From Fibrobacter succinogenes (lineage in GTDB: Bacteria > Fibrobacterota > Fibrobacteria > Fibrobacterales > Fibrobacteraceae): DNA of 51,825 bases. Each line of letters begins with the position of its first letter. The first letter of the stretch is position 1. The stretch is taken from contig CACZAD010000013.1 of NCBI GenBank assembly GCA_902779055.1, forward strand, positions 1-51,825, in the 5' to 3' direction. Under the pieces are notes generated by a model. That model was given only the letters and a program-made list of their open reading frames with translations. It was not told the DNA's origin and made no database searches. Positions 1-51,825 of this stretch are shown here, piece by piece. Position numbers and translations under genes: made by a program.

Positions 1-4
1 AATT

Positions 5-1723
5 ATGGCAAATAAGACCTTAAGTGGTGCCGAAGTGATTATCGAATGCCTCAAGCGTGAAGGCGTTGATACAATTTTCGGCTATCCCGGTGGATCGGCC
101 ATTCCGATGTTCGATGCCATCCTCGACTCCAGCATCAAAGTTGTGCTCAGCCGTCATGAACAGGGCGCAACCCACATGGCTGACGGTTATGCCCGCCAGA
201 CCGGTAAGGTCGGTGTAGCTCTTGTCACTAGCGGTCCGGGTGCAACGAACACGTTTACAGGTATTTATACAGCTCTCATGGATTCTAGCCCGATCGTCGT
301 GCTCACGGCACAGACGACGACTCCGAACTTGGGCAAGGACGCCTTCCAGGAATGCGATACTAGCGGTATGACTTTTGCAACTGTGAAGCATTCTTACTTG
401 GTGAAGGACACGAACGACCTCCCGCGCGTGATGAAGGAAGCTTTCCACATCGCACGTTCTGGCCGTCCGGGCCCGGTGCTTATCGACCTCCCGAAGGACG
501 TGACTGCAGGCCCCTGCACCGCTCCGTTCACGGACCAGATGGACCTTCCGGGTTACAAGATTCCGACCTACGCTTCTACTGAAAGCGTCGAAAAGGCCGC
601 CGAATACCTCAAGAATTCCAAGAAGCCGCTTTTGCTCGTGGGCCACGGTGCCATGATTTCTGGCGCTCATCGCCAGGTGAAGGAACTCGCCGAAAAGCTC
701 GGCGCTCCGGTTTGCTGCACGATGCTTGGCCTCGGCGCATTCCCGACCGATCACGAACTTTCGCTCGGCATGCTCGGCATGCACGGCACGATTTACGCCA
801 ACAAGGCCGTGCTCGAATGCGACCTCATTCTCTCTATCGGTAGCCGTTGGGACGACCGCATTACAGGTAAGCTCAGCGAATTCTGCAAGAACGCCGTGAA
901 GATGCACATCGACATCGACCCTGCCGAAGAAGGCAAGGTGTTGCAGCCGGATGTGTTCATGTGCGGTGACGCGAAGCTCGTCTTGGAACAGCTCCTCCCG
1001 ATGGTGAACAAGCTCGATACCGCCGACTGGATCAAGACTTGCCAGACTTGGAAGAAGCGCTACCCGCTTACTTACGCCAAGCAGGGCGGCCTCCGTATGC
1101 AGCACATCGTTGCTACCGTGAGCGAACTTACGCAGGGCAAGGCAATCGTCACGACGGACGTGGGCCAGCACCAGATGTGGGTTGCACAGTTCTTCCACAT
1201 CAACTATCCGCGTCAGCTCCACTCCAGCGGTGGCGCAGGCACGATGGGCTTTGGCTTCCCGGCTGCTATCGGTGCCGCATTCGGTAACGAAACCGGTTGG
1301 CCGGTTTGCAGCTTCAGCGGTGACGGTGGTTTCCAGATGACCGAAGCAGAACTTGCAACGGCAGCCATCCACAAGCTCCCCATCAAGATTTTCGTGATGG
1401 ACAACAAGTACCTCGGCATGGTGCGCCAGTGGCAGGAACTCTTCTATGACCACCGCTACTCCAGCGTGGACATGAGAGGCAACCCGGACTTCGTGAAGCT
1501 CGCTGAAGCTTACGGCATCCCGGGGCTCCGTATCAAGCGCCCGGCCGATGCAGAACGCGTGATCCAGAAGGCTTTGGACTACAACGACGGCCCGATTCTC
1601 ATCCACTGCGAATGCGAAAAGGAAGACAACGTGTTCCCGATGATTCCGGCAGGCGCTCCGATCACAAGCATGATCACCGAACAGCCGAAGACGCAGCTCG
1701 AAAAACCCACCGGATCGACGTAA
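5..1723 (+). CDS. ilvB: Acetolactate synthase, large (catalytic) subunit
   Basis: ThDP- and FAD-dependent enzyme joining two pyruvates (or pyruvate and 2-oxobutyrate) in the first common step of valine, leucine and isoleucine synthesis; cytoplasmic. The 572-residue length is normal. The N-terminal ThDP domain shows YPGGSAIPMFDAI and RHEQGATHMADGYAR, the HEQ glutamate being the catalytic residue. A central FAD/DHAP-like domain follows, and the C-terminal ThDP/Mg domain has GDGGFQMTEAELATA with MDNKYLGMVRQWQ. The start ATG lies four bases into the window, so its ribosome site and promoter are not visible. The regulatory subunit follows after 15 bases, forming an operon. Family call is sure; catabolic AlsS is unlikely because of the partner subunit. 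Confidence 0.97.
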   Translation: MANKTLSGAEVIIECLKREGVDTIFGYPGGSAIPMFDAILDSSIKVVLSRHEQGATHMADGYARQTGKVGVALVTSGPGATNTFTGIYTALMDSSPIVVLTAQTTTPNLGKDAFQECDTSGMTFATVKHSYLVKDTNDLPRVMKEAFHIARSGRPGPVLIDLPKDVTAGPCTAPFTDQMDLPGYKIPTYASTESVEKAAEYLKNSKKPLLLVGHGAMISGAHRQVKELAEKLGAPVCCTMLGLGAFPTDHELSLGMLGMHGTIYANKAVLECDLILSIGSRWDDRITGKLSEFCKNAVKMHIDIDPAEEGKVLQPDVFMCGDAKLVLEQLLPMVNKLDTADWIKTCQTWKKRYPLTYAKQGGLRMQHIVATVSELTQGKAIVTTDVGQHQMWVAQFFHINYPRQLHSSGGAGTMGFGFPAAIGAAFGNETGWPVCSFSGDGGFQMTEAELATAAIHKLPIKIFVMDNKYLGMVRQWQELFYDHRYSSVDMRGNPDFVKLAEAYGIPGLRIKRPADAERVIQKALDYNDGPILIHCECEKEDNVFPMIPAGAPITSMITEQPKTQLEKPTGST

Positions 1724-1738
1724 TAGGAGAATTTGAAA

Positions 1739-2233
1739 ATGAAAGATATTGCACATTCTATTAGCTTGTTAGTGGCAAACCGCCCGGGCGTGCTCGTGCG
1801 TATTGCACTCGTGTTCTCCCGCCGTGGCTACAACATCGATTCTCTCGTCGTCTCCCCCACGCTCGACCCGAACTTCAGCCGCATGAACATCATCGCTCAC
1901 GGCAATCCCGAGATCTTGATGCAAATCATCAAGCAGCTCGAAAAGCTCGTGGACGTGGTTCAGGCTAAGGACCATACCGGTACGGACGCCGTGGAAAAGG
2001 AACTCGCCCTCATCAAGGTTCGTTGCACTGCAGAACAGCGCACCGAAATCTTGCAGCTTTGCGACCATTTCCACGCCAACACGGTGGATATGACGATGAC
2101 TTCCATGATTATCCAGATTACGGGCAACAGCACGAAGGTCGATACCCTCAAGAGCTTGTTGCAGAAGTTCGAAATCGTGGAATACATCCGCACGGGCAAG
2201 GTCATCATGCTCCGCGGTGAAGACAAAACGTAA
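1739..2233 (+). CDS. ilvN: Acetolactate synthase, small (regulatory) subunit
   Basis: ACT-domain subunit that binds the large subunit and gives valine feedback control. It has 164 residues, opening with the ACT core HSISLLVANRPGVLVRIALV and RRGYNIDSLVV, which is typical of IlvN/IlvH. A second, C-terminal domain follows. ATG 1739 is chosen because AGGAG at 1725-1729 sits nine bases upstream; an in-frame TTG at 1733 would be only three bases from that site. It lies directly behind ilvB and is closed by a hairpin terminator, so the two form a bicistronic end of operon. Confidence 0.96.
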   Translation: MKDIAHSISLLVANRPGVLVRIALVFSRRGYNIDSLVVSPTLDPNFSRMNIIAHGNPEILMQIIKQLEKLVDVVQAKDHTGTDAVEKELALIKVRCTAEQRTEILQLCDHFHANTVDMTMTSMIIQITGNSTKVDTLKSLLQKFEIVEYIRTGKVIMLRGEDKT

Positions 2234-2258
2234 GATTCAACACGTTGACGATTTGACA

Positions 2259-2289
2259 AAGGCGCTCGGGAAACCGGGCGTCTTTTTTT
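2259..2289 (+). terminator. Rho-independent terminator after ilvBN
   Basis: GGCGCTCGG and CCGGGCGTC pair around a GAAA-like loop with G-U wobbles and run into seven T residues. It follows the ilvN stop by about 25 bases. Confidence 0.85.
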
Positions 2290-2302
2290 GTACCCCGCGA
2301 AG

Positions 2303-2392
2303 CCTATATGCAACGGATGAAACAAAAACGTACAGGCGGTTCGCCCAAAATAAGCTAAAAAGGGGCTTTGTATTCTAAAACAAACTATATTA
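2303..2392 (+). promoter_or_regulatory. Upstream block 1 of the lipoprotein/radical SAM locus
   Basis: Two parts recur upstream of the third precursor gene. A 28-base stretch (2303-2330, beginning CCTATATGCAAC) matches 3638-3665 at 25 of 28 positions. A 27-base promoter-like unit (2366-2392) has CTTTGTA and TATATTA with 13 bases between, and the same spacing appears at 3701-3727. Distances to the start codons agree within two bases (58 and 60). The likely reading is that promoter and gene were duplicated together; the sigma-factor class is not assigned. Confidence 0.6.
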
Positions 2393-2423
2393 AAATAGAG
2401 TGTTATGGTTGAAGGAGATTTTT

Positions 2424-2987
2424 ATGAAAATCGAGAAGAAGAAAGTTACCGGAAATTCACGTTTGTCGAATGCCACCAAGGCAGGGGTTGCCTCAATGCT
2501 TGGCATGTCCGCCGTCTTGATGAGCGGCTGCTTAAGCGACGCCGAAAGCGGTCAAGTTGTCGGCCCAGTTGAGCCGGACAACAACAATCCAAACAGCAGT
2601 GACGCCTCCGAAACCCCGGAAATACAGTCTAGTTCTTCTGTTGCCGATATTCCGCTGAGCCACGAACGTCTCAGCAGCGAAGCCATCGAAGCACTATCTT
2701 CTTCGTCTGTACAAACGCCGAGCAGTTCTTCTGAAAACATCGCCAGCTCCTCTTCAGAAACGCCAAGCAGTTCTTCAGAAGAAGTTGTCAGCAGCTCATC
2801 CGAAAGTTCCAGCAGCACATTTGTCGAACACGTTCGCAGCTCGTCGAGCGATTCCGTTATTCCTCCATGGCCAAGAGAATGCAACAAAATTGATTCTATG
2901 GGCGTCAACGTCATTATGTGCCATGACGATGATGACTTTCCGCTAGTGAGTATGGTTTCCACATACGAAATGCTTGACTTTTCCTAA
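2424..2987 (+). CDS. Ser-rich lipoprotein-like precursor 1 of a radical SAM locus
   Basis: Protein of 187 residues and unknown function. It opens with a charged leader (MKIEKKKVTG) and a hydrophobic segment ending in the lipobox MSGC, predicting export and lipidation. A long spacer of SSSS blocks, typical of Fibrobacter lipoproteins, follows. The tail carries the motif shared with the next two genes: a hydrophobic residue, Cys, an Asp cluster, then SMVSTYE and D. Start ATG 2424 has AAGGAG at 2412-2417; an upstream in-frame TTG lacks a ribosome site. Leader and tail are conserved among the paralogs while the middle is free, as expected of substrates for the radical SAM enzyme 1.9 kb downstream. 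This copy is the most divergent at the tail (ends DFS, not D[FL]QA). Substrate role is inference. Confidence 0.8.
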   Translation: MKIEKKKVTGNSRLSNATKAGVASMLGMSAVLMSGCLSDAESGQVVGPVEPDNNNPNSSDASETPEIQSSSSVADIPLSHERLSSEAIEALSSSSVQTPSSSSENIASSSSETPSSSSEEVVSSSSESSSSTFVEHVRSSSSDSVIPPWPRECNKIDSMGVNVIMCHDDDDFPLVSMVSTYEMLDFS

Positions 2988-3012
2988 TTGATTTTTGTTG
3001 TCCGGAGGAATT

Positions 3013-3633
3013 ATGAAAATAGAGAAAAGAAAAGTCACCGAAAGTAGCAAACTTTCGGGAATCGCTAAAAGCGCAGCCGCATCTGCATTAGGGATGGCCA
3101 CTCTTTTTTCTTTAAGCGCCTGTATCGAATCGGATCCCGTTTCCGCTTATGATGGTCCCAAATCCAGTTCAAGCGGAACCACGGACAGCGCCAAATACAC
3201 AGATTTCAGCAATTCGTCAGTTACTCCTGAAAACAGCCATTCCGTAGAATCAAGTAGTTCCGCAACGACGGCGAATTCCAGTAGCGACAATTTGTCCAGC
3301 ACGTCGTCCTCAAGTGCAACACAACCGAACCTTCCACGCTTTCCGATGTCCTCCTCTATGTTAGCGGGCGTCGCTATGACAAGCAGCTCCTTAAGCATCG
3401 AAGACATTATTAAAATGAAACGTTCAAGCAGTTCCTCCCAAGAATCCGCTGAACCACAATCCTCCAGTTCATTCGCAGAACCGGAATCATCAAGCTCCTC
3501 CAAAAAACAGTTTCCGATAACAAGAGATTCTCTTACCGTCCCGAACATTCATTTGTGCGAAGACCCTGGCTGCCCAGGAGTACTCATAGACAGTATGGTC
3601 ACCACCTTTGAAATAACGGACTTCCAGGCTTAA
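3013..3633 (+). CDS. Ser-rich lipoprotein-like precursor 2 of a radical SAM locus
   Basis: Protein of 206 residues, paralogous to its neighbours. Leader MKIEKRKVTESSKLSG is followed by a hydrophobic stretch and lipobox LSAC, then a Ser-rich spacer of about 130 residues. The tail has IHLCEDPGCPGVLIDSMV, then TTFE, and ends DFQA, adding a second Cys to the conserved one. ATG 3013 has GGAGG at 3004-3008; the gap from precursor 1 is 25 bases with no terminator, so the two are cotranscribed. It lacks the duplicated promoter block found before precursors 1 and 3. Predicted to be a lipidated, possibly radical-SAM-modified envelope peptide; the modification is inferred from context. Confidence 0.8.
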   Translation: MKIEKRKVTESSKLSGIAKSAAASALGMATLFSLSACIESDPVSAYDGPKSSSSGTTDSAKYTDFSNSSVTPENSHSVESSSSATTANSSSDNLSSTSSSSATQPNLPRFPMSSSMLAGVAMTSSSLSIEDIIKMKRSSSSSQESAEPQSSSSFAEPESSSSSKKQFPITRDSLTVPNIHLCEDPGCPGVLIDSMVTTFEITDFQA

Positions 3634-3637
3634 GCCC

Positions 3638-3727
3638 CCTATATGCAACAAATGCAACAAAAACGACAAGTGCAAAGCCCCAATAATTAGAAATATTCCA
3701 CTTTGTACGAAGAAACTAAGTATATTA
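3638..3727 (+). promoter_or_regulatory. Upstream block 2 of the lipoprotein/radical SAM locus
   Basis: Second copy of the block found at 2303-2392. It begins five bases after the stop of precursor 2 and contains the 28-base element (3638-3665) and the CTTTGTA/TATATTA unit (3701-3727). It probably gives precursor 3 and the radical SAM gene their own promoter. Confidence 0.55.
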
Positions 3728-3760
3728 CAACTAGTGTTAAGATAAAAGGAGGAAACTTTT

Positions 3761-4333
3761 ATGAAAATCGAAAAGAAAAAGGTCACCGGCATTAAAAAGC
3801 CGTCTGCGGTTGTAAAAGGAGCGATCGCATCGGCTTTTGGTATTGCGGCTACTTTTTCTTTGAGCGCCTGCATCGACAATGCAGAAGCCGGTGATGTCAT
3901 AGGTCCCGTCGAAAATCCGGAATCCTCAGGCGACACCGAATCTCAGCCGAGCAGCAGCAGCGTAATCGATATTCCTAAAAGTCAAGAATCTCTCAGCAGT
4001 TCTGCCATTGAAGCCTTGTCTTCAGCGGTAGAAAAGCTGAGCAGCTCATCTGTTGAGCCTATTATAGAAGCGGGCATTTTGCCCCCTTACGAAGATGTTC
4101 CAGATGCCAACAGCAGTTCCGACGCAACACCAGCATCGTCTGCGAACATCCCTTCCAGTTCGTCTGAAGCCACGGAACAGTCCAGCTCCAGCTCCGATAT
4201 CGGCATCCAAATACTCGATCCGGCTCCCATAGATACAAACTACAATCCACGAATACACATCTGCAATGATCCTGATGGCTGTATGATTTTCAGCATGGTC
4301 ACCACGTTCGAGCAGGACGACCTCCAAGCATGA
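3761..4333 (+). CDS. Ser-rich lipoprotein-like precursor 3, coupled to the radical SAM gene
   Basis: Protein of 190 residues with leader MKIEKKKVTGIKKPS, hydrophobic segment, lipobox LSAC and a Ser-rich spacer. The tail reads IHICNDPDGCMIFSMV, then TTFE, and ends DDLQA. AAAGGAGG at 3745-3752 is a strong ribosome site for ATG 3761. Its TGA overlaps the ATG of the radical SAM gene (ATGA, 4330-4333), and that gene has no ribosome site of its own, so the two are translationally coupled. This coupling is the best evidence that these proteins are the enzyme's substrates. Two tail Cys, the Asp and the Thr/Ser residues are candidate modification sites. No protease or exporter lies beside the locus. 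Confidence 0.82.
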   Translation: MKIEKKKVTGIKKPSAVVKGAIASAFGIAATFSLSACIDNAEAGDVIGPVENPESSGDTESQPSSSSVIDIPKSQESLSSSAIEALSSAVEKLSSSSVEPIIEAGILPPYEDVPDANSSSDATPASSANIPSSSSEATEQSSSSSDIGIQILDPAPIDTNYNPRIHICNDPDGCMIFSMVTTFEQDDLQA

Positions 4334-5433
4334 ATTTAGTCCTCTGCCTTACAGAGCAGTGCAACCTCCGCTGTACCTATTGCTATTACAAGGAATCGCA
4401 GGTTGCACGCCAGACGGTCATGGATGACGCGACGTTGGAACAGGCCATCAAGATTGGTCTGGAACGGACGATTTATTTTAAGCAGTCCTATCTGAACATC
4501 ACGTTTTTCGGGGGCGAACCGCTTATCCGCAAGGACGCCATCTACAAGGGTGTCGGAATTGCCAAAGCGCTCGTTGCCGAAGCTCTGGATTGTGGCAGCA
4601 TCGATCAGCATTTCAAGTTGCAGTTTGCCGTCAACACCAACGGCACTCTTTTTGATGACGAATTTTTTGACTTCTGCGAGAGAGAGAAGTTCCGCATTTA
4701 CCTTTCGCTCGACGGTCCGCAATACCATCACGATATCGCCCGCCGCACCGTCAACAATACAGGAAGCTTCAAGGCTATCGAAAAGCACATCCCGCGATTC
4801 GTGAAGCTTGGAGCAGTCGCCTTGAGTACCGTCACCCGCGCGCACGTCAACACGCTTTTCGAGAGCGTCAAGTGGCTGCACGAGCAAGGATTCCAGAGCC
4901 TCACCACGAGCGTGGACTTTGACGGCAAATGGAGCGGCGAAGATTTTGACAAACTCGCCAAGCAATACGAAAAAATGGCACTGTACTGGAAAGAATGCCG
5001 ACAGAAAGGAGAAAAGCTCTTTCTCGGGACAATCCACGACAAGGTAAAGATCGCGCTTATCAATTCGCGATACAGGATGTATTCGTGCCACGTTTACAAC
5101 GGAGCTGTCGGCGTTGCCACCAACGGGAACATTTTCCCCTGCACGCGTTTTATAACCTCACAAAAAGACCCACCATACGTGCAGGGGAACGTATTTACGG
5201 GCTTCGACGAAGAAGCCTGCAAAATCGTCCGTGACTTTCTGGATAGCGACAAGAAGGAATGCGAAGGCTGCGATATACGTTACCGCTGCTGCGCCCACGA
5301 ATGCGCCTGCACATCGTTCTACACAACAGGCACCATCGAAGGCGTTTCGCCCGAAGTCTGCACGCACGAAAGGATGCTCACGGAAATCTGCGATCGACTC
5401 GTCGAAAGCAGCATAGGGAGCAGCCTGCAATAG
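4330..5433 (+). CDS. Radical SAM/SPASM peptide maturase
   Basis: Protein of 367 residues. The radical SAM CxxxCxxC motif is at Cys11, Cys15 and Cys18 (CNLRCTYCYYK), with GGEP at 61-64 in the SAM-binding region. The C-terminal SPASM-like region carries Cys253, 271, 311, 314, 320, 321, 325, 327 and 344, enough for auxiliary Fe-S clusters. Such enzymes make thioether, C-C or other crosslinks in peptides; anaerobic sulfatase maturases are related, but no sulfatase is nearby and the substrate-like genes are adjacent. The protein starts almost at the motif, so it has no N-terminal PqqD-like recognition domain. It may belong to the class of rSAM/peptide systems described from Fibrobacter and Ruminococcus (FibroRumin), which cannot be tested here. 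Confidence 0.9.
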   Translation: MNLVLCLTEQCNLRCTYCYYKESQVARQTVMDDATLEQAIKIGLERTIYFKQSYLNITFFGGEPLIRKDAIYKGVGIAKALVAEALDCGSIDQHFKLQFAVNTNGTLFDDEFFDFCEREKFRIYLSLDGPQYHHDIARRTVNNTGSFKAIEKHIPRFVKLGAVALSTVTRAHVNTLFESVKWLHEQGFQSLTTSVDFDGKWSGEDFDKLAKQYEKMALYWKECRQKGEKLFLGTIHDKVKIALINSRYRMYSCHVYNGAVGVATNGNIFPCTRFITSQKDPPYVQGNVFTGFDEEACKIVRDFLDSDKKECEGCDIRYRCCAHECACTSFYTTGTIEGVSPEVCTHERMLTEICDRLVESSIGSSLQ

Positions 5434-5463
5434 GAATTGTTGTTAGGAGGAAAAAGGAGGAGT

Positions 5464-5504
5464 GTCTAGGCCCTTGAAGGAAGGCAAGGGCCTAGACTTT
5501 TTTT
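5464..5504 (+). terminator. Strong terminator after the radical SAM gene
   Basis: A perfect 13-base stem (GTCTAGGCCCTTG at 5464-5476 with its complement at 5485-5497), an eight-base loop and seven T residues. It ends the lipoprotein/radical SAM locus. Confidence 0.95.
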
Positions 5505-5505
5505 A

Positions 5506-7086
5506 TTAACGTACGGCAATCTTGCGGGAATACACTCGATTACGGGTCACGGCCTTGACCATATAGACGCCGCTTTGACCGTGAGCGTTCCAGGCAAAGC
5601 TCTTGCCGGAATACTGAGCCACGACATGACCGTTCAAGTCAAAGACGCTCCAGTTGGCATCTTCGGGAACAGACATCATCACGACACCATCCAGATGGCT
5701 AATCTTCATGCGAGACGAAACAAAGCGACGTTCGACAATGCGGTCCACGGGTTTCGAAAGCGAAGACGAATCGCCCACAGTCGCAGCCTTCGGGTTGTCA
5801 ATCGCATCAACGACGTTCACAAAAGCACCGCTCATCATGGACGTTCCGAACCAAGCCAGGAACTGGTCAAAATACATTTCGTTATGAAGCGTATCTTCGA
5901 GCGCACCGGAAGCATCGTTTGCAAGACCGAAATAGTCACGACCTTCGTAGAACTTGCCCATTTCTTCACTGAAAGCAATTCGGTCAGCCTTCTCGCCCAC
6001 TGCCATGGCAACTGTAGCCCACATGCCAATCGTCAAATGGCTGTGTTCCCTACGATAGCGCCAAGTTGTAGAATCCTTGGAGTTGTTAAAGTCGTACCAC
6101 TTGTCATCGACAGGCAAAAGTTCGCCCGCGTTTTCGATCTGGTAAAAGTTCGAAGCCTTAGCGCCACCCTTCGAATTGATGAACGTCAACGCATTCTTGA
6201 GGAACGCCTTTGCACGTTCGTCGTCAAACCAAATGGCGTCAATGGCGACACGCCACAAAATGCGGATGGCATCTTTGAAAAAGGCGCGACTTTCAAAATA
6301 GGCATTATAGCCAAGGCCCGCAGAACCAGCCCAGCCGCCTTCCGGTTCCATCCAATCCGGGACCATACCCATACTGTAGCCCGGACTATTGGAAATGATA
6401 CTGTAAGACATATCGACCACAGTATTCCAGCGAGCGCCATCTGAATCGAAATTGGCAAAGATCTTATACCAAGCCGGAGAGAAATAGCCCGGATTGACAA
6501 AATCATAGCCACCCCAGTTTGCACCCGGAGCTAAAATTCCATTACTCGTAATCTGCTTGGAACTCCACATACAATTGAGTATTTTCTGCGCATGCTCCTT
6601 ATAGGAGGAACCAAGCTTTGTCGAAGTGTACGGCTGCCACTTGCCCGCAGACACGAGCTTGTCGGCAAAAATCAGAGCCAGAGCGACGTCTTCCTCGGCA
6701 TCGGAAGCAGCCCCCATGCCCGCAATTTTGCCATCGGGACCTAATTGCCAGTTGTAATAGCAACTGCCCCACATCAACGTGTTGGCTGCATCCCAAATTT
6801 TATTGAAAGTAGCCTGATCGTTAGCATAAAGCGCCACAAGCATGCCATAGCCGACACCTTCGCTCACGGCATCGCCTGGAGTTTCGCTCTTGGGACGGTG
6901 AATAAGTCCAGCGCCTTCGCTAAACGGCTGGATATTTCGACGGATCAGCCCTTGCCAAGTGCTATCGAGAGCGGCATTCCAGTAAACCGCATCAACCTTG
7001 GGCTGCGCATTCGGCAAATCAAGGACTGCAAATGAAGTTGAAAAAGCCGCAGCAACGCAAAACGGCAAAATACGGGATATATTCAT
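5506..7086 (-). CDS. Secreted glycoside hydrolase family 8 enzyme
   Basis: Predicted endo-acting glucanase or xylanase of 526 residues, secreted. It has a signal peptide (to about residue 20) and a GH8 catalytic region to about residue 400. Visible are SEGVGYGMLVALY, holding the general-acid Glu, and GAASDAEEDVALALIFADKL, the conserved GH8 Asp region. The last ~70 residues resemble a type IX secretion (Por) sorting domain: WSVFDLNGHVV, then GVYMVKAVTRNRVYSRKIAV. ATG 7086 is chosen over an upstream TTG because GGAGG (7091-7095) lies just before it. Substrate cannot be fixed: GH8 covers cellulase, xylanase, chitosanase and licheninase. It converges on the radical SAM locus and seems unrelated to it. 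Confidence 0.9.
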   Translation of the reverse strand: MNISRILPFCVAAAFSTSFAVLDLPNAQPKVDAVYWNAALDSTWQGLIRRNIQPFSEGAGLIHRPKSETPGDAVSEGVGYGMLVALYANDQATFNKIWDAANTLMWGSCYYNWQLGPDGKIAGMGAASDAEEDVALALIFADKLVSAGKWQPYTSTKLGSSYKEHAQKILNCMWSSKQITSNGILAPGANWGGYDFVNPGYFSPAWYKIFANFDSDGARWNTVVDMSYSIISNSPGYSMGMVPDWMEPEGGWAGSAGLGYNAYFESRAFFKDAIRILWRVAIDAIWFDDERAKAFLKNALTFINSKGGAKASNFYQIENAGELLPVDDKWYDFNNSKDSTTWRYRREHSHLTIGMWATVAMAVGEKADRIAFSEEMGKFYEGRDYFGLANDASGALEDTLHNEMYFDQFLAWFGTSMMSGAFVNVVDAIDNPKAATVGDSSSLSKPVDRIVERRFVSSRMKISHLDGVVMMSVPEDANWSVFDLNGHVVAQYSGKSFAWNAHGQSGVYMVKAVTRNRVYSRKIAVR

Positions 7087-7293
7087 AAAACCTCCACACA
7101 ACCAATCTTACCCGTTTTATATTTAGAAATTAAATAAAAGAAATGCAAGTAAAAATGTGAACACGCTCACGCCCCAAAAACCTTTTTTCACTTAATCCGC
7201 ATATAAATCCCAAAATTGCACAAATAAGACCCCTTGTCAGAAAAATTCCGACAAGTGAACAAGCCGTTCTATATTTTATTACATTTATTTTAA

Positions 7294-8100
7294 ATGAAAA
7301 ACTTATCCATCATTTTGCTTTTCTGCATTTCGGCAATTTACGCCAGCAGCATTCGAGACACCGTTTACGTGGAACAGGTCATTCGCGATACGGTCTACAT
7401 TCCGATAAAATCCAAAACCGACACCATCTACATCAAAAAAGATGATGCTCCAGCTGTACAAGCCCCGCAACAAAAGTGCTGTACACCGACAGAAAACAAC
7501 CCGCTCGGAGCCGACACAACAAAGTACCTGCGCAACGACACGAGCTATACGCACTACAATCTTTATTTGCATTTCGACCTTGTTTCCATTCCATGGCTCA
7601 TCGATACCACATTCACTTCGGTCGGCGGAAATATCGAAGCTTCTTTCAGCCGCAAGATATCGGCTATGCTGAATTTCCGTTACAGCAAAATGCTTCCACA
7701 GCCCGGCAGTAAGGAATTCAACGACGCCATTTACGAAGGGTACATATCCCAATTCGACATTGGCCTGGGATTCCGCCATTACCTTAGACCTTCAAAATAC
7801 AGCTTTTATCTTGAATGCGGCGGAAACGTCATTATCCGCAAATACGACTACATCAACACTTGGGACGAAAAACCCAACCTCTATAATGACAGGCCACATA
7901 CCAGGCACGACACCGGAACATCCGTCGCGCCTTACCTGCACGCAGGCCATGCGTTCCGAGGGAACCGTGCCACATTCGGCTTTGAATACGGATTCTCGTA
8001 CGGATTTATAGACAAGGAACTGCTCCAAAAGGAAACCTCCTACATATCTGCGGGAGTCCAGCTTGATTTGAGATTGAACATCGGTGTGGGGATTTTCTAA
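7294..8100 (+). CDS. Envelope protein, barrel-like, DTVY-repeat N-terminus (1 of 3)
   Basis: Unrecognised protein of 268 residues. A clear signal peptide (MKNLSIILLFCISAIYASS) is followed by a short periodic segment of DTVY/DTIY units (residues 20-50) and a Cys pair. The rest is rich in alternating aromatic and polar residues (FSRKISAMLNFRYSKML, GLGFRHYLRPSKYSFYLECG), ending with DLRLNIGVGIF, which looks like an outer-membrane beta-barrel with a terminal Phe. The next gene starts on the last base of its stop codon (TAATG). Likely an outer-membrane protein; cargo or role unknown. Confidence 0.75.
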   Translation: MKNLSIILLFCISAIYASSIRDTVYVEQVIRDTVYIPIKSKTDTIYIKKDDAPAVQAPQQKCCTPTENNPLGADTTKYLRNDTSYTHYNLYLHFDLVSIPWLIDTTFTSVGGNIEASFSRKISAMLNFRYSKMLPQPGSKEFNDAIYEGYISQFDIGLGFRHYLRPSKYSFYLECGGNVIIRKYDYINTWDEKPNLYNDRPHTRHDTGTSVAPYLHAGHAFRGNRATFGFEYGFSYGFIDKELLQKETSYISAGVQLDLRLNIGVGIF

Positions 8101-8969
8101 TGAAACAATTTAAATGCATTCAATGGATTTTCGTTGCAGTTTTTGCTATCTTCACAAGCACGGCTCTAGCCGTAACGGATACGGTCTACGTTCAAAAGCG
8201 AATCACAGACACGCTTTATGTCGTTTCGCCGCCGGATACCGTTTATATTCAAGAATCCGTCGTCCATCAGCCACAAAGTCAAGAGCAATCAGCTCCCGAA
8301 GCCGCCTCGAAAAATGAATTCATTCTGGAGTACAGCACGGATACGATTCCACCGGCAACAAAGTTTTATATCAACGCCATATCCGGGTTAAATATATTTT
8401 CAATTTGGTTTGGCGCACCAATGTTGGAATTGACCTGGGAAATTGAAAACACCCACAGGGGATCACTCCTGATCAATATCGCCACCATCATGCTTCTTTG
8501 GGAGTACAACATTCGAGATGAGGAGCCAACCTGGGAGGGATTCCGAGGTATCATAAGCCCAGGAATCGGTTACCGTCATTATCTTTTCACATATACCACG
8601 GACAAGACCAATCGCAACAAACAAAAGGTCATTCACAAGAACACGCCTCTCAACAGCAACTCCTTTTATATCCAAGGCATGACTAGCCCCACATTCAAGG
8701 TGGCATACGACCAAAGGCTCAAAACAGAAACAAGCAAATCAGGGAGTCTCGATGTCGGCCTTTCGGCAAAAGCAACTCTGGGAAGCTTATGGAACATGGG
8801 CAACATGCTGTTGGATTTTGGAATTACAATGGGTTACCAGTACTGGAGCGACAAAGCCCGAGGATTCCTCGATTTGTCTAGAAACGATGATGAAATTAAT
8901 TATCACCTTCTCGATGGTTGGACGAGTAAAGGATTATTCTTCGGAACCGCATTTAAGCTAGGATTCTAA
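8100..8969 (+). CDS. Envelope protein, barrel-like, DTVY-repeat N-terminus (2 of 3)
   Basis: Unrecognised protein of 289 residues, overlapping the previous gene by one base and sharing its plan: signal peptide (MKQFKCIQWIF to about TALA), then TDTVYVQKRITDTLYVVS and PDTVYIQ, a Glu/Gln/Ala linker, and a barrel-like body with GYRHYLF, FGITMGYQYW and terminal FKLGF. The shared tyrosine-aspartate periodicity and the ending suggest recent paralogs. No enzymatic motif is visible. Confidence 0.73.
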   Translation: MKQFKCIQWIFVAVFAIFTSTALAVTDTVYVQKRITDTLYVVSPPDTVYIQESVVHQPQSQEQSAPEAASKNEFILEYSTDTIPPATKFYINAISGLNIFSIWFGAPMLELTWEIENTHRGSLLINIATIMLLWEYNIRDEEPTWEGFRGIISPGIGYRHYLFTYTTDKTNRNKQKVIHKNTPLNSNSFYIQGMTSPTFKVAYDQRLKTETSKSGSLDVGLSAKATLGSLWNMGNMLLDFGITMGYQYWSDKARGFLDLSRNDDEINYHLLDGWTSKGLFFGTAFKLGF

Positions 8970-8970
8970 C

Positions 8971-9762
8971 ATGCGATATACAATAGCCATCATTTTAATC
9001 GGCGTCGCTTGCGCATTTTCTCAAGAGCGAGTCATCGACACGGTCTACACGGACACGCACAAGGTCACATACGTTATCGACACGCTCAATTCAGGTAATG
9101 ACAACACAGCAGCACCCGCATCAAGTACAGTTTCTAAAACAGAAGAAGAAACAGATACGCTTGGGATGAACGCGCCGCCTAACAAGCTCAACAAGGTTTC
9201 GCTCTTTTTGATTGCCCAGAATTTAAGCTTTATGCTCAACTACGAACATATGCTTAGTGATTTCTGCAGCATCGCCATTCGATTCGGCTACGACGGATTC
9301 GACTATAAGGATGTCCGCAAATACACCGACGCCGAAGGAACGATACGCACATTCGAAGTTCCTTTGTCCTTCAAATGGTACTGGGGTCGCAGAAACACCG
9401 GCAAGTACCATTACATTGATGCCACGGGAGAAAATCACCACCGCAGCAAAAGCCAAGTGGAATCATACATCCACACGCAGGTATCTCCCCTTATGTACAG
9501 CGTTAACATCCACAGAGCCCAAAGCGATTACAGGGAATTTTTGGACATCAACAAAAAAGAATTCGCTGCATACTTCACGGTAGGATTTGGCGGACACTTT
9601 TGCTATGAACACTTTGTTTTTGGCGCAGAACTCAATTTAGGGACTTTTATCGCAAAGCCTAAATTCCTGAACAAGATTTCTGTATCGAACGATCAATACG
9701 GAACAAGACTTTTGAGCAAATATATTACCGAAAGCATTCTGTCTATCGGCTGGATGTTCTAA
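8971..9762 (+). CDS. Envelope protein, barrel-like, DTVY-like N-terminus (3 of 3)
   Basis: Unrecognised protein of 263 residues starting one base after the previous stop. A short signal peptide (MRYTIAIILIGVACAFS) precedes VIDTVYTDTHKVTYVIDTL. The body has LSFMLNYEHMLSDFCSIAIR and VGFGGHFCYEHFVFGAELNL, strands of barrel type, and it ends SIGWMF. Third member of a three-gene transcription unit. The unit converges with the ABC exporter gene, with only about 20 bases between the stops. Confidence 0.73.
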   Translation: MRYTIAIILIGVACAFSQERVIDTVYTDTHKVTYVIDTLNSGNDNTAAPASSTVSKTEEETDTLGMNAPPNKLNKVSLFLIAQNLSFMLNYEHMLSDFCSIAIRFGYDGFDYKDVRKYTDAEGTIRTFEVPLSFKWYWGRRNTGKYHYIDATGENHHRSKSQVESYIHTQVSPLMYSVNIHRAQSDYREFLDINKKEFAAYFTVGFGGHFCYEHFVFGAELNLGTFIAKPKFLNKISVSNDQYGTRLLSKYITESILSIGWMF

Positions 9763-9782
9763 TTCATTTAAACGACACGCCT

Positions 9783-11408
9783 TTACAAGCGAACGATTTC
9801 ATCGCACAATTCGCATACGGATGTGCGGTGCGTTACAAAGATCATCGTCTTGTCAGGGTATGAAGCAAACAAGCGCCTGTACATTTCCTTTTCGGTCGCT
9901 TCGTCAAGCGAAGAGCTGATTTCGTCGAAAAGCAAGATGTTCCCGGGGCGCAAAAGTCCGCGGGCAATGGCAATGCGTTGAGCCTGCCCTTCACTAAGGC
10001 CACGGGCGCGTTCACCCAGTTCGTAGTCCAAGCCATCCGCCAGATCAAAAACGAAATCGGCACAAGCCGTATGCAGCACGTCTTGCATTTCTGCTTCGGT
10101 CGCATCAGGCTTTGCCAGCAGCAGATTATAACGGATCGAGCCATTCATCAAGGTGTTTCCCTGCGGGACATAGACGAAATTCGAACGGGTCGATTCAGAA
10201 ACCGTCATGTTTTCGCGTCCACCATAAATCTGCATCGTTCCGCCTTGCGGCTTCACGAATCCGAGCAAGAGCCTAAAAAGAGTCGTCTTCCCTTTGCCGG
10301 TTTCGCCCATGATGGCCACTTTGCAGCCCGGCTTAAAGTCGTGCGTAAAGTTCTTGACAATTTCACGGTCACCGGCATCATAGCTAAAGCTCACGTTCTG
10401 CAGATTCAAACCGATGCGTTCGTTCGCCTTTTTACCCGGTTCACGCAAGCCTTGCCCATCGGCATGCGATTCGAGTTCCACCAAGCGATCAATGCTAGCC
10501 GTCGAATGCACCAGCTGGGGCACCATTCCAAGCAGCGTCAAAATCGGATGCTGGATCTGCCCCACCAGCTGCAAAAAAGAAGTCATCACGCCAAAAGTAA
10601 TCGTCCCGTCACGAAGTCCGAGCCCGCCCCACACAAACGCAAGCAGGTACCCCAGGCCAAATGCAGAACCGATGGCAAAACGAGCAACGGTCGTGAACCG
10701 AGTACGACGCAACACATCCTTTTCAAGCTTGACCTGCTTTTGATCAAGATGTTTTGTCACCCAGCTTTCGCTTTCGAGCGAACGCAAGACCGCATTAAAT
10801 TCAACCCCTTCCTGCACGAGCATCTGGATTTTACTTTCGCTGTCGCGAATTTCCAGCGTCATTTTTCGTAAGCGGTGAGAGACAAGCTTGCCAACCACCA
10901 ACATCACGGGCGTAATCAAAAGAAGCGCCCAGGCAAGACGTGCATCGAACCAACGCATCAACAGGAACGCTCCGACAAGCTGTATCCCCGTCACAGCCAT
11001 CTGCGGAAGCGTATCGATGATAGAAGAACAGACGGTATCGATGTCTTTCGAAAGTCTCGAAGAAACATCGCCCGAATGGAGTTCGTGTCCGTCATAAAGA
11101 CGTTGCCTAAAGAGGCTCTTGAAATAATACAACCGTAACGTGTTCGACTTTTTCACCAACGCCGAATTCGACATATAGTAATACAAAAGCCGAAGGACAA
11201 TCGACCCCACAACGGTTGCCACAAGCAGAATGACCATCCGCACGACATCATCCGAGGTCCCGGTGCGTATGGTTTCGTCAATAAAGCGCTTGCTAAGCCA
11301 TATCATCAACAGCCCAAGCGAGACACGCCCCGTCCCCAGCAACACGCGGATCAACAGGTTCAAGCGAAAATCACGCGTTCCACGCCATAGCCAGACGATA
11401 TACTTCAT
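9783..11408 (-). CDS. ABC exporter (fused membrane and ATPase domains)
   Basis: Half-transporter of 541 residues in the inner membrane, working as a dimer. An N-terminal six-helix exporter domain spans about 1-310. The ATPase has Walker A GETGKGKTT (~367), signature LSEGQAQRIAIARGLL (~473; Glu instead of Gly in LSGGQ) and Walker B ILLFDEISSSLDEAT (~492), then the switch His in IFVTHRTS. It is the last gene of a five-gene operon; its ATG overlaps the PqqD stop by ATGA. There is no peptidase C39 domain, so a leader, if any, must be removed by another protein, perhaps the S26-like one in the operon. Probable cargo is a modified peptide; this is inference. Confidence 0.93.
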   Translation of the reverse strand: MKYIVWLWRGTRDFRLNLLIRVLLGTGRVSLGLLMIWLSKRFIDETIRTGTSDDVVRMVILLVATVVGSIVLRLLYYYMSNSALVKKSNTLRLYYFKSLFRQRLYDGHELHSGDVSSRLSKDIDTVCSSIIDTLPQMAVTGIQLVGAFLLMRWFDARLAWALLLITPVMLVVGKLVSHRLRKMTLEIRDSESKIQMLVQEGVEFNAVLRSLESESWVTKHLDQKQVKLEKDVLRRTRFTTVARFAIGSAFGLGYLLAFVWGGLGLRDGTITFGVMTSFLQLVGQIQHPILTLLGMVPQLVHSTASIDRLVELESHADGQGLREPGKKANERIGLNLQNVSFSYDAGDREIVKNFTHDFKPGCKVAIMGETGKGKTTLFRLLLGFVKPQGGTMQIYGGRENMTVSESTRSNFVYVPQGNTLMNGSIRYNLLLAKPDATEAEMQDVLHTACADFVFDLADGLDYELGERARGLSEGQAQRIAIARGLLRPGNILLFDEISSSLDEATEKEMYRRLFASYPDKTMIFVTHRTSVCELCDEIVRL

Positions 11409-11674
11409 TCGAGTACGTTAACCTTTTGCCATTCGGCAACAATCGCTGCGACATCGGCCTTGGCGCGTTCGGCATCGACATCATATTCGGCGCAGAGAGC
11501 TTCAGTCAGTTTATCGACGGTAAAGTCTCCCATTTCGGAAGCCTTTTCCCAAAGCCATACCGCCGTATCGTTAAGGCACAGGAGCTTTCCAAAATCAAGG
11601 GCTCCAACACCTTCGCCCATGATAACGTGTTCACCGCACACATCACGCAATACAAATCCATTTTTGATACGCAT
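11405..11674 (-). CDS. PqqD-family peptide-binding protein (RRE)
   Basis: Small protein of 89 residues matching the PqqD/RiPP recognition element fold: an N-terminal strand region (FVLRDVCGEHVIMGEG), the typical LCLNDTAVWLWE turn, then helices with LTEALCAEYDVD and a C-terminal helix. In known systems PqqD homologues bind the leader of a precursor peptide and present it to a modifying enzyme. It starts one base after the S26-like gene stops and overlaps the exporter gene by four bases. No precursor or modifying enzyme such as radical SAM or cyclase lies in the operon. Confidence 0.88.
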   Translation of the reverse strand: MRIKNGFVLRDVCGEHVIMGEGVGALDFGKLLCLNDTAVWLWEKASEMGDFTVDKLTEALCAEYDVDAERAKADVAAIVAEWQKVNVLE

Positions 11675-11675
11675 A

Positions 11676-12137
11676 TTATTTTACCTTGTTAAAAACCCAA
11701 AGAAGATACCTTCTAAAAGGTAACAAAAAGAACCAAAGTTTCGCCACAAAACGGTTCCAAAAGGAGTTAAACGATATCTTTTTTCCGTTCGGTTTTACAA
11801 CCTGCAACACCTTGGCACAAACATCGCTACGCTTGCAGCGTTCCCGCAAAAGCAAATTGCCATCGCCCATCAACGTCACATCGGATCCATCCAAACCGAG
11901 AATGCGATGTATTACATAATGTTTCCCTTGTTTATTATCACTCTCGACAAGAGCAAGAACGACATCACCCCATTGCAACGCACTCGGTTTTTCCAAAATG
12001 ACGCTATCACGACCGCCAACAATAAACGGCAACATACTATTCCCCTTGACAGGGAAAGTCACGCTAACGCCTTCTTTGACCAAGCGAATGGCTTCGGCCA
12101 AAATGACTTCGTCGCCTATTTTTTGAACAGACATCAT
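11676..12137 (-). CDS. S24/S26-family signal-peptidase-like protein (Ser/His type)
   Basis: Protein of 153 residues. GNSMLPFI contains the nucleophile Ser of the signal-peptidase box. The second catalytic region reads VIHRILG, with His where bacterial SipS/LepB has Lys; this Ser-His form is that of SEC11-type peptidases. A C-terminal hydrophobic segment (LWFFLLPFRRYLLWVF) probably anchors it. ATG 12137 is chosen because it overlaps the upstream stop by ATGA like the other junctions; an upstream TTG is possible. In this operon it may trim a leader peptide before export, an inference from context. Confidence 0.82.
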   Translation of the reverse strand: MMSVQKIGDEVILAEAIRLVKEGVSVTFPVKGNSMLPFIVGGRDSVILEKPSALQWGDVVLALVESDNKQGKHYVIHRILGLDGSDVTLMGDGNLLLRERCKRSDVCAKVLQVVKPNGKKISFNSFWNRFVAKLWFFLLPFRRYLLWVFNKVK

Positions 12138-13039
12138 TCCGTTACCGTTTTTAGACAAAGTTTAGCGGCAGCTTCGTCCGGCAAGCAATCAAGATGCCAA
12201 ACCGGAACATTTGACGCCAGCAGATTTTCGGTTTTGTGGAGACCATCGGCAATGGAACGTTCCCAACGCTTGCCCGAAATACAAGGGAGAATGGCGACAT
12301 AGGCGTGAACCCCGAGCAGTCGAGAAATCTTGTTGAACGGGGCTTGCGAAAGCAAAACAAAGCAGCCCAAGTCACAGGAATCGTTCTTGTAGCAAGGCGT
12401 TTTCCCGCTCCACGGCGAGCCATAAACTTTTGCATAGCCGTTACCGTCATTTTCAAAAAAACGCACCACGGGATTATCGTCGTTCAACAATTCCGAGCCC
12501 TCATTGTACTTGAGCCAAAGACGGGCGTGGGTACTCTTGCCTGTTCCGCTTTTGCCAAGGAACAGATAGCCACGATTTTGGTATTTCACGACCGCAGCAT
12601 GGAACAGTGCCGTATTGCAATGAGACGTGGCAATCGCATACAGCACCATCAAAGCGTTGTTCACAGCAAACTTCAAGAGCGGAGAGTTTTCGCCACTCGG
12701 AACAAAGAGCGTTGAAGACTTATAGTCCTTTGCACAGACCATCGTCCCGGCATACATGTCATAGTTGAAGTATTCGAATACAGATTCGTGGGCATCCGTC
12801 AAGCCGCACACAATCCGTTGGCCTTCTTCTTCCTGACGCGTTTCTTCGGTATATGCAGGCACCGATTCACCGGCAACAACCGTTAACGAAAAAAGGCAAT
12901 CGTCCTCGTCCACAGCAAACGGTTCATAGTTGTCCATATTCTGAGCAAAGAAGTCTTCGCTTAGCCCGGAACATACGGACACGGAGAAAACATTCTCAGC
13001 CACCTTGTAAAACCTAGAGTCTTGAATAGACAAAGTCAT
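12134..13039 (-). CDS. HPr kinase/PEPCK-like P-loop protein
   Basis: Protein of 301 residues. It has Walker A GKSGTGKSTHARLW in the middle, then LLNDDNPVV (the acidic pair seen in HPr kinases) and GSPWSGK, the nucleotide-site loop of the HPr-kinase-like family found in peptide clusters. In lasso-peptide clusters such as paeninodin, a homologous kinase phosphorylates the precursor. There is no DNA-binding domain and no HPr gene here. ATG 13039 was chosen over 13096 because AAGGA lies about seven bases upstream and it gives an ATGA overlap with the previous gene; 13096 would add 19 residues. Confidence 0.82.
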   Translation of the reverse strand: MTLSIQDSRFYKVAENVFSVSVCSGLSEDFFAQNMDNYEPFAVDEDDCLFSLTVVAGESVPAYTEETRQEEEGQRIVCGLTDAHESVFEYFNYDMYAGTMVCAKDYKSSTLFVPSGENSPLLKFAVNNALMVLYAIATSHCNTALFHAAVVKYQNRGYLFLGKSGTGKSTHARLWLKYNEGSELLNDDNPVVRFFENDGNGYAKVYGSPWSGKTPCYKNDSCDLGCFVLLSQAPFNKISRLLGVHAYVAILPCISGKRWERSIADGLHKTENLLASNVPVWHLDCLPDEAAAKLCLKTVTE

Positions 13040-14136
13040 AAAGAAATCCTTCGACGTTTTATGCGGAGGGGAAGCGTCAATCGCCAATACTTCCATTCCT
13101 TAAAAATCACATTGACCGGATCAAACGGGAACAAGCGAATAACACGCAAGCGGTCTCTCAACCAATGTTTAGTTTTTGGGGGACGCATCTTTTGTTTGGC
13201 TGTATGTTTTCCAAAATTACCGCCATACACAGCATCGTCCAACAGCCATTTTCCACGCCAGGCATCAGGAGAGCAAAGCATCAAATGGCGATCAAGCCTA
13301 AAGACCTCCCCCAGCAACCACATCACAGCGCTACACACCTTGTGCATATACAAAGAGTCGATTACAGCAAGCGCTTCTTTTCGTTCTGCTTCAGAGGAAT
13401 TCTGCAACAGCACAAAATAGTCCATATACTGCCTAAGTCCGAGACCGCCGCTGTAGAAATGGTGCTGCAAATGAAAAAGCTGCATCACAAGGGCAAATTT
13501 AATGGACGGGGCATAAAAGCCTTCGGGAACGAGCTGCGATTTCAAGAGTTCTTCGCTCATGAAAGCCTGGAATTCCCGTTCCTTGAACAAGTTACCGGCA
13601 GTCGGCCTAAAATGAATTTCGGCAACAATTCCGTTTTCGTTTTTGGGCAGATGGAAGTGATGCTGCAAGGATGTATCTTCGGGGGTCGTAATCAGTTTTA
13701 AATCCAGAAGAAGCTTTTCGACACTTTCGCGGCCGCCTTCGACCCAAAGGTCCACATCGCCACACTGACGGCTGAACGGATCTGAATAAAGTCTTGCGTT
13801 CGCAGCACCCTTCAGCACGGCCGTTCGACACCCAGCCTTGCTAAAAATTTCCGTAAGACGTGCGGCATACTCGTTCATATTTTTATTCATAGCACGGGTC
13901 GTCTCCGCATGGGCGGCCCATCGCATCAATACAGGTTTTGGCGGTAATTCATCTTTAGAGAGCTTCGTAATCGCCACGTACGCCACATCCAAAACGGACT
14001 GCCGCTTTGCCTCGTTATAAACATCCTGCCATTCACTCTGGGAAAGTCGCAAAGGGACACGTTCCCCCTCACGCTTTCCGTACCCCAAAGAAAAGCGCAA
14101 AAGTTCAAACAAAAGCGTATAAGTTGAATTCACCAT
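13036..14136 (-). CDS. Nucleotidyltransferase-family protein (NTP_transf_5-like)
   Basis: Protein of 366 residues, first gene of the operon. The nucleotidyltransferase core shows AVLKGAANARLYSDP and QCGDVDLWV, the D-x-D metal site. Next come regions typical of the uncharacterised NTP_transf_5 family that accompanies PqqD and HPr-kinase-like genes. The upstream ORF extends to 14211, but ATG 14136 is preferred because the terminator of the preceding gene ends at 14167 and a promoter must fit between. Proposed role: nucleotidylation or another modification of a peptide or small molecule. The precise reaction is unknown. Confidence 0.8.
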   Translation of the reverse strand: MVNSTYTLLFELLRFSLGYGKREGERVPLRLSQSEWQDVYNEAKRQSVLDVAYVAITKLSKDELPPKPVLMRWAAHAETTRAMNKNMNEYAARLTEIFSKAGCRTAVLKGAANARLYSDPFSRQCGDVDLWVEGGRESVEKLLLDLKLITTPEDTSLQHHFHLPKNENGIVAEIHFRPTAGNLFKEREFQAFMSEELLKSQLVPEGFYAPSIKFALVMQLFHLQHHFYSGGLGLRQYMDYFVLLQNSSEAERKEALAVIDSLYMHKVCSAVMWLLGEVFRLDRHLMLCSPDAWRGKWLLDDAVYGGNFGKHTAKQKMRPPKTKHWLRDRLRVIRLFPFDPVNVIFKEWKYWRLTLPLRIKRRRISL

Positions 14137-14166
14137 ACCGTGTACACAAATGATATAAAAATTTAA

Positions 14167-14205
14167 TAAAAAAAACAGACGGCATTTAACGTTTATTGCC
14201 ATCTG
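14167..14205 (-). terminator. Terminator after the acidic small protein gene
   Basis: Read on the minus strand, CAGATGGCA and TGCCGTCTG pair (one G-U) around a 12-base AT-rich loop, followed by eight T residues. It separates the gene at 14258-14671 from the nucleotidyltransferase operon. Confidence 0.85.
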
Positions 14206-14257
14206 CAACAATGCTTAAAGAGACTAATTCTCAAAAATTATTTAAAATAAAGACAAA

Positions 14258-14671
14258 CTAAAAACCGAGAACAGCCTCGGAGATTTCGTTTGCTTCATCA
14301 GAGCCGTCATCAACACGGTCTTGATTGAACTCGCCCCAGCCTTCGCTCGTACCGCAGCCAAAGCCGACTTCGACAGTAGACCACTTGAACACGGCATAGA
14401 CGCGTTCAAAACGTTCGAGGATTTCGGACAGGACATCTTCAGGCGGTTCATCCTCGACCATGAAGCTTCCGTCGACAGCGAGAAGATCCGATTCAGGAAG
14501 TTCCTCAAACCGACATTCGTACTCGTCATTCATGATTTCATCGACATCGTACCATTCGCCGGAATCTAAGCTAGGCAGTTCAGCGTCCGGGAAATGTTCC
14601 ATGAATTCATTCCACAGGGCATCCAGGTCCTCCTGAACACCGACGAAACGTACCAATACACGACAGTCCAT
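14258..14671 (-). CDS. Acidic protein of unknown function
   Basis: Protein of 137 residues, strongly acidic, with no signal peptide or membrane segment. It begins MDCRVLVRFVGVQEDLDALW and contains long runs of Glu/Asp with FGCGTSEGWGEFNQDR near the end. A strong ribosome site (AAAGGAGG, 14681-14688) supports the start. It has its own terminator and is not part of the downstream peptide-type operon. No family is recognised. Confidence 0.75.
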   Translation of the reverse strand: MDCRVLVRFVGVQEDLDALWNEFMEHFPDAELPSLDSGEWYDVDEIMNDEYECRFEELPESDLLAVDGSFMVEDEPPEDVLSEILERFERVYAVFKWSTVEVGFGCGTSEGWGEFNQDRVDDGSDEANEISEAVLGF

Positions 14672-14718
14672 ATAACCAATCCTCCTTTTGATTTTAATTT
14701 AGAAAGATTTTTTGAAAA

Positions 14719-14747
14719 GGAGATTCCCGCTCAAGGCGGGAATGACA
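14719..14747. repeat. GGAGATTCC intergenic repeat, short form
   Basis: 29-base unit (GGAGATTCCCGCTCAAGGCG then GGAATGACA) with CCCGC/GCGGG arms. Related copies lie at 26342, 27595, 30077, 47090 and 48087. Confidence 0.8.
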
Positions 14748-14777
14748 ATTATGCCAAGACGGGCTTCACAAACGTAA

Positions 14778-14808
14778 AAAAAAGAACTCACTATGTGAGT
14801 TCTTTTTC
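14778..14808 (-). terminator. Terminator of ssrA
   Basis: AAAGAACTCAC and GTGAGTTCTTT pair around TAT; A and T runs flank both sides, so it could act on both strands. It sits immediately after the tmRNA 3' end. Confidence 0.9.
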
Positions 14809-14813
14809 TTTTC

Positions 14814-15171
14814 TGGAGGTGAGGGGAGTCGAACCCCTGTCCAAAATCACGTCCATGTACGTTCCTACAAGCATTCCCTTCGAATTTAAGATCTCGTCTT
14901 ATCCACGCCCAAGAAGGTCGGCGCGGAGTTTGACCAGCCTAGTAAATCTCGGGAGATGCCCCCAGGCATGACACTTCCCTATCCCATATTGCGTCCGGAC
15001 GTACACCCCGATGGGAGCGGGATGAGGCCCGGCGTTGCCGTTAATTAGGCAGCGAGTGCGTAGTTTTCGTCAGCACTTATTTTTTTTCAGACTTTTTAAC
15101 GAGTTGCCCTCGTCTGAGACCTCGACTTGCAACTAACACTTCGGTAACCCTGTCGAAACCAGATCACCCCC
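14814..15171 (-). ncRNA. ssrA: tmRNA
   Basis: Rescues stalled ribosomes by acting as tRNA-Ala and then mRNA. The 5' end GGGGGTGATCTGGTTTCGAC and the 3' end GGTTCGACTCCCCTCACCTCC are the diagnostic tmRNA ends; GGGGGUG pairs with CACCUCC (one G-U) as acceptor stem, discriminator A, and CCA is not encoded. The T-arm GGTTCGA is present. Length is about 358 bases, one-piece form. The tag reading frame at 15045-15074 encodes ADENYALAA and stop, nine residues, one fewer than in E. coli. It is followed by a clear terminator and preceded by a promoter-like box at 15339-15346. Confidence 0.96.
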
Positions 15172-15198
15172 GGTGTACGCACCGGGGGTGATCTGGTT
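15157..15198. repeat. 19-bp perfect foldback at the tmRNA 5' end
   Basis: Arms 15157-15175 and 15180-15198 are perfect inverted copies with a four-base loop. One arm is the first bases of mature tmRNA and the other lies in its precursor leader. Confidence 0.9.
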
Positions 15199-15346
15199 GA
15201 GACCCGTCGATTAAACGCGACCTTAAGGAGCGTTTAAGCCTTTGAGAACGCTGTGCGTTCGAAAAGCCCGTAGGGTGAGAATAACGCGAGTCGCGTTATT
15301 CGAAGCAAACCAGAGCACATTCCAGTGCTTTGTTGCTCCAAATATA
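15172..15346 (-). promoter_or_regulatory. Promoter and hairpin-rich leader of ssrA
   Basis: TATATTTG on the minus strand (15339-15346) matches the TAnnTTTG box seen before four other genes here and would start a transcript about 160 bases before mature tmRNA. The leader contains a 10-bp hairpin (15279-15301), a TTAAACG/CGTTTAA hairpin (15211-15237) and the foldback at 15157-15198. The start site is inferred, not seen. Confidence 0.5.
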
Positions 15347-15408
15347 TAAAAATCCATAGCACTTGGAAAGTGATGAAGAATAATGGATCCCTTACGCTTC
15401 GCTTCGAG

Positions 15409-15594
15409 GATGACCGTTCAAGGCGGGAATGACATGCAAGGGTATCAAGCGAGAGGCCACTTGTGGACTCGCATTTGATACCCGCAGCAGTCAGGCCTCG
15501 AAGAGGAATGACAACGGAGCCGAGCGATGCAGAAACATGCTTGCATGTTTCTATATCCGAGGCGAACAAGTCAAGTCCCGTTAGGGGAATGACA
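15409..15594. repeat. Dispersed intergenic repeats between ssrA and the cyclotransferase gene
   Basis: This 430-base gene-free stretch holds a partial GGAGATTCC-type unit (15409-15434, GGCGGGAATGACA end) and a 79-base unit (15516-15594). The latter recurs at 48216-48294 with three mismatches. Its core is a perfect hairpin, AGAAACATGC with GCATGTTTCT (15531-15552), and the unit ends in GGGGAATGACA. No coding sequence was accepted here. Confidence 0.85.
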
Positions 15595-15602
15595 AGAATC
15601 CC

Positions 15603-16349
15603 CTAGAACTTGACTTTATAAATCTGCGGCCAGAGCTTGCCGGTAATCCAGAAGTCCCTGCCATCGTAGGCAATGCCATTCAGAACGTCGACGCCAGGAT
15701 ACCGGTCGCGAATCTCCCCCGCTTTTTTCGAGAAGTCTATATAACGCAACACCTTCCCGCTCGGGAGTTCAATTTCGGCAATCAAGTCCGTCTGCCAAAT
15801 GTTAGCATACAAAGTATTTCCAACTATTTCAAGTTCGTTCAAAAGCTTGATCGAATAGCGACCATCATGAACATTGATAATTCCTGTCACCGCAAAGCTG
15901 CCCGGTGCAATTTGCAAAAGCTCATCAGAACCGTTGCTCATCAAAAGCTGGTCGCGCCAAAGCGTGAGTCCCCAACCTTCCGTCGGAATGCGGAACTCGC
16001 CCTTCTTTTTAAACGGTTTGCGGGAGTAAATAAACGCCTTGTGCGATTTCCAAGTCAAGTAGCAGATTTCATCCCCCACTACAACGGAACCTTCGCCAAA
16101 GTAGCGTTCTTCAATGCGAGCGGAATCAAGAATCTTTCCGTCAAGTGAGCGGCGGTACAAGCCCGATTTTCCGTACTGTCCCGTTGATTCGATCAGTTCC
16201 TTGCCATCAAAAGAAAGTCCTTGCGTAAAATGAGACTGTTCGTGAGGAACTGAATCGAGAATTGTCGGCACTACACGGGGAGCCTCGGCGTTTGCAAAAG
16301 ACGAGAGAACACAGACGAGCAAAGCACAAAGAGATATACTTTTAAACAT
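15603..16349 (-). CDS. Glutaminyl-peptide cyclotransferase, exported
   Basis: Protein of 248 residues of the plant/bacterial-type glutamine cyclotransferase family, a beta-propeller enzyme turning N-terminal Gln into pyroglutamate. It has a signal peptide (to about SFANA). Family motifs visible are HEQSHFTQGLSFDG, ELIESTGQYGKSGL, GWGLTLWRDQLLMSNGSD, NELEIVGNTLYANIW and GVDVLNGIAYD. Probably periplasmic and protecting exported proteins, which in this clade often have N-terminal Gln after signal cleavage (inference). It diverges from the next gene with only 28 bases between. Confidence 0.9.
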   Translation of the reverse strand: MFKSISLCALLVCVLSSFANAEAPRVVPTILDSVPHEQSHFTQGLSFDGKELIESTGQYGKSGLYRRSLDGKILDSARIEERYFGEGSVVVGDEICYLTWKSHKAFIYSRKPFKKKGEFRIPTEGWGLTLWRDQLLMSNGSDELLQIAPGSFAVTGIINVHDGRYSIKLLNELEIVGNTLYANIWQTDLIAEIELPSGKVLRYIDFSKKAGEIRDRYPGVDVLNGIAYDGRDFWITGKLWPQIYKVKF

Positions 16350-16377
16350 AGACTAAAATTACTAATTTTTAAGAACC

Positions 16378-16971
16378 ATGGGTGAAATAAGAAATCCAGC
16401 CAAAGTGAAAATTATCGTGGGCATTCTCGCGAAAGATGCCGAAGCCGTGAATGCGGTTCGTGGCGTACTCAAGGCAAAATTCGGCGAAGAAGACCTGAAC
16501 CTGGAACCGTTTCCGTTCACGTTCACCAATTACTATAAAGAAGAAATTGGCGAAGCGCCTGTGCGTGCGTTTTTCAGCTATGAGCAACTCGTCGATCGAG
16601 AAACGATTGTCGACATCAAGCTATGGACAAACGACATTGAGCTTGAAATCGCCAAAGAGAACGGCACTCCGGGACTGCGCCCCGTGAATCTTGATCCGGG
16701 CTACATGACTCTAGGTCAGTTCTTTTTGGCAACGACCAAGGACCAGCGCCAACGCGTTTACATGCAGCGCGGGATTTTCGTGGAGCCGACGTTGTATTTC
16801 CAGGATGGACATTTTCACGCTTTTGACTGGACGTACCGCGACTACCAAAGCGAGAATTACATCAAGTACCTCGAAGAGGTGCGCAAGCGCCTCGCCTATC
16901 AACATTCTACAGGAAGACCGTATAGGCTGCGCGCAGTTAAAAAAGGTGATGCAGGAACAAGTCCGGCATGA
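16378..16971 (+). CDS. DUF4416-family protein
   Basis: Cytoplasmic protein of 197 residues of unknown function. Features typical of DUF4416 are AKVKIIVGILAKD near the start, FTFTNYYKEEIG, LDPGYMTLGQFFLATTKDQ and GRPYRL-like endings. No ribosome site precedes ATG 16378, so translation may be leaderless or weakly initiated. The last residues (GTSPA and stop) lie in a short 17-base tandem repeat that starts at 16962, so the C-terminus has been formed by repeat sequence. Confidence 0.88.
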   Translation: MGEIRNPAKVKIIVGILAKDAEAVNAVRGVLKAKFGEEDLNLEPFPFTFTNYYKEEIGEAPVRAFFSYEQLVDRETIVDIKLWTNDIELEIAKENGTPGLRPVNLDPGYMTLGQFFLATTKDQRQRVYMQRGIFVEPTLYFQDGHFHAFDWTYRDYQSENYIKYLEEVRKRLAYQHSTGRPYRLRAVKKGDAGTSPA

Positions 16972-17007
16972 CATAGAGTCCGGCATGACATAGAGTCCGG
17001 CATGACA
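16962..17007. repeat. 17-base tandem repeat
   Basis: Unit TCCGGCATGACATAGAG occurs twice (16962-16978, 16979-16995) and partially a third time to 17007. It supplies the stop codon of the DUF4416 gene. Confidence 0.92.
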
Positions 17008-17043
17008 ACTTCAAACTTCTAACTTACTACCGTCTACTAAATT

Positions 17044-17415
17044 ATGAAAGCTGGTATTTTTACAATTATTCTTCTCTGCTGTTCCAACATTTTCATGACG
17101 TTCGCTTGGTACGGCAACCTCAAACTCAAAGAAATGCACATCAGCACCGACTGGCCGCTGATTCTCGTCATCCTGGCCTCTTGGGGGCTTGCCTTCCTTG
17201 AGTACTGCTTTATGATTCCCGCAAACAGCATCGGCAGTCGCATCAACGGTGGTCCGTTCAGCCTGATGCAGTTGAAGATCATCCAGGAAGCAATTTCGCT
17301 TACGGTTTTCACGACCATCGCGGTAACGGTATTCCACACGGAAACGCTCCAATGGAATCACATTGTCGCCTTCCTATTCATCATCGCCGCCGTTTTCTTT
17401 GCATTCCTGAAATAG
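17044..17415 (+). CDS. DMT-family (DUF486-type) membrane protein
   Basis: Small integral membrane protein of 123 residues with four predicted helices: an N-terminal helix (TIILLCCSNIFMTFAWYGNL), PLILVILASWGLAFLEYCFM, a third around ISLTVFTTIAVTVF, and a last HIVAFLFIIAAVFFAFLK. The AWYGNLK and FLEYCFMIPANSIG segments identify the DUF486 (DMT_6) family. Function unknown; the fold suggests small-molecule transport or efflux. A shared bidirectional terminator ends it. Confidence 0.9.
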   Translation: MKAGIFTIILLCCSNIFMTFAWYGNLKLKEMHISTDWPLILVILASWGLAFLEYCFMIPANSIGSRINGGPFSLMQLKIIQEAISLTVFTTIAVTVFHTETLQWNHIVAFLFIIAAVFFAFLK

Positions 17416-17434
17416 CAACTTTTATTTTTCAACT

Positions 17435-17477
17435 AAAAAACGCCGCTGCACTTAGCAACGGCGTCTTTCGTTTTTCT
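17435..17477. terminator. Bidirectional terminator
   Basis: AACGCCGCTG and AGCAACGGCGT-type arms with A-rich and T-rich flanks on both sides, placed between convergent genes. Confidence 0.85.
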
Positions 17478-17486
17478 CGTTACATT

Positions 17487-18947
17487 TTAGTCACTGCAGA
17501 TGTTATCGGCTCCACTGATGTCACTGAGATTGAACGGCTGAGTCCATTCACTCCAGTCAGTTTCGCCCTTGCCCTTGCCGTTTGCTTTATCCTTCCAGAC
17601 GATGCGAATCTGTACATAATATCCGCAAATTCCTCGGAGATAATGTTCTAGGCAAAGAGACATATTCGCTTCATTTGCAATGATGCTTTTCCATTCTGCC
17701 GCATCCGTTTCAGGATCATAAAGCTTAGCATGGTTTGCAGCCGAATATTTATATTGGGCAGCACAGTTTTCAAAGACCGTCGTTTTCTTGGCGGCATCGG
17801 CAAAATCGTCATAAGCACTAAAGCGTTTAGAAATAGACGGTTCCTGATACGGGAACGTTTCAGTCCAATAGCAGCTATCGCACTTATTGGACTTTGTCTT
17901 GCCTTCGCAATTTCCCTTGTAATAGTTGTAGTTTTCCAAAGAAGTGAACCAACGGGCTTCGTAATAAGCGGTATCCGTGTACTCCGATTCGATGATATAC
18001 TTACTAATAAAGTTTTCCGTAATAGTGTAAGTTGCCACGGCTTCAATATAGGACTTGTCTTCCGAAGACGTATCCTTATCCGCTTCAATGCCCGTTATGT
18101 AACTCAAGGTCATTTTGGTCGACGGAACAGGAACATTGAGCGACATATAATCACGGTAAGCGATATCCGGAGTCAACTGGATAGCCTCGGTAAAAGCGGA
18201 CGTATCACCGCTCGTGACCACAGCCATACGGTAGTATGTTTCAATCTTGTCGCGGCCCTGAATATAATAGCGGCGGACGTTACCATCAATGGGAGACTTG
18301 AGCCCTGTCCACTTGAAGTCCTTGAGCTTCGAGGTCTGGATGATGAACTTTCTGTCCGGATTATCAGATGCATCGGCATAGTTCCAACTGAGTTCCCAAA
18401 TGCTCGGTGCGATTCTCGTTATCGCAAGATCTGTCGGAATTGTGGAGGCACTGGATTCAGCAGTCGAATCAGAATCGACTACGCTATTGCCGTCTGACGT
18501 AATTTGGAGGCGGTTACTTTCTTTAGAGTAGCCACATTTATCCGTTGCAAAAACACGGTAATACTTGCCCGCCTTCTTGGCACCCTTCAACTTATATATG
18601 GTCACTTCGGCCTTGGTCGTTCCTTCGGTCTCCCATTCCGGAGACGAAGCTTCCAAATCAAGGGATTCAATTTCAAAACCCGTTTCTGCACGGGATTCAT
18701 CTCGAGAATAATCCCACGACAACGTCCATGTTGAATCGTTTTCCTTTTTCACACTAAAGTTCGTCGGTGCGGCAAGGGAAGCCTTTACAGACTTGCAGGA
18801 CGTATCCCCCGAAGCCGAAGACGAAACGGAAGAAGAAGACGAGTCAGCATCATCGTCGTCATCCGACGCAATGGTCGATGAGCAAGCCCCTAACGAAGCA
18901 ACAAAGCCCATCATCATACCCCATTTACAAATTGTGGAAATTTTCAT
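17487..18947 (-). CDS. Lipoprotein with fibronectin-like repeats
   Basis: Surface or periplasmic lipoprotein of 486 residues. The signal ends in lipobox SLGAC, followed by an Asp/Ser-rich linker. Two Fn3-like units are visible at about 55-150 (PTNFSVKKENDSTWTLSWDY, YYRVFATDKCGYSKESN) and 165-260 (PSIWELSWNY, TYYRMAVVTSGDTSAFTEAI). The C-terminal 200 residues contain several Cys (GNCEGKTKSNKCDSCYW) and end near the Asp/Cys motif ICSD; no family recognised there. AGGAG precedes ATG 18947. Likely a carbohydrate- or protein-binding envelope component. Confidence 0.82.
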   Translation of the reverse strand: MKISTICKWGMMMGFVASLGACSSTIASDDDDDADSSSSSVSSSASGDTSCKSVKASLAAPTNFSVKKENDSTWTLSWDYSRDESRAETGFEIESLDLEASSPEWETEGTTKAEVTIYKLKGAKKAGKYYRVFATDKCGYSKESNRLQITSDGNSVVDSDSTAESSASTIPTDLAITRIAPSIWELSWNYADASDNPDRKFIIQTSKLKDFKWTGLKSPIDGNVRRYYIQGRDKIETYYRMAVVTSGDTSAFTEAIQLTPDIAYRDYMSLNVPVPSTKMTLSYITGIEADKDTSSEDKSYIEAVATYTITENFISKYIIESEYTDTAYYEARWFTSLENYNYYKGNCEGKTKSNKCDSCYWTETFPYQEPSISKRFSAYDDFADAAKKTTVFENCAAQYKYSAANHAKLYDPETDAAEWKSIIANEANMSLCLEHYLRGICGYYVQIRIVWKDKANGKGKGETDWSEWTQPFNLSDISGADNICSD

Positions 18948-19046
18948 ACACGCTCCTATTGGAAAATTTTCTTTTACAAAATAAATATATCATTTTTGCA
19001 ACAAAAACAAGTATGAAAAGGTTCAATTCCACAAAAAAAATGGAAA

Positions 19047-21017
19047 TCAATGCAAATCGACCTTTATAACATAACGTCCCTGAGGTAAGTTGCGAAATTC
19101 CACTTCGGTACCGTCAACGGTTTTTGATGAAACAACCTGCCCCATCGGGTTCAAGAGGTAAACACGATGGTGGCCAGCCTGGTCAAAATGTACACGATAG
19201 CCATCGAAAAGTTTTGTGACCGTATAATTCATCAAAGCCGGTTTTTCTATGACTGGAATGGACAACGGTTCTTCACCGAACTTGATGTTCCCGACGAGAG
19301 TTTCGTCACCGAGACCTTCTGCCGTGAGGAAAAAGTCCTGTACGCCCTTGAGTTTCGGCAAGTTTGAACATTGCACGTCCGTCCACTTGGATTCACCCGC
19401 AGCAGGCAATTCACACTTGGAAATCACATCGCCTTTTTTGCTTTCAGTACGGAGCAAGAGAGTACCGCCGGCGCAGTTCTTCACCTGGACGCTTACGCCT
19501 GTGCCTACGATGGAATCCGTAATCACATTCTCGAAAATCGCATAGCCACCGTCCTTGATGGCGAATTCATCCTTGTCCGTAAGACGCACGCGGATGCCGT
19601 TATCAAAGCCATTTGCCGGAATCGTATCGCGGATGATGCGCAAAAAATCGAGACGGTCGAGTTCTGCGTAATGCCTGCCCTTCGTAATCTCAATGAAGTT
19701 CGAGCCGCGCTTGAGCTTTGCCGGGATGTACACCACCGACTTCTCGGGGAACTCGCTCCAGGCGCCCGTCAGCGGCAACTGCACTTCTTGCGTCTTGCCA
19801 TTGATGTCCACAAAATGCGAGCTACCGTTTGCACCGTCCTCAGTCCAGTTGTTGTCGTAACGGTAACGGATAAGGTAATCCCCCGCCTGAGGAATGATCA
19901 TCGGCAAACGAATCTTGCTGTCGTCGTAATTGATATAAGCGCAAAATTCTCCGTTCGAAGCCTTGGAGCTGCTCGAAATGTCCACATGCGTGAGGATTCC
20001 GTGTTCCGCTTCGGCGCTCAGATAACGCCCAAGGAAGGGCTGACCTAGTTCCGGCCAGTTGTCTTCGGTCCAAACGATATCACGAACCTGGATATAGGAA
20101 TTTCCTTCATCATTCTTGTCGTAGTAATGGTTCACAAAACGTTGACGGTTCACGTCTTCAAAAGCCTCGCCGCCAGCAGGTCCGTAATAGCGCCCGTAAC
20201 GGCTCAAGAGAATCGTGCCACCGCCGTCCAGCAAAGCCTTGCCCGAGCGGTCCACATAACCACCGTCAATGCGGTTGGAGCGCCCCACCGTCGTCTTGTA
20301 TGAATTATTTTCAAGATCTGCACCTTTTTTGCAGCAGTTATCCCAAGCGGTAAAGAGGAAGTACTTGCCGTTGTGTTCAATGAGGCTTGCGCCTTCAACG
20401 CCTGCCCCACCGCGGTTTGCGATGTTCTGCATTTTAGCGCCGTCTTTTACCTTGCCTGTTTTTTCGTCCAGTTCGAGAATGTGGATGCCCGTACCCCAGG
20501 AGCCAAAAGCCATCCAGACTTTTCCGTCTAGGTCTTTCAGCACCGCCGCATCAATCGCGTTGTACGAATCGCTCTTGACCGTATGAATCACCTCACCCAT
20601 ATCAGTCCAGCCATAGCCAGGCTTTGTCGGATCGATTTCCTTACTCGACATGAAACCCATACCCGACGAGCGGATGCCCATCTCGGAACCGCAATAGTAC
20701 ATGCGATATTCCCCGCCAATATAATGAATATCCGGAGCCCAGATGTCAATCATATTCGGAGCGTACTTGTAAAGCCACTTCGAGAATTCAGGCATGGCGG
20801 GGTCGCCATTTTTCCAGTTCAGCGCATCTTCGGAAAACTGCATAAGCATGTGGTTGTCCGTTGTCGCAAGTGCGTAGCCATCTTCGTAGCGGATAATGTC
20901 CGGATCGTGCCCCGCCCAACGGGTTTCCTTGGCGTACCAATCAGCAGCAAAAGCCACCTCAAGAGATAAACCCACGAGAACGAATGCGGTGGCGGAAATT
21001 TTGGAACAACGAATCAT
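19047..21017 (-). CDS. Secreted GH43-family enzyme with CBM and sorting tail (1 of 3)
   Basis: Protein of 656 residues. Signal peptide to about residue 25, then a five-bladed GH43 domain: base Asp in AGHDPDIIRYEDG, pKa-modulating Asp in NAIDAAV, and acid Glu in GVEGASLIEHNGKYFLF. A beta-sandwich region (about 350-470, CBM6/35-like: IPQAGDYLIRYRYDN, AELDRLDFLRI) and a further sandwich follow. The end (VYLLNPMGQVVSSKTVDG, GRYVIKV) resembles a type IX sorting tail. Plausible arabinanase or arabinofuranosidase; specificity cannot be fixed. Close paralog of the next gene, but a terminator separates them. Confidence 0.9.
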   Translation of the reverse strand: MIRCSKISATAFVLVGLSLEVAFAADWYAKETRWAGHDPDIIRYEDGYALATTDNHMLMQFSEDALNWKNGDPAMPEFSKWLYKYAPNMIDIWAPDIHYIGGEYRMYYCGSEMGIRSSGMGFMSSKEIDPTKPGYGWTDMGEVIHTVKSDSYNAIDAAVLKDLDGKVWMAFGSWGTGIHILELDEKTGKVKDGAKMQNIANRGGAGVEGASLIEHNGKYFLFTAWDNCCKKGADLENNSYKTTVGRSNRIDGGYVDRSGKALLDGGGTILLSRYGRYYGPAGGEAFEDVNRQRFVNHYYDKNDEGNSYIQVRDIVWTEDNWPELGQPFLGRYLSAEAEHGILTHVDISSSSKASNGEFCAYINYDDSKIRLPMIIPQAGDYLIRYRYDNNWTEDGANGSSHFVDINGKTQEVQLPLTGAWSEFPEKSVVYIPAKLKRGSNFIEITKGRHYAELDRLDFLRIIRDTIPANGFDNGIRVRLTDKDEFAIKDGGYAIFENVITDSIVGTGVSVQVKNCAGGTLLLRTESKKGDVISKCELPAAGESKWTDVQCSNLPKLKGVQDFFLTAEGLGDETLVGNIKFGEEPLSIPVIEKPALMNYTVTKLFDGYRVHFDQAGHHRVYLLNPMGQVVSSKTVDGTEVEFRNLPQGRYVIKVDLH

Positions 21018-21093
21018 ACGACTCCTTCAACCACACACCAGCATACACTATTTAATCTATATTCCGAAAGGATTTTTCGGTACAATTTATTTG

Positions 21094-21129
21094 CAAAAAA
21101 AACGCCATCCCAGAAAATCTAGGATAGCG
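21094..21129 (-). terminator. Terminator between the two paralogous GH43 genes
   Basis: On the minus strand CGCTATCCTAGA pairs with TCTGGGATGGCG (two G-U) and is followed by eight T residues, ending the upstream pair of GH43 genes. Confidence 0.85.
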
Positions 21130-21137
21130 CGATAAGC

Positions 21138-23264
21138 TTATTTCACCTTGACAATGAATCGGCCTTTGGGAAGGTTATTAAATTCAATGTCAGTACCATT
21201 AGTTTTTTGGTGGGAGACAATTTGTCCCATCGGATTCAAGAGATAAGCCTGATGAGCGCCCGCATCTTTGAAATGCACGCGGTATCCGTTGGGGATTTTA
21301 ACAACCGAGTAGTTTAATGACGGACGCACGGTCGGAAGTGCCACAGAAGGTTCGCTAGAACTGCTGCTCACAACCATTTCGCTGGAGCTGGAAATCGGGT
21401 CGCCACACCCATCGGTCCCTGAGCCAGTCGAAGGGCTGTTGCAGACGATTTCCGATGACGAACTTGCAAACACGATGTTCCTGACAACAACTTCGTCCGA
21501 AACGCCGGACGCAGTCAGGTAAAAGTCCTTCACACCGCCAAGACTCTTGAGACTCGAGCAATTCACAGTCGTCCAGCCTTTAGCCGTAGATTTTTCGTTG
21601 GCAGCCACCAGTTCACATTCCGAAAGAACGGTTCCGTCCTTCTTGCCGTCGCGAATGCTGAGTTTTCCGCCAGTAAGACTTTTCACCTCAATAGCCACTT
21701 CTGTAGACTTGATGGAATCCGTCACGACGTTTTCGAAAATAGCGTAGCCGCCATCCTTGATGGCAAATTCATCCTTGTCCGTGAGGCGCACGCGAATGCC
21801 GTTGTCAAAACCGTTTGTCGGGATCGTATCACGAATCACGCGCAAGAAATCGATACGGTCGAGTTCCGAGAAGAATCCGTTCGGCTGTGGTTCAATTTCG
21901 ATGAAGTTGCCGCCGCGCTTGAGCGTTGCCGGGATCATCACGACAGACTTTTCCGGGAACGTTCCCCAAGAACCCGTCGGCGGGAGCGTCACGGTTTGCG
22001 ACTTGCCATTGACAGTGACTTTATGCGTAGCATCGCCTTCACCACCGTTTGCATAGCGGTAACGCAACAGATACTCACCCGCCTGCATAATGTTCATCGG
22101 CAAACGAATCTTGGAACCCGCCGTGTTAATGTAAGCGAGATATTCTCCGTTCGAAGCTGTATTGCTGCGGGTAATCGCAAGGTCACCCGAAACAGCACGC
22201 GTCAAAGCACCGTGTTCCACTTCGGCACTCAAATAACGTCCAAGGAAAGGCTGTCCCATCTCAGCCCAGTTATCGTCGGTAAACACGACATCACGAATGT
22301 GAATGTGGTTGTACTTGTCACCATTGAGGTCATAATAGTGATGTACAAAACGCACGCGGTTCAAATCCTGGAAGGCTTCGCCACCGCCCGGTCCCACGTA
22401 GCGGCCGTAGCGTTCCATAAGGATTGTGCCACCGCCATTGGCCATATCGTAACCAGCACGGTCCTTATACGGACCCGTGACTTTATCAGCACGACCATAA
22501 GCGGTCTTGTAAGTTGTCTGTTCAATGTTTGCGCCTTGCTGGCAGCAGATATCCCAAGCCGTAAACAAGAAATACTGGCCACCGTGTTCAATCAAGCTCG
22601 GACCTTCTTCGGCACCGTTGCTAGCTTTGCTCGTGCGGCGGGCAATGTTATAGACGGTCTTGTCATCGCTCGCCTGATAGCCCGTCTTTGCATCCAACTT
22701 AATCAACTGGATTCCAAGTCCGAACGAGCCAAACGCCATCCAGTAATTGCCTTCGGTATCGCGAACGACATCGGCGTCAATCGCATTGTACTTGTCCGAC
22801 GCCACCGTATGGAAAACGTGGCCATGATCCGTCCAGCCGTAGTCCGTTGAGCCCGGCATAATGGACTTTGTCGACTGATAGCCAATCGCAGATGTGCGCT
22901 TGCCAAAGACGGAAACGCAGTAATACACGCGGTATTCACCGTTCATATAGTAAATGTCCGGAGCCCAGATGCCCTCGGTCGTAGGCGCATACGTATAAGC
23001 CCACTGCGGGATTTTGCTCACCGTTGACTTGTGGTTTTGCCATGTGTAAGCATCTTCGGATGTCCACAGTTGCAAATTGTTGTTCGTGCTCATGAGGGCG
23101 TAACCGTCCTCGAAACGCACCATACTCGGGTCGTGACCCGGCTGCAAATTGTCCTTGGCGTACCAATCGGCAGCCGATACGGCTGAGACGCCCAAAACGC
23201 CAATCGTCGCGAAAGTAGCGAGATTCACACTGTTCACGAGATTTGCAAAATTCAAAACCTTCAT
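21138..23264 (-). CDS. Secreted GH43-family enzyme with CBM and sorting tail (2 of 3)
   Basis: Protein of 708 residues with the same architecture as the following gene: signal peptide to about SAVSA, GH43 domain (GHDPSMVRFEDG, NAIDADVVRD, GAEEGPSLIEHGGQYFLF), CBM-like sandwich (MQAGEYLLRYRYANG), and a C-terminal tail with LNPMGQIVSHQ and LPKGRFIVKV. It has an extra Ser-rich linker near residue 620-650 that the paralog lacks. ATG 23264 is preferred to the ATG six bases earlier because AAGGAG (23272-23277) then has normal spacing. It follows the third GH43 gene by 17 bases, so they share an operon. Confidence 0.9.
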   Translation of the reverse strand: MKVLNFANLVNSVNLATFATIGVLGVSAVSAADWYAKDNLQPGHDPSMVRFEDGYALMSTNNNLQLWTSEDAYTWQNHKSTVSKIPQWAYTYAPTTEGIWAPDIYYMNGEYRVYYCVSVFGKRTSAIGYQSTKSIMPGSTDYGWTDHGHVFHTVASDKYNAIDADVVRDTEGNYWMAFGSFGLGIQLIKLDAKTGYQASDDKTVYNIARRTSKASNGAEEGPSLIEHGGQYFLFTAWDICCQQGANIEQTTYKTAYGRADKVTGPYKDRAGYDMANGGGTILMERYGRYVGPGGGEAFQDLNRVRFVHHYYDLNGDKYNHIHIRDVVFTDDNWAEMGQPFLGRYLSAEVEHGALTRAVSGDLAITRSNTASNGEYLAYINTAGSKIRLPMNIMQAGEYLLRYRYANGGEGDATHKVTVNGKSQTVTLPPTGSWGTFPEKSVVMIPATLKRGGNFIEIEPQPNGFFSELDRIDFLRVIRDTIPTNGFDNGIRVRLTDKDEFAIKDGGYAIFENVVTDSIKSTEVAIEVKSLTGGKLSIRDGKKDGTVLSECELVAANEKSTAKGWTTVNCSSLKSLGGVKDFYLTASGVSDEVVVRNIVFASSSSEIVCNSPSTGSGTDGCGDPISSSSEMVVSSSSSEPSVALPTVRPSLNYSVVKIPNGYRVHFKDAGAHQAYLLNPMGQIVSHQKTNGTDIEFNNLPKGRFIVKVK

Positions 23265-23281
23265 TACCATACTCCTTAAAT

Positions 23282-24961
23282 TTACTTCACCAAAACCTTT
23301 GCGGTGGTGTGGGCGGCGCGGACAAAGTACATTCCCGAGCGGATGGAATGCACTTGGATTTCACGGCCATAACCACGACGTACAACAACTCCATTTACAT
23401 CAAGCAAAGCCCAAGACGCATCAACGGCCAAACGAATCACGCGAGCGCTAGCATTATAGCGAACCTGTAGCAAAGCCGGCGCATCCAACGCATCCATAAA
23501 ACCGCGCGAGCCATGTACAATCCCCGTCGTTTCACCATTACCAGAGTCTGTCGGCGGTTCAACCTTCGGCAGTTCCGCTTTTGCAAATTGCACTTTCTGA
23601 TTGTCCGTTCCCGTGCGAACCCAAGTGATGACCGGCATCCCGACTTCCTTCGAAATGTTCAGCACATCGCCGAGGTAATCGCTATCGTAATCTGCAAACA
23701 AGAAGTACCCCTTCTTTGCCGATGCATTTTCGATGCGAATTTCACAAGCGGTCTCAGAAGTTTTCACCGTATCCAGCAAAGTCTTAGGCGGGCAATAGTA
23801 ACGGCCCGTCGCAAAATTCTTGAGCGTATAATAACGCGCCGAATCGCCATTTGCAAGCACCCAAAGCTGCGCTTCATTCTTTTCGTCCACAGCCTGCTGC
23901 ACCACGACACCATCGCTATCTTCGAGAGCCAAATTGCTATGCGAAACCGTCAAGCGATAACCGCCTTCTTCGACAAGCGCGTTGTTGACCGGATCCACGC
24001 CATCCGTATGTTTGATTTTCAGGATGTTTCCATCGCGGTCGTAATAGAGGTAGTCGATATTCACGGAACGGCGGTACGTCCAACCACCCGGGGAATTCGC
24101 ACCGTGGTACATAAAATACCAATGTCCGAGATACTTGAAAATCGCCTGATGGTTCGTCTCGGAATTGTCCATTTTGTCGTTGATGACGCCTTTTTGCGTC
24201 CACGGTCCGTTCAGGCTCGGAGCCATGGAATAATTCGTCGTCGAGGGGTAACCCGATGCGTAACTGAAGTAATAATTGCCACGGAAATAGTGCATCCACG
24301 GAGCTTCGAAAAAGTCCTTGATTTTGATATCTTCGGGCGTACTTGCAAGCTCGATCATATTTTCTTTGAGCTTCACGCGGCGGCCCGCACTCCACGAGCC
24401 CCAATACATCCAGATATCGTCGCCATCGTAGAAAATTGCAGGGTCGATGTTCAATTTCACGTCATTCGGCGTATTATCGGTGATAAGCGCCTGCCCAATC
24501 GCATCTTTCCACGGTCCGGACGGATGGTCCGCAACGGCAACGCCAATCGCAAAACCTTCGCTCCCGTTTTCCTTGATGGTTCCATGATGGACCGCCACAT
24601 ACCAATAAAATTTGCCATTTCTGTATTCACAGTGGCCCGCAAAAGCGCTCGCATTCGCCCATTTGAACGTCTTGACGCTCAAAACCGCCCCGTAATCGTG
24701 ATAATGCTCCATATCATCGGTCACGAGCACATGCCAGTCGTTCATGATGAACGATTTATTGTTATTGCCCTGTGGCCCCTGTTCGTCGTGGCCAGCGAAG
24801 ATAAACAGAGAATCGTTATGCACAAGGGCGGCCGCATCCGCAGAATAAAAGTCCGTCGTCAACGGATTAGCGGCCAAAGCAGATTGCGCACCAAAAGCGC
24901 CAAAAAGGCCCAAAAAGGCCCATTCCAACATCGTAAAAAATCCAGAACCCCGAATCCTCAT
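23282..24961 (-). CDS. Secreted GH43-family enzyme with ricin-like module (3 of 3)
   Basis: Protein of 559 residues. Signal peptide, then a GH43 domain of a different subfamily: Asp in DFYSADAAALVHNDSL, NIDPAIFYDGDD, and Glu in DFFEAPWMHYFRGNYYFS. Residues about 325-450 (GGYRLTVSHSNLALEDSDG, AQLWVLANGDSARYYTLKN) look like a ricin-type sugar-binding module. The end (WALLDVNGVVVRRGYG, SGMYFVRAAHTTAKVLV) is a sorting tail. ATG 24961 has GGAG six bases before; upstream ATG 24967 and GTG 24979 are possible. Likely xylosidase or arabinosidase. Confidence 0.88.
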   Translation of the reverse strand: MRIRGSGFFTMLEWAFLGLFGAFGAQSALAANPLTTDFYSADAAALVHNDSLFIFAGHDEQGPQGNNNKSFIMNDWHVLVTDDMEHYHDYGAVLSVKTFKWANASAFAGHCEYRNGKFYWYVAVHHGTIKENGSEGFAIGVAVADHPSGPWKDAIGQALITDNTPNDVKLNIDPAIFYDGDDIWMYWGSWSAGRRVKLKENMIELASTPEDIKIKDFFEAPWMHYFRGNYYFSYASGYPSTTNYSMAPSLNGPWTQKGVINDKMDNSETNHQAIFKYLGHWYFMYHGANSPGGWTYRRSVNIDYLYYDRDGNILKIKHTDGVDPVNNALVEEGGYRLTVSHSNLALEDSDGVVVQQAVDEKNEAQLWVLANGDSARYYTLKNFATGRYYCPPKTLLDTVKTSETACEIRIENASAKKGYFLFADYDSDYLGDVLNISKEVGMPVITWVRTGTDNQKVQFAKAELPKVEPPTDSGNGETTGIVHGSRGFMDALDAPALLQVRYNASARVIRLAVDASWALLDVNGVVVRRGYGREIQVHSIRSGMYFVRAAHTTAKVLVK

Positions 24962-25108
24962 AAACATCTCCGAATCCACACCAACAACTTTCTTAAATAT
25001 ATATTAAAAACTATAAAAAGTCCACATATTTATTTATGACATTGCGTAATTTTAGAGTAAAATACAAAAACAATCCACACTTTTACGAATTAAATGTCAA
25101 CATTTCAC

Positions 25109-25202
25109 AGTAGGATGTAGACGGTAGGAAGTAGACAGTAGGCAGTGATTAGTGGTTAGGGATTGGTTATTTGTGGTTAGTGATTGGTGGTTAGTAAACA
25201 GG
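25109..25202. repeat. GTAGGAAGTAG/TGGTTAGTGATT low-complexity repeats
   Basis: The 398-base gap between the third GH43 gene and the next CDS holds degenerate copies of GTAGGAAGTAGACAGTAGG, then TTAGTGATTGGTGGTTAGTA words. The same words recur at 46430-46538, 47161-47194 and 50578-50610. No gene is visible in the gap. Confidence 0.8.
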
Positions 25203-25359
25203 ATGGTTGCAAAGCGCTATATAGTACAAAGCGTATCATCATGACACAGCAAACTTCACTCACACAAAGAAGAGTTCTTTTATCATAAAAAAGTTCACTG
25301 CAAACAAATAAAAAAAATTAAATTTTATGTTGGATAAATTTGATTTAGGAGTGTTGATT

Positions 25360-26328
25360 ATGAAAAAGACTTTGCTAGCCGCACTTTGCGCAGCAACGGC
25401 AACTTTCGCAGGACCGTTTATCACATGGAACGGAGCTGACGAAAACACATACGCCCAAGTTGAAACTGGGCTCCGCAACGAATGGGGCGGATTCTGGTTT
25501 ACCTACGGAGATGACGGTGATGGAGGCGCGTCCACAATCCGCTGGGATGTTGAACCGAGTCCGAGGTACACAATAGACTGGCTTTCCCCAATCGTCGCGG
25601 AATGCAAAGGGCTGTGCGGAACAGCTATGCTCAGCAAAGGCACTTTAACCTATACTCCATTTATGGGCTTAGGCTTCAGTGTTGTCGGACAAATTTCAGA
25701 AAAAGATCGGACACTAGCCACAGGCGATGCCTCTTCTTGGGGCGGACTCTGCGTGACCTACACATCGGATACGGACATAGCCCTGGAACTCGGCCTTGGC
25801 GAAGTCATCGATTCCACAATCAATTACGCAAACCCAGCAGTCTCTTTGCCCGCCTCCAAGACAAGCAATAGAATGGTCTTCAGTTGGTCCGACTTTAAGC
25901 AACCTTCATCGTACGATGGAGCTGTCAAATTCGATGGCGACGCCGCAGCAAAGCAACTCGCCATCGTTAGGTTCAAGATGCAAGCAGCTCCCGGCGATTA
26001 CCATTTTAAGATTTGCGCGGTCGGCCCCAAAGATGGCACTTGTCCGGAACAATGCGGCACGCCTTCTTCTGCCTCCATCAGGGTCGCTCGCGGAACATCC
26101 GCAGTCAACGCCGTTTTGAACGGTCGCACGCTTGGATTCACGGGAATCAAGGCCACCGCAACCGTCGAAGTGATGAACACTCTTGGACAAGTCGTGATGA
26201 TGGGCTTCATTAACAGCACAATCGCTAATGCAGCAACGATTAACCTCGCATCGCTCGACGCCGGAATTTATATGGTGCGTGTGAACGGGAAAAATGTCAA
26301 CTTTGCAAAGAAGATTGTACTGAGGTAA
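25360..26328 (+). CDS. Secreted protein with sorting tail, tandem paralog 1
   Basis: Protein of 322 residues, unrecognised family. Signal peptide (MKKTLLAALCAATATFAG), then a beta-rich domain with FITWNGADENTY, FSVVGQISEKDR, WGGLCVTYTSD and WSDFKQPSSYDGAVKFDGD, which looks like a secreted carbohydrate-binding or fibre-associated domain found in multiple copies in Fibrobacter. The last ~75 residues are a type IX-like sorting tail. ATG 25360 has AGGAG at 25347-25351; the ATG at 25327 has none. It shares its first 20 and last 75 residues nearly unchanged with the next gene. Confidence 0.82.
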   Translation: MKKTLLAALCAATATFAGPFITWNGADENTYAQVETGLRNEWGGFWFTYGDDGDGGASTIRWDVEPSPRYTIDWLSPIVAECKGLCGTAMLSKGTLTYTPFMGLGFSVVGQISEKDRTLATGDASSWGGLCVTYTSDTDIALELGLGEVIDSTINYANPAVSLPASKTSNRMVFSWSDFKQPSSYDGAVKFDGDAAAKQLAIVRFKMQAAPGDYHFKICAVGPKDGTCPEQCGTPSSASIRVARGTSAVNAVLNGRTLGFTGIKATATVEVMNTLGQVVMMGFINSTIANAATINLASLDAGIYMVRVNGKNVNFAKKIVLR

Positions 26329-26341
26329 AGCTATACGAGAT

Positions 26342-26370
26342 GGAGATTCACGGTCAAGCCGGGAATGACA
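26342..26370. repeat. GGAGATTCC repeat, short form, between tandem paralogs
   Basis: 29-base unit GGAGATTCACGGTCAAGCCG then GGAATGACA. It fills most of the 54-base gap between the two paralogs and lies directly before the ribosome site of the second. Confidence 0.85.
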
Positions 26371-26382
26371 TGGGAGTTTACG

Positions 26383-27375
26383 ATGAAAAAATTTTTATTG
26401 ACAGCACTTTGCGCCGCAACGGCAACTTTCGCAGGGCAGTTCATCACATGGAACGGAGCAGATGAAGACCCCATAGTCAAAACCGGACTTGGCAACGAAA
26501 CAGAAACCCAAGGCCGCTGGTACACCTACGAAGACAACCTTGGCTCAACAACAATATGCCCAGACGATGGAATCGACCCACCATATATCTATTGCGCCGA
26601 TGTAATACTCGCCACTTGTCTAGGATTTTGTTCAATAGCAGAACTCGACAACGGCTCTCAAACAGATTTGCCTTATGTCGGTTTCGGCTTCAATGTTGTC
26701 GGTCAAATTTCATCTGAAGATTTTTCACTAGCCACAGGCGACGCCACTTCCTGGGGCGGACTCTGCGTAACTTACACATCCGATGCAGACATACAACTCG
26801 AACTCGGCCTTGGTCCTGTTGTCGATTCAACAATCAATTACGCAAATCCCGCAGTAACACTTCCCGCGGCAAAAGCTACAGACTTTCTATTGCCCAACGG
26901 AAAAGCCGGAAACAAAGTAGTCGTCAGCTGGTCCGACTTTAAACAGCCTTCATGGTACGACGGAGCCGTTAAAATCGACGGCGAGACGGCTGCAAAACAG
27001 CTCGCCGCCATACACTTTAAACTTCAAGCAGCCCCCGGCAAATACAAGTTCAACATTTGCGCGGTTGGTCCGAAAGACGGAACCTGCCCAGAAAAATGCG
27101 GCATTCCCACCCCGTCGGAATCCATCAAGACGGCTCGCGGGACTTCAGCGACCAAAGCAATTTTGAACGGTCGCACGCTTGGATTCACGGGGATCAAGGC
27201 CTCCGCAACCGTCGAAGTGATGAATTCTCTCGGGCAAGTCGTGATGAAGGGCGTGATTAATAACGCTACGAGTAACGCAGCAACGATTAATCTTGCATCG
27301 CTCGACGCCGGAATTTATATGGTGCGTGTGAACGGGAAAAATGTCAACTTTGCAAAGAAGATTGTGCTGAAGTAA
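26383..27375 (+). CDS. Secreted protein with sorting tail, tandem paralog 2
   Basis: Protein of 330 residues, paralog of the preceding gene. Signal peptide MKKFLLTALCAATATFAG and start FITWNGADED; conserved WGGLCVTYTSDADIQLELGL, INYANPAVTLPAAKA and WSDFKQPSWYDGAVKIDGE. It differs mainly around residues 45-85 and in an insert near 175. The tail ends GIYMVRVNGKNVNFAKKIVL like its neighbour. GGGAG (26372-26376) precedes ATG 26383. Probably a recent tandem duplication; role unknown. Confidence 0.82.
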   Translation: MKKFLLTALCAATATFAGQFITWNGADEDPIVKTGLGNETETQGRWYTYEDNLGSTTICPDDGIDPPYIYCADVILATCLGFCSIAELDNGSQTDLPYVGFGFNVVGQISSEDFSLATGDATSWGGLCVTYTSDADIQLELGLGPVVDSTINYANPAVTLPAAKATDFLLPNGKAGNKVVVSWSDFKQPSWYDGAVKIDGETAAKQLAAIHFKLQAAPGKYKFNICAVGPKDGTCPEKCGIPTPSESIKTARGTSATKAILNGRTLGFTGIKASATVEVMNSLGQVVMKGVINNATSNAATINLASLDAGIYMVRVNGKNVNFAKKIVLK

Positions 27376-27548
27376 AAACCGCATAAAAGGCGACCCCGTC
27401 CCCATTCGCGGATCATGACCACATAAGAACTAGTAGCATTCAAGGCGAGCGTCGCGACAGGCTGCTTGCGGACTGTCATGATTGAGCCGAAGATGCGGAC
27501 GCAAAGCGTCAAAGTTCTAAGTGGTCAAAGAGAACAAGTCCGGGTGAC
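27376..27548. other. Gene-free stretch between a secreted paralog and mdh
   Basis: Contains an imperfect palindrome with CATGACCAC near 27413 and AAGTGGTCA near 27520, of the intergenic-repeat type seen elsewhere, but no gene. Confidence 0.5.
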
Positions 27549-27586
27549 AAAAAAAACGCCCACGGGTACTACCCGCGGGCTGTTTT
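27549..27586 (-). terminator. Terminator of mdh
   Basis: On the minus strand GCCCGCGGGT and ACCCGTGGGC pair across AGT and run into eight T residues. Confidence 0.9.
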
Positions 27587-27594
27587 GTTAAGAA

Positions 27595-27644
27595 GGAGAT
27601 TCCCGGTCATCCCCGTCAAGCGAGGACAGGCGCCGGGAATGACA
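27595..27644. repeat. GGAGATTCC intergenic repeat, long form
   Basis: 50-base unit, identical to 47090-47139 and one base different from 48087-48136. CCCGG/CCGGG arms enclose GTCAAGCGAGGACA. Confidence 0.9.
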
Positions 27645-27651
27645 CTACTGA

Positions 27652-28674
<1,023 letters not shown>

Positions 28675-28754
28675 TTATTTCTTTGTCATACGACAAGCGC
28701 ATTGGAAGCCTCCATTTTTCCTAACCTCAAACCACCAACAACTAACCACTTTTC

Positions 28755-28762
28755 TATCTTTG
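28755..28762 (+). promoter_or_regulatory. -7 box of hisS (TATCTTTG)
   Basis: TAnnTTTG match ending nine bases before ATG 28771, so the transcript would be nearly leaderless. No ribosome site precedes hisS. Confidence 0.5.
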
Positions 28763-28770
28763 CGGTCACT

Positions 28771-30075
28771 ATGAGTATTGCTATTCCTCAACTGCCCAAG
28801 GGCACACGTGATTTTTACCCGGAAGCCGAGCGCATCCAGAACTATATTTTTGACACCTGGCGCAAAGTCGCCGAAAGCTTCGCCTACGAAGAATACGAAG
28901 GCCCGATGTTTGAACATCTGGAACTTTACACCGGCAAGTCCGGTGAAGAAATCGTAAGCCAGCTCTACAACTTTAAGGACAAGGGCGACCGCGAAATCGC
29001 ACTCCGCCCCGAAATGACGCCGACACTCGCCCGCCTCGTGATCCAAAAAGCCCGCGAACTCAAGAAGCCGTTCAAGTGGTTCTCCATGCCGCGCCTGTTC
29101 CGTTACGAAAAGGCACAGAAGGGCCGCCTCCGCGAATTCTTCCAGCTGAATATGGACATCATCGGCACCGAAAGCATCTACGCCGAAGCAGACTTGCTCG
29201 CCTCCATCGCGACGATGCTCCGCAAGTTTGGCCTCAAGGACGCGGACTTTGCCATTGGCGTTTCGAGCCGCAAGCTCCTCGCCACCTACCTCGAAGAAAT
29301 TGGCGCCCCGAACCCGGCGCTCGTTTACCCGGTTCTCGACCGTCGCTTGAAAATCGGCCCGGAAGCTTTTGCCAAGGCTCTTACCGAAGCAGGACTTTCC
29401 GAAGCGCAGATCAAACAGCTCGACGATTTCATGAGCTGTAAGTCTATCGAAGAAGTTCGCGCCGCCGTGAAGAGCGAAAACGCAACCGCCGCCCTCAAGG
29501 AAATCGAAGACCTCTTTGCAACGCTTGCAGCAGCAGGCTTCAGCGAATGCGTGAACCTTGACCTTTCCATTGTGCGTGGCCTCGCCTACTACACCGGCAT
29601 CGTATTCGAAGTCTTTGACAAGGGTAAATCCATGCGCGCCATCGCTGGTGGCGGACGTTACGACAGCCTCACCGAAAAGCTCGGTGGCGACCGCATCCCG
29701 GGCGTCGGCTTTGGCATGGGCGACGTCGTGCTCGCCGACCTCCTCCGCGAACGTGGACTTTTGCCGAGTCCGAAGCAGCATGTGGACTTCTACATCGCAA
29801 GCTTCACGAACGACATGAAGAAGATCTTCGAAACAGCCCAGGTGTTCCGCGCAAATGGCAATTCTGTTTCTCACCCGCTCGCTACGATGAAGATGGGCAA
29901 GCAGCTGGAACAGGCCAACTACCAGGGCGCATCCATTGTCGTTTACGTCGATGGTGACAAGGCCCAAGCCGGTCAGTTCGAATTCAAGGACCTCCGCGAC
30001 GGCACTATGCACGTTGGCGATGTCGCCGAAATCATCGAACGCAGCAAACAGAACATCGAATCGAAAAAATCATAA
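28771..30075 (+). CDS. hisS: Histidyl-tRNA synthetase
   Basis: Class II aminoacyl-tRNA synthetase of 434 residues charging tRNA-His. Start motif LPKGTRDFYPEAE, motif 2 around MPRLFRYEKAQKGRLREFFQ, histidine loop RGLAYYTGIVFEV and motif 3 GGGRYDSL then PGVGFGMGDVV are all present. The C-terminal anticodon domain is complete. ATG 28771 is chosen because the homologous N-terminus begins there; it has no ribosome site. The O-acetylation genes follow after a short repeat. Confidence 0.96.
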   Translation: MSIAIPQLPKGTRDFYPEAERIQNYIFDTWRKVAESFAYEEYEGPMFEHLELYTGKSGEEIVSQLYNFKDKGDREIALRPEMTPTLARLVIQKARELKKPFKWFSMPRLFRYEKAQKGRLREFFQLNMDIIGTESIYAEADLLASIATMLRKFGLKDADFAIGVSSRKLLATYLEEIGAPNPALVYPVLDRRLKIGPEAFAKALTEAGLSEAQIKQLDDFMSCKSIEEVRAAVKSENATAALKEIEDLFATLAAAGFSECVNLDLSIVRGLAYYTGIVFEVFDKGKSMRAIAGGGRYDSLTEKLGGDRIPGVGFGMGDVVLADLLRERGLLPSPKQHVDFYIASFTNDMKKIFETAQVFRANGNSVSHPLATMKMGKQLEQANYQGASIVVYVDGDKAQAGQFEFKDLRDGTMHVGDVAEIIERSKQNIESKKS

Positions 30076-30076
30076 A

Positions 30077-30105
30077 GGAGATCCCCGGTCAAGCCGGGGA
30101 TAACA
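30077..30105. repeat. GGAGATTCC-type repeat, short form, after hisS
   Basis: 29-base unit with CCCCGG/CCGGGG arms, between hisS and the first SGNH gene and eight bases before that gene's start. Confidence 0.85.
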
Positions 30106-30112
30106 TCTCTGC

Positions 30113-31726
30113 ATGACTCCAGTAAAAGTATTACTCAGCATCATTTCTCTGTTCCTCGTCCTTGGGGTGATGGCTCTTGCCTACCCCGAAGACGGAATTC
30201 ACATTGGCGATACGACGCTCCGCTACCCGAAGCTTTCCCAGGTTTTCGAGAAGGCCGAAACGACAACGGACTCTGCCGGAAACACCATCAAGGTTGAACA
30301 GATCGATCCGGAAGACGCCATCCGCCAGATGATGGAAGAGACCAAGGCAAAGCAGTTTGCCGCGTTCTCGGATTCGCTCAAATACTACGAGGACTTCTTC
30401 AGGGAAGGCCGCACAAGGTTTGATCTTCCGGGCAACGACCTCACGTGGTTTGACCGCTTCTTCCAGAGCCTGCAACAAGCGAAGAAGGATTCGACGACAA
30501 TCCACGTGATCCACTACGGCGACTCGCAGCTCGAAGAAGACCGCATTTCTTCGACAATCCGCGAAGACCTGCAAACGGAATTCGGTGGTAACGGTCCGGG
30601 TATGCTCCCTGCAGTCATGCACATTCCGTCGCAATCGACCACGCAGTGGAACAACGGAAACTTGCAACGCTACATCATCTTTGGACCCAAGGAAGAACAC
30701 GCTACGCACAACCGCTATGGACCATTGGCCCAGGTGGGCGAACTCAACGGATCCGCCGTTATCGGAGTCAAGAAGCGCGAAGGCCGCAAGGATATGTTCC
30801 CGCACGTTGGCGGCTACTCGACCATCAAGGTTCTCTCTGGCACCAAGGGCAGCCTGAAGCTCAAGCTCACTTACGAACATGAAGTTTCCGAGATTGTCGG
30901 CCAGAATGCAGACGGCACGCCTAAGATCAAGACCAAGAACAAGAAAGAAACAGCCCCGGATCCGACCGTCGAAAAGTTCACGAAGCTGAACGTTTATACG
31001 TGGAAGTTGCCGGACACGACCTCGAACATCAAGATTTACTTGAACGGCCGTACCGAAATTTATGCGATTTCTGTAGACGGTGCATACGGTGTCGCTGTGG
31101 ACAACGTAGCCATGCGCGGAAGCTCGGGCACGGTATTCCACAAGATTGATAGCCAGCTCCTTGCCGAATCGTACAAGGCGATGAACGCAAAGCTCATCAT
31201 CATGGAATACGGCGGAAATATGGTGCCGAGCATGACTCCCAAGACTCTTGACTGGAGCAAGAAACTCATTACCAGACAAATTCAGTCCGTCAAGAAGGCA
31301 AACCCCGATGCAGACATTTTGTTCATCGGCCCCGCCGACATGGCTAAACAAATTAACGGAAGATGGCAAACCTATCCAGGTCTTGGCATCACCATCAAGA
31401 TGCTCCGCGAAGTGGCTCTTGAGAACGGCCTTGCCTACTGGGATATGCACCGCGTGATGGGTGGCGAAGGCGCTATGATCAAGTGGGTCAAAAAATCCCC
31501 GGCACTTGGTTTTACCGACCACGTACACTTTACGCGTAAAGGCGCTTCTTACATGGGCGACTTGTTCTGTTCTTCGCTCCATATGTATTACGATTACTAC
31601 CAGTTCCGCGACAGGCACAACTTAAACGATACCAAGCTCAAGGATATCCGCAAGTATTCCAAGCCCGCCGACACAACGAAGGACACAAACAAACAATCTC
31701 CAAATGCTGAGGGAGCAGATAGGTGA
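30113..31726 (+). CDS. SGNH-hydrolase-like membrane-anchored protein, O-acylation module
   Basis: Protein of 537 residues with one N-terminal membrane segment (KVLLSIISLFLVLGVMALA) and an SGNH domain. Visible blocks are the nucleophile in VIHYGDSQLEED, the Asn of YGGN in IIMEYGGNMVP, and the Asp/His pair in FTDHVHFTRKGASYMGD. It lies directly before a second SGNH protein and an MBOAT acyltransferase, the usual setting for polysaccharide O-acetylation. It may move acetyl groups outside the membrane or remove them. It starts eight bases after a repeat and has no good ribosome site. Confidence 0.85.
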   Translation: MTPVKVLLSIISLFLVLGVMALAYPEDGIHIGDTTLRYPKLSQVFEKAETTTDSAGNTIKVEQIDPEDAIRQMMEETKAKQFAAFSDSLKYYEDFFREGRTRFDLPGNDLTWFDRFFQSLQQAKKDSTTIHVIHYGDSQLEEDRISSTIREDLQTEFGGNGPGMLPAVMHIPSQSTTQWNNGNLQRYIIFGPKEEHATHNRYGPLAQVGELNGSAVIGVKKREGRKDMFPHVGGYSTIKVLSGTKGSLKLKLTYEHEVSEIVGQNADGTPKIKTKNKKETAPDPTVEKFTKLNVYTWKLPDTTSNIKIYLNGRTEIYAISVDGAYGVAVDNVAMRGSSGTVFHKIDSQLLAESYKAMNAKLIIMEYGGNMVPSMTPKTLDWSKKLITRQIQSVKKANPDADILFIGPADMAKQINGRWQTYPGLGITIKMLREVALENGLAYWDMHRVMGGEGAMIKWVKKSPALGFTDHVHFTRKGASYMGDLFCSSLHMYYDYYQFRDRHNLNDTKLKDIRKYSKPADTTKDTNKQSPNAEGADR

Positions 31727-33375
31727 TCAAAAAGCTTGCTGCCATTGCGGTTTGTCTCGGCATCTTTAGCCTTGAGGCGTTTTCCAAGGATATGGAAATC
31801 ACCCCGGGCTATTATGACGTTGACTTTACGAAATACGACTTTATTGATACGACCCTGAACACGATCCAGTTCCCGAAGGGCAACGCCACATTCGAGCCGT
31901 TCTTCAAAAAGCTCGACACGCTCGTCTTCGAGAACAAGGGCAAGGTGAGAATTCTCCACATCGGCGGATCCCACTTGCAGGCAGACGTCATTTCCGGACG
32001 TATCCGCGAACACCTCGTGAAGGAATATCCGGGTGCATCGGCAGGTCGTGGCTTCATTTTCCCGTATTCCGCAGCAAGAACAAACACTCCCGCAAGCTAT
32101 GCCAGCTATTATAAGGGCATCTGGGACAAAAGCAAGAACGTCCAGAAAGAAATCACAAAACAGCTCGGTCTCCTCGGCATCGCCGTAAGCACAAGCGACC
32201 CGCGCGCCGAGATTACGCTGCTTTTGGACAAATACAATTCCGAACCGCTGTGGGGAGAAACAAGCTTTAGACTTTTCGGCTTCAGCGACAGCAACAACGT
32301 GCAGCCGGTGCTGCGCATCGATTCGATGGATGTTTCCGGAACGTTCGATACGACTAGCCAGAGTTACGTGTTTATAAGCCCGCGTCCGATTGACACCATC
32401 CAGATTGCATTCCGATGGGCCGATACGACCAAGCAAGCCGAAGTCGCCGCCTTCATCACGGACTCGCTCTTCAAGGATTCCGTCGCAAGGGCAGATTCCC
32501 TCGCCCGCGTCGCCGATTCACTGCGTCTTGATTCACTCGGACTTACGCCATCTTCCAGTTCCGTCGCAGCATTGCCGACTGCAGCTCCCGCACTCGACAC
32601 CATGTTCCAGGACGACTGCGGTGATGTTCTCGACACGAACTGTCTGAACCGCGAAGAAGACAACCGCATTCCGACCGAAATGGCAGCCCAGAAAGATTCC
32701 ATCGTCGATACGGTTCCGCCTCGTCCACGCTTTACGCTCACCGGCATTCTAGCCGAAAATAACGCCCCGGGCATCACCTACACGAACGTCGGCATCAACG
32801 GAGCCAGAGTCCAGAACTACTTCGAAGAAATCTGCCCGCTGTTCGAAAAGGAAATGTCTTATTACAAGCCCGACCTTGTCATCTTTGCCATCGGCATCAA
32901 TGACGCCAACGTCGAAGTCTTTAACGACAAGCAGTTCCGCGACGAATACGACCAGCTCATCAAGCGCATCCAAAAAGTGAGCCCCAAGACAGCGTTCATT
33001 TTCGAAACGAACAACGACTCTTACCGTAAAGTCCGCAAGAAAAAATATGTACAGCACCCCAATGGCGAAGTCGCACGTAAGTCCTTCTTTATGCTCGCCG
33101 AAAAGCACAAAGCAGGCGTCTGGGACAAGTTCTCCATCATGGGTGGCCTAGGCTCCATGGCCAAATGGGAAAAGGCAGACCTTGCCAAAAAAGACAAGGT
33201 ACACTTCAAGACGGCCGGCTACCAGTTGCTCGGCGACATGTTCTACAAGGCTTTGATGCAGGCCTATTTTGACCACATCGCAAGCCTCCCCGCCGAAGAA
33301 CCTGTTGCAGCCCCGCCCAAAGCACCTTCTGTACAGGCGACAGCCACGACTCCCACAGCCCAGGACAAGAAATAA
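31723..33375 (+). CDS. Exported SGNH-hydrolase-like protein, O-acylation module
   Basis: Protein of 550 residues with signal peptide (KKLAAIAVCLGIFSLEAFS). SGNH blocks are LHIGGSHLQADVISG, where Gly replaces the Asp of GDS although the Ser remains, GINDANVE, and KVHFKTAGYQLLGD holding the terminal His. An insertion of about 130 residues (230-360) rich in Ala/Asp/Ser separates the blocks. GTG 31723 overlaps the previous TGA by four bases, so translation is coupled. It pairs with the previous gene and the MBOAT; one may acylate and the other act as lipase/esterase. Confidence 0.85.
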   Translation: MIKKLAAIAVCLGIFSLEAFSKDMEITPGYYDVDFTKYDFIDTTLNTIQFPKGNATFEPFFKKLDTLVFENKGKVRILHIGGSHLQADVISGRIREHLVKEYPGASAGRGFIFPYSAARTNTPASYASYYKGIWDKSKNVQKEITKQLGLLGIAVSTSDPRAEITLLLDKYNSEPLWGETSFRLFGFSDSNNVQPVLRIDSMDVSGTFDTTSQSYVFISPRPIDTIQIAFRWADTTKQAEVAAFITDSLFKDSVARADSLARVADSLRLDSLGLTPSSSSVAALPTAAPALDTMFQDDCGDVLDTNCLNREEDNRIPTEMAAQKDSIVDTVPPRPRFTLTGILAENNAPGITYTNVGINGARVQNYFEEICPLFEKEMSYYKPDLVIFAIGINDANVEVFNDKQFRDEYDQLIKRIQKVSPKTAFIFETNNDSYRKVRKKKYVQHPNGEVARKSFFMLAEKHKAGVWDKFSIMGGLGSMAKWEKADLAKKDKVHFKTAGYQLLGDMFYKALMQAYFDHIASLPAEEPVAAPPKAPSVQATATTPTAQDKK

Positions 33376-33401
33376 TTTTCTAATTTACAAGCCCAAAAAT
33401 C

Positions 33402-35252
33402 ATGCTTGACTACCTCATTCCCTACCTGACACGCACATTTGCGTTCGACCCCAACTCCCCACTGCTTTTTACCCAATTCTACTTCTGGGGATTCTTCGCC
33501 GTTGTATTCGCCATATTCTCGCTGGTACATAGCAAGCTTCTGCTCCGCAACGCCTTCCTGTTCGGAACAAGCATGTTCTTCTACTACAAGACGAGCGGTA
33601 GCTATGTCTGCATCCTCATCTTCTGCGTCATCGCGAACTTCTTTATCGGCAAGTGGATCGAAAAATCGGTCGTCCAGTGGAAAAAGAAACTCCTGATGAT
33701 CATCGTGGTCGCCATTGACTTGCTTGTCCTTTGCTACTACAAGTACTCCTACTTCTTTTTGGACGCGCTATACGACTTTACGGGCATCGAACTCCACGTT
33801 TACAACTTCTTTGCCGCAGCAAGCAACAAGATGTTCGGCACGCATTCGCTCGTCGACCAGATCATTCTCCCGGTAGGCATTTCGTTCTTCACGTTCCAGG
33901 CGATGAGCTACTGCATCGACATCTACCGAGGCAAAATCAAGGCTGTAGACAACATTCTCAACTTCGGTTTTTATCTTTCGTTTTTCCCGCAGCTGGTCGC
34001 AGGTCCGATCGTGCGTGCCGACAAGTTCGTGCCACAGCTCTACAAGCCGTTCTTCCTCCCCCGCCGCGCCTTCGGTATGGCCGTGTTCTGGATTTTAAAC
34101 GGTCTTGCCAAAAAGATCATCTTGAGCGACTACCTCGCCACGAACTTCGTGGACCGCGTTTTCGATACGCCGCTCCTCTTTACCGGCCTCGAGAACCTCA
34201 TCGCCCTTTTCGCTTACTCGCTACAGGTTTACGCCGACTTCTCAGGTTACACGGATATTGCCATTGGCGTTGCCCTCCTTATGGGCTTCCGCCTGCCGCA
34301 GAACTTCAACAGCCCCTACAAGGCAAAGAGCCCCACGGAATTCTGGCGTCGCTGGCACATCAGCCTTTCTAGCTGGTGGCGCGACTACTTGTACATTCCC
34401 CTTGGCGGAAACCGCAACGCAACCATCGGAACGTTCTTCTGGATGGGCTTCTTGAGCCTTGTCGCCATACTCCTTTCGGGCAGCATGTGGGTCGGAATTG
34501 CACTCGCCGTGTTCTTCCTTTACATCGGCATTGTAGCCTATTTTAAGCCGGATTCCCGCAAGACCATTACCACGAACATGAACGCCATGGCAACGCAGAT
34601 CGTTGGCGGTTGGTGGCACGGAGCTAGCTGGAACTTTATCATCTGGGGCGGCCTGAACGGTTTTGGCCAGGTATTCAACAAGCTCTGGGTCAAGCGCAGC
34701 GCTACGGTGCGTGCAGGGATTTCGCTCTCACTCTTTGCAGTAAGCGCCATTATCTACAAGCACTACACGACCCCGATTTGTGCCATTACCGCAGTCTGGT
34801 TCGGCGTCCTGTTCATCGGCATTTACGCCTCCATCATTTTCCGTCTGTTCAGCGACAAGAAGATGGAATGGCTCAAAACCGCCTGGAACGTTTCGCTCAC
34901 GTTCGTGTTCATCACTTTCACGCGCCTTTTCTTCCGCGCAGGTTCGAACCTCGACCCGGCCGAAGCAAATGAAGTCGCCTGGAACACGGCTAAGAACATG
35001 GTTCATCAGATGGGTACCGCCTGGCGCTGGGATACCATCCTCCCGATTGCATGGGAACACATCAACATCATCCTCGTGTTCGTCGCCGGTATGCTGATCC
35101 ACTGGATTCCTAAAAAATTCAAGTCCCGCTATCGCATCACGTTTGCCTCGCTCCCGATTCCGGGAATGGTCGCTGCAACGGCGTTCATCATCTTCGTGAT
35201 TTACCAGTTCATGAGCGCAGATAGCTGTCCGTTCATTTATTTCCAGTTCTAG
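33402..35252 (+). CDS. MBOAT-family membrane O-acyltransferase (AlgI/DltB-like)
   Basis: Integral membrane protein of 616 residues that would move acetyl groups across the membrane for exopolysaccharide or cell-wall modification. Motifs are PVGISFFTFQAMSYCIDIYR (~155), FWRRWHISLSSWWRDYLYIP (~315) and the catalytic His in GGWWHGASWNF (~400). It is longer than typical AlgI (about 500) because some 50 residues with an added helix are inserted between the RRWHIS block and the catalytic His. Last gene of the hisS-SGNH-SGNH-MBOAT run, ended by a terminator. Confidence 0.92.
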   Translation: MLDYLIPYLTRTFAFDPNSPLLFTQFYFWGFFAVVFAIFSLVHSKLLLRNAFLFGTSMFFYYKTSGSYVCILIFCVIANFFIGKWIEKSVVQWKKKLLMIIVVAIDLLVLCYYKYSYFFLDALYDFTGIELHVYNFFAAASNKMFGTHSLVDQIILPVGISFFTFQAMSYCIDIYRGKIKAVDNILNFGFYLSFFPQLVAGPIVRADKFVPQLYKPFFLPRRAFGMAVFWILNGLAKKIILSDYLATNFVDRVFDTPLLFTGLENLIALFAYSLQVYADFSGYTDIAIGVALLMGFRLPQNFNSPYKAKSPTEFWRRWHISLSSWWRDYLYIPLGGNRNATIGTFFWMGFLSLVAILLSGSMWVGIALAVFFLYIGIVAYFKPDSRKTITTNMNAMATQIVGGWWHGASWNFIIWGGLNGFGQVFNKLWVKRSATVRAGISLSLFAVSAIIYKHYTTPICAITAVWFGVLFIGIYASIIFRLFSDKKMEWLKTAWNVSLTFVFITFTRLFFRAGSNLDPAEANEVAWNTAKNMVHQMGTAWRWDTILPIAWEHINIILVFVAGMLIHWIPKKFKSRYRITFASLPIPGMVAATAFIIFVIYQFMSADSCPFIYFQF

Positions 35253-35293
35253 TAAAAGCAGCTAAACTAGAACAATTCATCCCCAAAATAAAT

Positions 35294-35327
35294 CAGCCCC
35301 GGACAGGTTCCGGGGTTCATTTTTTTC
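35294..35327 (+). terminator. Terminator after the MBOAT gene
   Basis: CCCCGGA and TCCGGGG pair around ACAGGT, followed by TTCATTTTTTT. Confidence 0.88.
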
Positions 35328-35660
35328 TCAAAAAATCCATTTCAAAGTGGCCTTTTCTCGAAGAAAAAATCCTGTTCACATAAGTCGTTGTCGCTTCGTA
35401 AGTTACAGAAATGTTTATTTTAGCCCCACCTATAGTCGAAGTCTATATTCACGAAAAGGCGAAAACCCGCTTAAAATAAGGGATCAAGCGCCGCCCAGAA
35501 TTCGAACAATTTTTTACATCAAAAACGATACAAAATGTTCTCAAAAAACGTGTTTTAAAACATTTTTCGACAATGTCACATTAAAATATCATTCTACCTA
35601 GTGACAAGAGAACTGAAAAAGTGTATTATTAAGCCCATATATATAAATACCCGATTTTTT
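35328..35660. other. AT-rich gene-free stretch before the M23 peptidase gene
   Basis: 333 bases without a credible gene. AAAATGTT/AACATTTT arms occur near 35531 and AT-rich tracts near 35630-35650 may hold the promoter. The 84-residue frame here has no coding signs. Confidence 0.5.
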
Positions 35661-36740
35661 ATGAAGCTTAAAACTATACTTATTGCAGGAGTCCTGCCAC
35701 TCGCACTTTTCGCAAAAGACGACGACCTGGCCGGAAAAATTGTTCCTCGCCTGATTGAATCTCGAAACACGGAACTGAACCAGAACATCGACGGTCTCGA
35801 AAGCCTCAGCTACGCTCCTGAAGCCGAAAACCCGTCTGTCGGCAAGTTCGTCATTAACGAAAGCAGCTTTTCTCAAAAGAAGTCCAAGCGCAAAAAGACG
35901 CCCAAGGTCAGCATGCCTACAAAGGTCGAGGCCTCCGACATTGCGACAAAGACTAATTCCGATAATTTAGATATCACGGACCAAGGCACCGAAGAAGGCA
36001 TCAACAGCGATTCCCTCAACACCGAAGAAGCCATCCGCGAATACGCCGAAGCCGATGCCGACATCAAGGCAACAACTGATTCCGCCTCCACCGGCGCTCC
36101 GGCAAAACAGTTCATTCTCGACATGACAACCTCCATCATCCCGACGAACAGCCGTCGCATTGCAGGCCATTACGGTCCGCGCAAGCACCGTATGCATCGT
36201 GGTGTGGATTTGGGCCTCTGCCATGGCGAAGACCGCACCATCGTCGCAGCCTTTGCAGGCAAGGTTGTCAAGGTCAGAAACCAGGGCCGTCGCAAGGGTT
36301 ACGGCCGCTACGTGATTCTCGATCACGGCAACGGTCTCACGACGCTTTACGCCCATCTCGAACGCTGGAAGGTCAAGGTCGGCGACGAATTGCAGGCCGG
36401 CGATACGATTGGCGTTGGCGGAAACTCGGGTCGTTCTTTCGGAGCCCACTTGCATTTTGAAATGCGCTACAATGGCGTCTACATCAACCCCGAAACGGTC
36501 TACGACTTTGCCGAAGGCACGTTCAAGGATATCACTATCGTCCTGGATACCGACAAGCTCCAGGAAACAGAAGCCGCTTACCAAAAGGAAATCGGCAAGA
36601 GCAAGTTCTACAAGGTTCGTCGTGGCGATTGCCTCGGAAAAATCGCCCACAAGTACGGCACCTCCATCGAGCAAATCAAGCGCTTGAACAACCTCAAGTC
36701 AGAAAAGATCCGCCCAGGTCAAATCCTCCGCTGCTCGTAA
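35661..36740 (+). CDS. M23 peptidase with C-terminal LysM
   Basis: Exported protein of 359 residues that should act on the cell wall. Signal peptide to about LFA; an acidic, low-complexity region to ~165; then a LytM/M23 domain with zinc ligands in HRGVDLGL and HLHFEMRYNG (H-x-H) and the active-site region YAHLERWKVKVGD. The C-terminal 45 residues are a LysM domain (YKVRRGDCLGKIAHKYG to GQILRC). ATG 35661 has no clear ribosome site, but the signal peptide begins there. It probably splits cell-wall cross-links during growth or division. Confidence 0.93.
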   Translation: MKLKTILIAGVLPLALFAKDDDLAGKIVPRLIESRNTELNQNIDGLESLSYAPEAENPSVGKFVINESSFSQKKSKRKKTPKVSMPTKVEASDIATKTNSDNLDITDQGTEEGINSDSLNTEEAIREYAEADADIKATTDSASTGAPAKQFILDMTTSIIPTNSRRIAGHYGPRKHRMHRGVDLGLCHGEDRTIVAAFAGKVVKVRNQGRRKGYGRYVILDHGNGLTTLYAHLERWKVKVGDELQAGDTIGVGGNSGRSFGAHLHFEMRYNGVYINPETVYDFAEGTFKDITIVLDTDKLQETEAAYQKEIGKSKFYKVRRGDCLGKIAHKYGTSIEQIKRLNNLKSEKIRPGQILRCS

Positions 36741-36762
36741 AACGAATGTTCTATACTCCATT

Positions 36763-36795
36763 TAACAGCCTCGGGATTTCCCGGGGCTGTTTTCA
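36763..36795 (+). terminator. Terminator of the M23 peptidase gene
   Basis: AACAGCCTCGGG pairs with CCCGGGGCTGTT across ATTT, then TTC. Confidence 0.85.
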
Positions 36796-36818
36796 TATTC
36801 ATCAAACTGCTCGATTAA

Positions 36819-36866
36819 TTACCGCCGACTGATCTTGTCGTATTATTGCCGGCTGATCTTATCGTA
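36819..36866 (-). repeat. Tandem duplication of the ClC gene end
   Basis: Two adjacent 24-base units (36843-36866 and 36819-36842), the first coding YDKISRQ and stop, the second YDKISRR and stop. They differ at four positions. Confidence 0.9.
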
Positions 36867-38222
36867 TGCCTGGATGATTTCGCGGTCCATATCGCGGCGG
36901 TGAGCCGGAGAAGCGAACTTGTTGAGGACTTGGCTCTTGTATATCGTCCAATTGCGAGAGAACGCCATATGCATCACCGCGGCAATCAAAAGCCCAGGCA
37001 ACAGGCTATAGCTCCCCGTCATTTCGCAAACCATCACGACGCCTGCAATCGGGGCCTTGGCCGCCCCCGCAAAGAACGCCGCCATCCCGACAAGGATGAA
37101 CATTTCAGGCATCCGGACAGCCCCCGGGAACATAATTTCGCAGAGCCCCGCAAAAATAGCGCCCACAACGCCACCGATAAAAAGCGAAGGTCCAAAAACG
37201 CCACCCGATCCGCCAGAACCGACTGTCAAAGCGGTCGCGACAATCTTTGCAATCACAATTTGGGACAGCAAAAATACGCCCCACATCGAATGCGGCACAA
37301 AACCGGACATCAGGTCGTCAATAAAGCCAAATCCACCGCCCGAGACTTCTGGGAAAATCACCACCAGAACAGAAATGAAGGCACCGCCAATCGCAGGCTT
37401 GAGCCACAGCGGAAGTGCCACCTTGTTGAAACGACGTTCCGACGCATAATAGCAGCGCACATAAAGGTACGAGAACGGAAAACAGAAAATGCCAAGCAAC
37501 GCACAGGCAAAAAGTTCTACCGCATTGGTAAACGGGAACGCAGGCACGCCACCGATAATCGGGGCCGTCCCCACAAACGCTATATAGACCGTAAACGAAA
37601 CGACCGACGAAACGATGGACGTCGCAAATGCATTGGACTCAAAATCCTCGCGGTAAAGCATTTCGACCGAAGTGAGCGCCCCCGCCAACGGAGCCTTGAA
37701 AATAGCCCCAAGACCAGCCGCTGTCCCCGCCAACAAGAACTGCCCACGCATCATTCTTGGCATCTTGAAGAACTTGCAAATCGTTGAGGCGATTCCCGAA
37801 CCAATTTGCGAAATCGGCCCCTCGTAGCCCGCAGAACCACCTGTCGAGAGCGTCACGATACTCGCAAGGAACTTCACCGGAGCCACGCGCGCACGGACAT
37901 TTCCGCCCTGGTTGTGGAACGAATAAATCATCTTGTCCGTCCCCTGCCCCGCAGTTTCTGGCGCACGCGCAATCTTATGGATAAAAAGACCTACAATAAG
38001 CCCGCCAAGCGCAGGCACAACGCCGAACACCCAACTCGGAACAAGGCCCAGCGACCACGGTAAAGACACCCATTGCGTCGCCAAGGAAAGACATATATGG
38101 AACGCCACCGCAACAAAACCGGTGACCAAGCCAATCGCCGCCGCAAGCCCAAGCTTTGGCAAATAGCCATTCACGACGAGGAGTTTTGCAACTGTCCTAT
38201 GAATCTGTTTCACGAAGCGCAA
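36843..38222 (-). CDS. ClC-family chloride channel/antiporter
   Basis: Integral membrane protein of 459 residues. The selectivity motifs are present as GSAGYEGPISQIGS (GxGxPGP-like region, with Tyr-Glu), GTAAGLGAIFKAPLAG, and GSGGSGGVFGPSLFIGG. Moves chloride or couples it to protons. The reading frame has no ATG near the family start, so TTG 38222 or GTG 38213 is used; the choice is uncertain. Just beyond its stop lies a second copy of its last eight codons. Confidence 0.88.
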   Translation of the reverse strand: MRFVKQIHRTVAKLLVVNGYLPKLGLAAAIGLVTGFVAVAFHICLSLATQWVSLPWSLGLVPSWVFGVVPALGGLIVGLFIHKIARAPETAGQGTDKMIYSFHNQGGNVRARVAPVKFLASIVTLSTGGSAGYEGPISQIGSGIASTICKFFKMPRMMRGQFLLAGTAAGLGAIFKAPLAGALTSVEMLYREDFESNAFATSIVSSVVSFTVYIAFVGTAPIIGGVPAFPFTNAVELFACALLGIFCFPFSYLYVRCYYASERRFNKVALPLWLKPAIGGAFISVLVVIFPEVSGGGFGFIDDLMSGFVPHSMWGVFLLSQIVIAKIVATALTVGSGGSGGVFGPSLFIGGVVGAIFAGLCEIMFPGAVRMPEMFILVGMAAFFAGAAKAPIAGVVMVCEMTGSYSLLPGLLIAAVMHMAFSRNWTIYKSQVLNKFASPAHRRDMDREIIQAYDKISRQ

Positions 38223-38254
38223 AATAGAAATTATGCAATTTTAAAGCAAGAGCG

Positions 38255-38287
38255 CCAAAAAAATCCCCGTGATCCATCACGGGGATA
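38255..38287 (-). terminator. Terminator after the amino-acid importer operon
   Basis: AATCCCCGTGAT and ATCACGGGGAT pair across CC; on the minus strand seven T residues follow. It ends the importer genes. Confidence 0.92.
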
Positions 38288-38317
38288 CCAAGCAGATACA
38301 GAAAGACTCGGACTCAA

Positions 38318-39064
38318 TTACTTTTTGAGTGCGGACAAGAATTCCTTGAGGCGGGTGTCCTTCGGATTGTCGAAGACTTCTTCGGGGGTTCCGTCTTCCT
38401 TGACGTAACCGTCGGCAAAGAAGAGCACGCGGTTTGCCACTTCACGGGCAAAGCTCATTTCGTGCGTCACGACGATCATCGTCATACCAGACTTTGCAAG
38501 ATCCTTCATGATCTTGAGCACCTCACCCACCATTTCAGGGTCCAGAGCACTCGTCGGTTCGTCAAAGAGAATCGCTTCGGGCTGCATTGCCATCGCGCGC
38601 GCAATAGCGATACGCTGTTGCTGACCGCCCGAAAGCTGTGCCGGGTAATGATCCGCACGGTCCAGGAGACCCACGCGCTTCAAAAGTTCACGCGCACGAG
38701 TTTCGGCTTCAGCCTTCGAAAGGCGACCGAGTTTCACCGGCGCAAACATGATGTTCTTGAGAGCCGTCATGTTCTTGAACAGGTTGAACTGCTGGAAAAC
38801 CATACCAACGCGTTCGCGAATCGAAGGCTTCGAAACATCCTTCGCCAAGATGCTCTTGCCATCCAAGAGAATGTCGCCGCTCGTCGGAAGCTCAAGCAAG
38901 TTCAGCTGGCGCAAGAAAGTCGACTTACCACAACCAGACGGACCAATAATTGCAATCACGTCACCGCGATGGATATCAAGTGAAATTCCCTTAAGAATCT
39001 GCTTGTCACCGTAAGATTTGCAAAGGTTCTTGACCTGGATTAAAGTTTCTGCATTAGCGTTCAT
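38318..39064 (-). CDS. glnQ: Amino-acid ABC transporter ATP-binding protein
   Basis: ATPase of 248 residues of the polar-amino-acid family. Walker [11 protein letters not shown]-loop region [16 protein letters not shown], signature [14 protein letters not shown], Walker [15 protein letters not shown] and switch His [10 protein letters not shown] are all canonical. It overlaps the fused binding-protein/permease gene by 11 bases and shares its operon. Glutamine or glutamate is a guess; specificity is set by the partner, so the symbol denotes family only. Confidence 0.9.
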
Positions 39065-40550
39065 TTTTCTTCAACCTCTTTTCAAGTTTTGCAACACAAG
39101 CCGAAAGCCCGGCGACAATGATAAAGTAAATAGCAGCCACAGCAAGGAGCGGGAGCATAGCTTCGTAAGTCATACTGCGGATGATATCGCCACCGCGAGT
39201 AAGGTCGGTAAGGCCAATGTAACCGCAAATGGAAGTTTCCTTGATGAGCGAGATAAATTCGTTCGTGAGAGCCGGAAGCGAATTCTTGAACGCCTGCGGG
39301 TAAACGATGTAATAAAGTACAGTGCGGAACTTGAGGCCAAGGCTACGGCCCGCTTCAATCTGTCCCGGATCAACGCCCTTGATGCCGCTGCGGATGATTT
39401 CAGAAACGTATGCGCCCGAGTTGATGCCGAAGGCGACAATCGCGACAAGAATCTTGTTGATGTTCACCGACGAGAATACGATGTAGTAAATGATGAGGAG
39501 CTGGATCATCATCGGCGTACCGCGAATCACGGCGAGGTAAGCCTTCGCAAACCAGTTCAGCACCTTGAAACGACCGTTAAATTCATTGCTCGTGCGAATC
39601 TGCGCAATTACAAAGCCAATCATGATGCCAAGGATAGCGGCAAAGAACGAAATCACGAGCGTGTTGCGGAGACCTTCGACAATGAACTTCCAGCGGGAAT
39701 CCTTTACGAAATTCTTGTAGACATGGTCGCCAAAGCTTTCTTCGCTTTCAACAGCTTCGTCACCGCGGACAATCACGACGACTTTCGAAAGCGTGTACGG
39801 AGTCGTAAAGTTAATGGACTTCTTGCGTTCTTCGGTAACGGTGAATCCCGAGAAACCGACATCAGCCTTGCCCGATGCAACCGCATTGATAATCGCATCA
39901 AATTCAATGTCCTGAATTTCGAGCGTGCGGTTGAGGTAATCGGCAATGTAGTTCACGATTTCGATATCGAGACCGACAATCTTTGTGTTCTCGTAATATT
40001 CGTACGGCGGGAACTGTGCGTTGGTCGAAACCACAAGCTTCGGGCCTTCGGTCACTTTCTTCTGATAGTGATAATTGCCCGAACGATAAATGTACGTATT
40101 GAAGAGAGAATCGTAAACGCCATCCTTCTTCATCGCTTCAAGCGCCTGGTTCACAGAATCCAAAAGCGCTTCGTTGCCCTTCGCGACAACGCCTGCGTAC
40201 ATTTCTTCGACGAAGACTTCTTCGAGAATGCGGAGCGACGGATTCTGAAGCACGAAAGCCTTGGCAGGCTGATCATCACTCATGACCGCATCAAGCTTCC
40301 CCTGCATCAAGGCTTGCACGGCATCAGCAAGCTTCGTGTAGCGTTCGACATCGATTTTAGCCGTGTCTCCACCAAAGTCCGACGCGTAGATATCGGCAGT
40401 GTTGCCAATCTGCACGCCCACTTTTTTGTGGCCGAGATCGCTGATGCTGTGGACTTTGTTGGGGATGACGGTCTGTTTCTCGCTTTGGCACGATGTGAGT
40501 GCGAGCGAGAACAGAGCAATAAGAAGAGGGAGATATAACTTTCGTATCAT
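39054..40550 (-). CDS. Amino-acid ABC permease fused to a circularly permuted binding domain
   Basis: Protein of 498 residues: lipoprotein signal (lipobox LTSC), binding region, then a HisM-type permease with the EAA loop ([20 protein letters not shown]). The binding region has the family's two halves in swapped order. Residues about 30-155 ([57 protein letters not shown]) match the second lobe and C-terminus of solute-binding family 3; residues about 170-265 ([38 protein letters not shown]) match its first lobe. One full domain is therefore present, permuted, and anchored to both membrane faces. Confidence 0.85.
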
Positions 40551-40612
40551 TTTCTAACCTTAATTAAAAGTTAGTTAAAAGCCGAAAGTTTGGGAACCCT
40601 TGTGAGTTTTAT

Positions 40613-42397
40613 TTAATATATCAGCTTCATTTCGTCAATGACGAGTATCGCACCCTTTGTACCCTTGTAGTGATTTCCATCGGCACTGGAGGCGAACACC
40701 ACGCGAATGTGTGTCACGGGTTCGTCTCCCGTTCCCTGCACGAGGCCGTTATTGATAGCGGCCTTATTCGAAGATTTCAACCTAGTATCAAAAGTCGAAG
40801 AGTTCTCGATTGGAGAACCCGCCAGCGGTTCACCGTACTTGAGCTTCAAAAGAAGCGTACGCATGCCGTTTTCGTCCGGTTCCGAGACGTTCACGACATC
40901 CGGATTTTCGCGGCCAGAATTATCCGCCTTCGTGGAGCGGAACCAAGCCGAAGCCACCAGCTTGTTTACGTCACTGGACTTGCGGTTTGCATTCTTGTCG
41001 CCCGTACGGTTTTCGAGCAGAATATAAATGTCGCAGCTGTCGCCTTTGCCTTCGTAGCTAAACTTGACTTCCATGAATTCAGGGCGGGCGTTAAATGGCT
41101 TACCGAAATCCAAAAGTTCGTTACCATCGGGCCACGTCGAAGAACTTGCCATCGAGAGTGTACCGACTCCTTTGGGATTAAAGACAGCCGTGTAAAGGCT
41201 TCCGCTTGCCGTTTTAGTAAGAGCAGAACTCGTCTGGATTTTTGCGCCAATCATCGAACCCGATGTCATCTTTTCGGTCGTCGTCAAAATCGTGTTGGCG
41301 TTGCCCCAAACAGAATCCGGCGTCACATCGTCGCCCTTCCAAGTGTTGAAATTCGATCCCGGCAGCTGATAGCCCGCCTTGACGGTGTACGTTTCAGATT
41401 CGTCGTTTGCATTCGTGACAGTCACTTGAACGCCCGCGCCAAAATCATAAGACTCGCCCACTGCAACATTTGCAGTAGCACCTTCCGAAAGTTCCATATC
41501 AGAAAGTTCAAGCGAAGTCAAATCCGTACGGAAATCAAGATTGTCCACGTGAATGACTTTGCGCTCCGCATCGACAACGGCCGAACGGCCAGCAATCGAA
41601 AGCGCTATGATTTCGGGTGCAGGAACATCACGATGTTCCTCCGTTTCGCCCGGTTTTTCCGTTTCACTTGCGTTTTCCGTCTCGCCAGGATCTTCCGTTT
41701 TTCCTGGATCTTCAATGTCGTGAGATTCTTCCTTACTCGAAGAACTACTAGATGTAACGGCCGCTGCGGAACTGCTAGAATCGTCAGACTTCGAAGCCGA
41801 TGAAGAACTGAAAACTTTACCACCGGCAGAACTACTAGATACATTCTTTGCAGAACTGCTCGACGACGCAGAAGAACTGCTCTGTTTTTTTGAACTGCTA
41901 GACTTTTCAGAAGAACTCGACTTCTGCTCCACCTCGGGGATGTTAAAATACAACTGCCAAATAGCCTTCTTGCCGCTTTCCGAAACAACAACCACATAAA
42001 CAACATGGCTAGAAGGTATGGCAATTTTTTCACCCACCTTTATAACATCTTCGGACACAGAAACTTTTTCGGCAAGGGAATCGAGACCCACCGAATCCGT
42101 CGGGAATTCTTCGATCTTTTCATCGACCAAACGCAGCGACGCAAAATGGCTCATGTCAATAGCTTCGACCGTCACGGAATCCCAAGTTTCAAGCGATTCC
42201 GGCAAAGCCACCAAATCAAATTCCATCCGGTGTCCGTCAGAATAAACCGCCGGGGAACCGTCCTGTTCCGCAAGCGTAATTTCGCTCAGCACGCGATAAT
42301 CCGATGTACCAAAAGTATCGTAATCCGCAGTGCAAGCACCAAAGAAAACCGTTAAGAAAATTGCAGAGCAAAGGATAATCCAATTATTTTTCATCAT
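40613..42397 (-). CDS. PCMD-domain lipoprotein
   Basis: Protein of 594 residues. Lipobox FGAC, then a domain with WDSVTVEAIDMSHF, a Ser-rich linker with SSSS blocks (~160-215), a linker of repeated EDPGETE/EKPGETE units (~220-250), and a C-terminal putative carbohydrate metabolism domain (PCMD) beginning about NFNTWKGDD with VWGNANTI. The family is typically found on the surface of polysaccharide-degrading bacteria. GGGG precedes ATG 42397. It follows the barrel-like gene by eight bases and probably forms an operon with it. Confidence 0.85.
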   Translation of the reverse strand: MMKNNWIILCSAIFLTVFFGACTADYDTFGTSDYRVLSEITLAEQDGSPAVYSDGHRMEFDLVALPESLETWDSVTVEAIDMSHFASLRLVDEKIEEFPTDSVGLDSLAEKVSVSEDVIKVGEKIAIPSSHVVYVVVVSESGKKAIWQLYFNIPEVEQKSSSSEKSSSSKKQSSSSASSSSSAKNVSSSSAGGKVFSSSSASKSDDSSSSAAAVTSSSSSSKEESHDIEDPGKTEDPGETENASETEKPGETEEHRDVPAPEIIALSIAGRSAVVDAERKVIHVDNLDFRTDLTSLELSDMELSEGATANVAVGESYDFGAGVQVTVTNANDESETYTVKAGYQLPGSNFNTWKGDDVTPDSVWGNANTILTTTEKMTSGSMIGAKIQTSSALTKTASGSLYTAVFNPKGVGTLSMASSSTWPDGNELLDFGKPFNARPEFMEVKFSYEGKGDSCDIYILLENRTGDKNANRKSSDVNKLVASAWFRSTKADNSGRENPDVVNVSEPDENGMRTLLLKLKYGEPLAGSPIENSSTFDTRLKSSNKAAINNGLVQGTGDEPVTHIRVVFASSADGNHYKGTKGAILVIDEMKLIY

Positions 42398-42405
42398 TTA
42401 CCCCA

Positions 42406-43167
42406 CTAGAAGAAATAAACCAGCGAAAAATCAAGCGCTAACAAGTTTATCTTAAAATTCACTATGTTGTACACAACCTCGCTATGACTTACACCGTTTT
42501 CTTCAATTTCCATAAACGAGGAGCTAAGGCCCAGCAAGCCAACCGATGTTTCAAACGCCAAACGGTCCAGCACCATAATGCAAAGGCCCGGATTGATACC
42601 GAACTTGAAAGTCCACCCGCGATTGCGCGTCTTCGAAATTTCCTCGCCATCATCCGACTGCGAAATGCCATAAGAATATTCCACCGACAACGAAGTTTCA
42701 TTAAAGAAATAAATCGTCTTGGAATCAAAGACCTTCAAGTAATTCTTGAGGAACGGTTGCACAAAAAATCCATTGCTCACATACTTGCGATGTTCCTTGA
42801 CATCAGCCAAGTCTTCGAGAATCGAAAAATCGACATCGACAAAAGTACGGCTATAACCCGCGCGAGCGCCCACCGCCATTGCATCACGAATAAAATAACC
42901 GCAGAAGCCTTCTGCCGTAAAAGTATAACCCTCGGCTTTGTAAATGTCGCCAAAGATAATGTTCAACGCATCATCGTCCGACTCGCCTTGCAACAAGAAC
43001 AGCGTTGCGCCCGCCAAGAAATTTCCGCGATGGATAGCCTCATCCTCTTCGACCGAAAAGAGATTCCCTAGAAGCCCACCTTTTTTGGATTCACTTGCAG
43101 AATCGTCCGCAAAAGCAAACGACGTGAGCGCAAGCACAGATGCAAAAACAATATGCCTAAGGTTCAT
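42406..43167 (-). CDS. Barrel-like outer-membrane protein
   Basis: Unrecognised protein of 253 residues with signal peptide (MNLRHIVFASVLALTSFAFA) and a body of alternating residues: GNFLAGATLFLLQG, VGARAGYSRTFVDVDF, TSLSVEYSYGISQ and a final ALDFSLVYFF. The last aromatic residues are typical of outer-membrane barrels. It is the first gene of a two-gene unit with the PCMD lipoprotein, which suggests a joint surface complex. Confidence 0.78.
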   Translation of the reverse strand: MNLRHIVFASVLALTSFAFADDSASESKKGGLLGNLFSVEEDEAIHRGNFLAGATLFLLQGESDDDALNIIFGDIYKAEGYTFTAEGFCGYFIRDAMAVGARAGYSRTFVDVDFSILEDLADVKEHRKYVSNGFFVQPFLKNYLKVFDSKTIYFFNETSLSVEYSYGISQSDDGEEISKTRNRGWTFKFGINPGLCIMVLDRLAFETSVGLLGLSSSFMEIEENGVSHSEVVYNIVNFKINLLALDFSLVYFF

Positions 43168-43238
43168 AATTATTAAAAATAATTAACGAACCCCAACAAT
43201 CAAGCTTTATAAGAAAAACATAAAATTTCATTTTTCTT

Positions 43239-43272
43239 ATAAAAAAGACGCACCCGTAAATCGGGCGCGTCT
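43239..43272 (-). terminator. Terminator after the DUF2062-DUF1015 gene
   Basis: On the minus strand GACGCGCCCG and CGGGTGCGTC pair around ATTTA and run into six T residues. Confidence 0.9.
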
Positions 43273-43337
43273 CGCAATTTTCGCTTTAGGAGTCCGCGCA
43301 TCTAGCACTACATCGTAGCGCTCGCGCAACTCACTAA

Positions 43338-45164
43338 TTAGTCGAGCGTGTGGACCAGGAGACCGTCGCGGAGCTTCGGTTCGAACCAAGTGCTCTTCGG
43401 CGGCATGATTTCGCCAGCGTCGGCAATGCTCATGAGCTGATCGAGCGTGGTCGGGTACATTGCAAATGCGCAAGCGCATTCACCGCTATCGACGCGCTTC
43501 ACGAGTTCGCCGAGACCACGGATGCCACCGACAAAGTCGATGCGCTTGGAAGTACGCGGATCGTCAATGTCAAAGAGCGGCTTCAAGATGAGCTTCTGGA
43601 GGAGAGCCACGTCAAGGCTGTCGACCGGGCCAAGATTCTTGAGGAACTTGTCCTTGAACGTGCAAGCATACCACTTGCCGCCCATGTAGAAGTTCACCTG
43701 ATTCTGCTTGGCCGGGCTCTGCATGCTCGGCAATTCTTCGATGTCGAACACAAGCTTCATTTCTTCCATAAGCTGTTCCGGCGTGCGGCCGTTCAAGTCC
43801 TTAAGCACGCGGTTATAGTCCAAAATCTTGAGCTGGGTGCTCGGGAAGAGGATAGCGAGGTAACGGTTGTATTCTTCGTCGCCCGTGTTCTTCGGATTCT
43901 GTTCGGCGCGATAGCTGGCAGCGCGAGCACCAGCAGCACTGCGGTGGTGACCGTCAGCGATGTAGCTTACCGGAATTTCTTCGAAAGACTTGCGGATAGC
44001 TTCGATTTCAGCATCATCGTCGATGACCCAAACCGTGTGGCCAAAGCCGTCGCCCTTGCTCACGAAGTCGTAAACAGGCTTGCGCTTCGTCACTGCACCG
44101 AAGATATCAAACTGGCCGTTGTCGCGGTAAGTGAGGAACACCGGACCCGTATTGGCGTTCGTAGCAAGCACATGGCGCAAACGGTCTTCTTCCTTGTCAG
44201 CGCGGGTAAGTTCGTGCTTCTTGATGGTGCCGTTGAAGTAGTCAGCAGCCGGGACGCAGCACACAAGACCATACTGTTCGCGACCGTTCATCGTCTGGCG
44301 ATAAACGTAGAGGCACGGCTTCTGGTCGAAAGCGATCACGCCGTCTTCGATCATCTTGTCGAGATTTTCACGAGCGTGGGCATAAACCTTCGGATCGTAA
44401 GCGTCGACAGAATCCGGAAGTTCGAGTTCGGCACGCGTCACGCGCAAGTAGGAGTGCGGAAGGCCCTCAGCCATAGCCTTGGCTTCGGCGCGATTCATCA
44501 CGTCGTAAGGGAGCGCAGAGATAGTCTCAGCTTCAGCCGGGTTCACCGGACGCAAAGCCTTGAACGGATAGATGTGCATCATAGGTTTCTTTCCTTTGTG
44601 TGCTTCTTTGATTAAAACTTCGTCTTCGGCAATCAAGTTATGGATATAACCCGTCTTTGCCTCAATCCATTTTTTCTTCCTGTAACTTACGATGAAATAA
44701 GCTAGAAAAAAGAAGATGGCGCCGCCAATAGCAGCGACAATTGTAATGCCAATCATGAACGCCAACAGGTGGTCCGCAGCATCATTCCACAAATGCCCGA
44801 TCACCGTCGTGAAATTCTTGAACGAAAGCCCCTGGAATTCTTCCAAAAAGTCAAACTTAATCGCCTCCGGATGGACAATCTTGCACCCGAGCATATAACC
44901 CGTCGGGTAGAAAAATCCGAACTGAGTCAGCGGGTTTGCCACAAACGACGAGACAATCCCCGGAACCTTCGGAAGGCGGAATAATGCACAGAACGCAACC
45001 GTCAAAATAATGGCAACACCAATCGTCGGCCAAATACCAATAAAGACCCCCGCCGCCACAGACCATGCCACACGCATAGCATCCTGACGCCTCGGGAACA
45101 TCCTATTGTAATAAATACGGCTTAAGCGCTTGTACTTCGATTCGTTCCTTCTCAATTTAACCAT
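43338..45164 (-). CDS. DUF2062-DUF1015 fusion protein
   Basis: Protein of 608 residues. Residues 1-165 are a DUF2062 membrane domain (helices AWSVAAGVFIGIWPTIGVAI and a second pair near 125-160). Residues 195-608 are a complete DUF1015 domain (IYPFKALRPVNP, YDVMNRAEA, SYLRVTRAE, ADGHHRSAAGARAASY); some DUF1015 proteins are ADP-dependent serine kinases. The DUF1015 part begins with MMHIYPF, the usual start of single-domain homologues. In-frame AAAGGAAAG (44588-44597) precedes ATG 44582, so a second, shorter product may also be made. GAGGTGAT precedes ATG 45164. The domains' functional link is unknown. Confidence 0.87.
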   Translation of the reverse strand: MVKLRRNESKYKRLSRIYYNRMFPRRQDAMRVAWSVAAGVFIGIWPTIGVAIILTVAFCALFRLPKVPGIVSSFVANPLTQFGFFYPTGYMLGCKIVHPEAIKFDFLEEFQGLSFKNFTTVIGHLWNDAADHLLAFMIGITIVAAIGGAIFFFLAYFIVSYRKKKWIEAKTGYIHNLIAEDEVLIKEAHKGKKPMMHIYPFKALRPVNPAEAETISALPYDVMNRAEAKAMAEGLPHSYLRVTRAELELPDSVDAYDPKVYAHARENLDKMIEDGVIAFDQKPCLYVYRQTMNGREQYGLVCCVPAADYFNGTIKKHELTRADKEEDRLRHVLATNANTGPVFLTYRDNGQFDIFGAVTKRKPVYDFVSKGDGFGHTVWVIDDDAEIEAIRKSFEEIPVSYIADGHHRSAAGARAASYRAEQNPKNTGDEEYNRYLAILFPSTQLKILDYNRVLKDLNGRTPEQLMEEMKLVFDIEELPSMQSPAKQNQVNFYMGGKWYACTFKDKFLKNLGPVDSLDVALLQKLILKPLFDIDDPRTSKRIDFVGGIRGLGELVKRVDSGECACAFAMYPTTLDQLMSIADAGEIMPPKSTWFEPKLRDGLLVHTLD

Positions 45165-45186
45165 ATCACCTCTTAAATAACCGAGC

Positions 45187-45194
45187 CAAAGATA
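45187..45194 (-). promoter_or_regulatory. -7 box of the DUF2062-DUF1015 gene (TATCTTTG)
   Basis: TAnnTTTG match 23 bases before the start. Upstream to 45393 is a stretch of CACCCCGG-rich repeats with no gene. Confidence 0.5.
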
Positions 45195-45393
45195 GTAAAT
45201 ATAGAGGAACGACCAAAGACTATAAAAGGGGGAAGACGCCCCCTGATTGCAGCCCCGGCTTACATTGTCACCCCGGCCCCAATGTCACCCCGACCACCGT
45301 GCCGGGGTCACCTTTCCCCTTTACAATAAAAACGCCGGGTCTTCCATCACCCCCTCGAACGGGGCTTCAATCGCCAGCCCCGTAACGCCCCGG

Positions 45394-46389
45394 CTAATCC
45401 TTCAAGCAACGGACTGAAAACCCATAGCCCTTGTAGTTGTCGCCCGCCAGTTGCGCAATCTCGTCGCTGGAGGGCACACCCCCGTCGCTGTAGTACAGCA
45501 GTTCCAAGCCGTAGGCGAAACCTCCATCGTACTCAGTGGCACTCCAGAAGCCGGCGTAGTCGCCATCGTAGCAGGAATAGCCATTGCCGTCCATGCGGCC
45601 GGCAGGCAGCGCGGAAAAGCCCACGCCATCCGTGTCATTGCCATTACTAATCCACCCCGTCTGATACTTGAGAATCTTGCCGGCTGTTGACCATCCGCCC
45701 ACTGCGGTAACCAGGGTTTCCCACTCGGTTTTTGTCGGCAAGTGCCAGCCATCGGGACAAATGCCCTGCACCTTTGCCGGGAGCGTACAGGTCTTGACGT
45801 AACCGCAGTTCTGCGGATTGTCGGCATCGGTCGCGAGTTTCACCGAGTCTATCGCCGCCGCCCAAGTATAAAGGCGACCAGTCACAGCACAATTTTCCGC
45901 CTTGTTGGCATAGCACCAATTTTTACCCTTCAAGCTCGGAGTTTTGACACTATCAGCATAGTTCAAGTTTTCAGCCATCCACACCTGGTTCCCGATTTTC
46001 ACAGTCTTGTAAACCTTATTATCGCGGGAGTCGGTCATGGTGCCGTAGGTGATGTTTGGGTTGAAGCGACATTCTTTGGGAACATCCCAGCTCCAGCCGG
46101 TCTCACCCTCTAAAAGAACTGAGCAATTCAGCGCAGCAGATGAACTGCACGAAGATCCGTCCTGACTGCTAGAGGACACTTCTTCAACGCCACTGCTGGA
46201 TTCCTCGCTACTGCTAGAAGATGAATTCAACAAATCTGTACTGCTACTGGATTCAGACTCATTGTTAATCGGAGCGCTAGTACCGCTATCGCCGCCACAA
46301 GCCGCAAGCACAAGCAAACTAGAAACAGCAGCAACAGCCACGCACCTACGCAAAAACATTTTTTCACACCAAGAATTCATCAACGACAT
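45394..46389 (-). CDS. FISUMP-domain lipoprotein
   Basis: Lipoprotein of 331 residues: lipobox LAAC, Ser-rich linker (to ~95), and a C-terminal Fibrobacter succinogenes major paralogous domain. Diagnostic segments are MTDSRDNKVYKTVKIGNQVW, MAENLNYAD, GRLYTWAAAIDSV, CPDGWHLPTKTEWETLV, FSALPAGRMDG, FWSATEYDGG and the final GFSVRCLKD. The domain is widespread in Fibrobacter, and its function is unknown. Start 46389 is 26 bases from a TATATTTG box; ATG 46359 is another possible start. Confidence 0.93.
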   Translation of the reverse strand: MSLMNSWCEKMFLRRCVAVAAVSSLLVLAACGGDSGTSAPINNESESSSSTDLLNSSSSSSEESSSGVEEVSSSSQDGSSCSSSAALNCSVLLEGETGWSWDVPKECRFNPNITYGTMTDSRDNKVYKTVKIGNQVWMAENLNYADSVKTPSLKGKNWCYANKAENCAVTGRLYTWAAAIDSVKLATDADNPQNCGYVKTCTLPAKVQGICPDGWHLPTKTEWETLVTAVGGWSTAGKILKYQTGWISNGNDTDGVGFSALPAGRMDGNGYSCYDGDYAGFWSATEYDGGFAYGLELLYYSDGGVPSSDEIAQLAGDNYKGYGFSVRCLKD

Positions 46390-46414
46390 AAGATTCTCTC
46401 AAACAAAGTTTTTT

Positions 46415-46422
46415 CAAATATA
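46415..46422 (-). promoter_or_regulatory. -7 box of the FISUMP gene (TATATTTG)
   Basis: TAnnTTTG match 26 bases before the start. Confidence 0.5.
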
Positions 46423-46429
46423 GCTTTTA

Positions 46430-46538
46430 TTAGTGATTAGTAAACAGTGGTTAGTAGGCTGTAAACAGTAATAGTTAGGCGGCTTTGCCGCGATTATAAA
46501 ATCTTCCTACCGACTACTTCCTACTGTTCCCTACCCAC
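46430..46538. repeat. TAGTGATTAGTAAACAGTGG-type low-complexity repeats
   Basis: Degenerate TTAGTAAACAGT and, inverted, CTACTTCCTACTGTTCCCTA words, filling the gap between FISUMP and the GreB-like gene. Confidence 0.75.
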
Positions 46539-46571
46539 AAATCTCTATTCACATTTTCTAAATTTCATCCC

Positions 46572-47039
46572 ATGAAACACTTGATTTCGAAAGAAGGCTT
46601 TGAAAAATTCAAGGCAGAATGGGAACATCTCAAATACGTCGAACGCCCGGCCATGATCAACCAGGTGCAAGCCGCCGCTGCCGAAGGCGACCGCAGTGAA
46701 AACGCCGCCTACACGTACGGGCGTATGCGCGTGCGCGAAATCGACCGCCGCCTGCGTGAACTCGACCGCATTCTGGATGGCGCACAGATTGTCGAAAACG
46801 CCGCCACCAAGGACGGTTCCATCCGCTTTGGCGCCACCGTCAAAATGATTGACAAGAAGACCAAACGCGAAAAAATTTACAGCATCGTCGGTGACAAGGA
46901 AATCGACCCGCTCCAGGGCCGCATCAGCATGAAGTCCCCCATCGGTGAAGCCTTGCAAGGCAAAAAAGCCGGCGACACCGTCGAAGTCCAGGCCCCCCGC
47001 GGAAAAATTGTTTACGAGATATTAGAGGTTAACTACTAA
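46572..47039 (+). CDS. greB: Transcript-cleavage factor, GreA/GreB family (GreB-like)
   Basis: Protein of 155 residues that frees stalled RNA polymerase by stimulating RNA cleavage. The N-terminal coiled coil has the acidic tip EGDRSENAAYTYG and RVREIDRRLRELDRIL; the basic REIDRR-R pattern is GreB-like. The C-terminal FKBP-like domain has FGATVKMIDKKTKREK and DTVEVQAPRGK. ATG 46572 has no ribosome site, and TAAATTTC, a one-mismatch -7 box, ends six bases before it. GreA cannot be excluded. Confidence 0.88.
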   Translation: MKHLISKEGFEKFKAEWEHLKYVERPAMINQVQAAAAEGDRSENAAYTYGRMRVREIDRRLRELDRILDGAQIVENAATKDGSIRFGATVKMIDKKTKREKIYSIVGDKEIDPLQGRISMKSPIGEALQGKKAGDTVEVQAPRGKIVYEILEVNY

Positions 47040-47089
47040 ATATGTCATACCCGCCACCGAGCGGGCTCCTCCATTTCTTTATTAAAGAA

Positions 47090-47139
47090 GGAGATTCCCG
47101 GTCATCCCCGTCAAGCGAGGACAGGCGCCGGGAATGACA
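47090..47139. repeat. GGAGATTCC intergenic repeat, long form
   Basis: 50-base copy identical to 27595-27644. Confidence 0.9.
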
Positions 47140-47160
47140 ATTCAGCTTCTAAGCATCAAC

Positions 47161-47194
47161 CACTTCCTACCGCCTACATCCTACTGTCTACTAG
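47161..47194. repeat. CTTCCTACCGCCTACATCC low-complexity word
   Basis: Inverted form of the GTAGGAAGTAG words, ending just before the TatD start. Confidence 0.65.
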
Positions 47195-47197
47195 ACC

Positions 47198-48031
47198 ATG
47201 TTCATCGATACTCATTGTCATATAGACTCTTACGAGCGCCATGCGGGCGAATCCTTTGACGCGCTTTTAGAGAGATTCCAATCCGCAAGTTTCACGACCG
47301 AACGCAGTACCGCCAAGGAAAAAGCGGCCGCCTCCAAAATAGCACAGCCTGAAGCATTCATTCACGTTGCCTGCGACCCGGCAGACTTTAACCGCGCTCG
47401 CGAACTCAGCGAAAAGTATCCCTTCGTCTACGCCGCTTACGGCATCCATCCCGAATACGTCGAAACAGAAACAACCGAAGACGAAGCCCGGATGATGGAA
47501 TTCTTGAAACACCCAAAGTGCGTCGCCTGCGGTGAATTCGGCCTCGATTACCATTACGGAGCCGAGACTAAGGCTGCACAAGTCAAGCTTTTCGAGCGTC
47601 ATTTACAGCTCGGTATCGAAAGCGGCAAGCCTCTCGTACTCCACCTGCGCGAAGCCGATGACGACGCCCTCGCCGTGCTCCGCACCGCGAGCCTCCACAA
47701 CCGCAACGTTCACGTTCACTGCTTTACAGGCACGCCTGAATTCGTCGAACAGCTCCTTCAGCTAGACGCAAACATCTTCGTCGGATTCACGGGAATCGTC
47801 ACGTTCAACAACGCACAAAACGTCCGAGATGCAGCAGCGCTTGTACCGCTCGACCAAATGCTTTTGGAGACCGACGCCCCTTACATGGCGCCCGTCCCCT
47901 TCCGCGGAAAGCCCTGCCACTCCGGCTACATACCGTTCATCGCCGACAAGCTCGCCGAAATAAAAAACGTGCCCGTAGAAGAACTCTACAAGCACTGTCG
48001 TGAAAACACTAAAAAATGTTATAGAATCTGA
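47198..48031 (+). CDS. tatD: TatD-family metal-dependent nuclease
   Basis: Metal-dependent hydrolase of 277 residues acting on DNA ends or D-aminoacyl substrates. Metal ligands are in THCHIDS at residues 5-10, Glu in GEFGLDYHYG, His in VHCFTG and Asp in LLETDAPYMAPVPFRGK. Full length for the family. No clear ribosome site; a low-complexity repeat ends four bases before ATG 47198. Confidence 0.92.
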   Translation: MFIDTHCHIDSYERHAGESFDALLERFQSASFTTERSTAKEKAAASKIAQPEAFIHVACDPADFNRARELSEKYPFVYAAYGIHPEYVETETTEDEARMMEFLKHPKCVACGEFGLDYHYGAETKAAQVKLFERHLQLGIESGKPLVLHLREADDDALAVLRTASLHNRNVHVHCFTGTPEFVEQLLQLDANIFVGFTGIVTFNNAQNVRDAAALVPLDQMLLETDAPYMAPVPFRGKPCHSGYIPFIADKLAEIKNVPVEELYKHCRENTKKCYRI

Positions 48032-48086
48032 ACAACTTTATTTGTCATGCCCGCCTCCGAGCGGGCATCACCTAGGACTACAAAAA

Positions 48087-48136
48087 GGAGATTCCCGGTC
48101 ATCCCCGTCAAGCGAGGACAAGCGCCGGGAATGACA
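48087..48136. repeat. GGAGATTCC intergenic repeat, long form
   Basis: 50-base copy with one difference from 27595-27644. Confidence 0.9.
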
Positions 48137-48138
48137 AC

Positions 48139-48294
48139 GAAGCCGAGAGTAGCGCGAAAGCATGCTTTCGCATTACCGAGGCGAGCAAGTCAAGCCCCGT
48201 TAGGGGAATGACAAAGGAGCCGAGTGATGCAGAAACATGCTTGCATGTTTCTATATCCGAGGCGAGCAAGTCAAGCCCCGTTAGGGGAATGACA
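48139..48294. repeat. Two adjacent hairpin repeat units with common flanks and different cores
   Basis: Unit 1 (48139-48213) has the core palindrome GCGAAAGCATGCTTTCGC; unit 2 (48216-48294) has AGAAACATGC/GCATGTTTCT. Both begin with an AGCCGAG word and end GAGGCGAGCAAGTCAAGCCC, then GTTAGGGGAATGACA. Unit 2 matches 15516-15594 at 76 of 79 bases. Confidence 0.9.
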
Positions 48295-48322
48295 AAACAG
48301 AGTTTGGGCAGGACATTGGCAT

Positions 48323-50329
48323 TTATGCCTTAACAGCGTTCTGTTCCGTCTCAAAGGTCGATCCCTGCGTCGGAACGTTGTAATGAGCCTTCATATACTC
48401 TAGAGCCATATCCGCATTGAGCGGCTTGCTAAAGTAGAATCCCTGAATCAGGCGGCATCCTTCTCGGTAAAGGAATTCCAGCTGCTCCTTGGTTTCTACG
48501 CCTTCAGCAATCAGGTCGAGATTCAAGGACTTGGCAATGCCAATCACCATACGTGCAAACGAAGCATCTTCTTCGTTGTCAGCGACGTGGTCCACAAAAT
48601 ACTTGTCCATCTTGAGCGTATGCACCGGGTAACGCTTCAAGTACGAAAGCGAACTGTAACCCGTGCCAAAGTCGTCAATCGAAATCTGGATACCCATATT
48701 CGAGAGCGCACGCATAATCTCGATCGTCTTGTCAGCTTCGCACATCGCGGTATATTCCGTAATTTCGAGCTTCAAGTTTCTCGGATTCAAATTCGTTTCG
48801 GCAAGCACACGACGCACATCGTCCACCATCGAATCCACGGAGAACTGCTTTGCAGAGAAGTTCACAGCCACCTGGATGTCCGTAAAGCCCATATCGACCC
48901 ACTGCTTGGTCTGCTTGCAGGCCATACGCAAAATCAGCGCGCCCATCGGCACAATGAGACCCGTTTCTTCGGCAATCGGGATAAATTCAGCCGGCGAAAT
49001 AATGCCACGTTCGGACTGGTTCCAACGCACAAGCGCTTCAAAACCGACAATCCTGTTTCCGGCCCTGATGTCCACAATCGGCTGGTACATCAGCATAAAT
49101 TCTTGAGCCTGGATCGCACGGCGGATTTCAAATTCAAGCTTGTAGAGCTTCATCGCCTTTTCGCGAATGCCACCGCTAAAGAACTGGATACCGCCATGGT
49201 TGATGCCCTTCTTCATATCGCGAAGGCTTGCGTTCGCATTGGCGAGAATGTCCTCGACGCAATCGACATCCTGGTTCACGACAATCGACATCGAAACGCT
49301 AATGTAAAGATCCTTGCCGTCCAAAGCGATTGGGGATTTTACCTTGTTATGGATATTACGGACAAGCGGGATCAGGTCATCGTTCGGGTCGCGACTCTGG
49401 ATGTTGTGCAAAATGATTGCAAAAACGTCCGGTCCAATTCGTGCCACGCAGTCATCCGGACGGGCAAGCGACTTTAGGCGGTCTGCCACTGTACGGAGTA
49501 CGTTGTCGCCAATGTTGATGGAATAAGAAACGTTGATGGCGCCAAAGCTATCGATATCCAAAAGCGCCACAGCAAAAACGTAATCCGGACGCTTCGCCGC
49601 AATATCGACATCGGACTTGAGCTTTTCGAGGAAGTACTTGCGATTGTTGACACCCGTCAGGGCATCCTGGTACACATACTTATAATTGTCCCGTTCAATG
49701 GACTTGCGGTCGACAGCCTCGGCCAGAGAACCAATCACGCGAATCGGACGGCCCATACCGTTGCTCTGGACACGACCGCTGATAACAAGCTTGGCATCCT
49801 TCTTGGTCGCATCAAGCAACGTCAATACGCAAGAGAACGTACCAGACGTCTGCAAGGCGGCATTCAGCTGTTCACGGAAAGCTTCCCAGTCACTCTCGAT
49901 CACACGCTTTTTCAAGGGGTCAAAAGAATCTTCAAGAGTGGTAACGTCGGCATCGAGCATCTTGGCAATACGGTTAGACCAGTAAACCTTCCCCGTCGCC
50001 ACGTCGAATGTCCAGAAGCCGTCCGAAGACACATCGATCATCATCTGGAAAAGTTCATCTTTTTCGATAAGGTCTTTTTTAAGGTCGCGAATCGGTTCCA
50101 CAGCCTTCGGTTCGGGAATCTCGACATCATTGCGGATTTTTTTACTGTAACTTACCGGGAACTTGTAAAAAAGTGCCACATACGCCAAAAAAACAATGGC
50201 CAGGAAATACGGCACAAAGCTATAGGTGCGGTCTGCAAAATTCAGAATATCCGGTATGGATTCTGCAAATAGGAAACACGCCAACAACAGCGCAAAGCGC
50301 AACACCACATGTTCATCAAAAAGTCTCAT
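48323..50329 (-). CDS. Membrane PAS-GGDEF-EAL protein, probably a c-di-GMP phosphodiesterase
   Basis: Protein of 668 residues with two N-terminal membrane segments (about 10-55), a PAS domain (~90-210), a GGDEF domain (~225-385) and an EAL domain (~400-645). The GGDEF site is degenerate: GPDVF (~300) replaces GGDEF, so cyclase activity is unlikely. The EAL catalytic residues look intact: EALVRWN, KLEITEYTAM, IDDFGTGYSSLSYLKRY and IAEGVET. Hence c-di-GMP breakdown, tuned by the PAS and perhaps by nucleotide binding to GGDEF. A pair of palindromes lies upstream at 50369 and 50428. Confidence 0.9.
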   Translation of the reverse strand: MRLFDEHVVLRFALLLACFLFAESIPDILNFADRTYSFVPYFLAIVFLAYVALFYKFPVSYSKKIRNDVEIPEPKAVEPIRDLKKDLIEKDELFQMMIDVSSDGFWTFDVATGKVYWSNRIAKMLDADVTTLEDSFDPLKKRVIESDWEAFREQLNAALQTSGTFSCVLTLLDATKKDAKLVISGRVQSNGMGRPIRVIGSLAEAVDRKSIERDNYKYVYQDALTGVNNRKYFLEKLKSDVDIAAKRPDYVFAVALLDIDSFGAINVSYSINIGDNVLRTVADRLKSLARPDDCVARIGPDVFAIILHNIQSRDPNDDLIPLVRNIHNKVKSPIALDGKDLYISVSMSIVVNQDVDCVEDILANANASLRDMKKGINHGGIQFFSGGIREKAMKLYKLEFEIRRAIQAQEFMLMYQPIVDIRAGNRIVGFEALVRWNQSERGIISPAEFIPIAEETGLIVPMGALILRMACKQTKQWVDMGFTDIQVAVNFSAKQFSVDSMVDDVRRVLAETNLNPRNLKLEITEYTAMCEADKTIEIMRALSNMGIQISIDDFGTGYSSLSYLKRYPVHTLKMDKYFVDHVADNEEDASFARMVIGIAKSLNLDLIAEGVETKEQLEFLYREGCRLIQGFYFSKPLNADMALEYMKAHYNVPTQGSTFETEQNAVKA

Positions 50330-50368
50330 GACAACCCAATCACTTATTTACACCTAAAATAAACAGAA

Positions 50369-50444
50369 TATTTCAATTCGGAATACAAAACATAATTTAG
50401 TAAGAATTTATTTACTCCAATTTCTAGTATTCCAATTTGGAATA
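50369..50444. promoter_or_regulatory. Paired 17-bp palindromic operator
   Basis: TATTCCAATTTGGAATA (50428-50444) is a perfect palindrome. TATTTCAATTCGGAATA (50369-50385) matches it at 15 of 17 positions. They lie 40-115 bases upstream of the EAL gene, as a regulator-binding pair would. The gap to 50765 otherwise holds a low-complexity repeat and a terminator. Confidence 0.65.
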
Positions 50445-50577
50445 TATCCGCTGTTAACATAAACTTGACCAAACAGTCAAATTTCCCAGAACAACTATAA
50501 ATAAGATATCTCCAAAACCATAAAATGTAAACAAAAAAGCAACAATAAAAGTAAATTGTAAGTTACATTTGGGGAGA

Positions 50578-50610
50578 GTAGGAAGTAGGCAGTAGACAGT
50601 AGGAAGTTAG
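50578..50610. repeat. GTAGGAAGTAGGCAGTAGAC low-complexity word
   Basis: Same word as at 25109-25202. Confidence 0.75.
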
Positions 50611-50630
50611 AAGCAGAATGCAGGGAGTAC

Positions 50631-50665
50631 AAAAAAAGCCTCCGGCTTTTGAACGGAGACTTTTT
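50631..50665 (-). terminator. Terminator of gdhA
   Basis: AAGTCTCCG and CGGAGGCTT pair (one G-U) around TTCAAAAGC, then seven T residues on the minus strand. A second hairpin, ATGCCTTGC/GCAAGGCAT (about 50741-50763), lies between it and the stop codon. Confidence 0.85.
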
Positions 50666-50765
50666 CAAAACTTTTTAACCTTTAGCTTTGGGAAAAGGTA
50701 GGTTTTAGGGAGGGCGAAGCCTTCCCTAGTCTAAAGCGATGCCTTGCGTTAAGCAAGGCATTGCA

Positions 50766-51825
<1,060 letters not shown>

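What the first reader, a model, noticed from the sequence alone, without database searches (positions are those of the whole stretch)
2424..5433. Three lipoprotein-type substrates feeding one radical SAM/SPASM enzyme: a RiPP-like system on lipidated carriers
Seen: three consecutive genes with the same leader (MKIEK-KVT), a lipobox, a long Ser-rich spacer and a conserved Cys/Asp/SMV-T tail; the last overlaps the radical SAM gene by ATGA, and that gene has no ribosome site. Known: radical SAM/SPASM enzymes modify peptides, and an rSAM/peptide class (FibroRumin) is described from this group. Inference: the tail is modified before export and the lipidated product is displayed on the envelope, with a Ser-rich stalk reaching outward. 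A modified peptide on a lipoprotein stalk would be unusual. No protease or exporter lies next to the locus.
Basis: partly seen in the sequence, partly recalled or inferred. Interest (0 to 1): 0.85.

Follow-up and report, generated by a model that had tools for sequence, protein, structure and literature searches.

The report
Lipoproteins paired with a radical enzyme
A Fibrobacter operon encodes three serine-rich, lipobox-bearing proteins directly ahead of a radical SAM enzyme that is predicted to alter their tails inside the cell before they would be exported and anchored to the envelope; similar gene pairs occur in two other bacterial groups, so this is likely an unnamed way of making chemically modified surface proteins.

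Summary
In detail: three lipobox ORFs (2424-2987, 3013-3633, 3761-4333) share an N-terminus and a tail, and the last overlaps a radical SAM/SPASM gene (4330-5433) by ATGA.

The pairing is not chance. All 49 fetched enzymes at 69% identity or more have such a lipoprotein directly upstream, and 95 of 96 lipoprotein matches lie upstream of an enzyme. Enzyme clades track substrate classes: four lipoprotein classes, plus one clade with small Lys-rich proteins downstream. Lipoprotein-enzyme pairs also occur in a Myxococcales and an Oscillospiraceae lineage, two with the same ATGA overlap.

Against a simple thioether reading: tail cysteines are even in number (86 of 86), which suggests disulfides, and most class C and all C2 proteins have none. 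A G-[ILVMDE]-[PVI] motif learned from class C is enriched in the unrelated Lys-rich partners.

Best reading: the signal-peptide n-region doubles as a RiPP-type leader and the enzyme modifies the tail before export. Chemistry is unknown. It is below cut-off for every named family tested (PapB, FibroRumin, rSAM_w_lipo). The closest known kind is TIGR04133/TIGR04134; this genome carries a separate TIGR04133 gene with its own row of lipoproteins.

The parts
2424..2987 (+). lipoprotein 1 (187 aa): leader MKIEKKKVT, lipobox MSGC (C36), Ser-rich spacer, Cys pair C153/C166, tail block SMVSTYEMLD
   Evidence: no Pfam or NCBIfam family above cut-off
3013..3633 (+). lipoprotein 2 (206 aa): leader MKIEKRKVT, lipobox LSAC (C37), Cys pair C182/C187, tail block SMVTTFEITD
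3761..4333 (+). lipoprotein 3 (190 aa): leader MKIEKKKVT, lipobox LSAC (C37), Cys pair C168/C174, tail block SMVTTFEQDD; stop overlaps the enzyme start (ATGA)
   Evidence: 658 homologues at E<=0.001, 120 listed, and those of the listed that name an organism name Fibrobacter
4330..5433 (+). radical SAM/SPASM enzyme (367 aa): C11/C15/C18; SPASM-like C253-x12-G-x4-C271, then C311-x2-C314-x5-C320-x4-C325-x-C327, then C344; no N-terminal RRE extension
2949..2978 (+). tail block of lipoprotein 1, predicted modification site
3592..3621 (+). tail block of lipoprotein 2, predicted modification site
4292..4321 (+). tail block of lipoprotein 3, predicted modification site
2424..2468 (+). leader of lipoprotein 1 (residues 1-15), signal-peptide n-region; equivalents at 3013-3057 and 3761-3805

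Best explanation
Three Ser-rich, lipobox-bearing proteins with one shared N-terminal leader and one shared C-terminal tail are encoded directly upstream of a radical SAM/SPASM enzyme, which is predicted to recognise the leader in the cytosol and likely modifies the tail before the protein would be exported by Sec and lipidated. Shown: the gene layout, the ATGA overlap, the linkage across the genus and beyond, and the match between enzyme clade and substrate class. Inferred: the signal-peptide n-region (MKIEK.KV...LS) acts as a RiPP-type leader, so no separate leader protease or exporter is needed, because lipoprotein export and signal peptidase II would remove the leader. Inferred: the site in this class is the SM[VI][ST]T[FY][ED]xxD block, while the Cys pair before it forms a disulfide after export. 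Inferred: related enzymes act on G-x-[PVI] sites in class C lipoproteins and in the Lys-rich partners. Chemistry is open. Reactions at backbone or side-chain carbons of the [S/G]-x-[V/P/I] site without Cys (epimerisation, carbon-carbon cross-link or oxidation) seem somewhat likelier than a Cys thioether.
Against: No modified product has been seen. The leader motif of the lipoproteins does not transfer to the class D partners (98 of 1000 shuffles as good). In class A the G-motif is present in only 50 of 85 proteins (31 expected from shuffles), and equating its SMV with G-x-[PVI] is a guess. 20 of 28 matches in the Myxococcales search have no convincing lipoprotein directly upstream; by the script's looser rule 13 of 31 loci with the C-x-C signature have none and 3 of 6 without it have one. 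The class-C-trained score is weak outside the phylum: 14 of 500 shuffles as high for all 14, 124 of 500 for the Myxococcales group. Counts include near relatives, so they are not independent events.
Confidence: 0.68

Rival explanations
1. Ranthipeptide-type chemistry: the enzyme links the conserved tail Cys to a nearby Asp/Glu (or Thr) by a thioether, as PapB, QhpD and CteB do.
For: Best NCBIfam match is the PapB family (210 bits), followed by the nif11, QhpD and SCIFF families; nearest structure is CteB. A Cys lies 9-15 residues before SMV in 84 of 86 tails, and 75 of those 84 have D/E within six residues. PapB accepts Cys-Xn-Asp with n = 0-6 (PMC9413430, passages).
Against: Cys number in the last 60 residues is even in 86 of 86 (2, 4 or 6) with variable spacing, which suggests disulfides. 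Outside the lipobox 16 of 21 class C proteins and 5 of 5 class C2 proteins have no Cys, 2 of 5 in class B have none in the mature part (read), and 22 of 33 class D partners have none. PapB cut-off of 340 bits not met.
Confidence: 0.2
2. anSME-like oxidation: the Ser of SM[VAP][ST] becomes formylglycine, giving a surface aldehyde.
Against: TIGR03942 cut-off is 349. The Asp that follows the second SPASM Cys in anSME is Thr in the window enzyme (T272; alignment; its catalytic role is recalled). Class C and D motifs have no conserved Ser.
Confidence: 0.07
3. The tail is a sorting or assembly signal for ordinary surface lipoproteins, and the enzyme modifies something else or only shares the operon.
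For: C-terminal sorting tails exist in other phyla (recalled); Ser-rich ORFs also occur elsewhere in this genome (9 in a 400-kb sample).
Against: Enzyme clades match tail classes, orphans are 1 of 96, pairs recur in other groups.
Confidence: 0.12

Closest known systems
TIGR04133 rSAM_w_lipo / TIGR04134 lipo_with_rSAM (NCBIfam)
   Same: A radical SAM enzyme beside lipoproteins; this genome has a true TIGR04133 member (G000:C7:512685-513734, 624.5 bits) downstream of a row of lipoproteins with a shared leader.
   Different: Window enzyme scores 20.6 bits (cut-off 425); TIGR04134 does not match the window lipoproteins; leaders and tails differ.
NF047865 PapB-family ranthipeptide maturases
   Same: Best-scoring named family, SPASM-like architecture.
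   Different: 181-230 bits against a cut-off of 340 for the seven enzymes scanned; the family here has an extra invariant Cys (C-x-C, C325/C327) that the Paenibacillus relative and relatives beside SCIFF-like peptides lack (the label SCIFF-like is mine); lipoproteins here instead of small peptides.
QhpD (quinohemoprotein amine dehydrogenase maturase)
   Same: Radical SAM modification of a protein, not only a short peptide; TIGR03906 130 bits.
   Different: Cut-off 453; its substrate is quinohemoprotein amine dehydrogenase with Cys-Asp and Cys-Glu links (PMC8326336 passages).
FibroRumin system (TIGR04136)
   Same: A radical SAM peptide maturase family whose name points to this group of bacteria.
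   Different: 32.7 bits against 400.

Membership tests
PapB-family maturase (NF047865) | score over the curated cut-off (340 bits) | tested here: not met
   210.3 bits
PapB-family maturase (NF047865) | substrate with Cys-Xn-Asp/Glu thioether sites | tested here: inconclusive
   sequence pattern present in 75 of 84 class A tails with a scored Cys, but Cys parity points to disulfides; no chemistry measured
FibroRumin (TIGR04136) | score over 400 bits | tested here: not met
   32.7 bits
rSAM_w_lipo (TIGR04133) | score over 425 bits | tested here: not met
   20.6 bits for the window enzyme
lipo_with_rSAM (TIGR04134) | lipoprotein score over 39.8 bits | tested here: not met
   no match at the window ORFs at E<=1
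anaerobic sulfatase maturase (TIGR03942) | score over 349.45 bits and catalytic Asp after the second SPASM Cys | tested here: not met
   88.5 bits; Thr at that place, (role of the Asp recalled)
radical SAM superfamily (PF04055) | radical SAM domain over gathering score | tested here: met
   59 bits against 29.5
SPASM domain | 7-Cys pattern CX9-15GX4C, CX2CX5CX3C, C (pattern recalled) | tested here: inconclusive
   same order but X4 in place of X3 and an extra C (C-x-C); PF13186 is precomputed for many relatives but not hit by the window enzyme
RiPP precursor and maturase pair | modified core peptide | not testable with these tools
   needs mass spectrometry
RiPP precursor and maturase pair | conserved leader plus linked maturase | tested here: met
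   by sequence and linkage; recognition of the leader not tested
bacterial lipoprotein | n-region, hydrophobic stretch, lipobox Cys | tested here: met
   by sequence only (LSAC, LSAC; MSGC is slightly off consensus); lipidation not tested

The most novel reading that the evidence does not exclude
A cross-phylum class of surface-tethered RiPPs: a radical SAM enzyme with a C-x-C SPASM variant reads the signal-peptide n-region of a lipoprotein as its leader, modifies [S/G]-x-[V/P/I] sites in the mature part, and the lipoprotein pathway alone exports, trims and anchors the product, so that leader removal, export and display need no dedicated genes. The same enzyme family was redeployed on small Lys-rich proteins in which no lipobox partner was found.
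Probability: 0.45. Interest if true: 0.88.

Novelty: new variant of a known kind. Interest (0 to 1): 0.76.

Why it matters
If true, bacteria make chemically modified surface proteins with just two kinds of gene, a lipoprotein and a radical SAM enzyme, using the ordinary lipoprotein route as maturation and display machinery. It would give a function to an unnamed enzyme family found in 64 of 167 Fibrobacterota genomes and in parts of two other groups; Fibrobacter degrades cellulose by surface contact (recalled). It also offers natural multi-site substrates (class C proteins carry several G-x-[PVI] sites each, 122 in 26 proteins) and hence an easy test of the chemistry.

Tried and rejected
FibroRumin, TIGR04133 and TIGR04134 membership: rejected by score. 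A single-Cys thioether as the default: weakened by Cys parity. The lipoprotein leader motif in class D partners: not significant. The PqqD/ABC/S26-like row at 9783-12158 as part of the system: rejected (PqqD matches in 71 of 80 genus genomes, close to a class A enzyme in four of them). C-x-C as a strict marker of the lipoprotein pairing outside the phylum: not borne out. In the VIA-align list no PapB or QhpD structure appears among the 50 rows shown; absence says nothing.

Literature (open-licence PMC library only). FibroRumin: 0 papers. Fibrobacter + radical SAM + RiPP: 3 papers, of which I saw passages of PMC4289311 (the table passages show no RiPP cluster entry for Fibrobacteres) and only the listing for the other two. 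Radical SAM + lipoprotein + SPASM + RiPP: 1 paper, on graspetides, listing only. Radical SAM-associated + lipoprotein + precursor peptide: 0. Fibrobacter + SPASM: 10, judged unrelated from titles and abstract starts. TIGR04133, TIGR04134 and their names: 0. At least two of radical SAM, lipoprotein signal peptide, posttranslational: 308 papers, 12 listed, nothing on point seen in the listing. ChlB structure: 20 papers, 10 listed, not found there. Fibrobacter succinogenes + proteophosphoglycan: 0. PMC8326336 and PMC9413430 were seen as passages.

Sorting errors and dropped rows. L093 and L096 were put in class D by the script and moved to C after reading the frames. Three SMVIT-type tails (L043, L057, L059) were sorted to C by the pattern and left out of the 86 class A counts. 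L026's cut second match (a duplicate) was dropped; two short pieces in L116 were left out of the tree; four places listed were never fetched (G124:C127, G137:C105, two in G137:C14). L096 was left out of the class D tests but is in the 38-against-14.7 count. L261 (a lipobox protein that looks like an unrelated phosphatase, beside an enzyme without C-x-C) and L249 (a twin-arginine-type precursor, no lipobox) were not counted among the 8 of 28.
Full report
Observation. Reading the window confirms three consecutive ORFs with the same N-terminus, a lipobox, a Ser-rich spacer and a tail, then a 367-aa radical SAM ORF that overlaps the third by ATGA. An AGGA lies 12 nt upstream of the enzyme's ATG, too far for a good ribosome site, so translational coupling is likely. 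The lipoproteins match no Pfam or NCBIfam family above cut-off; the enzyme matches PF04055 and scores best with the PapB family (210 bits, cut-off 340).

Linkage within Fibrobacterota. The enzyme has relatives at E<=1e-30 in 64 of 167 genomes of the phylum. I read stretches for all but four of the listed places. Of 114 enzyme rows, all 49 at >=69% identity have a class A lipoprotein directly upstream: 44 overlap by 4 nt, 4 lie 7-16 nt away, and in L035 the enzyme's start is unclear. Within the flanks fetched, 28 of the 49 show two to four lipoproteins (flanks differ in length). In the reverse direction, 95 of 96 lipoprotein matches in 43 of 80 genus genomes lie upstream of an enzyme; the exception is G079:C114.

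Classes. More distant enzymes have other partners. Class B (4 enzymes, 5 lipoproteins) ends in SM[AP][ST]..GH[IV]..P. Class C (22 enzymes in the tree, two of them added) has lipoproteins with several G-x-[PVI] sites; 16 of 21 unique proteins have no Cys after the lipobox. Class C2 (4 enzymes, other genera) is similar. Class D (33 enzymes) has no lipoprotein found upstream but a small ORF starting 11-40 nt downstream in 33 of 33, over 10% Lys in 32 of 33. On a quick maximum-likelihood tree of 112 enzymes, classes A, B and C2 are each one side of a branch, and C and D too once L093 and L096 are corrected (SH-aLRT only, no bootstrap).

Tail. In 86 unique class A tails S, M and T are invariant, E is 83 of 86 and D is 85 of 86. 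Invariant residues use different synonymous codons (T: ACC 37, ACA 22, ACG 15, ACT 12), and the ratio of non-synonymous to synonymous codon differences is 0.85 in the tail and 0.52 in the leader against 1.93 in the spacer (crude counts over sampled pairs). Cys in the last 60 residues number 2, 4 or 6 in 86 of 86 (58, 26, 2); in the 58 with two, they are 5 to 19 residues apart. This fits disulfide pairs and weakens a Cys thioether. It does not exclude paired thioethers, and the 86 include near relatives.

Motif. G-[ILVMDE]-[PVI] occurs 122 times in class C against 24 in shuffles and 38 times in class D against 14.7; Ser linkers of unrelated proteins of this genome show no excess (4 against 4.2, small sample). 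The motif was first seen by eye, so I trained on class C and tested on 29 non-redundant class D proteins: mean best score 2.28 against 0.85 in shuffles, none of 500 as high, and above all 60 draws of ordinary protein segments. The lipoprotein leader, in contrast, does not transfer to class D (98 of 1000 shuffles as good).

Leader. Across 89 unique N-termini of classes A-C, Ile3 is invariant (the finding pattern allowed I, M, L or V there); position 15 is Ser in 53 of 62 class A and 19 of 22 class C sequences, mostly after Leu, Phe or Trp. Sec n-regions are not usually so conserved (general knowledge). The DNA pattern for MKIEK hits the genome four times, three being these genes.

Outside the phylum. 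A scan of genome contigs found an Oscillospiraceae and a Myxococcales record where a lipoprotein ORF overlaps the enzyme by ATGA. Genomes drawn from the order of the first and the phylum of the second (names not told) gave 7 of 345 and 24 of 329 with a match at E<=1e-50. By script and eye, a lipoprotein stands within 250 nt upstream in 6 of 7 loci of the first and 8 of 28 of the second search, the two seeds included. The script's looser rule over 37 loci gives 21 with any lipobox ORF: 18 of 31 with the C-x-C signature and 3 of 6 without it, so C-x-C is no strict marker. In 11 of the 14 lipoproteins the N-terminal part carries a Tyr-Pro before the hydrophobic stretch. Their mature parts show the motif (31 against 16.9, none of 500 shuffles as high), but the second group alone is weak (27 of 500) and the class-C-trained score is weaker still (14 of 500 overall, 124 of 500 for the second group).

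Known kinds. NCBIfam already names a radical SAM and lipoprotein pair, TIGR04133/TIGR04134. The window enzyme scores 20.6 bits there, but the same genome holds a real TIGR04133 member next to a row of Ser-rich lipoproteins sharing an HW[KE]K...FFW leader (three found by script, two more read). So the kind is known by annotation; the family and its features here matched no named family above cut-off in the libraries and no paper in the searches made; and I found no chemistry reported for either in those searches.

Noticed in passing
L151:3671-8577 (G000:C7, about 512.7-517.6 kb): A true TIGR04133 radical SAM gene (624.5 bits) downstream of a row of Ser-rich, Cys-rich lipoproteins with a shared HW[KE]K...FFWxSC leader, not recognised by TIGR04134: a second radical SAM plus multi-lipoprotein operon in this genome.
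   Followed up: partly
window 9783-14211 (-): ABC transporter, PqqD-like protein (PF05402, 54 bits), signal-peptidase-like protein, HprK-like protein (weak match) and a further ORF in a row; looks like a RiPP export or maturation module, and I saw no obvious precursor in the ORF list. The PqqD protein has matches in 71 of 80 genus genomes.
   Followed up: partly
window 7294-9762 (+): Three consecutive secreted-looking ORFs (268, 289, 263 aa) whose N-terminal parts carry repeated DTVY-like motifs.
   Followed up: no
L037:3445-5915 (G000:C1): Divergent to the genome's class D enzyme: a 108-aa ORF followed by a 694-aa radical SAM protein; possibly another peptide-maturase pair.
   Followed up: no
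L241 (match in the genome of L163): A lipobox protein made of CTGGST/CTACTG-type repeats just upstream of a radical SAM gene that lacks the C-x-C signature.
   Followed up: no
L174, downstream of the enzyme (uncultured Clostridiales): A secreted-looking protein with TTTTPDWMTEPIGTMM repeats next to a C-x-C type radical SAM enzyme.
   Followed up: no
L035 (G098:C4): The start of this class A enzyme is out of frame with the aligned rest, so the gene may be broken or the assembly faulty there.
   Followed up: no
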